Source of the DNA: Cucumis sativus
Lineage: Eukaryota > Streptophyta > Magnoliopsida > Cucurbitales > Cucurbitaceae
NCBI RefSeq assembly: GCF_000004075.3
Contig: NC_026660.2
Coordinates: 496,001-560,000 of the forward strand
Length of the DNA: 64,000 nt
Direction: 5' to 3'
Below, piece after piece: positions 1 through 64,000 of this stretch. Position 1 is the first letter of the stretch; every line of letters begins with the position of its first letter. The notes below the pieces were generated by a model that saw nothing but the letters and a program-made list of their open reading frames with translations, made no database searches and was not told where the DNA came from. Made by a program: the position numbers and the translations under genes.

Positions 1-613
1 TTTTATAATTTCAATGTATGTATATATATGGATGTCTAATTATCCATAATTGCACAACAATTAACATCCAATTTAGAGTTTGATAATATGATTGCCATTG
101 TCCAATATTTTAGTTAACTTTTACAATTCTATTTTTGTTTTTTCTTAGATGGAGAGTATCATTTCCTATCTATTCAAACTTCTCATCAAAATTTATAGAA
201 ATCATAACAAATCAAATCCCATAATTTATTGTCAAATTTCATCACAATTAAGTAGGAAGAAAAAAAAGATAAGAAAAACCTGTCCAACAACTTCATCTAC
301 TAATTCCTTGACCGCCAAGAAATGGCAACGTGCAACCTCCATTGTTAACCGCGAAAATCCTTAGATTTCCATATTGCAGTAACCCAATAAGCGTTAGATC
401 CAATTCTCCATTATCCCTTTTTTAAGGAAAATAAACAATAAATTTTCTTTTTTCTTACATCCATTCGCCAATTTTAGCGGTTGGTTGCTTCCTTCGAGTT
501 CAGTCTCTCCTCTTTGACCCCGATTGCCCCATTTCTCAAGTTCTCATAAAAAAAACTCCTTCTGGGTTGTCTTTTGATTGTTACCTTCGAATTGGGTCCT
601 TACGACTTCGGCC
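1..613. other. Upstream flank and 5' UTR of the PLAC8 gene
   Basis: AT-rich upstream sequence without a supported gene. A 71-codon open frame at 149-364 is rich in Lys, Ile and Ser, has no family I recognise and looks like chance. From about 480 the base composition becomes less AT-rich and CT-rich, as expected for the promoter end and 5' UTR of the PLAC8 gene whose ATG lies at 614. Confidence 0.5.
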
Positions 614-3364
614 ATGGCGTCGCAGGCTGATTACATGGATAAAATGCAACTTCGTCAGAATTACAGAAATTTCTGGCATACTGATCTCACGGGCACCATT
701 GCTGCCAGTCCACCTTGTATGTGTTTGTTATTTTTTGTTTGATTGCTTAGATTTTTGGGATGAATCAATTATGAGATAAGAATGTTGGAAAATGTGGGTT
801 TGTCGTTGATTCTTTAGTTGGGTTTTCTTTGTCTGTTTTATTCATGAGATCGGGCAAAAGTTACGTAAAGCGAATCACGTTGATTTTGGGTGAAATGACC
901 GTTCCTTTTCCATATGATTAAAAATGGCGCGGCTGATGCTTCATTTGCTAACAGGGTGTTCTTTGTTTGAGGGCTTTTCTTATTAGAATACTCATTTGTT
1001 CTTGTTAAATATCTTGATCTTGCTTGGCCAAGGAAATGCATATTGGTTTATTTTAGTTTCACTATATTAAATTTCAGCATTACTCAAATTTCTCACCAAC
1101 CATACAGGGAGTTCACCTTTTCTCCGTATTCTTGTGTATGATCCCAAACATTAACGTTACTTTTATTCATTCTGTTTTGCAGATTGTTGCTTTTCTGTAT
1201 TCTGGTAAGGTGTTTGTTCTCTGATGAGTTCTCTGTCGTAATTTCAATTTCAGTGATTGAAAAGCTTTGTTAAGTTTATGGCTGTGTGTGTTCTTAATTC
1301 TATAGTGCAATGAAATATTTCTGTTACTTACACGTGATAAACAAAACTGAGGGACTGTCTAATTGGTTGTTACTTCTAACATTCATGACAGTAAAGTTGT
1401 AAAGTTGTGTTTGGTTTAACTTTTCAAATGTTTAATTTTGATAGAAAAAATTGTAGTGTTTCCACTCAATCTAATTTTTGAAACACTCTAGAAGTTTATT
1501 TTAAATCATTTCTATCAAAAAGTTTAAATAAAAGAGAGTTCTTTATAAAACGTTTTTTTTTTTCTTTAATCAAATCCAAAGGGCCCAAGTATGTGTTACC
1601 TTTATGTATAGTGTTTAAAATGGCTTTGGTTTCTACTTTGATATGGTTTTTCTTCTAACTATTTTTTTATTTTGTGAAAAGTTCCCCATGTGTTTCTTAC
1701 CTTCTGCGCAAACGAGCTCTTTACGATGATATGTCGAGGTATTTTTGACGAACTTTGTAATTTTACTAGAAAGATAAAGTTCGTATCACGTCTGATCTTT
1801 TTGATTTACCTATCATAGATACACATGCTGTGGTGGCTACATGCCTTGCAGCGGCAAATGTGGAGAAAAGCACTGCCCTGAAGCTTGTCTATGCACTGAG
1901 GTATGGTTGTCGAGCGAGGACCATTATCTCCTTTGAGCCTCTAGCTATCTCTCTCTATACAGATTCTTCTATGTGATCTAATTTAAAGCATTCTGTGTTT
2001 TGGTTTTGAACTCTATTTAGGTTTTCTGTTGCTTTGCTAATTCAGTTGCATCAACACGTTTCATGTTGCAAGACGAGTTCAATATACAGTCAACAGAATG
2101 TGATAACTGCATCATTGTACCGTCTTTTCTCTCAATCCATTTATTCATTAAATTGCTCGTACCAAGCTCTTTTCTCCCTTTAACAACTTGGCCTTTACTT
2201 TGCAGGGCTTTATGTTGTGCCTCTCACAACTGGCTTGCATATGCTCCATAATTGCTTGCTTGCTTGGAAGTGAAGAACTTCAAGAGGCCTCAGATTTAAT
2301 TACCTGTTTATCTAATCTTGTATACTGCTCGTAAGGGGTTGCATTTCAATCTTCTTAATCCATAATAAAATGGAAGTTCTTTTTATATTTTTATTTACGT
2401 ATTTGTTCCCTTTGTTTTGCAGTGTCTGTGCATGTATGCAGGTACGTTGGAACTTTAAAAAGCTTACAACTTAATGACATCCTATGTTTGTTAATTAACC
2501 TCGCAAGATACAAAAATCTAAGTTATGTTTATTTAGACTACAAAACTTACCTTTTTAGTTTTTTTTTTTACTTCATATCAACTTTTATACGCCACAAACA
2601 CAGGAGCAAAAGATATATGTTACACGAACCCAAGATTTCTAAATCGCTCGTTTCACCCTTGTTTAAATATAGATTACACAAACTTGGACTAACTATGAAT
2701 CAAACCTCCCTTCAAGAAGTTACTCATAACACGCTTTTCTTCAAATATATATATATATATCATTTAGTTAAAAAGTTGTCCTTATGGCTGTTATATAGGT
2801 GTGCTTATCCTAGGTGCTATTAGGTTTTGTTAACCTTATGAACCACATAAAAACTTATGTTTATGAAATTTTCTTTTTGTACAACATATTACAAGTTGTA
2901 ATCCATAAACCAAAACCCAACAGTACTTTTTTTTTTTTTTTCTTGAAACATAATTCATTGCTCTAATGTCTGTTTTAGTTTGTTATACTTAAATTCTCTT
3001 TCTAAAGCAGCATGTATGATTTTCTGATGGTGTTAATTATGGAGAACTGCAGACACAACACAAAATTGAGATGGATAAAAGAGATGGCAAGTTTGAACCT
3101 CAATTACCACCCATGGCTGTGCCTCTCACACAGCAAATGTCTCGTATCGATCAGCCTATTCCTGCCCCTGTTGGTGGATATCCTCCTCCTCCGGTATATG
3201 GACAACCATTCGGGCACCTACCCCCTCCTGTGGTTCAAGGCTACCCACCGCAGCCACGACCAACACCCACTCACCTGGCTCAAGGCTACCCGCACCCTCC
3301 TCTATTTCAAGGCTATCCACCATCTGGTTATCCTCAGCATCCGCCTCCGGGCCATTGCAAGTGA
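614..3364 (+). CDS. PLAC8 family cysteine-rich membrane protein with proline-rich tail
   Basis: 271-aa protein joined from eight exons: 614-716, 1183-1204, 1682-1738, 1819-1900, 2021-2116, 2206-2330, 2423-2441, 3053-3364. All introns are GT-AG and the frame stays open. The N-terminus (MASQADYMDKMQLRQNY) and the Cys-rich core (CCFSVFCSPCVSYLL, YTCCGGYMPC, CDNCIIGF) match the plant PLAC8 group typified by Arabidopsis At5g05350 and At2g45010. The core holds CC and CxxC-type cysteine clusters and a hydrophobic membrane segment at about residues 128-148. The last 100 residues form a tail of GYPPP/QGYP repeats, typical of the family. Family members act at membranes in cell-size control or metal transport, but this subgroup has no settled function. 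Exons 2 (22 nt) and 7 (19 nt) are micro-exons that an ORF scan misses; without them the cysteine core is broken. Confidence 0.93.
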
Positions 3365-6244
3365 TTTGTTCCACATTGTTTTCTAATTATATAAACACAA
3401 ATTTGCATATTCTGTGTGAATTGTGATAGCTCTTGCCTGGATCTCTCTCTCCCCCTACAGTAATGGAAACTCTATGTTGTAATTTGCTCCAATATTGTTT
3501 CATTGTTGAAGCTTTTGCTTTGATCTTTTATGTATAATTGTCCTTTTTAATCCTCAAGTCTTGAAAGTATTAAGTTATATTATATTAAATTTCTTTAGAA
3601 ATATCTACTAATCCTATATGGATTGTGTTATTTAAAGCTTTTTCACCCAACATTCTTAATCATTAAAAACAATGTACAACTTTTATTCACTAACTTTTTA
3701 ACGAAGATCTTGAATTCTTTTATCCCACAAGCTATCATAATTGTTCCAAAAAAAATATTTAACTACAATTGAGAAAGATCTTATAACTAGATTTTATCTT
3801 TACATGATTTTTTTTTTTTAATTCAAAGCTATAGATCAATTTATTTTGTCACTTGAGTACTTGTGTATACGTGATCGTATCTATTACATTGGAAATGTGA
3901 ATGAAACGACTTGGAATATCCTATTTTAGATGATTTTTTTTCCCTTTAAATGTAAAGTATATACAACTAAGAGTGGTAGGCAAATTGTTATGTGTTTTGT
4001 TACTAAAAATGGAAGAACAAAAAAACAAAAAGTGTACCAAACATAGTTTATAAAGTGATGATGTTTTCCATTATTCTCAAAGGCAAACCTATGTTTAATG
4101 ATGATTTTATTTATGGTAATTTTTCCTTTCTAACAAAAGGAAGTTTCAGAGTACTTATTCTGAGATTTCAACTTTTTAAGTTTATTGTCCCATTTTCATT
4201 CTTTGAATTTTAAATTATCTATTTTATCAGTAATCATTTTTATGAACTAAAAGTAGAAGTAAATATTTTAGTAGTTTTCATAACAAAATATTTTATGTTT
4301 TTATAGAAAAAGGTTCAAGAAAAAATTGATATTCAAAGTATAGTTAAAAAGATAGACATTAGCTGCATAGGAGAAGATAATAATGACCCCAAAAACCACA
4401 ATTGTTTGATAATTTTGAAATTTTAATTATCAAAATATACTATATTTCTCTTAGGAAAAACAAATCCAAGATGAATTCATCCAAAATGTATTGAAACAAT
4501 ACAAATAAGATAAAAATTATAAATTTCTAAATAAATATAAGTCAACGATAATTGACATATACTCTTTTTCTCGTGACTGAAAACTCAAATTCTTATTACT
4601 CTCACTTGGTATCCTTGAACTGATCAATCTATATTGACCACCTACCTAAGAATTAAGATCAGGTGGGTTGTCTAATAGAATTAGTCGAAGAACTCACAAG
4701 TTGGTCCATACATTCATAAATATTAAAAAAATGGTCAATGATTTTTTTAATAGACATTATATATATAGTGTATTGAGCACCCATTCTCATCCATTCCTAC
4801 TATAAAAGATAACTACTTAAAAAGGGCTTGCTTAAAAACAATTTAATAAAAAAAATTACTAAAAGACGGATAAATTTTTTATAGTAGATTTTTTTACCAT
4901 ATTCCCTATAACAAAAGTATAAATATTTTGGAATGTTTAATCAATAAATTAAAACCAAATATAAGGACTAAAATACTAATGTATCCTAAGAATTTGAATG
5001 TAGCAAAAATAACAATAAAAAATAAAGTAGTGATAAAAGAATGGATATCAATAATTAATAATGTAATTTGACCATATTGTTATTATTATATAATAATGTT
5101 TATGTTTTTTTGCATTAAATAATAATGTACTATAAGATAGTATAATACGGTATCTTTGATTAAAATAAATGTGAATGAACCATGAAGTTCCATTTTTTTT
5201 ATTCTTTGTGATTAAAATAAGTTGCATTTTCTTTAATGAAAACAAAATATAATCATACTATATTTATTTGCTTATCAAAATTAAAATTTTAATTTATCAA
5301 GTCTAAGTTTATTCACTATGGAATAGATTTTGTTGACTTTCTAGAAGAAATGTTGATTTTTTTCCATTGGCCAAAGTCAAAAAATGAGGGATTTTTTTTA
5401 AGTACATTTTTTCTAGATCTTCAACAATTATTTACTTTTATTATCATTAAAAAAGAAAGAAATATAAAATCAATTAAAAATATTTATTGAACATTGAAGC
5501 CAATTAAAAATAAATAAATAAAATTTGAGACCCATTTAGAGAAAGTCATTGGTCAAAGCTAAAGAGAGAAATTAAAACATATGGTTGATTTAATTTGTTT
5601 TCATTAGTCAATGTTTATAACAAATATATTAGAAAACATTTTTAGTACAAAGAATACAAAACCATACTCTAAAATTATAACTTGAACTATAACCTTGTTA
5701 TTATAAATTATTACTATTCTTTTAGAATACTAACTTAAAAGGAGAGAAAATGACTTCTATGATGTGTATGGTCGTTACAAAACCTTCGACAATCACGGCA
5801 CCGAAGGATTAAGTTTAAAATTACATAAAAATTATAATATGTACAAAAGTAACGATAAAGAAATTAAAACTACGCTTTTTGTTTAAACCCGTTACTTCTA
5901 AGATATTACTCAATTGTCAAAATCTTTGTTTGGTTTGACTTTTAAAATGTTTAGACATTTTTTTTTCATTTATAAGCATCCTTTTAAACACTTAGAAAGT
6001 CGATGTTATGACAGGTTTTAGAGCTTGGCTTTAATGAAATTAACTCGTCAGAGGATTGTTTTTGAAAAGCAAATGCCTAATTAATAATATATATTGTTGA
6101 GTTTGCACTAAATTGTTTAGGTTTTATGGTGATTTTTAGTTAAATCACCTAATCAATTTTACCAAATTTAAGAACTATTGGATTAAAAAAAGTATTTATA
6201 ATGGGTAGCACTTATAGGAATAATAATCAACCGCATAACAAAGT

Positions 6245-6480
6245 TTTTTAAAAAATTGCAAATATAGTAAAGTTCATGAACAATAAACTTTTATCGTTGA
6301 TAAACTTTGGATAGACTATCAATAATATATAAATATTTAATAAATCTATCAGTAATATATTTTTATTATTATTGATAGACTCTGACAAATTTAATTATAT
6401 TTACAATATTTTAAAATGTTGTTATATGTGCTAATACTTTGAATATCATTACTATATGTGCAATTGTTCCTCAAAACTGA
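6245..6480. repeat. Degenerate MITE-like palindromic repeat
   Basis: The segment starts with 'gcaaatatagtaaa' and ends with 'attatatttacaatatttt', roughly inverted copies of each other. Between them sit 'gatagactatcaataatat' and 'attattgatagactctgac', again facing each other. This layout, built around 'ctatcaNtgatag' units, resembles a short non-autonomous repeat that I recall as very common in cucurbit genomes. The copy is decayed and its edges are approximate. No target duplication was identified. Confidence 0.35.
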
Positions 6481-7492
6481 TAAAAGTTTGGTTAGAAAAG
6501 CATATCCTAAAACTCGATTATATGAAAAAGGGGTGTTAGGCTACCAAGAATGAGGGGTCAAGAGCCAACCCACCGTGTTTGATAAATAAAGCACACTACC
6601 GACTTACTTGGACCTCAAAAGATGATAGTTTGGATCAAAAATCCAAACCAATCTCGACAGCCTTAGCCTTGGCCAAGGGTGAGCCCAAGGTCAAGCCTTC
6701 AAATTTGATGAACGAAACAAGCTAAAAACATATCCTAACTCCATTTGGCTAAAAAATTAACCTAAAATGACTCGAAAACTTTGATATGAAGATCATATGT
6801 AATTTCACTTAAATTAACATCATTTATGACTTTAAAGTTCTATTACATAATTTTAATGTCAATTGTGGTAAGCTTTCGTTGGCTAGATTTCCTACGAAAT
6901 TCTCGTTCTCGTAACTCCTTGAAAAAAAAGTTAGAAGGATAAAAGATAATTCATAAAAAAAAAAAAAAAGAAATTATGTTATAGATTTTGAAGGGACTTG
7001 AGCACTTGAAAGTTGAAATTATCCTCCCTAGTCACCTTTGAGAAATTATAGTGTATATATGCGTCTATACATTAAATTAAAGTTATAGTAAATGCACTTA
7101 TGTTCTCCCTTAAACTAATGTTTTGATATAATTATTAATGTAACTTTTTCTTCTTATTTATCCAAATAATTTACCTCAACTAATATACTTCATATCATTA
7201 TAATTTTTTTTTAAAAAAAATTATGTTTTGAATCTTCCCTCAATTTATCACAAATTTTTTTACTTTGATAGAATTTTTAAGTAATTTTTTTATGACAATT
7301 AAAGAACCATCATTGATGAAATCAAATGAAAATAATTACAAATCACTTATTCATTTCACTACATATGACAACCCATCAATCCTCCAATTTCAAAAAATAA
7401 CTTTTATCATCTCCAAACCCCATTTGAACAAAATAATGAAAAGGAAAACTTTCGTTATTGAGCCAAAAGTGCACAAATTCTCATATATTATA

Positions 7493-7512
7493 ATATATAT
7501 ATATATATATAT
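7493..7512. repeat. (AT)n microsatellite
   Basis: About ten AT dinucleotides in a row, lying about 110 bases past the stop codon of the minus-strand RING-H2 gene. Confidence 0.9.
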
Positions 7513-7622
7513 GTGATATACACATTATAGATTTATAAATATATACAGTTTGGAAAACTCTTCCTTACAAAAAAGGAAGAAAAAAGAAAAAGAATAATTG
7601 AAAAGAAAAGAAAAAAAAAGTT

Positions 7623-8111
7623 CTATCCTAAAACGGAGTTGAAGTCCGTCTCAAAAGTCTCAGCGATACCGGAGGCAGCCCACAGCCGTTGATTAAATTC
7701 ATCCATCATCTCATCAGGCACGAACGGCGTTCTACAAAGTGGACAAGTGTCATGATCATGATCCATCCAACTATCCACACACCTCCGGTGGAATATGTGC
7801 TTGCAATTCGTTAGCCACCGGATCTCCTCCGCCCCCTCGAACTCGTACAAGCAAACCGCGCATCTCTCCGGCGGGTTTGGCAGATCGGAGAATTTCACCA
7901 CCGGGAGGAGTTCGCGGAGGAGTAGGGCCGACGGGGGAGGGTTGAGGGGAAATTGGAGTTCCGGAGGTAGATTGTCGGAGGGGAGGAATTCGGGTAGGCC
8001 GAGGAGGCGGAAGAGGGAGAGGATGAGGAATTTGAGAACGTCGAGGAGGGAGAGGAGGTGGAGGAATATGGTGGGGAAGAAAACTTCGGTGCAACCCACG
8101 GGAAAGCCCAT
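7623..8111 (-). CDS. BRH1: RING-H2 E3 ubiquitin ligase, BRH1/RHA1-like
   Basis: Intronless 162-aa protein. The N-terminus MGFPVGCTEV is the family signature and is followed by a hydrophobic stretch at about residues 11-40 that probably anchors the protein to a membrane. The C3H2C3 RING-H2 domain has C84, C87, C103, H105, H108, C111, C123 and C126, with the tell-tale EFEGAEEIRWL and WMDHDHDTCPLCRTPF segments. The tail PDEMMDEFNQRLWAASG is conserved in Arabidopsis BRH1 (brassinosteroid-responsive RING-H2), RHA1-type and XERICO-type ligases. Such proteins move ubiquitin from an E2 to substrates; BRH1 is lowered by brassinosteroid and raised by chitin elicitor. All eight zinc ligands are present, so it should be active. 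The ATG at 8111 is fixed by the MGFP signature. GC content is well above the flanks. Confidence 0.93.
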   Translation of the reverse strand: MGFPVGCTEVFFPTIFLHLLSLLDVLKFLILSLFRLLGLPEFLPSDNLPPELQFPLNPPPSALLLRELLPVVKFSDLPNPPERCAVCLYEFEGAEEIRWLTNCKHIFHRRCVDSWMDHDHDTCPLCRTPFVPDEMMDEFNQRLWAASGIAETFETDFNSVLG

Positions 8112-8193
8112 TACGGAGGTTTGATTTTGTAGATTGAAGTAAGGTAGTTAATGGGGAGTCTGTGTTGGGAAGAAGGAGAGGGGGAATTTGATT

Positions 8194-8202
8194 TAATATA
8201 TA
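8194..8202 (-). promoter_or_regulatory. Probable TATA box of the RING-H2 gene
   Basis: Read on the minus strand this is tatatatta, about 83 bases before the ATG at 8111, leaving room for a 5' UTR of about 50 bases. A GGA/GAA-rich tract lies just upstream at about 8210-8245, a pattern common in plant core promoters (CT-rich on the sense strand). Position and motif are seen; the function is inferred. Confidence 0.5.
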
Positions 8203-11200
8203 GAGAGTCGGGGGAGGAGGAGGAGGAAGAAGAAGGAGGAGATGTGGGAGGTGATAAAATCACATGGTGGTACAATGTGGGTGACGGAAATGACCAATAG
8301 AGTGGGATGTTAGTGGGTCCCTCCTTCTTTTCATGTTCTTTTGTTTTATACCATTTTAAATCGATTATATATATACATACACACACACTTTAATTTTAAA
8401 TTTTCCATTCATTTTCATAAGACACAAAGTTACCACTTTCAATATAGGACTATTAAATATATCTTTTATATTGATTGACACAAATTTCAAAATTTTAAGA
8501 CTACATTTTTAATTTAATTTTTATTGTATTTAATAGGACTTTCAACATCCAATGTTATGCTTAATATGTTTTTGCTTTAATTGTAAATTTGTGGTATATG
8601 ATATATCTAATATATGTGTTAATAGAAAATACTAATATAGAGGGACTTCAACATTTTTTCTATAATAAAATGTTTGGTAGACAACTTTTAAAGTTGTTGA
8701 TATGACTTCAAACTTTTAATGTTATCTTTCATAGGATTTTTTTAAAAATAAAATAAAGTGTCTAATAGTTATTTTAAATTTTATTTTTGAAAGAGTTTAA
8801 TTGAATTCAATTAAAAATTTAATATGTAAGTAAGTTAAAGGGTGCTCATAGTTTACATTTTTTTCATTATTATATCAAGAACATGGTGAATAATGTTTTA
8901 GAATATTTTGTAAAATCTTTAAAATTTGCAAACAATTATTATATATGTATCATTGAGATATGAGAAGGTGACACATAAAATTCAATTTATTTACTTATTT
9001 ATTTTTATAAAATTGAAGTCTTATTTTAACTAAAGCAACTTCTTTAACTATACACGTTAGCAAATAATTAATAAAACAATAGTTTAAAAAAACATTAGTT
9101 AGTAGTTTAATGTTATTTTAGTCAAGAAATGTAGATAGATGAATTAGAGAATATGAGAAATATTAAGAACCAAGTCAAAGAATGATCCCAAAATAGTAGA
9201 GATTTTTTTTTAATTGGTTATATTATGGTATGGCGGAATCTTTAATTTGTTTTTTTTTTCTTTTAAAGAAAAATGTTTGTATACATTTTATAGTGTGTGG
9301 GTCCGGGAAGGTGTTACGTGGGAGATGGCTGCCATGGGAGAGAGCAGTAGGTGAGGGAACATGTGGGAGAGGATATAATGGTCATTTCACTTTCCAAATG
9401 CAAAGAAAAACACACCCATATATATTTGTTTCTTTCTTTTTTATTCAAAAATATATCCATTTAAAGGACCCTTAAATTCATACTTTTTACTTAATATTAC
9501 TTTTTATTTTTTGGTTTTCAGTTTTTATTTGATTTCTCCGTTTTTCAAAAATAATACAAGGACAAAAACTTATTATACTTCATTTTCTTCTTCCTATTTT
9601 TCACAATTCCTTCTCAAAAATATTATATTTATATTCTTAAGTTTTTTCTTTTACTATTTTTGTCTTGTGGTTGTTTGAACATGTGTAAGTCTATTTCACG
9701 TTTAAGTCCCCAATTATGTTTATTAGTATATTTTTAACTATTTAACGTTCTATAATTAATCATGATATTACTATTTCATCAAATCTCTCTTTGTTATTGT
9801 GTTTAGTTACTATTTTCTACTCGAGCCAAAATAGTGTATATGCACTCCAACCACCAATGACTATTATAATACATTTAGACTAAAATAGGCTACACTCCAT
9901 ATGTAAACTATTGTAATTTGTAACTCTAGACTATTATAATCTCCTAGACCATAATAACTAGTTGAATAAACTAAACATTTCTTAAGTTTAGAAGAGAAAA
10001 AATATAACATTGTTTGGTTCTATAGTTCATGTGTAGTCCATTTTATATTTTAGTCTTACTTTTAAATATTCAAGTATATTTCTCATCCTTTCAAATATTA
10101 TTATTTCTTAAAATACAAACAACCAATCTCATTGGAAAAAAATGGAAAGGATATAAGCAATACAAAAAAAAAAAAAAATTACAAGAAAAAGAGTTTTCAA
10201 CTAAGTAAAATATTTATATTACACCTTTGGGAAATAATTACAGAAAGTATTTGAAAATTGAGCCCAAAGAGAGACATGAAACTTGATCACCGAGGACCAA
10301 AAACCTCAGTAGAGTTTTTATCCACGAATCTAAACACTTTGACGACCCCTCCAACATTATCCCACAACGTACGGGGCACACATACTTTTGTGCAAATCAC
10401 ATTTATCTTTGGAAATGTGGATGGAGGAGAGAACTCGTGAATAATCCAATGAACAATCAATTTGACGAGATAACATAATATCAAACTCTTGAATTATGAT
10501 AAAATGTAGATAAATTATGATATTTTAGTATTTTATTATATTTTGTAAATATATTTGGATTCATTTTGTTATATTTAAAAATAAACTCAAGCTTGAAACA
10601 AATTACATCGCTATTTAATTATTTTCCTAATACTATCATACGAACAATTAGTTTGAATACCCATGACTTGTGTGAAATAGAGACTAAGACTTGATCTATA
10701 TCCATCGATCTCCATCGTTAATAATTTAAGACAAATAGTTCAATTAACAAAATCCAAACGATCCATAGAGTACAATTATCACTTATTTTAGTTACTTCAA
10801 GATTGAAACTATTTTTTTCTATTTATGGGATTATTTTCAATTTAGTATTTTAATTACACATTACTTAAAAAGATCATTGATCAATTTTATACATTGATTG
10901 TCAAGACCAATTTACAATTACTCATCAAAATATAGATTTCTACAACACAATATGATATATATATACTATAGAATTTTGTCAACAATACTAACTTTGGTAA
11001 ATTTGAAACCTTAATTCTAAAATGTAAATGACTAACCACAAATAAAAGTATTTAGGAAAAATTTGCACCTATAATATATATATATATATATGAATTAAAG
11101 TGGAAGATCTTAGGTTGAAATAATTTCAAATCATTGTGTGATATTTGAATTCATTAGGGCACATACCTAACCATATTTATAGATAAAAAGTTTTCTCCCA

Positions 11201-12444
11201 CTTTAATTAAAATTTGGAAACTAATGCCCACCATTTTCAATAATAATGATGATATGGTTTGACATTATATTTTTACTTTCCATATTAACAAATATGTGGA
11301 TTATTAACCTATGATCTAATGATGGTTCTGTAATTATATTCCATTCAAAATATTTTTATTATATTTCAACTTTAGAATCAATTAGGCTACATTATACATA
11401 TAAAAAAATTGTTTTCACTCCTTTTTTCACTCTAATTTCTAAGAAATAAGCCATATTTATACTATATATATTAGAAAAAAATTTCGAACAAATGAGAAGG
11501 GCACATATATTATGTTTTAATTATTTTCTTTTATTATAAAAATCAATATTTTATTGATAAAACATTTTCTTGTACTTGTAATCGTTATTATGATTCTCTT
11601 CTAAATGCAACGTGTCGTGCAATACCAATTTATTGAAGAGCAATTTGAATAAGAAACAAAGTGAGGTGATTGACATTAGATTCTCGATATGTAAAACGAT
11701 CTAAATTTGAAGAAAGAAAAAAGAAAAGAAAAGGAAGAGCTAGAGATGTTGCTTTCAATTTGAAGGAATACATGCAACATCCATATTGGGTTGGAGACAG
11801 CTCCAAATTATCCCCTTGCCCTCTCACCATCACTAGTACTTCTTATCACAATAATATTTGACAAAAAATATTCATTATAAGCAAATTTGAATAAATTATA
11901 TAATTTTTCTACTAACAGTTAATAAAAAAAAAAGAGTTAATTTACTTTCTACCCAACTCTCTTTCTTTTATTAAAATAAAAATAAATAATTTATTAATTA
12001 ATTAGAAATACATGCGTGAAAATACGTGGTACGAAATAAGAAATGGATTAAAAATGTTTTTGAAGTAATATCATACATATTTTAAAAATAATTATGATAT
12101 TTGATGAAAAAAAAGATCATTGTTTAAATTTTAAAATCTCATGTTAAAACAAAAAATTAGAAAGCTAAAATTGAAGTTTCTAGTCTTGTTGTGAATAATG
12201 AAGGGATTGATGCTTTAATCACTTTATTGAAGAGGGGTGTATTTGTTCATTCTCCAGTCATTTCAATGAGTGAATATAATGAGAGAAAAAAGGATTGGCA
12301 GGGGGCAATCAACCAACTCATAATTCAAATTTAGAACACCATACTTCTTTTCAAAAGAAAGAAAGAAAAACAAACCCAAAATGCTTTTATGTGTTGCCCA
12401 TAAAAGAGAGAGGAAAAATATAAGAAAAGGAAAGAAATGTGGTC

Positions 12445-12512
12445 GTCAACATGAGCTTAGCTCAACTGACACCTGTATCATCATGTGGACAAGAGGTCTC
12501 GGATTCAAAGAG
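12445..12512 (+). repeat. tRNA-like (SINE-type) remnant
   Basis: The segment contains 'tagctcaactgac', close to a pol III A box, and about 35 bases later 'aggtctcggattcaaa', a poor B box. Similar phrases are widespread in plant genomes as tRNA-derived repeats. It cannot fold as a full tRNA, and no poly(A) end or target duplication was found, so the call is weak. Confidence 0.3.
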
Positions 12513-15500
12513 AAGTGGTCTATAAAAATTCCCAAATATAGTAGAGAGAAGGGCAAAGTTGACATTTTCTTTTATACAAATATATATTCTAATCTTTCAA
12601 TTTCTTTGATTTAATAATTACTTATGTCAAAAAAAAATCTTTCATATTTAGTCTTCTAAACTTCAAAAATATGTAATTAAAGTAGTAAATTAGTTTAGAA
12701 CAGATTAGAGTGAGAAAAGAGAAAAAATAATAATTCAATGGGAGTAGTATATGCAGTCAAGTAAAGCATATTTTTAAACACAAATTTATTAGGCCCACAT
12801 ATTTATTTTATAAAATCGTCCTATTTTTGAATGTCACCTTGTTATCATATCGTGAGACAAATTATATTGTAATTGATTGGTCTAGTCAATATATTGAGTA
12901 TTGAGTACTCCATGAACAAAATAACTGGCATCTATTGAATGGATTGAATGGACATAGAACCATACAAACACCGATTTTATAATTAAATGTCATAATATAG
13001 ATTAAAACATCTGTTAGTATTAGACTTTTAGTGCTACAATGAATCTATATATATCTTATAATGATAAAAAAAAAAAATCAAAACGAGACTGATAAAAAGG
13101 ACAAAGTTCGTCGGTAGAATGTGAAAGGGAGAAAAAAGTGTCAAGATAAACAAAGAACAAGAGCACATGATATGAGAATAGAAACAAATAAGAGAAGAGC
13201 ACCACGGGCTCACCACACCATAGGGTTGGGGCCTGCCATTCCCATTGCCAATGCCAATGTCCATGGAAATAAAGAGCTAAAATTTTGAAGATTTGTGAGA
13301 AGTGAGTTCGTGGGGGCATTCTTTTAGATTAGTTTTGGGTTCACTTGTCTGTCCACTCCTAGACATTTATGGCCCCAATTGTCCCTTATGGTATTCTTCT
13401 TTCATTAACGTTGAAACTCTATCGTTAACATCTTGAAAAAATCTATAAAGACAAAAAATTAATTGAAGTGTTCAATTGATCATACAGGTCATATGTGTTT
13501 GTCTAAACTAATTTCGATGATTGCATCAGAGTTAGAGTTGTATGTGTTAACGATCAAACTTTGGTCTGATGTTAATCAAAAGAGTTTTAAATAAGTAAGA
13601 TTTTAGGTTAATGTCACGAGATATTAAAATCAATGATGGATCAAATTAAAATTAAAATTATACCGTTAGATTGAAAAATGCAAACGGCCGAACAAATAAA
13701 AAGCAACATTAATTTGAGAGAAAATAACATTACAAGGGAGTTCGAACATGTGACATGATAGATTGTTAATCAACTAAAATAAACTTAATAGTATATCCAA
13801 CACTATATCTTTTTATACGACAACTTATGTTGAGCGTGTATACAATTGTGATCAATAGACAGCTTGATTAAATTGGACGCCTTATTTGATATAGTACTAT
13901 TGAACCAAATATTGCTAAAAATAAATGAACGTCAATTATACTTTGTTACATTTATGAAGTTAGTTCAAAGATGAGTTGTCACACTAAACAATCTCACAGT
14001 GATTTTCTACACTCTTCACATGCATTTTTAGGGTATGCTTATTAATTATTTGGAGAAGCCTAAAAATTCTCACATTTATTTATTTATTTTAGGGATATTC
14101 ATGGCAAATGTCATTTTCTCATTTACTTACTTCTTACTTCTTGAGATCTTTCACGTGCGTGGGGTCATCCCCTTTTTTATTAGTAAAATAAAATAGTTAT
14201 GATAATAAGTTTATAAAATTAAGAGAAATTGTATTATACGAACAAAATTTTTTTATAGAAAAAATAGCTTATAATACTTCTTTTTTGCATATTACAAATT
14301 TGACAAATATGATTGATAACGGGCGGGTAATCTAATTTTGAATTTGTTATTTTTGTAATTTAAAAAATATAGGTCACATGAGCTCTATTATCATATATTT
14401 CTTTTTGCTATTTTTGTAAACTTCCCTAAAACTAATCTCATATCTTAAAAATATTAGGTGAAATAATAGTTTTGTTCGAATTTCATTTAACAATTATATT
14501 TATAATAAAAATATTTTTAAAAATAACAAAATAAATTAAAATATTTACGAGCTATATTGGATTCTATTCATTCATATGCTATAACCTAATTTAATTAAAA
14601 AAATATACAAAAACCAAATCGTAATTTTTAAAACATCCTAAATTGTGAAATTACACGCAATTCTTTAAAACAAATTTAAATGCTAAATTGGGTTTCATTT
14701 GATAATGATTTTTTTAAAAAAAAAATTTAGGTGTTGCTTTTTACTTAAAATATAGTTTTTCAAAGTTTATAATAGGTTTAATTTTAATTTTTTTAAAAAA
14801 TATATCAAATTATTAACTATTTTTTTTCTTCTAAAGTTGGTGAAATTAAAAAAAAAATAAAAGTTAGTTATTGGATAGTGACAAATCCAATTATCTATGG
14901 GCAGTAGTTTTTATACCATAAACATAATGTTATAGTTTTTCAATATCTTGCAAATCCCATCATGATTAGTTTCCATTTTAATTACATTATTGGCAACTAA
15001 TTAGCTTGGTGTAGTAAAATATATAGAATAAAATGTAAATATTTTTCTTAGTTAATTACATTGTAGAAATGAAAAAGAAGTAACCCAAAAATAGAATTTT
15101 AATATAAAGTTTATAATAAACAAATATTTGACCGTACGGAAGAATATGAGTAACTAAGGACTTAGCCACTTAGGTGCATTGGGAATATCGCCTACCAAAC
15201 TTTTAATCATTTCATGTGACATAAGGAGAAAGACCTTATTTTTCTTTCTTTCTTCTTTTCTTATACTTTATAAACATAAACTTTTTAATCAACATATTTT
15301 TCAAATTTAATCATTACAAAAGTCTTCAAACATACTCAATTTCTTTTTGGTTTTTATTATAATTTCAATTACCAACTATTCACTCTAAATTAGTTCTTTT
15401 GTTTCATTTGAATTTTTCTATATTACTACTAACAAAGTGGTTTATGAGTATAAATATTAAATATCTTAAATTTGAATGTCTAAATTTTAAATGCATTTAA

Positions 15501-16891
15501 AATAATTTCTGTTTTCTAAAATAAACAAAAAAAAATTAAAAAATTACATGCGAAAAAGATTATGAATGCGTTTGGATTGACTTTATAACTATTAATAAAA
15601 AAAAGTTACATCAATCCGAACAATCCGAAACAAATATTAAATTGATAAACGTGAAAATTGATTTATTTGAAGACTAAATTGTTATATTATTTTTAAGGAA
15701 ATAATTTAATATATATACTGATAGATTAGTAAAAGAAGTTGGTTAATATATATTTTTCCAATTTGGAAGAGGTTTGAATTGTAGTGTAAATGCTACAAAA
15801 AGAAAAAGCAATGTTGATTTGAAATAAAGGAATAGGGTGGGAGAGATTAGAGTTTTTTTTGGGTTAATGTCAGTTGGAGATAATTCAAAAGGGACCTAAT
15901 GTTGAAGCTGTGAGTGAATAGACCCAAAACCTAACCAAAACCTGTTTCTTCTTTGTCTCCTCCATTACACACTATCTCTCTCTATCTCATACCTACAACT
16001 ACATAATCACAATCTTTTCTTATGGAAAAAAAATAACCATTATTGACCAAAAATATACTAACAACACGCAAGGTCTTTATCAAGGGCAGCGGACACAGGG
16101 CATCTAACTAAGGTAAGCCATCGTCTCTCCTCAAGAAAGGAAACATACGGGTTAAAAAAATACGTATTGGGCACTTACAAAACAAAAAGGAAATTAACCC
16201 TGGTTGATGTAGTGGCGTCAACCATGTTCTCAGTTTCTAAAAAAAAGGATAATTATTAAAAATTAATTTTAAAATTTAATAGAAGTATACATAAATTAAA
16301 TTTAGAACTTTTAAAGCCGACACAACCTAACTATATCATCAAGATATATATATATATATACTTTTACTATTCTTTATGAATATTTTAGTTAATTTTTTTG
16401 CTATATTTAAAATTGCTCTACTTTCATCTATTAACAAAATTCATTTAAACTATGAATGAATTTTTAATTTTTTTTGAAAATGGAAATGTTTATATGATGT
16501 AAAAACTAAAATTTGGTTTCTGCTCTTCCTTGTAGAAATTAATTAATAATGGCACTTATTTTTAGTTGCTATATATGATACATGGTTAATTAGGGTTTCT
16601 CAAGTATATGATTGAATATTTGTATATTTTGGGTGGTCTTTGTCAACTTCCAAGTCTCTATCTTAAAACTAACTATTTGTGCCCTTAATTTTGTGATATC
16701 TTTGATCAAGACATGTTTCATTTTCATATCCATTCAATTTCTTTTCTTTTCTTTCTGTGTTATTATTAATTATTTCCATTTTATGGTTTTGAGTTGTAAT
16801 CCAATATATATATATATATATACAAATATATCACTCTCACTTTTCTTAGATTATTTATTACTTCCTTTTTTTGTTTTGTGGGTGGGGGGAA

Positions 16892-16893
<2 letters not shown>

Positions 16894-16924
<31 letters not shown>
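16894..16924. repeat. (AT)n microsatellite
   Basis: About fifteen AT units. A second (TA)n tract lies nearby at about 16803-16821. Confidence 0.9.
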
Positions 16925-16926
<2 letters not shown>

Positions 16927-17409
16927 TTTGTTTCTTACATTAATGGGCAAGTTTTTTTTGTTTATTTTAATTTTAAGCTTTTACAGCTCAACCATCACCA
17001 TCTCTAAACTGTACTTAAATAGTTCTTTTCGAAAATGATGTTTCAATCTCTTTTTCTTCTAAATTTTTAAGAAAATATATGTATGAACACTTTAAAGCCA
17101 TCCGTAAAATAGAAATGTGCCTCGATGAAACTGTAAAACAGTCGTAAAGTAAACTTAAAATAATAATATTACGTCTGTCGTAGTCATCACACACTTGTTT
17201 GAATTTGAATATATCTATACCTACGATTTAAATGAAATTCAACTCCATGTTTTTGGATGAGGTAGTTTTTCTATTTTTTCAATATTGAAAATTTATATGA
17301 TGAAGAAATCATTTTAAATAACAAAAATTTAAATACATTTGTAAATAAGTTTGTTATTTTGTCATATATAAAAGACCTCGAAGATTGTTTTCAAATCAAG
17401 TAAAATAAA

Positions 17410-17520
17410 CTAAAGTATCTACAAATATAACAGAAGATTACTATAGTAGGTGTTTATTAGTGTCCATCGTATATAAACTAAAGTTCTAGACAATAATATT
17501 TTACTATATTTATAAATAAA
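17410..17520. repeat. Possible second copy of the palindromic repeat
   Basis: 'ctacaaatataacagaagatt' near the left end faces 'ttttactatatttataaataaa' at the right end, the same arrangement as the repeat at 6245-6480. It is strongly decayed; edges and identity are uncertain. Confidence 0.25.
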
Positions 17521-18072
17521 ATTTATCGAGTGTATGTTTGTCATTTAAAACAATTACTCATTTTCTAGCTTTTCCCACGTTATTGATATATCTAATAATA
17601 TCAAGCTAAAATAAAACAAAATTGAATTAATCAATCAAAGGAATTAATAATGAAACATAAGAATTTTGTTTTTATGGTTAATTCAGTTTTTTGGCCACTA
17701 GTATGGCATTAATTAGCGATCAACTGACCATCATTGGATTGGGTAAGGAAGGCCTAATCATTAATTACTCTTTTTTCTTAAAAAAGGAAAAGAAATTACA
17801 TATAGTATTTTGTGTGGAATTTACAAAGATAATTGTATTATGATTCCTATAAAATGTTTCTCTCTTATTTTTACCCACATCTCTCCTAGTTGTAAGAATA
17901 AACTACAAATAAAAAATTATGAACTCACTCATAATTTACCAAATTTCCAAATCAAACTTCAAATCTTACTATATATATGTCTACACCAATTTCTCTAATT
18001 AAATTAAATGTTTGGAGTTAAGTGGAAAGGTTTAGAATAAAGTTTTCTTGTATTTGGTGAGTTTAGTGGGTT

Positions 18073-18096
18073 GGGCCGTTTATTTGGGCCTCATAT
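18073..18096. promoter_or_regulatory. Paired GGGCC (site II-like) boxes
   Basis: Two copies of 'TGGGCC' lie 12 bases apart, and another 'gccca' follows at about 18130. TGGGCY (site II) elements are typical of promoters of housekeeping plant genes and are bound by TCP factors. They sit about 930 bases before the RIC1 ATG, farther than usual, so they may serve a distant or alternative start site. The motif is seen; the function is inferred. Confidence 0.35.
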
Positions 18097-18312
18097 CACT
18101 ATTTTGGACTTGTTTCTCCTGGAGCCAGCCCATAAAAGTCCTCTAACACTACTTGTAATGAATGTTCTCTCAGCCTTCTCCGTTGCTTTTCCTCAAAAGT
18201 CCAAATTGGCTATAATTTCACATTTATGCCATTGTGCGTGATAATTTTATGTTTTTTTTATACCAACAATATAATAAAAAAAAACGTGTCATTTCATCTA
18301 CTAGTGCTTGTG

Positions 18313-18315
<3 letters not shown>

Positions 18316-18345
<30 letters not shown>
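18316..18345. repeat. (AT)n microsatellite
   Basis: Fifteen AT units without interruption, in the far upstream region of the RIC1 gene. Confidence 0.92.
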
Positions 18346-18349
<4 letters not shown>

Positions 18350-18879
18350 TTATATATATTGATTTGTATGTACAATGTTTGGGTTGACGTTGATTTGATC
18401 TATAATAATTCAAAAAATTAAGACGAGCATTAAATTTCCATCAACAATTTCACATGTTAATGGATTCAAACATAAACATAAACATAATAGGTGAATTAAC
18501 ATTTTTATTATATAGAAAAGAAGAATAAAAAATTGTATAAAACCATCCTTACACTATACAATGACATCCCTGAGTTATTAATTTGATCAATAACCTCCCT
18601 AGATTTTGTTATAAGAAAAATTTGTAACAAAATGAAGATCTAAAAGTATGTATACACAAAATGTCTATGAATGTAAAATTCATATAGTAAAAAAAAAGGT
18701 TATAAAATGAGTAGAAGTTAGCGGGGAAGGGAAGGGTATAAGCTGTGTGTTACCTGACTTCTCTAAGTTCCAAAAAGCTCAAATAAAAACGTATCACTTT
18801 CGTAAAATGAAAACAAACTTCGTTGCTGTTCAAAGGATTTCTGAGATCCACATCGGAACTCGATAATAATTGGGCAAAA

Positions 18880-18909
18880 ATGGCTTCATTATTCTTCTTT
18901 AACCTATGA
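18880..18909 (+). other. Short upstream ORF in the RIC1 leader
   Basis: ATG at 18880 opens a nine-codon frame (MASLFFFNL) that stops at 18909, about 105 bases before the RIC1 start. If the transcript starts upstream of 18880, which is likely from the composition of the leader, ribosomes meet this frame first and it could lower translation of RIC1. Confidence 0.45.
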
Positions 18910-19014
18910 TTCAGATCTCTCTCACAAGCCCTAATTCTACCTCATTCCATCTCCATCATCTTTGATCCTCCATTTCACCTCTCAATCCACGTTTACATTA
19001 AGGAACAGAGCAAG

Positions 19015-22000
19015 ATGTATATGGCCTATGGATGGCCCCAGGTCATCCCCCTTGAATCTTCCCTTTGCCCATCTTCTCAGCAGATCATTTACCTTAAGGT
19101 CGTTAATCGTTTACTACTCGTTGTTTCTCCCACTCATCTCGAACTCTGGAGCTCAGCCCAGGTACCAATTCATCCATTAGTTTACGTTCATGTTTCTCAA
19201 AATGGGTTCTTCCCCTTTTTTGGTTTGGGTAATGGGAATTTTGAATTTTTTGGATTTTGACATTGGAATATATTTGGGTTTGTCTTCACCTCAGCATAGA
19301 ATAAGATTGGGGAAGTACAAGCGAGATTCGGATTCAGTGCAGAGGGAAGGAGAGAATATTCAGGCTGTGTGGAGTCCTGATACCAAATTAATTGCCATTC
19401 TTGTAAGTCATATTTCCTTTTGTATTCTAAATTCATTCTGGTTGAATATTTCTTGCGTAAACTGTAATGCCACTGCTAGTTAACTTAGGTTCTGTATTTT
19501 TGTTATTTGTAATTAGGAACTTGGCAACCTTTCTATAGATGTCCAACCTATACCTGTTAATTTAATGTTTACGTTAGTGTCAAGTTCTAATATTTTAAAA
19601 TGAAAGCATTTGTGGAGCTCATGTTAATAGCATATGTAGACACTTAATAGCTTATGTGTCTTGAATGGAATTTGGTTGAGGTTATATCCATCCAATCTGT
19701 AATTAGATACCCTCCTATACTATGGCATTGGTTTAGTTGTGACACCGAGATCTAATTCTCGATATTGGTGGCATGATTAAGGTTTGGAGAAGCTAAATAC
19801 TTCTGGCCTTATAAAATTCGTCTTTCTAGATTTTTCTTTGCCTGTCTTTGAATTTTCTTGTAGAAACAGCAAATTTATCTTTGTAATTATCAGTTAAGAC
19901 TTATTAGTTTGGATAGGGGTCTGATTCTTTGTTAGTATTAAGATTCCTTTTTGTGAGCTGGTTTCAAGCATGATCTTGTATATTCGTTCCTTTTTCTCAA
20001 TCAATTCATAGCTTCTCAATGAAAGACATGGAGAAAAAATTGTGTCATTTATTATTGTTTTTAGAATAAGCTTCAACAATGCAGGTGTTGAATTATTTTA
20101 CTTAAATATTTCCCTTTAATAAATCTCATGTTTGAATTTTTCTTGCAGACATCATCTTTCTTTCTCCACATCTTTAAGGTCCAATTCACGGATAGAAAGA
20201 TACACTTTGGAGGAAAACAGCCCTCTGGTTTGTCTTTTGCCACCGTCTCTTTGGTTCTTAGTGAGCAGGTGCCTTTTGCAGCAAGGGACTTGACAGTGTA
20301 TGCACTCTTCTAATTTTGATAACAGGGCTATCTCTTGTTTTTGATGCACTGAGTTGTCATTCTTGCTGAAGAGAGAGCATTTAGCACCCTTTGGAACTTG
20401 GCAACATTTTCGCTGTGTTTTATGCTAAGTGATTTAAATCCTCAAGTTGGCAATGATAGACTTTTATTGATGGAGGAGGTACAGTTGTGAGGTGGAGAAA
20501 AATTTCAACTGGATCAGATGAGGTTCATTCTTGAAAGATGCACATATATATAGTTTCAACCAAACACACTAAATATGCCTAAAGGTCCATAGGTTAATTT
20601 CCATCATCAATCTTGTTTATCTCCATGAGGAACACGTGATGCAAAAGCTTATTCGGGATTTCACTGCAAAGTGGATATTTGGACTTGAGTTGCAACAGTA
20701 TTTAATAAACATGTTGCTTGGTGGAAAGGATTTCAAAAGGCCGACGAATAAGCTGAATACTTAAATTTTCAACCAAACTCTTGCAAGGTTTACCGTACTA
20801 AGGTTAAAAAAAATTAGCAAGGATTTCTTTCTTCAATGCAGTCATTGGCATTAATCTTCTTTTAGCTACCGACCAAGCTAGGTGCTGGATCTGTCTTAGG
20901 AACTTGATTTTTCAAATATTTCTAAGAAATGAAGGTTAAGTGAGTAGCAAAGTAAATAAAATTTCCATGAAGGATTCGAAAATAATGTACGATACGTGTC
21001 TAGATTATTCCTGTATTTGATGTGTACCAAATAAATAAAATCTTATTTATGATAACTACATGATAGCTCCATTTCCCCCCTCTTTTGTCCAATTGGCTGT
21101 CTTTTGTAACTCCTTTAGATTGGGGCTTCTTTCCCTGCTTATGTAATTTCACTATTTCATATCATACATGAAAGAAATTGTTTCTTATTCTTATCCAAAA
21201 AAAAGAAAGCCTTTCATTTCAAATGTCTTCCATCCCAAGAATAGTTATTATTCTCTTTCTTCAATAAAAAATTGTATTTGTAAGATTAGTGAATCACTTT
21301 ACTACAGACGTGATAATGCAAGCATTGAGACTTGGTTTCTAAAAACTTGTGTACTATGATACCAGACCACCAGAATGCTCGTCAATGAGCAATGTAATTA
21401 ACAATCCACACTTCTAGACGAAGTACTTTACCGATATCCTTAAATGGAATGACAACAGTGGAATTGCTGCATCACTTTTTTTTTTTTGAAAATGAAGCAC
21501 GTCTCTTCATTAGGAAAATGAATAGACAATATAAAGATATAAATTAAAATGAAAAGACAAGACCTAAGCCCTAAGGACCAACGAGTGCACCTTGACATCT
21601 CAACTAGGTTGACATCCCCTTGACACTCATCATATGCTTGCTGCATGCATCTTTTTCTTTTGAACTAACTCATTAAGAATTCAGTGATAGTTACATCATA
21701 CTAATATCTGACAATTCATGTTTATATGTATGAATGATATTTATATTATATTTATCAATTTTGAATTTTAAATTTTAAATTGTTTCTGCAGTAGCAACAT
21801 TGTAAGCGACAGCAGGCATATGTTTATTGGGCTTTCTAGTGGATCTTTATACAGTATATCCTGGAAGGGAGAGGTAGTGTAAAGGTTTTTTTTGGATCAG
21901 TTAGCAAATATTTTCCAAGTACATTCTCATATGTTTAGTTTTGTCAATCATCAGTGTTCTGTAGGCTGAATTGCAATTAACTTTCCTTTTTCTTTTGTCT

Positions 22001-25000
22001 GGCTTTCTTCTCAACATATCTTTCTTAAACAGTTCTATGGGGCCTTTGATATTGATCTTCATACCCGTGATCACAATGAAATTGGCCTACCTTCTCTTCC
22101 TCTGGACAATGGTCTTGCTTATAAAAGTTCTACAAGGATTCTCAAGACCAATCACGATGTCAAGCAATCTGTTATCATAAAGTTGGACCTTTGTCTACCT
22201 CTGAGGATGCTCTTTGTGCTTTATTCTGATGGAAAGCTAGTGCAATGTTCTGTAAGCAAGAAGGGCTTAAAGTACACTGATGCTATTAAGGCTGAATTTT
22301 TTTTTGGTACTGTAGATGCTGTGTGTACATCTGTCGCTCCAAACCAACAAATCCTTGCAGTAGGCTCCAGAAGAGGGGTTGTTGAATTATATGATCTAGC
22401 AGATTCTGCCTCCCTCTTTCGTTCTGTTTCTTTGCATGACTGGGGGTAAGCCTGGAGTTATCTTTTTCCAGAACAAAGAAATTGTACCGTCAAGAACCAA
22501 TGTCATTTCTGTAGGGTATCTGGGTTAAAACTTTCATTGCTAGTAAAATTTGTTAATTACTTTAAGGATGGAGTCTCCTTTAATGTTGCTGGTTTATTGG
22601 CCATGAATTTGAGGGATTCAAGATTGTCTATGCTCACACTAATTCATTGTATCTAAGATGATTTTGGCATCATGCAGATATTCTGTAGAGGACACTGGTT
22701 ATGTTAGTTGCATTGCCTGGACACCAGATAATTCTGCTTTTGCAGTTGGGTGGAAATTAAGAGGGCTAGCTGTATGGTCCATTTCTGGTTGCCGTTTGAT
22801 GTCAACTATCCGCCAAGTTGGTTTAAGTTCTGTATCATCTCCAATGGTTAAACCAAACCAAGACTGCAAATATGAACCTTTAATTGGTGGTACTTCGCTG
22901 ATCCAGTGGGATGAATATGGTTACAAGCTTTATGCTGTTGAGGAAAGAACGTCAGAAAGAATACTTGCATTTTCTTTTGGCAAGTGTTGCCTTAACAGAG
23001 GCGTTTCTCGCACAACACACATACGGCAAGTAATATATGGTGATGATCGACTGCTCATTGTGCAATCAGAAGATAGCGACGAACTTAAAATGCTTAATGT
23101 TAACCTTCCGGTAGGCATTCATATAACCAGCTAGTTTTATTTGTTATTTATTTTTATATTTCTATCTCTGAAAACATTTATCTTGGTTCAGGTCTCTTAT
23201 ATTTCTCAAAATTGGCCTATTCAACATGTTGCAGCTAGTGAGGATGGTATGTATTTAGCAGTTGCCGGTCTACATGGTCTAATCTTGTATGATATTCGGG
23301 TGAAAAAGTGGCGCGTATTTGGGGATATTACTCAAGAACAAAAAATTAAGTGTGAAGGTTTATTATGGCTGGGGAAGATTATCGTAGTTTGCAACTACAC
23401 TGAATCTTCTAACATGTAAGGAACTATTTCAAACTACGCTCTTCTTCTGGCCACAACTAATTCTAACATGTATTGAGTTAATTATATGTCTGTATCTTTT
23501 GGACATTCCCACGCTCTTGTTTGACTTTTGTGTTTGGCTATCTTTTTTATGGATGGACAATCTTTTGTATAGACTTTGCTATACTTATTTGTATCCTGAG
23601 CACAGATTTATGTTTTGTAATCCTGATTAATCCATTGCAGGTATGAGTTGCTTTTCTTCCCAAGGTATCACCTTGACCAGAGTTCTTTACTGTGTCGGAA
23701 ACCACTGCCTGGAAAACCTGTGGTGATGGATGTACATCAAGAATATATACTAGTCACCTATCGACCATTTGATGTTCACATTTTCCATTTGACATTACTT
23801 GGTGAATTGACATTATCTAGTACCCCCAAATTACAGGTAAACGAATATTTTTAACTACTTTGATTTGAGGATTTCTTTGAGAATGGTAGTACTTGCCCAA
23901 TGTACTTTCTTCTCAAGTGTTCAGTTGCCCTTGAGTGACAACACTTCGATTAATTAATTCTTCATTCATATTTTAAGTGATAAAATGACAAACAGCTTTC
24001 TACAGTAAGAGAATTGTCAATTATGACTGCAAAGAGCCATCCAGCATCAATGCGGTTTATTCCTGAACAATTCCCAAAAGAAGGCATTTCAAACAGTCAT
24101 ATCTCTTCTTCTCCCACATTAGTTCGAGAGCCTGCAAGGTATTTATCCACATGTTATAAACTGGTATTCTTCATTTGATATACTTCTAAGAGGATTAATA
24201 TGCTTTGCTAGATGTTTGATTTTGAGAGCAAATGGAGAACTTTCTCTTCTGGATTTGGATGATGGACGAGAAAGGGAGCTTACTGATTCTGTTGAATTAT
24301 TCTGGGTCACTTGTGGTCATTCAGAGGATAAAACAAATCTAATTGAGGAAGTTTCTTGGTTGGATTATGGTCATCGGGGACTGCAGGTGAAGGATGCTTG
24401 GATTTCAAATATTTATAAATATTTGCGTGCTAATACTACCTATTAATATTTTCTTATCCAAAAAAAAAATACTACCTATTAATATTTTAGTCTTTATGTC
24501 TCTTGGGGGACATCCGATAGAATCAATATTTTAGTATTTATTTGTCCATATTGTTTTCTTATGCTGGGTCTTTCTCTAAAATGGACGTTCATTATAAAGT
24601 GTAAAGTAGAGGGTAGTATTGAGTGATATAAAACTATTAGCTAAAAGCTTCACTCAAACTTATGAAATTGATTATTAAGAAACATTTGTACTTGACCCCT
24701 CTGCTCTTTGTATAACCCTATTGCATTGAGCTTTTGTCTCTATATTTTTCAATATTGATGATATTGAGACTCATTTCCTTTTCAAAAAAAGAGATGTTAA
24801 AATTTATACTTTTTGAGGGGTTTTATTTTACTTTATTTTATTATCATTACATATTTTTATCTCTTGCATCTACTTTGTTTCTTCTCTAAAAAAGTTATGA
24901 AGAATTCATAATTAGATACAACTTTTCCAAACTACTTAAACTACTCTCTTGAATACTATTTAGGCCTAAAGAGAATTCTTGGTATAACATTTTGTTGACC

Positions 25001-28000
25001 CAAGTTTCTTTTCAAAACATAGTGGGTATGTACATAAAAACTTCTTCCTCAAGATCGTCAGTAAGAAAAATAATTTTGAAATCGAGTGGAGAATCCAAGC
25101 ATCTATAGGTGTTTACAAATGATTTCCATTTAGAAACTAAAAAGGAAAGAGTAAAAGGCTTAAGGGTGTGTTTGGTCCAAAGAGTTGAGAAGTAGAAGTT
25201 GTGAACTCCACTCTATGTTTGGCACAAAAAGTTGGTGGGCCCCACTACTAAAAAAATATCAATTTTATACTCCTTACACCATGGATCCCAGGAGTTCACA
25301 ACTCCATAGACTTGATAACTTGTTGGAGCTCACTATTCCACTCCTTGTCCCAACACTTCATATTCAAGTTGTTTGTACTATAAGTTGTACAACCTATAAA
25401 ACATATACTGTTCAAGTAAGTTTGTACTTGTGTCTAGATTTTAGTTGTTAAACTTTTATGGTGTGTTTTGGATGGAGATTCAGGGGATTGGGAAAAGGGT
25501 TATGGCTCAAACCTTGTTTGGGCCAAGGGTTTGCACTTTTGGGGATTAGGGTTAAATAACCCTACAAATTTCCCTACTTCATCTTCTCATAATACTACAC
25601 TCATAAACCTTCCCCCAAACACATGTTATAATAATTGTACAATTATAAAACCCTTCCCCGAAACGCATATTATCATAATACTACAGTAATAATCCTTCCC
25701 CCAAACACATATTATTATAACACTACCAATAATAACCCTAACCCCAAACACATATTATTATAACACTACTATCATAATCCCTCCCTCAAACACATATTGT
25801 CATAACACTACCATTCATATTCCTTCCCCCAAACACATATTACCATAACACTACCAATAATAACCCTAACCCCAAACACATATTATCACAACACTAGGAT
25901 TATTATAATCAGGATTGATAATCCTAGGATTATCATAATCCTTTTCCCCATAACTCTTTCCCACCCCCAAACGCACCCTTAGTCTTTATTGTACCTTATG
26001 TGTAGTGGGTCTTTCTTGCACCTTTTTTAATGACATAAAAGTTTACTCCCAAAATTTGCAAGGAATTTTCTTTTGTACTCTTATCAGTTCTTATATTGTG
26101 TAGTTAATTTTTCTTGTTTCTTTTAATTTGGAATTGGCTGATATTTATTCTCGTTGGAAGCTTTTTGCAGGTTTGGTATCCTTCTCCAGGCGTCGACTCC
26201 TTTAAGCAGGAGGATTTCTTGCAGGTATGACTGTGTGGGCCTGTGACTACTAAATTCTTAATAGTTACATATTTGCAACTTGTGAGTTCCTAAGAGATGC
26301 AAGAAAATGAAGTGTTATTCTTTTTGGTTCTTCACAATTATTTCTCATTTTATAAGATTCTTCCAATTTTATTTGATCATTTGAGGTTACTGTATGCTCT
26401 CCTTTTGGAAGCGCTTTTGATTTAGTTCTTTTGGAGGTTTTTAACACCTTGCAATCCGCCCTTAGGCTGTTCGTTTTGTGAGTGATATAGTCCACTGTTT
26501 CTTATCTAAAAAAAGTTTCCTAAAGATCAATGTATAACATTTTGGTTAAAATATTTTTTCATCTGTTGACTGGCCCTTCTGTTTGACTGTTTCTATATTT
26601 GCATATCCCTATACCTCAATTTAAAGATGAAAAAAAAGTCTCTATACACTTTGTACAAGGTGGTTGTCTGTGCTGCTTTAATCTTTTGTATGAGACAATG
26701 TTATCTTTAGGTTATTCTGAGTCATCTAAATGCAAAATAGTTGTTGGACGTTGCCTGACTTGTTTAAGGTATAAACCTGCTTGTAGCTGGATCCAGAGTT
26801 GGAATTTGATCGGGAGGTATACCCACTTGGACTTCTCCCAAATGCTGGTGTTGTTGTAGGTGTATCTCAAAGAATGTCATTTTCTGCAAGCACAGAATTT
26901 CCATGTTTTGAGCCATCACCTCAAGCTCAAACCATACTGCATTGCCTATTACGGCATCTTCTACAGGTAGCTCATTATTCTTCTCATGTTATTGAAGCTT
27001 CATTGAGTTCAATGGTCCCATAATGCATGGATGTGGGGGCTATATCTTAGAACTTGATACTTTCTGGCTTCAGCTTCCTCAAAGGAAAAAAAATTGAATA
27101 TTACCTAGAGTTGTAACTATATTGATGGTTTTAACTAAATTATCTCTCTATTACTGAAGATGAAGCTAACCAGAAATACTGTCTGAACCAATCCAACATT
27201 GTTGGTATAGGAGAGTGAGAACACTAGCCAAGGGAAATCCTGACTAGGCCTACAGTAACTAACTTGGGCCCACTTTTCTAACAAACTCTTATCCCACTCA
27301 AGTTCCTGATACTTGATTGCCCTTCCCCTTCCTAGCCCCTCTTCCTAGTGTTCACCTTCTGAAATGGGGGCCTATCACATCATCAGCATGAAAAGTACCC
27401 AAAAAAAAACTTTTGAAGATAGAGTTTTCATTGGAAAGAAAAGAAGAAATAAATTCATCCCGACAGTTAATGTCTAATAGTCTCATGCTACTATTATATA
27501 TCCAATACAGACGTTCTTTTAAATCTTAATGTGATTGGAAATCTGCAGAGAGATAAAAGTGAGGAAGCTCTAAGGTTGGCACGATTATCAGCAGAGAAGC
27601 CTCACTTTTCTCATTGTCTAGAATGGCTTCTTTTTACAGTTTTTGATGCAGAAATATCCAGGTAATGCCTTTAGGAAAGGAAAATTTGCTTCACTCAATT
27701 CTTGTATTACTTCATATCATTTAAATTTTCCTCGTATAAATTTATGCTCCAAAGCTGTTATCTTATAGTTTCAATTTTTTCAGTACATTCGTTCTTATTT
27801 TGCTAATTTTTCAATAAATTCCCAGTTGTCAAATTCAAAACATGAACTAAACGTATCCCCAAGTTTTTGTGATATTAGCTGTGCATCTTCTCTTTTTCCA
27901 CTTTTATATTGTCCCATTATCTGCAGCACAATGTTTAAGGCAATTGGAATATTATTAGGCAATAAGTTTCTGGCTTGTCTGAATGTGTTAGAGGGTGCGT

Positions 28001-31000
28001 AAAAGTATTCACCTGGGAGGAAGTAACACATTTCTTTAAAAAAAATTGGTAGTTTTCTAAACACCTTCCTTTTAAACCTCTAAGCATGAGACACTTAAAG
28101 AGAAAATATTAACCTGTGTTGGAAAAGCCATTTTGGCAAGAAAAATTGATATTAATTATGGTGATCACCTAGTTATATTCTACGATTTACCTTGGCAACT
28201 AAATGTAGTAGAGTTAGATAGTTGTCTTGTGAGTATAGTTGCAGTGCACTCAATGTAGCTCAGGTTAGACACTTGGATATTAAAAAAATGTATATAACAA
28301 GAGGGAAAACTTTTGAAAAGAAGTTTTTAAAATAAAAGGAAATATAAAAGGTAACACCTCAGGTCCTTTTTGTTGACTTAAGGCACATCCTGATGGAATT
28401 CAATTTTGCTCAATTTCTAACCTTCACGTCACTGTATCTTTGATAAGAGTCAATGATGTAATTATGTCAAAGACTATAATATTCAACTTTAATTGAACTT
28501 TACATCATGAATCGTGATTTTGATTGTAGGCAAAATGTGAACAAGAACCAGAATACAGCGGCTAAATATGCAAACAAGCTGTCACTTTTGGAAAAGACAT
28601 GTGAGCTGATAAAGAATTTCTCTGAGTATCACGATGTAGTTGTAAGTGTTGCAAGAAAAACTGATGCTCGACATTGGGCCGATTTGTTCTCCGCTGCTGG
28701 AAGATCAACAGAGTACAAATTTTATACTCTTTACACATTGGTTTCTTGTACCTACTTTTAATACAAGATATATGCATGCAAAATCCCATGCGTAGGTGAT
28801 AGGACATTCTTATTGGGATTTTCTAATGATTTCAGTACCTGGAACCTGGGATGCTTAATTATAGTTTTTCTAGACCCTGCATTTTCTGGATCGGATTAGG
28901 ACCAAGTCACCTACTGACCTACACTTCAGCGGATACATTTTTAAAACGTGATTCATTAACTTACAATAATCACTTACAATTTTATAGGTTCTTATGTATA
29001 AGATATAGTATAGGAACATCTAAACGGGAAGCTAATTGTTGTAGACTGACTAATGAATGGACTTCAAAGGGATAGAGGAAGGCACTTAATTGTTAGAGGA
29101 CTTTTGGAGGAAGAGGACTTCCTTCTGGACTAATTTTCCCTTTGACCTATATGAAGGAAAACATGCAAATATCTATGATAGATTTATAATTGTCTTCTTT
29201 CAGTCTTTGATATGTAAAGAATTTTTGTGTTTATGTATTAATTCATTGCATTATTTTACCTACTAGAAACTAAGAATATTTCTTATATTCTTGTCTAACA
29301 GCAACATGGAACGTTGATGTTTCCCATGCAGATTGATTCTCTTGGATTAATTGAATCGATAAAATCAGACATATTTCACCAAAATTTTCTGGGCACCTGG
29401 ATTTTTATTAATAATTCTTCCATTCAAAAGCAACCAGTGTTCTTATATCTAAAGATCTATTAAAAAGAATTAACATGTGTTATGGCATATGCACTTTTTT
29501 AATGTACTCATGTCATACACATGATCACCTCATATCTTTTAACTGTTATATTCCCTTTGTAGTGGTATGCTATTTACTACAGTTTCAATTTTCAGGCTGT
29601 TTGAGGAGTGCTTCCAGCGGAGGTGGTATCGCACTGCAGCCTGTTACATACTTGTAAGAGATGGTTTCCTTTTCTGAAACAGCGTGAAGATTATAAAATA
29701 AAATTAACAAAATTCGATCTTTAAATATTAAAAATTACTTTGTTCACACATAATCAAACACATCAAGGATACTTCTTTGAACTTTATTGCAGATATTTAG
29801 ATCCCTATGCCTGAGAATCCAGAAGAATTTAATGTATTATCTGGTTTGAATTTTCATTTAGAATTGATTAATTCTGTAGGAGAACTAACTAGTGGCTCTA
29901 TAGTATATGAAGACTGGTCAGAAGTTTCCATACTCTAGAATCTCATAGTTTTTTTGCTCAAGAACTAGATAGGAAATATGTTCTGTTTGAGCTGCACAAC
30001 ATAAATCTATCACAACGTAGTGAACTAAAGTGAAGAGCATATTTGAAGATGATGAGCAGCTTTTTGCCATGAAATATGGAATGTGGACCAAACTTCAAGG
30101 TAACAGGATATGTTTTGTTTGAATATCACAGGTGATTGCAAAACTTGAAGGCCCTGCGGTTAGTCAGTACTGCGCTTCACGCCTATTGCAAGCAACACTA
30201 GACGAATCCTTGTATGAGCTTGCTGGAGAGCTGGTAATATTGGGCATATTTTTGTTTCTCTTAATTGTGCTAGCTTAATCTTGTTGAGGATTTAATAATG
30301 TTTCTTCCTTTATTATAGGTGAGGTTTCTGCTGAGATCTGGAAGAGACTACGATCATGCATCGGCAGATTCAGACAAACTATCACCTCGATTCTTGGGCT
30401 ATTTTCTTTTTCGTTCTAGCAGGAACCAAACCTTCGATAGAAGGTGATTAATATATTGATAATTTGTTTTGCACATTTCAAAGTTTTATTAGTGAAAGCT
30501 GTTTCCTGACCGAAAAAAAATCTGGAAAATTTTGTTTGGAACTGTGTTAACTCATATTGTCTTCTTTATTTGCAGTTCATCATTCAAGGAGCCAAGCGCA
30601 CATGTTACTTCTGTCAAAACCATTTTGGAAAGTCATGCTAGCTATTTGATGTCTGGGAAGGAATTATCAAAGCTTGTAGCATTTGTCAAAGGAACTCAGT
30701 TTGATTTAGTGGTGGGGAAAAGATTTTTCTAGTACTTTTTCAATAGTCAGGTTGATTTCTACATATGGGAGTTGTGTTCTAATTGTAATATTTGCAGGAG
30801 TATCTCCAAAGGGAGAGATATGGAAGTGCTCGTTTAAAGGATTTTGCATCAGGGCTTGAACTAATTGGGGAGAAGGTATTCAAATGATGTGGTCATCAAA
30901 TTCTGAACTCTCTTTTTCAGTATAAGAATTCTCTCTCTTTGTTGTCACCAGTTTCAGTCATGTTTCTTCTGTGGCAGAAACTCTCTTCTCGCTATTTTTC

Positions 31001-32168
31001 TGTTATCACATGAAATTAGTGCTACTATTTCCATAAAGTGACAACTTAATAAGGTTGCCATCCAATAATATTTATTTTGGATTATTCTTTAGTATTTTCA
31101 TACATCATGCAAAATTTCAAATTTTAGGGTGGTTGCAATGTTCTTTCTTACCGTGGTGCTTATCTTTCTTGTCCAGCTTCAAATGGGAACACTTCAAAGC
31201 CGGTTGGATGCAGATTTCCTCTTGGCTCATATGTGCTCCGTTAAGTTTAAGGAATGGATTGTTGTTTTAGCCACTCTTCTAAGACGGTCTGAAGTATGCA
31301 CTTTTCTGTTTACTACATTTGCGTATATGTTGGGCAACTTCACCTATTGCTGTTTCATACGAGTTCAATTTAATATCCCTAGTTCAATTTTAGAAGTTTT
31401 ATACAAATCCTAAGGTAGTTTACCAGAGTAATTAAGGAGGTGTTTGGTCAGCGATAAAAACAAAAAGTTAAGTTGGTAATAGTTATAGGAAAATTGTTGA
31501 GAGTTGACACAAATAACGATGTGAGTTGAAACGAATAACGAGGTAGTAAACCTCTTTAATTATTGGTTAACCAAAAAGGGGTTGGTTTTCATTCTTATCC
31601 ACCCAACCCAACTCTCTCAAATTATTCAAGTTGTCAAACACCCCCTAAGGGATGTATTTTCTTTGACATGAAACCAATTTACTTACTACGTCTTGAAATA
31701 AAATAACTCTCCATTTGAAACCTTTGTGCATTTTCATGCAACAGAGTCATAAAGTATCATTCTATCACCTTTTTGTTAAGAAACTATCAGAAGGATTTTC
31801 TTTTCCAATAAAATGAGTAGAGTATGAAAGATAAAACCTCCTTGCGATGTGACTCAACTATAAATATAACTGAAATTCATCAAAATTTGTTTCTTGTTTA
31901 ATTTTCACAGGTTCTGTCTGATCTATTTAGGCATGATCTACGGTTGTGGGAAGCATACAAGAGCACCCTACAGGTAAATTTTGTGCTCAACTTTTAAGAC
32001 TTGCTAGAAATCTTTCATGTTAATTCAAGTAATTAAAAGATAGAAAAATTGAGTACTGTTCTGATAGTGTGCTGTTTCATGTGTTCCCAGTCATCATTTG
32101 TAGAGTATCACGATCTGCTCGAAGACTTGAACGAAAGACTTACGTCAGCAGAAAAATTGGAGGAGTAA
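19015..32168 (+). CDS. RIC1: RIC1, subunit of the Ric1-Rgp1 type Rab6/Ypt6 GEF
   Basis: 1118-aa protein in 22 exons: 19015-19161, 19295-19402, 20149-20297, 21792-21873, 22033-22445, 22678-23110, 23192-23415, 23641-23836, 23996-24138, 24212-24386, 26171-26224, 26787-26966, 27549-27661, 28530-28712, 29596-29653, 30132-30233, 30319-30443, 30576-30711, 30798-30875, 31177-31293, 31911-31973, 32091-32168. All introns are GT-AG and all phases agree. The N-terminal half (MYMAYGWPQVIP, then WSPDTKLIAIL, WTPDNSAFAVGWKLRGLAVW, ASEDGMYLAVAGLHGLILYD) forms WD40-like blades. The C-terminal half (LLRHLLQ, HCLEWLLFTVFDAEIS, YCASRLLQATLDESLYELAGEL) is the RIC1 domain. In yeast and animals Ric1 with Rgp1 loads GTP on Ypt6/Rab6 at the Golgi for retrograde traffic. 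The closest Arabidopsis gene I recall is At3g61480, of similar length. The donor after exon 18 (gtgggg) is weak. Confidence 0.93.
21060..21204 (+). repeat. 3' end of a poly(A) retroposon in RIC1 intron 3
   Basis: A T-rich stretch ('cttttgtaactcctttagat', 'tttcactatttcat') ends in 'ttcttatcc' followed by an A run. This is the look of a 5'-truncated LINE tail in sense orientation. Similar 'cttatcc/t-An' ends occur at 24453 and 26501 in the same gene. Confidence 0.4.
21473..21637 (-). repeat. Antisense poly(A) retroposon remnant with short target duplication
   Basis: A T run at 21476-21487 followed by 'gaaaatgaagcacgtctctt' and 'cattaggaaaatgaatag' is the reverse of a LINE tail. The nine bases 'ttgctgcat' occur at 21464-21472 and again at 21638-21646, so they may be the target-site duplication. 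The element lies in RIC1 intron 3, opposite to the gene. Confidence 0.45.
24433..24488 (+). mobile_element. Tiny retroposon stump with perfect 20-nt target duplication
   Basis: The 20 bases at 24433-24452 are repeated exactly at 24469-24488. Between them lie only 16 bases, 'cttatccaaaaaaaaa'. This is the footprint of target-primed reverse transcription that copied just the last few bases and the poly(A) tail of a retroposon. The insert lies in RIC1 intron 10. Confidence 0.75.
25160..25981. mobile_element. Terminal-inverted-repeat element with internal minisatellite
   Basis: 'taagggtgtgtttgg' at 25161-25175 faces 'ccaaacgcaccctta' at 25967-25981 (14 of 15 paired). 'tta' occurs at 25160-25162 and 25979-25981, compatible with the 3-bp duplication of PIF/Harbinger (Tourist-type) elements. 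It has no transposase frame, so it is non-autonomous. It lies in RIC1 intron 10, which it makes unusually long (1784 bases). Confidence 0.6.
25603..25895. repeat. Minisatellite of about 45-nt units
   Basis: About six to seven imperfect units, each containing 'ccccaaacacatattat' followed by 'cataacactaccaataat' variants. They lie inside the inverted-repeat element of RIC1 intron 10. Unit length and sequence vary. Confidence 0.7.
26380..26514 (+). repeat. Second sense retroposon tail, RIC1 intron 11
   Basis: The run 'cttttggaagcgcttttgat' through 'gtttcttatctaaaaaaag' ends like the tail at 21060-21204. The left edge is not visible and no target duplication was found. Confidence 0.35.
31436..31645. 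mobile_element. Tourist-like MITE, about 210 bp, in RIC1 intron 20
   Basis: Ends 'ggaggtgtttg' and 'caaacaccccc' are inverted copies (10 of 11), flanked by 'taa' at 31433-31435 and 31646-31648. A 3-bp TAA duplication with a GG(A/G)GGTGTTTG terminus is the hallmark of Tourist/Harbinger MITEs. It has no coding capacity. Confidence 0.75.
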
Positions 32169-34686
32169 TAGCAAAGATTAGCTTCTAACCATTGTTTCAT
32201 CTTCATCAACCATCTGCCACCAAATGAAATGGCACATTCATTTCCATATCCATGTCCAATGTGATTATCTCGTTGGTTTTTTGATAACAGATCGCAAACC
32301 GGTCGAAGTACATTTGATCAAGCAAGCATCAACATGTTAACAGAGAGCGAAGCAGAGCAGTATTAATCGACCCCTCTCGACATAAGCATTAGATAATAAT
32401 GAGTGGAGTCTCACTAGAATCTTGCTACTTCAGCCTTGCCGATTGGAGGATATGGCTTTTCTTCTCCTTGTAATACTAATTCAATCAATATTGTGTATAT
32501 GGCTTTTCTTCTTCCCCTTTGTCAAGAGTTTTCTTTTTTGGGGTTTGCTGGGTGAGGGGTGGTTGAGTAATGTTAGGAAGGGAATCTGTAAAGTTTGTGC
32601 AAATGGTCATTATTGTAGGAAGTATTATTTCTTTGCAATATTCCTTATTTAAGTATTCTTTTGGAGAAACGTGTAATAGTTTAGTGCTTAGAGCTTGTAC
32701 TACTTAAACGTTGGTCATAAGATGTCAAATATTTGTAGGGGCTTTACAATGACTAATGGAGTTCTCCATAGAAAATAATAATGGGTTGTTTGGCCTCAAT
32801 TTGGAGTGAATTGGATTGGTTATTAACTCATTGTTTGAGGTGTGTTTAGATAATGAGGGTAGGAACGTTTTGGTACAATAGCACTATTTATGACTTTACA
32901 ATAATAATTGTATTGTAAGCTCACTCTAAAGCTAATTATTGATGACTTGCCCTAACAACCAACTGAATGACCACCTTTAGAAACTAAATCAAACAATCAC
33001 TTCAGTAATCAACCCCAATGAAGATTACCTTCGAATGATCAATTATCATGCCCACCTTTGGTCACTACTTCCAGCGAATGTCTTTGGTAGCCAACTTCGA
33101 CGATCACTTCTTGTGGCTAATTTATTTTTAAGTTACTAATAATTGAAAATATATTTAAATATAGATTTGAAGTTATAGGTATTTAACCGTCTTTTTTTTA
33201 GTGAAATAAATATATGTGGTTTGAAACGCTCTGTATACACTCGTAGAAAATGTAATTAAACATTAGTGTTATTTGGATTTCAAATAGTTTTTGTAAACCA
33301 TATTCGAAATGAAAGTGATCTAGAAAAAAAAATATTCTTTTCTATACAATTTAAACATGATATTCATGTTATTTTCAACGTTAAAAGAACAAACGGTGGG
33401 ATAAAAAAATCATCTTATTCTTACATTTTTAAATCATGTTATTTAACATATCGTTAATGTTAATTGAAAAGAACAAACGGTGGGATAAAAAAATCATCTT
33501 ATTCTTACATTTTTAAATCATGTTATTTAACATATTGTTAATGTTAATAAAAAGAAAAAAGTCAACTTCAACAGCTTAAATATGACAAAAGTGGTTTTAA
33601 TCCTTTAAAAAATGATTCTAAAGTGGTTTAGTTAAGGGAATTAAAAGAAAACAAAGCTTTGTTGAGTAATGCTATGGTCAATTAATAATTTATCATAGGA
33701 TTGATTGAAATTCCATTCTAACTTGATTGATATGGTTACAAAGGAGTAGTTCTTGAAAACTGTTCTAGAGTTCCCCAAGAGTTATTGGCAAGGATTAAAA
33801 TGTGGAGAGATGATGAAAAATAGACTGCAAGGAAAAATCCGCTAAGAGCGATCAAAATTAACGACGATCGGATTGAAACTAGTTTAAGTTGACAGTTAGA
33901 CCTAATAAGCTTGAAAGTAACTGATAATATTTACATGAACTTAACAAGGCAAGATTACATCCATCAATAAATGCTGAGACATTTTGTTGTTTACTTTTTA
34001 TACTTCATAATTTCCCCCCTATGAACGTACAGATGGAAATATCAGAAATTCAAAATCGTTATTCAATAATTTAAGGGCAGCAAAGGATAAAGAAAAATAT
34101 CAAATTTCATTCTAAAGTTAGGTTTTAATTTTAGATTTTTAATGTCGTCAAAATCATCGTCTACTTAACTTCTTCATGAACACATCAAGCCATTCCAAAA
34201 ACACTACAATATGTCTCAAACTTCTAAATTAGAACTTTCTAATAATATGTAAACAAGTGCATATATTCAAAAATACATGATGGTTTTATACCAAGGAAGA
34301 AGTTTTTTTTTTTAAAAAAAAAGTACATGAGATGAGATTTTAACCTAGATCTAAAGTAGGCTGGGGAACATGTTCTCAGCAAACTACAATTACTGACACT
34401 TCATTGGTTCTGTATATATTATATAAGGAGTACATAGTTGAGAGAGTTCAAGCACCCTGAACTCATGTTAAATCCGACTAAGAAAACTACATAAGTAGAT
34501 GTATTTATGCCAATTTCTTGAGATTGTTCTCTCAATAACTTACATAATATCATTACACTCAAAACAAACTTTATGTTACAGATTTCTATTATAGCTTACT
34601 TGCTTTCAAATACAATAATTCCACCACCTTCTATATCTAGACATTGAATAAACTTTATGTATCCTCAAGTTTGAACAAAGCTTTAA
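32169..34686. other. Intergenic region between RIC1 and the malectin gene
   Basis: The first 500 bases or so are the RIC1 3' UTR. The rest is AT-rich spacer. A 'tgttttgg/gtttgaggtgtgtttag' patch at about 32790-32860 looks like a decayed MITE end. The tandem repeat at 33383 is listed separately. I looked on the minus strand at 33700-34686 for remains of a kinase domain belonging to the malectin gene and saw none. Confidence 0.5.
33383..33550. repeat. Two tandem copies of an 84-bp unit
   Basis: 33383-33466 and 33467-33550 are nearly identical (for example 'aacaaacggtgggataaaaa' in both), differing by only a few bases. This is a recent local duplication with no coding frame. Confidence 0.9.
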
Positions 34687-36099
34687 CTAGGAATTGACTA
34701 TTCCCATTCCCATGTTAGATTTAACTTTCCAACTATCCACAACAGGCAATTTCGACCACGAGAAAGAATCTTCCCTTCTGATTACCTTTTGACGCAACAT
34801 TAGCGACACAATTACCACCAAACACAAAATCACTATATAAGGAACTAAATTAATGGTGTTTCCTTGACATCTCTTCAAAATCATCTCAGTAGAAAGGTTA
34901 CCATCAAAGCTACCTAAAGAGTTATTCAACTTCATGATCTCAATTCCATTTAGAAGACCATCTATAGCATATGGAACACTCTGGTTAGAGCTTCCTATAC
35001 TAATTCTAAGAACCCCTTGTTGATCACCACTGACCATGAAATCAAGATAGAACGCGGTAGAAAGTTCCCAATTAGCAGCGGTTGAGAGATCGAAATTCTC
35101 ATATGCCATGTGTCCGTTAACATAGATATTGAAAAACAGAAAACCAATTGATATACTTGCAATATCACAAAAATGCAAGCGAACGATGTAGTTGTATCCA
35201 TTGATAGCGGGGAAGGTCCATGTCATATTGGTGTTCGGAATCGATGAATTTGTACTCTTGATCACTCGAGCAGAGTTGTAGACATTATCGGGACAAACTT
35301 CACGACTTGCCCCACCTTCCTGATACTTAATTCTTCCAGTAGTATACACTTTCTTTGATCCATTATTTGATTCGAAGTGTTCATCATCAGGAACCCAAGT
35401 CCTCCAAAAAGAATCATTGAAGGGAGTAACCTTAGGCCCCCCAACATTGACTCTATACAACACTTCACGCCCTTCCTTGGACAACCCATCAACATTTCCA
35501 CTATGTTCATAACTCAAATATTTTGCAGAATCAGCAACAAGATCTTTTGGTGCAGAAATAACTTCAATCGCATTAACAAAAGCGAATTTCGATTTCTTAA
35601 CAGGGACGAAGGTAATTTCAAGAGTTTCAGTTCCAACCCAGATAAGAAACTCCTTAATTCTAGGGTTTACAGCAGAGACACCACTAAAATTACTCAAAAC
35701 CACATACCCATTAACCAAAACGTGAAATCGAGCACGAATGAGGTCCAAATCTGAAGAGGTAAAAGCTTGGAAATGGAGACGTACCATATGTGTGCCTTCG
35801 TCTTTGATCTGAAACTCGTACTTGGATGGCATCTCGAAAACGCGAGCTGAATTGTAAAATGGGGGCAAACCTTGATATGGGTGTTGATTTGTGAGAGAGA
35901 AAGAGCGGGGGGAAGAGAGAAAAAGTGAACTTGAAGAGGAGGAATCGGAGAGGAAGATGCGATGATCGACGGTGGACTTAAGGGTTGACCCACAATCGAT
36001 GAGGTAGTGATCGGTGGGAGAGAAGTGGGAAAAGGAAAGAATAGGGATGGTTGATGAAGAAAGTATGAGAACAAAGAGAATTGGATTCAGAAACTCCAT
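34687..36099 (-). CDS. Malectin-like receptor protein without a kinase domain (CrRLK1L-type ectodomain)
   Basis: Intronless, 470 aa. The open frame runs upstream to about 36180, but the codon there is TTG; the first ATG is at 36099 and gives a good signal peptide (MEFLNPILFVLILSSSTIPI). The ectodomain starts FSPTDHYLIDCGST and carries YRVNVGGPKVTPFNDSFWRTW, the pattern of CrRLK1L receptors of the At5g24010/THESEUS/FERONIA group, with malectin-like domain(s) spanning about residues 30-400 and several N-glycosylation sites (NDS, NMT, NQS, NNS). One membrane helix (LVPYIVILCLVVIVSLML) lies near 418-435. Only 35 residues follow, ending in a TAG stop, where family members have a Ser/Thr kinase of about 300 residues. 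The ectodomain may bind cell-wall ligands or RALF peptides, or act as co-receptor or decoy; this is inferred. It could also be a truncated former kinase gene. Confidence 0.85.
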   Translation of the reverse strand: MEFLNPILFVLILSSSTIPILSFSHFSPTDHYLIDCGSTLKSTVDHRIFLSDSSSSSSLFLSSPRSFSLTNQHPYQGLPPFYNSARVFEMPSKYEFQIKDEGTHMVRLHFQAFTSSDLDLIRARFHVLVNGYVVLSNFSGVSAVNPRIKEFLIWVGTETLEITFVPVKKSKFAFVNAIEVISAPKDLVADSAKYLSYEHSGNVDGLSKEGREVLYRVNVGGPKVTPFNDSFWRTWVPDDEHFESNNGSKKVYTTGRIKYQEGGASREVCPDNVYNSARVIKSTNSSIPNTNMTWTFPAINGYNYIVRLHFCDIASISIGFLFFNIYVNGHMAYENFDLSTAANWELSTAFYLDFMVSGDQQGVLRISIGSSNQSVPYAIDGLLNGIEIMKLNNSLGSFDGNLSTEMILKRCQGNTINLVPYIVILCLVVIVSLMLRQKVIRREDSFSWSKLPVVDSWKVKSNMGMGIVNS

Positions 36100-36117
36100 T
36101 GGGAGAGGAATGAAAGT

Positions 36118-36145
36118 GGAGGAGGAGGAAGAGGAAGAAAAAGAA
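36118..36145. repeat. (GGA/GAA)n tract in the malectin gene leader
   Basis: Purine-rich triplet repeat just upstream of the ATG; on the sense strand it reads as a CT-rich leader. Confidence 0.7.
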
Positions 36146-36199
36146 GATGAAGCCGCGTATGAAATAATGGAACCAACCAATCACTTCATACAGCTAAGA

Positions 36200-37098
36200 T
36201 TTTGAAGACGAAGTCCACTTCTACATACTTTTACTTCTCTACAATGAATTTTGTAATAGCAAAAGTGAACACAACTCCAATGCAATCGAGCAGGAGCTAT
36301 CAAAATACATCCAATAGTCAAGTGAACCGACTAAAACCGATCCACCGATGATCACTTCAGTTTATATGGTTCAAATATTCCAAAAACAATTTTTGTAACC
36401 ATCAATTTCGGCCCCACTCATAGAATAATGCATAATTTTGAAGAATACATATAGAATGGAGGGATATGAAAATCGACTTAGTTTTACACTCAAATCACAA
36501 AATCTTCTTAAAACAATTACTCTATATTAAATCTAATATTTAGTGAATAGATTAAATCCCCTATTTTAAAACTTTTTGTTTTTGAATGGCCAACCTAATA
36601 AGCTTTTAATTCTTCACAACATTTCATTGAAATCAATATTTCCATCTTGACTTTTCAAACTATTTTCATCCCTTATGTAATAACCATGTCTACTACATCA
36701 TCCTTTAACTCTAGAAATCACTTATCAAGAATAATAATAAAATAGTATAAAAATATATTAATATAATTGAAATCACGTAACCCATACACGGTTGCTAACG
36801 AGATCAAAGATTTGAATCTTCGTGAAACAAAAATTAGTAAGAAAAACTTATTCTATCATCACTATCAAATTGACAAACTGGCATACGACAACTGCACAAA
36901 TCAAGAGAGCTTCCAAGAATGTCCAAAGACTCATTCATGGATCTATTTTACATCCCAAAACAATGCAACAAAAGAAAGAAAATGGGAAAAGAATGGACAG
37001 CTGAAATCGCCCAATTTACACCAAGTTGGTTTCTGGGAAACACTTCATGGATCTTGTCCTTCATCAGTTAAAGGAATACAACAACAAACACATGATCC
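36200..37098. other. Spacer between the malectin and MAP kinase genes
   Basis: The left part is promoter of the malectin gene and the right part is the 3' flank of the MAP kinase; both genes are on the minus strand. No further gene is seen. Confidence 0.5.
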
Positions 37099-41081
<3,983 letters not shown>

Positions 41082-41099
41082 TAACGCTCCCAATCGAGA

Positions 41100-41396
41100 T
41101 TAAGGGTAAAACCCAAATAGCAAATTGGAAAAAGGAAGATGACCCAATTGAGATTGAGAGTAACAGTGAAATGGGGTGTTGGAGAAATGGGAAAATTCGA
41201 AGGGGTGAGTTGAAATTAGCAGGAAAAAAGCGCTATAGGCGAACAGTTTGTGTTGAAGTATTGAGCGAGTTATAAGAGAGATGGTGAAAGAGAGAAAAAT
41301 GGGGAGAAGTTGAAAGGAATACGGAGTATAATTTGGAAGACTCGGAGGAGACTGGGCGGCCATCGTGTGTATTTGCTTTCTCGTTCGCACTTCCAT
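41100..41396 (-). other. 98-codon upstream ORF in the MAP kinase leader
   Basis: An ATG at 41396 opens a frame of 98 codons (start MEVRTRKQIHTMAAQ) that ends 19 bases before the kinase ATG. A TATA-like 'ttataaaa' (minus strand) at about 41426-41432 would place transcription start near 41400, so this ATG may be just inside or just outside the mRNA. A second ATG at codon 12 (41363) would in any case be transcribed and gives 87 codons. The peptide is Ser/Leu/Phe-rich and matches nothing I know. Confidence 0.4.
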
Positions 41397-41425
41397 GGAC
41401 GACTTCGATCAAACTCTCTTTTTTT

Positions 41426-41432
41426 TTTATAA
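41426..41432 (-). promoter_or_regulatory. Probable TATA box of the MAP kinase gene
   Basis: Reads 'ttataaaa' on the minus strand, followed by a CT-rich leader; about 345 bases before the kinase ATG. Confidence 0.4.
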
Positions 41433-41479
41433 TTTGAACGAGACTTTGATTCTTTTTTCTTTTTCATTTTCATGATTGA

Positions 41480-44400
41480 CTACCTAATCTTCAGTTTACT
41501 TTTTTGAATAATTATCTCTTCTAAATATTGGAATGAGATCAACATTCACAAAATCTAATTAATCTAATTGTATCAAAACCAGTGAAATTCAAATTTATTT
41601 TAGCATCTTAGTTTTAAATAAATAAAAATAAGTAATACGATAGTAAAATAAACTTCCTTCAACGATAATCGATATTGACTTTACGTAAAAAATTCAATCT
41701 CTAAATTTATAAATTTAATATCTTATTTTATATCGAAATCTAAAAAGATATGTAAAGCAATTAATAAACTTAAATTAAACGTTAATTAATAATGAATGAT
41801 TAACACAAACCACATCATCAGATTCTTTTAATAAAGAAAAGTTATGTTGTTGTGTGGTATGTCATATAGAAATTAATGTAGTCATTGAACTAATACTACA
41901 ATAAACTAATTAATGCTAAAATGACGTGGTTTTTAAGACGCGACTTACTTACAAAAATATGCATAAAAAGGTAAAAATAATCTAAGAATATTGGAATAAA
42001 GTTATAAATACATTTAAGAAAAATTTCACAAAATCTATATTTTATCTAATATTTCTAATTCAATACAAACTAATGTGAAGAAGACGTCAAAAGTGGATGA
42101 TAAAAGAGAGAAAGAGAGAACACGAATTTATATTTTATAGCATATATAATAAGGATTAAAAATGCACTTCTTTGACAATATAGCAATGCTTGTTATTATG
42201 ATTATAAAAAGGAAATTAATAAGAGGAGTGGAAAAAGGTCAATGTAAATGGCTGACCAAATTTGGTGGAAACCAAATTGTAAATATAGAAAGTAGGAATT
42301 CAACAAAGGAGTTGGAATTGTGGAAACTAAGGGAACTTTGATTGAAATTTCACTTCCTTTGAATGGAATTGACTCTTATGTTATTTAATTTAGGTCTAAA
42401 TCAACTTTAAACTTCAATCATGAATGTGATTATAATATAATGAAATTTGTTAAGAATGTCATTTTTTATATTTACTTCTATAAAAATGACGATAATTGAA
42501 TTTAACCCACATGATAGATATATTTGATGCACTATTGACATTCACTTTAACATACATGTGATAAACATTTGACACATATTTGAAGATCTTGATATACTAA
42601 ATATTTGAATTGATGATAAAAGATTGGAAAAAGAAAAATATATGCTTATGTGGTTTTATTTTAAGATAGAATAGAAGAGTTCAAACATCTAACATCTTAG
42701 TTGAGGGAATATGTGTTAACGTATCTTTGTATTTGAGAAAAAATTTCCCTAACGCTATTCTGAATGGACCCTTCTAATGTATATCTTCGAAAATGATTAC
42801 ATCCAAATAGGTAGATTATTTCTCAAAGTCCAATTAAACTAAAGGATATATAAAAAGTTATACTCTCAAAACTTAATTTGGAATCAACATAGACAATATT
42901 ATGTCAATGGACATAATCAACCATTACATGCATGTGCAATGAATTGATTTTTTCATATAAGTGATCGTGTTTCATGAACATAATTTGTCACTAATATATC
43001 TTGCTTTCATATTATGTCAAACACACGTAAAATCTTCAAAACATTATACATATGATTTTGTTAGTCTTTGATATTAAATACTCTGACACACTAAAGCAAG
43101 AGATGGTTATAAAATTAATGTTCAACTAATTTGATATAATTTAAAATACCACTTCGTTCTCTACCTATGACTCAACTTTACTCTATATACTTTCAAATCT
43201 TAAATGTCTCTCGTTCGACTATTTTCTTATATAAAATTCATTGTTATAATAAAACTATTTTCTTATATAAAAATTATTGTTATAATAAATCAACTTTAAA
43301 TAAAGATTGTTGAGTCTTGTATGAAATTTGTAAATCGTCCTACGATAAAAAAAATAAAAAAGTATTTTAACCTAAAATTTATTACCCACAAGTTTCATTC
43401 CCATTCGTATGTATGAATAGTCACCACTAAACCAAAATATGCCATCAAATCATATATTGGAAAAACCATATAAGATTAAAAGGAAAAAAAAAAGAGAGTA
43501 TTGATCACAAATTCTATGGCTTTTCTCCATGATGACACCACTTGCAAAAAGACCCAAATATTGATTATGACTTTGCCCACTTGCAATTTTTTATTTATTT
43601 TTCATTTAATATGTTTTCTAAACAATGTAAATGGAAGAGTCCAATGCTCTTCCAAAATTTGGTTATATCTGCCAACCCAACAAATGAAGTATTACCTACA
43701 CCACACGCTTTCACAGCACGTGTGCCAACCTCAATTTTTCAGTTCTTTTTTGTTTCAAAAGAAAGACCATGGAGAAGTCTTTTGTATTCATTTTATTTCA
43801 AATTTGATGGTTCGTCAAATTCTCAAACATATTTTCTCTCATAAATATTCAAAGTAATTGAATCTTTTTTCCTTTTTTCTTTTTGAAACTATATTTGAAG
43901 AGTTTGTCATTAAATAATATATTATATGATAAATCATAAGAATAGATCAAATGTAAAATTTAAATTTCAAATAATGAAGGTTATTCATATATTTTGAGTA
44001 GGTTGATTGGTGTCAGTTTTAGGCTAAAAGTGGTGTCAACTGCTGGCACGCCAATTTATGAGAGAATTTTAGACTTTAATGCAAACTGTGTTGTCCATTA
44101 AATGACTTGTATGATGGGTTGAGGTCCTCAGTTTAGCTTGAGTGTGGTTTTCTTTTTTTAAGATCCAAAAAACGCTTTGGAGTTGAATGGTTGAACCCTC
44201 TGCCAATCTTAAAAGAATCCATCAAACTCATTACAATCGAGTTAAGTTGTGTAAAATGTCGATTTGTCAATTATCATCAGCATTGATGTCAATTACCATT
44301 GAATTATGTAAATTAATTCAATAGAGAGAGGAGAAATCGTAGAAATGAAACAGTTCCTCCAGGTGCCATCTCCAGGTCCTTCCAAGTCGCACCGTCAAAA

Positions 44401-44750
44401 ACCTGTATTGGTGTCTTGGTTTACATTAGATATTTTGAGTTGAATGTTATATAGACAACTTTTCTCTCTATTCAATTTCAAAAATGAGAAAAATGGAAAG
44501 ACAAATGAACAATCATATTAACAAGAGCCAAACAGAAGAATATGTAGAGAACGGATGCTCAAATATAGAAACCCACATTACACATTTTCATTTCAAAGTT
44601 CAAACTTACAAGACCGTAATTAGCAATACAACCCAAAAGCATTTCTAATATAACTAAACACTACATTATTACACTATACTATGGTTAGTTAATATATTTC
44701 TGTAGTAGAAACACAAGAGACACCAACCCATCCCTGTACACAGGTTTAAG
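41480..44750. other. Intergenic region upstream of the MAP kinase
   Basis: About 3.3 kb of AT-rich DNA. Two overlapping open frames at 43501-43857 are rich in Phe, Ile and Ser, have no family resemblance and overlap each other in different frames, so I regard them as chance. The stretch 44340-44400 is less AT-rich but unrecognised. The right end is the 3' flank of BPS1. Confidence 0.5.
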
Positions 44751-44821
44751 TTAAGCTCTGCCGTAATCGTCTGATTGCTTGTTCGACTTGTTCTTTTCCT
44801 TGCATTGACTCCATTTTAAGT

Positions 44822-45826
44822 TTAACAACCCCTTAGGTTTGATAGCAAAGCATCGCGTCCTGCCAAAACAATTTGGAAAAAGTTGTCGACTTCCTTTGTA
44901 AGCGAATGTAGATCTTTTGATAGTTTCTCTGTCTTTCCTCCCAATTCTGATATGCTGTTCTTCAGCAGTTGAGCTTCTTCGACTTCTGGCTTCTCTGGGA
45001 TCATTTGTTGAAGTTTGCCTACACATTGATCAATAGCCTCAAGCTCCTTCAGAGGGGTGAACTTTCCACGTGCGTATATACTTCTAATTTCACTATTTAC
45101 ATCATTCTGCAAGGAGGAGAAAGTTTGTCCCCACAAATATGTATTGGCTATATCCAGATCAAAGAGCTTTGGGGAGCTTAAGAAGGCAGAGGCGAAGACA
45201 CTGCACACAAAAACTGTCTGTACCTTCACCCCGTACAAAGCCTGCATCAGAACCTTGCCTTTGGCAGAGTTCTTAATTTTTGGAAGATCAAGTGATTCTA
45301 CAAGGCTGTCTAAGATTACACAACAACTCTTAATTCTAGAACTTGTGGTGGTGATGTTCTGTCTCCACTCTTTTAAGGAAGTACGAGCTCTAGCAAGTCG
45401 TTCTGAATCAGCAGAATCCAGATTATGGATGACACACCGGAGCATGAGGTTGCTTTGGTTCAAGTGTGAAAGCTCTGAGCTAAGAGCGTTACAGACATCA
45501 AGCAGTTTCACACTGATGTCCAAATAGACATCAATCAACTTCTCATTCCAATCAGGGACAGGGAGGTCCAACTCCTTGATAAGATTTTTAACATCACTGT
45601 GAGTTTCACAAAGCAATTCCATGGCTAATATCATCCAAGAAAGGCTAAGAACGTCATCCTCACCAGATGGATGGAGCTTTTGTAGTCTTTCAGCTAGGCT
45701 TCTTTCAAAAGCATTCAATATATCTACAAGTTTTGAAGGTAAATTTGAACCTTTGGGAGATCTCATGCGGAAGGGATTCCCAAAGGGGAAAAATTGTCTG
45801 CGTGGTGGTTCATGTAATTGGCTCAT
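44822..45826 (-). CDS. BPS1: BYPASS1 (BPS1) family protein
   Basis: 334-aa protein coded by one exon. It opens MSQLHEPPRRQFFPFGNPFRM, and the blocks SPKGSNLPSKL, DDVLSLSWMILAMELLCETH, LPVPDWNEKLIDVYLD, KNSAKGKVLMQALYGVKVQTVFVCSVFA and LAGRDALLSNLR match Arabidopsis BPS1 almost throughout. BPS1 prevents constant root-to-shoot signalling by an unidentified mobile compound; its mutants lose shoot growth. The hydrophobic VFVCSVFASAFLSS segment (about residues 207-220) may be buried or membrane-associated, and a coiled coil is likely near the C-terminus (about 260-320). A splice acceptor (ttcag) lies six bases before the ATG, so a 5'-UTR intron is likely, as I recall for Arabidopsis BPS1. Confidence 0.95.
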   Translation of the reverse strand: MSQLHEPPRRQFFPFGNPFRMRSPKGSNLPSKLVDILNAFERSLAERLQKLHPSGEDDVLSLSWMILAMELLCETHSDVKNLIKELDLPVPDWNEKLIDVYLDISVKLLDVCNALSSELSHLNQSNLMLRCVIHNLDSADSERLARARTSLKEWRQNITTTSSRIKSCCVILDSLVESLDLPKIKNSAKGKVLMQALYGVKVQTVFVCSVFASAFLSSPKLFDLDIANTYLWGQTFSSLQNDVNSEIRSIYARGKFTPLKELEAIDQCVGKLQQMIPEKPEVEEAQLLKNSISELGGKTEKLSKDLHSLTKEVDNFFQIVLAGRDALLSNLRGC

Positions 45827-45831
45827 CGTGA

Positions 45832-47285
45832 ACTGAAGTATTTATGAGATCTTGATGTTATGTAATGACTGCAGGAAAGATCAGATTACGTGGTAAGGAA
45901 TAATTTGTTGAACAAAGGAGGTAGAATGCTTCAGGAGTACTTAAACAACAGGAATAAAACCATATTGATCAAAATATATCAAGTTTGAATCGAATTACAT
46001 GCAAGTTCATTCTTTAGAATTTTGTATTTGAAAAATTCATCTACAAGCAACAGCAGTAAAATCTCCATAGAAAATATGCTTTAAGATACACATAAAGATT
46101 GAGAATGGTACTGTAGTCTACGCATAAGAGGTCTAAACCTTCTTACAAGTATCCAGATCTCAAGATTTTAGATTTTCTAGCAACAGAAGAAAAAGTCAAA
46201 CCAATTCTTTTCAGGATTTGCAGAGCATCAAATAACAAAAGACAAGAAACAAAATCAAATAATTCACAACTAGGTCAGCAAATTAAATATGAGGGTGGAG
46301 GATACCGCTCTAAGAAACAACCAATCGCAACATACAGCATAAGTTTCAAATACAATACAGGAAAGCAACAAAGATTCTTACCATCTATAGAACTTCATAA
46401 AACATACATCTTCAACAATAGATCTACAGATCCTATATCAAAACCAATATTGACCAAAATATATCAAGTTCAAATTACATGTAAGTTCATTCTTTAGAAT
46501 ATTGCACTTGAAAATCTCATCTACAATCAACAGCAGTAAAATCTCCATAGCCAATTTGCTTTTATGACATACATAAAAGATTAAGAAACGGAATTGCTAT
46601 GCTTAATCTCCATCCCAGATCTCAAGATTATACGTTTTCTAGCAATAGAAAAAAAAAGTCAGCCCAATTCTTTTCAGGATTTGCAGAGCATCAAACAACA
46701 AAAGACACGAAACATAATCAAATAATTCCCAACTAGGTCAGCAAATAAGCTACAGAAAAGCAACAGAGATTCTTATCATCTAAAAATCTTCATAAAACAT
46801 ACATCTTCAACAACAGATCTACAGATACCATATCAAAACCAACACAAAATACAAAAACAGTAAACAAAGTCTTGAGATCTAAAATTTTACCAAGTCTTTC
46901 AACAGTCAACACACTTCCATAAAGCAAGCGAATCCCATAAAGAATCACGAAATAGAGATCTAAACCTAACAATTACGAGAAACCAAAAAGTATAATAAAA
47001 ATGGCTCACCTAAGCGTTAGAAATACGAATTGTTATAATCTAAAGATAAAACAGCACCGGAGTTCTCGATAGTTGGCACCAAATTCATCAATGAAAAGAG
47101 GGGAAAACAAAAAAAGAAAATAGAAAAACAAGAAAAGCTAAAAAGGATCTCAACAAGCTCAGAAATGAATCCAATGAACCAAAGATATTGAGGAGGAACG
47201 AAATTATACCGATTGTTATTGAAGGAAGGGAACTGGAAGTTTCAGCAGCGTTGAAAGGTCGATATAGAAAAATCAGGATGAGGAG
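45832..47285 (-). other. BPS1: Inferred 5'-UTR exon and intron of BPS1
   Basis: Reading on the minus strand, a leader-like CT-rich stretch at about 47280-47210 ends in the donor 'cg|gtataat', and the acceptor 'acttcag' lies at 45833-45839. This predicts an intron of about 1.38 kb at 47209-45833. No ATG-initiated long frame interrupts the leader. The exact transcription start is not visible. Confidence 0.5.
45959..46845. repeat. Diverged tandem duplication inside the BPS1 leader intron
   Basis: Unit A (about 45959-46445) and unit B (about 46446-46845) share long blocks in the same order: 'aaaatatatcaagtt', 'aagttcattctttagaat', 'caacagcagtaaaatctcc', 'ttcttttcaggatttgcaga', 'caactaggtcagcaaat' and 'aaaacatacatcttcaac'. 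Unit A has about 70 extra bases at 46288-46352. The copies differ enough to be old. Confidence 0.88.
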
Positions 47286-48690
47286 AGTTTGATAACGTTA
47301 CTAGTGGGTGACTGAAGAGGATATGACGTGGCGGGGTTTGATTGGGGTATGGGAAGTGGGTGAGGGGGAAGGAGGGTTATGTTCAATGGTGATAAAGGGG
47401 AGGGTATTTTGGGAAAGTTGAAACGTGAGGGGTGTGATAATACCGTGTGAAAAGAGACGGAATATGCTAACATCAAACAAACAAACAAACACGAAAACTT
47501 CATTTTTGTTTATATTTATTAGGGTTTCTTTCACAATTTGATTTTGCCTAACTTTTCTAAATTACCCTTTTGGGTTTTTTTACTTTTCTTTTTAAAAGTT
47601 ATATATATATATATATATATAAACAAAGGCGTTTAATTTGATCGAGTGTATAATATTTTTTTGTTAATAGAATCGAAAAAATCTATCACTCATTTGCTAA
47701 TAGAAACTCTCAAACATGAATAAAATTGTTAAATGATATGAAAAGTGTATTTACTTTTTAAAAGAGAAAGATACAAATTGTGGGGGAGAAAAAAGTAATT
47801 TGAATATATTATTAAAAATGTTAGGGTTAGTCCGTTTGTATTCAATTGTGGTATTCTAATTGTAAGCTGTCGCCACCTTTGACAAATACACAATTGCCAC
47901 CAACTTTTCCAAATGGCTACATCTTTTCTTTGAACTTATCAACTTTTAATAATTCAACTCCTCAACAAATAAGAAAAGGACAAAAAAAAAAAAAAACAAT
48001 TGAATAATTGAGTTTCTTCATCAAGTGGGCCATTTTTATATATTTTTTTTTGGAGAAAATCATGAAATGAAAAAAATAATAAATAACAATTTGAAACAGA
48101 GTAAATAAAAAAAATTTGATTTACAGCAAAATCGCCTTACATATTTTTTTTTTACTTTTTTCAGTCGATTTTATCGAAATTCGTTTCTCTTTACTAGTAT
48201 TTGTATAGATGAAAATAGTGAAATATAATTTGATCTCATACAATATATTTGCAAATCAATCCATTTTTAAAAAATATTAAATAAATTTTTGGAATGGATA
48301 CTAAATTTATGACCGCATTTTATCAGATTTTTATATTTTTAGGGTTTAAATAAACTATTTATATATATATATATATATTAATAGCTATTTAACTTCATAT
48401 TATTATATCATAAAATAAATTGATGACTTAATTATGCATCAGTATTGAAAATGTCACAGAAAACTATTGGTGTCGTTGATTCATCCAATAAAGTATTTTT
48501 CTTCCAACTTAAAGTTGATTTCAAAATATTCTTGGAAATCATGTCCTTGTGTTCATTGTTCATGGAATCATCGTAAACATTTCTCCAACGTTGTTTAGTC
48601 TTTTTTTTTTTTCTAATTCTTTTTTGGTAATTAAATTGTTTGAAATTTATGCTTTTTGCTTTTTTTTCCCTCATTTTCTTTATAGATCAT
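47286..48690. other. Intergenic region upstream of BPS1
   Basis: 47290-47470 is less AT-rich and is probably BPS1 promoter. A (TA)n tract lies at 47600-47621 and another at 48359-48379. The rest is AT-rich with poly(A/T) runs and no gene. Confidence 0.5.
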
Positions 48691-48699
48691 AAAGGAATG

Positions 48700-49677
48700 A
48701 AATGCTGAAAAGTGTACTGAAAAGTTTTGAAAGCAGGCCAGTGCTATTGGTGAGTGGGATAGGAGGATTATGCAAAATCGTGATATTCTTCTTAGAGTTG
48801 AGGTGTTATGTCACTTAATAACAAGATTTTTAAATCTTCAATGAGATATGAAATTTAATTTGCTATTATATCTGATCTAACAAAACATTTGCAAATGATT
48901 ATAAGAAAGGATAGTTGTAGTTAATGAATTTTTGGACCATCTGATTCTTGTACTATTCACCTTGTGTCTTTCATAGGGATCCTAATTTGTAGGAGATGAA
49001 CTTTGAGTATATTTGTTAGAAAATCTTTAATTTAAGTGTTCACATCCCTTTATTTTTCTTCCCTGTGTGTTCCGGACAATGCTCAGTTCAATTTTACCTC
49101 AATGTTTCGTCTCCCAACTGATTTCTAATTTTTGTTATTTGAAGGGTCTCATTTAAAGAATTGAAAAGCTGCAATAGAGAAACTAACCAAAGGGGCTTAT
49201 GTCATACTTTGTCTTCTTTGTTGGAATTTGTGTTGCATATTGGTGCTTTGGTTTTTTGTACTAGTCCTCTTTACTGGATAAACTAGTGAGAATTTTTCAT
49301 TAGGATGGCCTTCGAAGGGATTTGCTTTTTTTATTTTTGCTGTTGCGTTTTTAAAATTTTTAGGCTGCAGTCTTTTCCTGAGTTCTTAATTGGTTGTATT
49401 TTGTTGCATATGTATTTGTTTTGTTCTTTGTTTCTTAATGATTCACTTAATTTCTTTTTGTTTTTCTTAGTGAGATATTTATTGATAAGATAAAATATTC
49501 TGAAGAATGTGGAAACCCATCATGGAAAGAGGGTTCTGATCTCTATATCTAAATGTCAAAAAGGAATAATGAGAAAGATAGATTGCTGTAATCCATTTAT
49601 TTTGAATTTAGATTGAGGTTGAAAAGGTGGTTGAGACCCAAGCTGAATTGGAGTTGATCCAAACTCACCAACAAGAG
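48700..49677 (+). pseudogene. NUP62: Nucleoporin NUP62 gene fragment, broken
   Basis: Two exon-like pieces read as the C-terminal coiled-coil (Nsp1_C) of plant NUP62. Piece 1, about 48704-48802, has KQASAIGEWDRRIMQNRDILL and ends at a GT donor. Piece 2, 49612-49677, follows an AG acceptor and reads IEVEKVVETQAELELIQTHQQE, again ending at a GT donor. In intact NUP62 these are consecutive exons. A TGA at 48728-48730 replaces the expected Arg codon (CGA to TGA is a single change), and piece 2 lacks about four residues after ETQA. No other NUP62 exons are visible nearby. Retained introns show it came by DNA duplication, not by reverse transcription. NUP62 itself lines the central channel of the nuclear pore. 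Confidence 0.78.
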
Positions 49678-49679
49678 GT

Positions 49680-52035
49680 ATTCACCTGCGCCCTTGTTTG
49701 CCTTCTCCCTTCAATATTTGCTTTTAGGTACACATTTTACCTATGTCCTTGTGTTGATCTTAAAGTAGGATCTTTGGAGGGGTAGAGAGGTATTGGGAGG
49801 GAGTTTGGAAGTTCATTAGATTTAAATTTTAATCCATAAATAGTTAGAGGAGGTGGTGGGTAATTTTAGTAAGAATTCTCGTTGAGGAATTGGGAAAGAA
49901 TAGCTCTCTTCAATGTCTAACTTCTTTCGATATTTGCAATATGCATTTCTACTTTTTAGTGTGTTTTGTGTTGTTGTTGAGTGTTCATGTTTGGTGGTAA
50001 CTAACATTTTATTCCTCATGCCTTTGCATCCATGAACGAATGGTTATTAACCAAATCAATCACCTTGCAAATCATTAGATAAATTCACTGTTTAGAGACT
50101 AAAGATATTGAAGTTTAAGTATTGCACTGTCACAATTCTATACCATAGGGGTATAGAGTTTATCTTGTTATACTAAACTTTAGAGACTAAATTATAACTT
50201 ACATGAAAGTCGTCCAATGACTAAATGTGAATTCTAATCTAAAATAGGTGAAGTGAGCATAGATAACTGTAGAAGGTGAGCGAGTGCAAAGGTACTTCTT
50301 ATGACCTCATGTCTCAACTCAAATATTGGGAAAGTAGCACCCACGGTTGACTCTTCTTAATTATTTTTTTTGTTTTGTATTATTAACAAAGCGTGCTTTA
50401 ACATGGAAGTTTGCCTAATTAATGTTTATCCATATATAATCCATACTTTAATTAATTAATGTTAATTACTTTTAAAAAGAGTTAAAAAAATCCTTAGCTT
50501 CAACATCTAAAATTATTTTTAAAATTTAAAAGTTCTAATAATTTTTTTCTATATATCGTCTAAGGAATGACTAAAACCCAAAAGAAAAAAAAAGGATGGA
50601 GGAGTTTCTTGGTCATTTTCTTTAATTTATTGCTAATATTTTCTTAAAAATGACTAAAAAGTGCTTTCATTTTATAACTTATGTTTTTAAACTCATGAAC
50701 ATCTTGGACAACCTTAGCTCGAGATCATACTCTTATGTTTTTTAGCTCGAAACAATCTTGAGACAACTTCAGCCTGGGAACATTGACATAATTGCTTAAA
50801 TTTTTCAGCTAGTTGCATCTCGAGACAACGATGGCCCAAGAAAAGTTAACCTAAATGCTTCGAGATTTGACAGTGAGAGTGTGTTTTCAATTTGAGGAAA
50901 ATTTGGTTTGAGAAGAGTTAACCTCAATTTCAAATTTTTAATGAAAAACACATTCTCTTGGTGATGCACTCACATACAGATTGAGAAATTTTCATCAATT
51001 TTTTTTTTTAATTTGAAAAGAATCTCGTGGTTGATCTCGCCCGAGATTGACCCCAATAAAAACAAAATTATGAGTTTTCTAAAAATGTGCTACTTAGAGT
51101 CTTGAAATATAAAACCAAAATGGTGCTAGCTTTGTCAATTTTCCTTTCATCATCTATTTTTTTCTATCAATCTCACGTTAAATCAAGCACAAAGACTTTT
51201 TAAAATTTTAAAAATTTTCAACTATAGATTTTTTTTTTGGTGTATTTCGGTAGACCATTAGACCCAGATTTTACAGTTGAAACATTAAGATTCAATAAAT
51301 CTTGAAAACAAATTGAATCAAAATTTACTATAAAATAATCGAATTTTTTTAATTAAAAATATCGCTTTTGAAACTAGAAATAAATTAAACTCAATATTTT
51401 TAAAATAAAAAAAAAATACATTTTATCACCAAAAGGAATATGTGAGAATTTCAATACTAAAACGAAAAGGCAATCTAAAAAGGGGGGAAAAAAAGGAAGA
51501 AAGAAGGGAATTAATAAAAAGTAGAAAGGATGGAGAGATGAAAATGAAAGCTTTCAAAGATCACAAGATGACGAACAAAAATGAGAACTAAAAAAGCCAT
51601 AAATATTAGGGACATATATAACTAAATTAAAAAGTTGGGTCCTTGGTGAACAAACATTGCAAGATCAACTTCATGATTGAGTTGGGTCATTACGTACCTA
51701 AGATTTAATATCTTACAATTTGTTTTAGTATCTCATTGTTGTGAGAGTAAAAAAAAAAAGTTGTCCAATAACATAATTAGATAGTATATTTAACATGTTC
51801 CTATATTCGAACCCTTGCAAATTACATAATTTATCAATTATATGTGTCATTGATTAAAACAATAAGCAATCTTATCTTAAAATAATCTCAAAAGAGTTGA
51901 TTGTTCAATAAAAGGAAGAAGAAGAAAAATCATAATCTTACCAATACTAAAACAATCACAACCATTCTAATATCTATGTCCTCTGCTCCTAATATCACGT
52001 CTCTTCTTCTACAAAAATGTTTTGAAACAAATCGA
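49680..52035. other. Intergenic region after the NUP62 fragment
   Basis: AT-rich, with no supported gene. A patch at about 50690-51060 repeats 'ctcgaga/gctcgaga' motifs ('agctcgagatcat', 'catctcgagacaac', 'ctcgcccgagattgacccc'), which may be part of a dispersed repeat. Poly(A/T) runs are frequent. Confidence 0.45.
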
Positions 52036-52931
52036 AATTCAAATATATTTTATTTGACACACATTTCTATGCTTCTTTCGATTCTTAGTCACAATCTTTT
52101 TTCCTAGTGAAAGAATTATACCAACAAAAAAAAAATCAAGATTAACCATATACACAATACTCTTCATCCTCAAAGCTGGCTTTAATAAGGGTAAAGGAGC
52201 CTCAATTATTTGGTATGTCATCAATAACAAATTATTTAATCCACAAATATTTCTCTTACATCTTCCACACTTGAATCATGAAGTTATAAGTCGTTGCGTT
52301 GATGAAAAAAGATGCATAAATGTTGCCTTTAATTTGCTTCAAAGATACATAAGAGGTGGAGAAAGGACCAAGATCCAAGACAACACTCAATTCAATCTGT
52401 TCAGTTTCAACATCAAGAGCATATGTCATATACTCATCTTGTTTATCTAATTTTGTTCTTCCTATCCACACCATTCAAATAAGCATCACTACTGCACATG
52501 AGAAGAGGGATAAAGTGGAGTTGCCTCCATTGGTTATGGTTGTGATTAGTTTCACTTCTTCTACTAAAGTGTAAAACATCAATTATCGATGAGTTATTGC
52601 CAGAGTTACCATCAATAAAGAATGAGTCGGTAACTAGAAACAATTTGTATTGCTTTGTTATAGGACTAAAATCTAATCTAAAGGAGTGATCACCATCTAA
52701 CTCATCTCAAGGAACTTAGAAAACCAGAATAAAAAACATATTTACACAGATAAAGAAGAGACCATTGCAGGGATTGTTCACTGTAGAGATAAAGGACCAA
52801 TGGCCATGAAAGCTTAAGGAAGGTGATTTAGTCCATTTTGATTCAGATTCCAAATCTAAATGTCTGATAGTATCAAAACAGATACAATGCATGTTAGGGT
52901 TAAAGATTTTTGTTATTGGGACCTTTATCAC
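52036..52931 (-). pseudogene. Decayed F-box-associated protein fragment
   Basis: Minus-strand pieces in different frames line up in one order as an F-box-associated interaction domain. At 52931-52716 there is LDLESESKWTKSPSLSFHGHW; at 52643-52443 VTDSFFIDGNSGNNSSIIDVLHF; at 52474-52256 YMTYALDVETEQIELSVVLD and YVSLKQIKGNIYASFFI; and at 52230-52039 a weaker tail. The pieces need at least three frame changes to join, and no F-box motif or start is seen upstream, so this is a broken fragment. Such families expand and decay quickly in plants. The family name is my reading of the motif style; the sequence would need a profile search. Confidence 0.55.
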
Positions 52932-53160
52932 TACAATGAATTTAGTTTTTCAAAATATAACCTAATGAATAAAAAAAAAATTGGCATTTATAATAACTTC
53001 CCCGGTAAGTTGAAGTTATTTTTTTACAGTAAAATATAGAAGTTAAATATTTTACTAAGAAAGTTATTATAAAAGGAGGGAAGGGCAAAAGATAGAACCA
53101 AATTCTTGTGCTCCTACGTCCACTTCCATTTCCATTTTTGCAAAAAATCGTAAGAAAAGG

Positions 53161-54199
53161 ATGTGGTCATTCAGAGTCGCCGTCGACGATATGAAGGTTC
53201 TGATAGATTCGTTGATAACATTGGGATTGGTGGATGTAATGGCGGATGCAATATTTTCACCGGACATGTTTTGCATATTGGCGGATTCAGATGTTTCCCT
53301 TCAAAGCGCCTTCGGACTTCAACTCTGGCCTCCATTCTTCGACAGTTTCTACTCCGACAACCTTCGTCAAATATTCTGGTTCCGCCTTACTCATCTTTTC
53401 CCTCTCGCCGTAGAATTGCTAGAATCTGGTTACACTTCTCTAACCTTCTCTATCGAACGCTTCCGTCACAATTACGCCCAATTCAAATTCGAAGGACCAA
53501 ACGGTAAGTCTTCTTCTTCTTCTTCTTCTTCTTCTTTCTTTCTTTTTTTTTTTTTTTTCAAGATTTTTATTTATTTGATTTCTGGAAAGTAATTCTGTTT
53601 TCTAGGGCTTCTTCGCGAGGTTAATTTCCGATTGACTCCGATCGTCCGTCCCTTGAGGATAGGCCAAATCGATCTATCCGCTTTTGTTACCATGGATTCT
53701 CAAGAATTCTCGTACATCATCTCTCAATATAATATGTTTGATTACGGTAAATTACTACTTTAGTTTCAATTTCAATTTCAATTTTAGTCAATAGAGAAAC
53801 CCTAAACCCTTATTATTATTTACAGTTGAAGTTATTATAACGAGCAGACGGGTGTCATTCTCTTCTTCAACTATACAGGAGACGACAATTAGTGCAGAGG
53901 TATATGATTTTAGTTTTGAGGATGTTAATTAATGAATTGATGTAAAAGTATGGTTTAATTGTTGGTAATAATTAATGTAGGATGGGCGATGCATAGTTGG
54001 GGGTGTTAGAGCACCGGTTCAAGTTCAGTTCATAATTACTATGAGTCAACCAAATGCATTCTTTCATTTTGCAAGTCAATCGAAGAGAATATGGCTGTTT
54101 AAGGAAGTTAATTCTACCAAAGGAATAATTACTGCCCCTCTTGGATTGTATGGTCGACTTGTCTCTTTCTTTTGTGATGACTCTACACTACCTATGTAA
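53161..54199 (+). CDS. Divergent sliding-clamp (PCNA-like) protein
   Basis: 258 aa from four exons: 53161-53503, 53606-53746, 53826-53899, 53981-54199, with GT-AG introns and matching phases. Length equals canonical PCNA (about 261-264 aa). The pattern of the two clamp halves can be followed: VDDMKVLIDSLITLGLVDVM for the first helix region, ILADSDVSLQSAF for QAMDSSHVALV, FEGPNG for FESPT, MDSQEFSYIISQ for MPSNEFSRICKD, VEVIITSRRVSFSSS for VVISVTKEGVKFST, and LGLYGRLVSFF for the final MGYIRYYL strand. Identity is low. The connector loop LGIP and the C-terminal LAPK motif, both used to bind PIP-box partners, are absent, and most DNA-facing lysines are replaced. It is most likely a paralog of PCNA with changed or lost partner binding. 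The domain call rests on pattern only; an alternative is another clamp-fold protein. Confidence 0.7.
53509..53558. repeat. (TTC)n and poly(T) tract at the start of PCNA-like intron 1
   Basis: Begins only a few bases after the donor gtaagt. Pyrimidine triplets pass into a T run. The tract is prone to length change. Confidence 0.85.
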
Positions 54200-56374
54200 T
54201 TGAATTACATATAATTCAATATTATATGTCTCTCTATCTTCTTTTTTGTACAAAAAATAATCACATTTGTTCCAGAGGTTGTACATAATCTTGATGATTG
54301 AATCACATATAATTCAATACTGTATGTTTCTCTCTTTTCCTTTTTTTTATAAAAATAATGACATATATTCAAGAAGTTTAGTTGGAATTTGTTAGGCATC
54401 TTGAATAAGACTTGAAGGTTCAAGCAGAGAGTTGGGAGACTGTTTTAAAATTATTATGATTTCAGTTTATTTATATAATTCATATTCCTTTTGCTATCCA
54501 TCAAAAATGAAATGTCAGTTTCATCAGGGTGGATTAATATTTATTAACATTTTATTATATCATACCTAATACATACTTTCATATGTCTAATAACAATTTG
54601 AAATGATTTTAGATTTTATATAAGATTTCAAATTCTTTCACACTATCACCCCTATAACAATTGCTAACATATATGCCTATAATTATGATGTATTTAACAT
54701 CTATATGAATTATTTTAAGAAAATTAAAATCGTGATACTTGATTGATTTACCTAAAACAATAACAAACATAATTTCAAAATTTTAGAATTATCTTGTTAA
54801 TATCCTTTATATATTTTCATCATTGTTATTTAAAAATTGATTTTAAATTTTGATTTGGAACCTCCAAAATACTAAAATTTTGATTTTAAATGTTAATATC
54901 TCATAAAAACCGTGATAATATGGTGATTCTAATATGAAAAATTATTTAATTATACCAATTATACCCAATAGTTTTTTTGAACTACACTAATGTTCAATTT
55001 TATTTTCATTTGACATAATATTTTCGAGTTTGCAAATATTTGAGAATGTTGTTGTGATTCTAATATGACATAATGTATGTAGCATAAGTTATTTAATTAC
55101 AAAGTATTTGAGTTTTAAGTGAACAATGTATTTTTCAGATTGGGTAGGAGTATTTGAGAGATTGTTTCATTTATTTATTTTTCAAACTTTTATGGTTTTC
55201 TATTCTAACAATTTATAATTATTTTTACTATTTTTCTAAAGTAAAACTCATAATTTGTTATTTTGGTTTACCATCCAATTTATTTTTTTAGATTGAATTG
55301 AATTGTGTTAAAATGTCAGCGTTAACCTTAGACCCCAAACACAAGTGTATGGACATGAACGAAGATAACATCGGAATGAATTCAAGTTTGAAGATATGAT
55401 AGTTGGTTTAAGAAAATTAACTATACTGATAAAAGGAGATTTAAAAAAAAAAAAAATCGTTGGGTTCAATGCTATATGTATCCGTTGGATGACTTCTTGA
55501 GAATTTATCTATTAATGAATCTAAAACTAATGTTGATTTGAGGAGACGATCTTCACTCTCGTTAGTTATCTAATAAATTTAATATAGAATATAGTAATGT
55601 AACCAAGGTATTGATATTGAGAATATTGAAGATAGTTACTTAGCTTAATATAATAGGATTAATACAAGGAACATATAGATTTTATTGGTTGATACATCTC
55701 ATTAGTGGATGATCCTTATCACATTTTATGCCGTCACTTCCATTCCTAAATTTAGATATATATGGATAACATATGAAGAAAACAAAATGGCATGTCGACA
55801 ATATTTTAAAGATATGTGTTGCCATAGTATTTCAATAGTGAATCAATATTAATGTGGTAGTATATCAACAAAACAATATATCAGCGATAAATCATAGATT
55901 TTAGAAAGAAAAAAAAAAAGTGAGGTTACTATCTCTATTGGTTAGTTGATGTATGGATATTTTGGCAATACTTTGCGAAAAGTTGTAATGTTATGTAGTG
56001 ACTTGCGTAACTATAATATTAGATATAATCAAAGACCATACAAAATGAAATTCCCCTGATGAATTTTCGAATCCTTAGAAATCTCTAGAATTCAATCGAA
56101 ACTCTACACTAATAACATCTCCACCTTTGATGGCTCACCCTCGGTCTTAGTCAACTAATTCACTCATAGAAAAAGAAATCCCCATTCTTTCATCGTCTAT
56201 CTGTACAAATATCTTCTATAAACCTCAAGAAAAAAAAAAAAGCTCTATTACATATAATTTCATCATACAACCCCACAAAATATATTTTCCAAATCAAACT
56301 ATAAAATTTACATGAAGCTGATCATACTCCAAAAAGGTTTTTGTTCTAATCATTGTTCTTATCATAATGAAAAA
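54200..56374. other. Intergenic region between the PCNA-like and DUF2358 genes
   Basis: AT-rich DNA with no gene. Near the left end, 'catataattcaata' plus 'tatgt.tctctc' occurs twice (about 54208 and 54305), a local duplication of about 50 bases just after the PCNA-like stop. The two genes converge here, so both 3' ends lie in this space. Confidence 0.5.
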
Positions 56375-59220
56375 TCAGGTACCACCTGCTTTCTTAAACC
56401 ACAGCCACTCTCGAGTTGGTCTCAAAATTTGTTTCAGTAAAGCCATTTTAGGAACATTCCAGTGTTCTACATGCCTGAAAATTTTCCATTAAGAAGAGTT
56501 GGAACCAAAAGGAGATTTTATCAAAAGAAGATCCACAAACAAAAGGGTTTAGAGTGTTCTTACCTGCATACTTTTCCAGATCTTGCATCAAAGTAATACT
56601 CTGTATATCCAGTTGCTGCAATTTTTTTTTTTTTTTTTTGTTGCCATATTGTTTAGAATTCAAGCAAGAAGATGTTTCAACTTTGATAATATCTCTTTGG
56701 GAATTTACTATAAACTTATCTCAATCACAAGTTTTCATGGCACTGGTGAGTGATGAGTATTGTATGACTTAAGCAGTGAAAAGCGATTTATTAAACGAAA
56801 TCTTAAATTTTCGTACTAAAAAGTGATTTTTGTAAATTCCATAAAAGTTAAAAGTGAACATGAGATGGTTTTTGAAGTAGTGTTTCTTCACACCTTTTCC
56901 AATAAGTCATAGTTGGATTGGATGTTACGAACTTGTTTTAGAGTGATTTTGGAATGGTTGAAAATACTTTTATCATGTTTAGTATCACTCTAAAACACAT
57001 CTTTAATAATTCAAAATTACATTCAAAAGTGTAAAACCACTCTAAAACGTACTTTTGTGAAAAACAATTTTAATGATATAAAAATAACTTATAAAAGTGC
57101 AACCAAATATCCAATTGATTTTGAATTATTAAAACTATGTTTTAGAGTCATTTCGAAAATGTAAAAGTAATTTCAAAATCATTCTCAAACATACTCTTAA
57201 ACTACACGCAAGTTATGAAACGGCCGTTTAATATGTCAAGAGTACTTTCTGTTAAAATTTCAAAAGTCATTACAAAACTTCAAGGAGGAAAACTTAATTA
57301 AACTCATTCCTTTTCAAAATCTGTGAGAGATTGTACCAATTTGTGTATAGTTTAACTAATCACACAAGACAACCTACCCGATTAATTAAGTTTTTCACTC
57401 GAATAAACACCCTTCAAAGGAATTTTCCAAACTTTCTCTAATGCATAGCACAGATTAAACGTACCAGATAGAATTGGTCTCCAAGGAAACGACAAGATAC
57501 AACTGAACTTCCAATGTCCAATGCCCTTATCCTGTATTCAGACCAAACAACAAACAATTCAACACTAACTTAAGTAAACAAAAACAATAGCACTATAGAC
57601 TGAACTTACCTCAAAACCCTCCCATTTGGTAAGTTTCATGTTTGACTTATCCACAAGAGATCCGAAATTTGTACAGTTTCTTTTAAATCGGCGAAGCCCT
57701 TTGAAAGAACCAGCCGGATCAGCAAATTCACATTGCTCTTCATAAGCCTGAAGAGTAAGGTTCCCTGTGATCATCACCATTCACTGAATACACTAATAAA
57801 CAAAAGTTGCAAAAACTGTCACAAGTTCTACAATTAAACAGCAAAAGCTAATATAAATCTAACGCTTCTTAAGACCAAATCGCCCTACGCTTAAAATCGA
57901 TCAATTGACACGTTTTAAAGTTTAAGCACTAAACTGACGTAAATGTCTAAACATGTAATTTAACCAATATATAAATATAACCACATCCGTCTTTAAACTT
58001 TCATAATTCCACCTAATATCTACCTAAACTTTCATAGTTCCTTATATGCCCACGTTAGGAAGTTAATATACATACTTGAGTTCATGTGTTCTGTCTATTA
58101 CAAACAATATTGGGGACAAAATAATTATTTGTCAGAAGTAAAACAATATTACTAGAGAGAATGTTTTCTATGTTTTCTAAATACAAGCAATGTTTTCTAT
58201 GTTTTCTAAGTACAAGCAATGTCAAAGTTTATATATTGCAATTTTCTAAATTCTAGGGTCAAAATCTTTAAAACTAAAAAGCTTTTCGGGGTATTGTCTC
58301 CTAATTAGCTAGGGTCAAAATCGTTAAAACTAAAAAGCTTTTCGGGGCATTGTCCCCTAATTTTCTGTACTTTGTTGTCCGTAGCAGCACTTAATGAATT
58401 CAAGGAATTCCAACAAAGTTAGTAGTTTGGAAAATTTTTGAATCGGAGATGAAGAGGAAATTCCCAGCTTGCACAGCTATATTCACTTCAAAAAAAATTG
58501 AATTTGGTCTCCATGGTATTAAACGCTTCACTATAGTTCCTACGAGTTAAAATTTAGTTTCTATTTGAATAATTGACTTTAGCGTATTAGAGTTTGTGGG
58601 TGTTTGATTTAACTTTCTATGTGATACTATTTTGAAATTTTTTTATGGTTTTAATAAAAGCAAGAAAAAGAAGCAACAATGTTAACTACAAAGAAGTTTG
58701 ATGATCACTCCAACTCGACACTAGTAATTTTGATTTCTCATCTCCAAACGAGCAAACTAAGTAATAACTGACTAAAAACAATTTCAATTCAACCAAACAA
58801 TCTTCATTTCAAAAGAACGTCAGAACCCTAAAACTTTCCATATTAAAAAAATAAATAAATAAAGAATCGCGAACCTGTGACGAAGTAGGACCGCCGAAAA
58901 TCCTCCTTAATCGTTTCAACGATAAGCGGGCGAGGAATTGAACCGGACACATCCGTAGTGAGCTCCTGAGCCCTAAGGGGAGTTTGAACATCCAACGGCG
59001 GGCGGAGATATGAAGCGGCGATCCCCAAGAGCTCGGAGCCATACCAGGCGACCTTCAGCACCGCATTCTCGGGCTTGGATTCTTGATTGTTGGGGGAATC
59101 GGTAGTGGGATTGTTCCCCTGGCAGTGGATTCTGCAGATTCTGAGAGAGGGATTAGGTCGAATGGAGTTGAGAGAGGTATGGAGAGATGAATGTGGTTGA
59201 AAAGAGACGATGGTGGCCAT
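56375..59220 (-). CDS. Chloroplast DUF2358 family protein
   Basis: 239-aa protein from five exons (transcription order): 59220-58875, 57764-57610, 57531-57465, 56615-56564, 56474-56375. All phases agree. The first 35 residues (MATIVSFQPHSSLHTSLNSI) are Ser-rich with few acidic residues and look like a plastid transit peptide. The body contains IKEDFRRSYFVTGNLTLQAYEEQCEFADPAGSFKGLRRFKRN, then GIGHWKFSCILSFPWRPILS, ATGYTEYYFD and HVEHWNVPKMALLKQILRPTR, which mark the DUF2358 family (SnoaL/NTF2-like fold) found in plants and cyanobacteria. The molecular role is unknown. An Arabidopsis member I recall is At2g46220. The gene lies just downstream of LCBK2 on the same strand. Confidence 0.9.
56920..57205. 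repeat. MITE-like inverted repeat in DUF2358 intron 3
   Basis: The left end ('ttgttttagagtgattttgg') and the reversed right end ('tgtttgagaatgattttgaa') are imperfect inverted copies, with further 'cactctaaaac' blocks between. It has no coding frame. It resembles a dispersed non-autonomous element; exact edges and target duplication are not resolved. Confidence 0.5.
58161..58218. repeat. 29-bp tandem repeat, two copies
   Basis: 'aatgttttctatgttttcta' plus nine bases, repeated once with one change, in DUF2358 intron 1. Confidence 0.85.
58253..58364. repeat. 56-bp tandem repeat, two copies
   Basis: Each unit starts 'ctagggtcaaaatc' and contains 'actaaaaagcttttcgggg'. The copies differ at only a few positions. 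It lies in DUF2358 intron 1, next to the 29-bp repeat. Confidence 0.88.
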
Positions 59221-59224
59221 TGGA

Positions 59225-60196
59225 AGTTAGAAACATGGAGTCACCGAGAAAGATGGTTTTGGGCGTTGGAATGATTTTGGAGCTTCGGCCCGCCTAAACG
59301 AATGGCAACCACCAGAAACGTTAAAATATCTAACTTTTTTATTTGTTTCCCTTTCATAATTTATAAAATTAAATTTATAAACGTTAATCTCCAAACTTAA
59401 AATACGTAACCAATTAGATATATGCATGATTATTATCTTAAAAGATTATGTGTAATTCACTAATAACAGTTCCATCTATATTCTCCACTTTATTTCATAT
59501 TTACATATCAAATTGCCTATTGCTTTGCTCCCCTGTTTTTACAATTATTTTTAAAAAGCTTTGACTAAAACCTGAAGATTTTGGTTTAATAAAACGAGAG
59601 TGGAAGAGAAGCAGTTTAAATCAAGAAATTTTGTGGGTTGAGATGATATATATAGTTGTTTAACATGATTTCTTGTGTTGTTTATAAATATCTTATAATA
59701 AAGCAACAATATCTTTAAAAGCAAAAAAAGGTGAATGGAGGAGGCACTCCTTGTTCGTCAACCCCACCCTAAACATTTTTTTATAGTTAAAACTGTCACT
59801 ATTGAACTGAAGCTTCATCTTTTTGGGTCAGTTTTGTGTAGGGGTAAAGACATTCTAATAACAATATTTTGAAAGATGTAACAAAATTATATAAATCAAT
59901 TTGAAACTTGTACAGTAAGGTTGTAAAATCTCTTCTTTTTTCTTTTTTTTTTATACATATAAAAAAATAGGTGAAATGATTAAACTCAGCCAAAATGCCA
60001 GTTACATTTACAACAGCATTAAAAATAAAGAAGGCTTTGGTACAAAAAGGAACTGTAGCTAATTGAACAAAAGCAAAATAACAGCTTGCTTTGTCTACTC
60101 TAATTTGAGAGAGGAGTCCACTTGAGAAAAAAAGGATGCTACGGCTATGAAGCTTTTGCTTATTGTTTCTCTCTCTCTCTGCAAAAGAGCTCATGT
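59225..60196. other. Spacer between DUF2358 and LCBK2
   Basis: Both genes are on the minus strand. The left part is the DUF2358 promoter, and the right part, from about 59950, is the probable 3' UTR of LCBK2. The frame at 59799-60203 on the minus strand overlaps the LCBK2 stop and shows no family features. Confidence 0.5.
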
Positions 60197-63140
60197 TCAG
60201 CATATCATTTCAATGGCAGCTGGTAGAATATGGAATTTCCTTGGAAGAAACCCTAAGTGTTCCCCATCAGATTGAACATATATGCTGCCGCTGCAAGAAA
60301 CTTCTTCCACTTCGATCGAACGAACGCTGCTTGAACAACAAAACGATAAACTGATGATAGTTGCATTGAAAATGAACAAACCCAGAAGCAGTAATAGGAA
60401 GTTTTGATTGAGAAAAGGACATCATTGCCAAACAATGATGGAGCTGAAATGTGAAATCATGCTCAATCATATGTTCAACCATGGAAGAGTTACATTGATA
60501 TCGATCAAAAATTTTGAATTGAGTTCATCAACGTTAACAAAGACTTAACAAGGAAAAAAGGATAATCATATGAGCTTTCTAATTTTGGTTGAGGATACAT
60601 CAGAATGGCAGAAGTCAGAAGGTTTAACAATATTACTTTTCTTATGGCTTCTCTGCTAGGTAAATAAGGCATCTCCATATAAGTTTGAGTGTAAGTTTTT
60701 CTCAAGCAAAAACTTGACAGAAATGAAAATCACAATTCTCCATGCAAATCCAGTTCAATTATAGTTTCTTCACCTCTACTTCCACAAGTCTCCAGCATAA
60801 AACAGACGTTGGAGAGAGAAAATTGAAATACAAAATGGAAAATCTAGGCACATTATAATTTATTATAATTTTTAAAGAGATGACTAACCTTCTTGATGTT
60901 ACATTTTTCACCGTCAAATGTGTCCCATTGTATATTTTATGCAAATTCAGAATAAAGTCATACCACTTGAAATCCTGAAGAATTACTACCTGCAAAGAAA
61001 GCAGAGGGAAAGCATCACATAGTTAAGGAGATAAGGAAGGAAAAAGTGATCAAATAAAATTCGACAGAAACAAATTATACCTCTAGACTCCCGTTGGAAG
61101 GATCGGCATTTGGCACAATTTTCATACCACCGCCAAAGTATTTAGCATTTCCAATGCATAGAGCAGTTACTTGAGGATACAGCTCCCATTCACCATCATC
61201 AACCTGTAAGTTATGGCATTCTACATGGATGAAATTAAATAAAGATGGTAAAAATGCAGTCATCGCCCCCTCCAAAATGGTCTACATTTTGAAACCACCT
61301 TGAGGCTGATAGGATCGGTATTAGAGGTTATTAGGGTATTAAGGGCATAACAATAAATAGTTAGGGAGTCGGTTATACTTGGTTATAAATAGAGGGATAG
61401 GGGAATGGAGAAAAGAAGCAATATTTAGGTTTTAGGGCTTGAGATTGTGATCTCAAGAAGGGAAGGTCCAAGTACCTTGAATAACTTGATTTACTGTTTA
61501 TTTCTATTATCTTTTATATTCAATATATCCGGGTTCTATCAAAGGCACCACACCACAATTATTCCATAAAATAAATTAAAAATTCTAGAGTTTCTTTCTA
61601 TATGCTGACCTTAATCCTAAAATCTCTATTTTGGTGTCCCATAAAGCCTTGCAAAGCACCAATCACATAGCATAAGTTTCCAAATTTCTTGTATCTAGCA
61701 GCATAAAAACCAGCTTTTGCACTCCTGCAAAAAGATCCATGCAATAAGATAATTAGATGACCTTAATTAGCATAGTTTGTCGGTTAGCATCAATGATACT
61801 GTTTAGATTAACCTTACAAATGAATGTCTGCAACATTTGCAAAGTAATGATTCTCCCCATTATCTTCATTGACAACTCCAACATCAATTCGGGTCCTCAA
61901 CCCTGCACAATATCTTGCATGAACTACCAATGGTAATGCAATGTTTGTGTGAACAAACAGAGCCATTTACAGTACTTCATCGACAGAAAAATTAGAGGGG
62001 AAGACAAAAGAGTGAAACAAGGATACCTTTGGCTATACGGTCCACAGCTTCAAAAGGATTGTTATTCCTAATTAAAAGAATGTTAACCAAGTTTGCTTAA
62101 CCCCATGGAGGAAGTGATAATTGAAAGTCTCACATCGTACAAAAACCCAATGCAGTAATGTGCACTTACCAACCAAATGTTCTTGCAAAATCCGAACCTG
62201 TCCCCAAGGGAATAATCTGCAAGTAGGCACAATAATATATGTAATCCAACAATTCAATAGCATAAATTCATGAAAATAATCTGAACAAGTTACAGACTGA
62301 TAAACCAGCAGCTAGTAGATAATGGAAATAAGCAACTTAAGATAGTAACAATGAAGGAATCTCTTACACCAAGTGCTGTTGATTTACGTGCTTCTCCATC
62401 ATTATTAACAATAGGCTTTCCAGCCCAAAAGAAGCCATTAACCACCTGTCAATCAGAACAGATTAATCCCCTCATGCATCAAGTCAAACGTATACAACCA
62501 AACATCAATCCTAGAAAATTTCATTAAAAGTTGTAAAATACTTGCTTATATTTAATGGCAATACAAGAGGGTTGCTTGAATCAAAGCCAAGTTAAAAGTT
62601 ACTTTTATAGAAAACAGACCTTGGTAATTAATCATTATCAAGTACTAAGTTAGTAGGAGAAGAAGAAGACATACTCAAGCTATACTAATGGTTAGATGTT
62701 ACCACTGAAATCTCCGGGCTCAAAAACTATGGATAGATACAACAAATAGCTTCAAAAAGTTTGAGGTGTTCAAGAGAAACAAAAAAAAATGATGTTCATA
62801 TACCAATCGAGCAATCACATCATTCAACTTGGGCGTGCAAGCAGTTTGGCTTGGTTTACTGGCTTAAACCAAAGATGACTAAAAAGAAAAGGTAAAACCA
62901 AGTCTGCGCTAAGCATTGAAAACTGAACTAATAGAAATGAGTCGTATCATACCTCATGAAAAGTTCCATCTCCTCCTACAGCAATCACAGCATCAGCACC
63001 TTCCCGAATTGCCTATAAGTCATTAAGTCAACAAAAAGATCGATAGTAACTATCTGAACTTCCACAAAAAACTAATTCAGACAGACCTCCCTCGTTATAT
63101 CAATGGCATGGCAAGGACCTGACGTCAGAGATTCACATAT
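60197..63140 (-). CDS. LCBK2: Sphingoid long-chain-base kinase LCBK2 (5' end outside window)
   Basis: Ten exons are visible (transcription order): 63140-63087, 63012-62953, 62445-62368, 62216-62170, 62067-62027, 61902-61818, 61724-61610, 61203-61081, 60989-60889, 60326-60197. They give 277 C-terminal residues. The catalytic DAGK/sphingosine-kinase core has [20 protein letters not shown] and [16 protein letters not shown]; later come [53 protein letters not shown] and [22 protein letters not shown]. This follows Arabidopsis LCBK2 (At2g46090), which phosphorylates sphingoid bases and is reported as mitochondrial. About 87 N-terminal residues, with the targeting peptide and VVNP block, are missing. 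63141-64000 holds no matching exon, so that intron is over 860 bases and the gene continues past the edge. Confidence 0.93.
61307..61541. mobile_element. Small solo LTR in LCBK2 intron
   Basis: The segment begins TGATAG and ends CTATCA, the TG...CA inverted ends of an LTR. It contains a TATA-like 'ggttataaatag' at about 61383, and 235 bases is a small LTR. Flanking bases are 'gaggc' (61302-61306) and 'aaggc' (61542-61546), a 5-bp target duplication with one change. No primer-binding site or coding region follows, so it is a solo LTR left after recombination. Confidence 0.7.
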
Positions 63141-64000
63141 CTGTCCACAAAAGTGAACTGTTTAGTTAGTTCATAGATAAATTTCAAGCTACACAAATTA
63201 GTGCACACGGAACTATTCACTTATATACTCCATCATAATATGATAAGGAGCTATTACGATTTTCTGGGCTCAACGATATTTGGAAAAAAAAGATCAAAAT
63301 AACATAAAGAATGAATGAAGATATGGATCATTAGCCAATTTGAAATTTTAATAAAAGCAAATAATAGATCCTTTAAAGGAACAAGAAGTCAGATCTATGA
63401 AAAATGTACAAATGAGATACAAATATGCTGACGTTAAGATAAGGAACTTTCTTCTTATTATATATTTATTATTTTCTCAAAATAAGAAATATTCTAGCAT
63501 TCATCGATGAGATAGAATATACAAGGAAGTAGCAAACCGTAGCCTTAGGATGCTACAAAATGACCAATTGGCTAAAAGAGTGCTCAGTGTAGTCATGCAA
63601 ATAAGAAAAAATTGTACACCAAGAGAGAACCTAAAAGGATATATTATCCACAGATTTGTCAAAAAGATTTTCCTCTGTCATTGAAGATGCAACCCACTTA
63701 AATTAATGCAATAGTACACTGGCGGGTTTAATTAGAACCGCATGGTTATTCAATTAAAATGGTGGGTCGTTGGACAATCTTTGTGGGAGTTGTACGTAAA
63801 GAACGGAATACTTGATCAAAAATAAAACTAGATTTTACACTCTAAGCTCAAGCAAGCACATATTTGTGATCCTTTTTAAAAATCTCCTTTTGTCAATGCC
63901 AAGGCTAGTTGTCATGATGTTTGAAGGGAGAATAATTATAGGTATCCTTATTTACTTAAAATTCTCTAGAGAGATCATATAACCTATCAGGTATGATCAA
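63141..64000 (-). other. LCBK2: Intron of LCBK2 running off the window
   Basis: AT-rich DNA with no exon matching the expected N-terminal LCBK2 sequence (VVNPQGANG-type block) on the minus strand. No other gene is seen here. Confidence 0.6.

Follow-up and report, generated by a model that had tools for sequence, protein, structure and literature searches.

The locus considered here raises the question of whether a cucumber gene encoding a protein of PCNA length is a true derivative of the replication clamp and, if so, what such a protein may still do. According to PMC6570896, PCNA is conserved in sequence, structure and function between species. A first-pass annotation had put the gene forward as a fast-evolving PCNA paralog, and had proposed that its exon borders and sequence profile be compared with those of PCNA. 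The gene is located in the window, the whole stretch of 64,000 nucleotides that was analysed (C6:496001-560000 of the Cucumis sativus genome); C6 coordinates elsewhere are chromosome positions.

Structure of the window gene

The gene occupies window positions 53161-54199 on the forward strand, where four exons join into a frame of 258 amino acids ending in a TAA stop. The four-exon frame and intact splice sites originally described were borne out, all three introns running from GT to AG and the frame being open. The parts of the gene are given below, with a slash marking the position of an intron.

53161..53503, + strand: exon 1, codons 1-114 plus 1 base, equivalent to PCNA residues 1-106 (FEGPN/G against FESP/T), with a phase-1 intron next
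53504..53605, + strand: intron 1, GTAAGT...TTCTAG, 102 bp, phase 1, in the position of canonical PCNA intron 1
53606..53746, + strand: exon 2, PCNA interdomain-loop region and then the start of the C-terminal domain (PLRIGQIDLSAFVTMDSQEFSYIISQ)
53747..53825, + strand: intron 2, GT...AG, 79 bp, phase 1, MFDY/VEVII against IGDT/VVISV
53826..53899, + strand: exon 3, 74 nt against 98 nt in canonical PCNA, with the trimer-interface strand stretch (TRGDIGSANIV) shortened
53900..53980, + strand: intron 3, GT...AG, 81 bp, phase 0, ISAE/DGRC against TVDK/PEEA
53981..54199, + strand: exon 4, stop included, with the family core CIVGG...RIW...AP.GLY, ending near the LAP position of PCNA, without K254 and the acidic tail

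The G+C content was 39-45% in the exons and 22-24% in the introns, and a (TCT)9 run lies inside intron 1 (53509-53536). A 98-bp direct repeat of 1.8 copies (window 54199-54378) begins at the stop codon, and stretches matching this repeat also stand behind the gene at C6:7.045 Mb. Other long frames of the window were named by eye as malectin-like receptor-kinase type (34687-36180), a kinase exon (37900-38400) and RING-finger type (7623-8147), and a frame of 339 aa was found at 44822-45841. The window additionally contains an 84-bp tandem duplication (33383-33560, 95%) and a 43-bp array of ~7 copies (25580-25896); scanning it for Rfam families (gathering threshold) and for tRNAs gave no matches.

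Searched alone against Pfam, the window protein produced no domain matches. Five matches were returned by phmmer from the PDB with E values of 0.9-1.4, all five to PCNA and in register over ~50 residues, the best placing query residues 129-177 on residues 124-173 of a PCNA chain. AlphaFold2, given the window protein as a single sequence, yielded a poor prediction (pLDDT 38.7, pTM 0.29). From the window sequence by itself, the likeness to PCNA is suggestive, a pointer short of proof.

A family of PCNA-derived loci in the cucumber genome

The window gene is one of ~30 intact, fast-changing PCNA-derived loci, which had gone unseen in the first-pass annotation. The genome (226.6 Mb, 88 contigs) was searched with the window protein, which gave 34 exon-level matches, and with seven other members, which lengthened the list. 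Gene models were generated with a purpose-written spliced protein-DNA aligner; in a control at three loci the opposite strand scored 21.6, 32.6 and 47.6, whereas the coding strand reached 332.6 (for a fragment), 1159.3 and 700.8. Thirty full-length open models were obtained, the window's included, and both a start codon and a stop codon were present in all 29 of the others. Seventeen models form a tandem cluster at C6:247308-290162 (43 kb), ~260 kb away from the window gene, lying on both strands at ~1 gene per 2.5 kb, and the 13 models outside the cluster are distributed over C6, C2, C3 and C5. The segments C2:18338501-18345000 and C5:17651501-17658000 both carry an intact paralog; with 99.9% identity over 6.5 kb, they may represent a very recent duplication or one locus assembled twice.

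Broken or partial copies were identified at C6:6798 kb (near 6798159-6798374; exon 4, interrupted by an in-frame stop), C2:8657 kb (~8656957) and C2:14325 kb (~14325399), with a degenerate family stretch near C6:291031, so that dead members coexist with intact ones. The lowest aligner scores among the full-length models were those of C6:288 kb (134.8), C6:260 kb (247.9) and C6:268 kb (264.1). The first of these scores was no better than those of the broken C2:8657 and C6:291 kb loci, and the C6:288 kb protein as a single query retrieved no other family members. Leave-one-out profiles recovered the same three models at E values of 3.9e-20, 3.7e-36 and 9.3e-37, with best E values of 28, 28 and 51 among 50 shuffled controls each, and the value of 3.9e-20 answers the doubt over the membership of C6:288 kb.

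Descent from PCNA

Two canonical PCNA genes are present in the same genome, at C6:12.35 Mb and C5:5.46 Mb, each with 4 exons and with introns at ESP/TQDK or ENP/SQDK, IGDT/V and TVDK/PEE in phases 1,1,0. The introns of the window gene (FEGPN/G, MFDY/V and ISAE/D; phases 1,1,0) stand in the same places as in both canonical genes, and the exon-border comparison therefore gave agreement in all three positions and phases. All three PCNA introns in phases 1,1,0 were found in 29 of the 30 models, namely the window gene, 26 automatic models and two adjusted by hand (C6:247 kb and C6:7140 kb), for which neighbouring GT-AG sites were chosen to conform. The remaining paralog (C6:271 kb; C6:271150-272257) is without intron 3, and its exons 3 and 4 are fused in frame. 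The GT-AG borders are partly built in, as the aligner takes no donor other than GT or GC and no acceptor other than AG, while phase was free; only models in phases 1,1,0 whose frame was free of stops were admitted to the pool of query proteins. The templates for modelling the paralogs were the window protein and other family members, never PCNA.

A profile of 20 members gave 99 matches in the PDB, the best 60 of which were all PCNA, with Arabidopsis PCNA1 as the top single ring (2.4e-15). With 28 members there were 111 matches, the best 60 again all PCNA, and values of 1.4e-17 for the top single ring and 2.6e-17 for Arabidopsis PCNA1; in both lists one PCNA chain of 798 aa, matched in three stretches, outscored the single rings. 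Alignment of the family with the canonical pair by hhalign gave an E value of 9.2e-12 over query residues 3-175, and six leave-one-out profiles found both canonical genes, with E values from 1e-15 to 3e-18 where the best among 300 shuffled controls reached 28. The homology of exon 4 is based on intron 3, which the family has in common with PCNA, and on the matches to some chains that extend to residue ~230. The hydrophobicity correlation with PCNA was 0.59, compared with 0.28-0.52 for 16 reversed or shuffled controls, a modest and mildly informative difference.

The profile comparison was thus positive with the family profile and hhalign, where Pfam had been empty for the window protein alone; it is the family profile that makes the PCNA relationship decisive, the single-sequence searches being too weak for it. 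When 20 members were searched against Pfam, PCNA_C was matched by five (best E 0.021) and PCNA_N by one (E 0.042), none at cut-off, and in the genome as a whole the two canonical genes were the only matches to PF00705 (at E ≤0.001) and PF02747 (at E ≤10). These data, shared introns and family profiles, support the proposed paralogy and show that the family descends from PCNA.

We also considered whether the family might instead belong to the 9-1-1 checkpoint clamp, as a divergent HUS1, RAD1 or RAD9. Weak Pfam scores were seen for Hus1 in two of 20 members (best E 0.0029) and for Rad1 in one (E 0.0033, a value equalled by the unrelated FAIM1, 0.0033), and the second Hus1 match of the genome, below cut-off at E 0.69, is exon 1 of the C6:247 kb member. 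The genome matches over the Pfam cut-offs for Hus1 and Rad1 are elsewhere, namely on C7 (HUS1) and on C4 (a RAD1 candidate), and the HUS1 match, being one open frame of 320 aa, has none of the PCNA introns, all three of which occur in the family. With separate HUS1 and RAD1-candidate loci, no member near the Pfam cut-offs for Hus1 and Rad1 and PCNA alone among the best 60 PDB matches of the family profile, membership of the 9-1-1 clamp is disfavoured and appears barely credible.

Window positions 52617-54477 match the locus at C6:7.045 Mb, with a value of 84.5%, and additional matching pieces fall within 48643-49530. A retroposed origin was ruled out because the introns are retained and flanking DNA was duplicated too, and the common plant introns speak against a viral origin. 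Duplication, at the DNA level, of a plant PCNA gene with its introns retained is the origin we prefer, as part of an explanation which, taken whole, we hold to be slightly better than an even prospect.

Loss of clamp-defining residues

The alignment comprised 28 of the 30 models, the C6:7140 kb model and the second copy of C2:18.34 Mb being left out; for C6:247 kb, the protein in the alignment and the dN/dS runs was the version before its splice sites were re-chosen. The DNA-facing basic positions of the PCNA inner face, which we take to be K13, K14, K20, K77, K80, K110, R146, K149 and K217, were kept in 0, 1, 0, 0, 4, 2, 14, 3 and 0 members respectively, and the window protein is without all nine. 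Summed over the four inner helices, the net charge was +5 for canonical PCNA, -2 for the window protein and between -6 and +4 for the members. Six of the 28 were at +3 or +4, and these six, with R146 kept in 14, indicate that some paralogs may still meet DNA. K164 was kept in none of the 28; in tomato PCNA this residue is sumoylated, as is K254 (PMC10548238).

The absence of the LGIP loop and the LAPK tail, claimed from the window alone, holds across the family: the loop residues L126, G127, I128 and P129 were kept in 4, 4, 6 and 1 members respectively, and the C-terminal L251, A252 and P253 in 3, 0 and 0. The window protein does retain equivalents of L126 and I128, with G at the P129 site. 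The richness in aromatics was also confirmed, at 14.3% in the window protein and 10.4-17.5% among members against 6.4-6.5% in canonical PCNA. A family core was evident in the 28 proteins, with G194 identical in all of them and F173, C190, W224 and P239 nearly invariant.

PCNA residues 173-180 are gapped in all 28 members, and exon 3 measures 71-77 nt in 26 models, compared with 98 nt in the canonical genes, which leaves the interface-strand region 7-9 residues shorter. The strands FESPTQDKIADFEMKL and DIGTANIVLRQNTT join neighbouring subunits of Arabidopsis PCNA according to PMC6570896, in which BiFC instead points to the loop and the C-terminus. The counterpart of DIGTANIVLRQNTT is the stretch that is shortened in the family, and the partner strand, FESPTQDKIADFEMKL, is weakly conserved, with F114 retained by a single member of the 28 and mostly replaced by L. 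A strand-like segment is left at the interface region (QETTISAE in the window protein), so the 173-180 gap is in part a choice of alignment. The alignment shows, for the predicted proteins, a family-wide loss of most clamp-defining residues, and it is likely that the trimer interface has been lost with them.

These features bear on the earlier proposal of mixed trimers or dominant inhibition, by which the protein would enter the canonical PCNA ring and block the binding of partners. The PCNA descent and the PCNA-like hydrophobic pattern are consistent with it, and Arabidopsis PCNA1 and PCNA2 are reported in mixed trimers in PMC6570896. The shortened interface region in all 28 aligned members and the weak partner strand make the proposal appear less likely, and a family changing so fast throughout would not readily keep its fit to a near-invariant partner. 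Trimer poisoning is disfavoured because of both, the interface strands and the speed of change beside such a partner, and we regard it as unlikely.

Rapid protein change with open reading frames

Pairwise maximum-likelihood dN/dS was calculated for 18 pairs hand-picked among the closest, these being the canonical pair and 17 paralog pairs. Omega was 0.023 for the canonical pair, a rough value since its silent sites were saturated, and 0.37-2.03 over the 17 chosen paralog pairs, roughly 16 to 88 times the canonical value; the claim of fast evolution is supported by this comparison at the level of the family. Omega was below 1 at p <0.05 (uncorrected) in five of the 17 pairs, with values of 0.37 (3e-7), 0.43 (2e-5), 0.60 (0.009), 0.60 (0.022) and 0.65 (0.025), the last being the window gene against the C3 copy. 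Seven further paralog pairs gave 0.53-0.89 with 1 not rejected, and the five pairs run in the C6:271-279 kb subclade gave 1.26-2.03, one with p 0.027, uncorrected. The tree, based on the 28-member alignment, grouped the window gene with the C6:7.045 Mb, C3 and C6:263 kb copies, with support of 100/99 at each step, and under a midpoint root a branch of 2.9 changes per column adjoined canonical PCNA.

Compared with its nearest copy, which is 86% identical, the window gene gave an omega of 0.72 (p 0.30), so that neutrality is compatible with this pair taken alone. The exons of the two copies differ by 53 substitutions in 777 positions without indels, against 133 in 1032 and 16 indel events in non-coding DNA (p 2e-5 for substitutions, p 1.5e-4 for indels); the introns alone, with 16 substitutions in 245 positions and 3 indel events, have the substitution rate of the exons. 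In a stop-only neutral simulation (4000 runs) both copies stayed open in 7.4% of runs at dS 0.1, 0.1% at 0.3 and none at 0.6.

It could be argued that the loci are relaxed, near-neutral relics, duplicates heading for loss and open only through their youth. The window pair, with an omega indistinguishable from 1 and like substitution in exons and introns, is as such relics would be, as are the 12 of 17 paralog pairs that fail to reject an omega of 1 downwards at 0.05 and the fragments at C6:6798 kb, C2:8657 kb and C2:14325 kb. Such decay does not sit well with 30 full-length open models, with the five pairs below 1 (two of them strongly, at 0.37 and 0.43), with a simulation that seldom leaves both copies open, or with one invariant and four nearly invariant residues in 28 members. 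The earlier argument against simple decay therefore stands in part: decay is disfavoured by the open frames and the lack of exon indels, and the window pair alone is compatible with neutrality. We consider the relic explanation quite unlikely; rapid protein change with the frames kept open is what the family shows.

A putative role away from the replication fork

The explanation that we prefer, at slightly better than even odds, is that the window gene is a functional member of a PCNA-derived birth-and-death family, and that its product acts as a protein-binding module freed from the clamp. A plant PCNA gene would have been duplicated with its introns and would have given rise to a multiplying family under birth-and-death evolution. 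The two-domain PCNA fold would be kept in a monomer or a new assembly that probably does not encircle DNA, would not be modified at K164 or K254, and would lack the PIP-box binding typical of PCNA. Judged from sequence, a stand-alone PCNA-fold protein-binding module is favoured over a ring subunit; it would have a quickly changing surface and may serve as a decoy. The setting, at a guess, could be reproduction or a conflict, for example with selfish elements or DNA viruses recruiting the PCNA of their host.

Either setting can be phrased more narrowly. A reproductive or gametophyte-specific PCNA derivative, changing fast through sexual conflict or relaxed constraint, would agree with the tandem expansion and with the omega values of 1.26-2.03 in one subclade (five pairs; one p 0.027, uncorrected); the sequence holds no pointer to any tissue, and this reading is an unlikely one. 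Alternatively, the family may be a rapidly evolving arsenal of PCNA-shaped decoys, held off DNA and tying up the PCNA-binding proteins of viruses or selfish elements, with the tandem cluster as the source of diversity. Geminivirus Rep and REn bind plant host PCNA, according to PMC10548238, which makes decoys conceivable, although in this specific form we would give them rather poor chances.

No description of such a PCNA-derived family was found in a library of open-access papers, as judged from titles and the starts of abstracts. Some 30 open loci without most of the DNA-contact, interface and modification sites would, if true, be an uncommon example of a clamp released from its work in replication, and it seems that an essential housekeeping clamp has been turned into something new. 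Its members lend themselves to a comparison of which parts of the clamp fold serve what, and as candidate host decoys of replication factors they can be put to the test. The family is also a warning that such genes slip past Pfam-based annotation.

Comparison with known systems

Canonical PCNA (PF00705, PF02747; Arabidopsis PCNA1 and PCNA2) has in common with the family a length of ~258 aa, three introns in phases 1,1,0, the hydrophobic pattern and profile similarity over residues 1-173, extending to ~230 with some chains. The family differs in having lost K164, LGIP, the C-terminal tail and most of the basic residues of the inner face, and in its shortened interface-strand region. Cucumber PCNA is listed as Csa6g188070.1 in PMC10140933. 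Canonical PCNA is limited to two loci compared with ~30 in the family, and the family is without a Pfam match near cut-off. HUS1, RAD1 and RAD9 are divergent PCNA-superfamily proteins of plants, and in cucumber HUS1 (C7, a single exon match) and the RAD1 candidate (C4) are genes separate from the family. A PCNA-like1 gene of Phaseolus coccineus, reportedly described by Strzalka et al. in 2010 (cited in PMC7761550), is also a plant gene named PCNA-like. Fast-evolving tandem families of plants include the NLR and F-box families, which the PCNA-derived family resembles in its tandem cluster, dispersed copies, fragments and partly high dN/dS; the starting protein differs, being in the PCNA-derived family a replication clamp.
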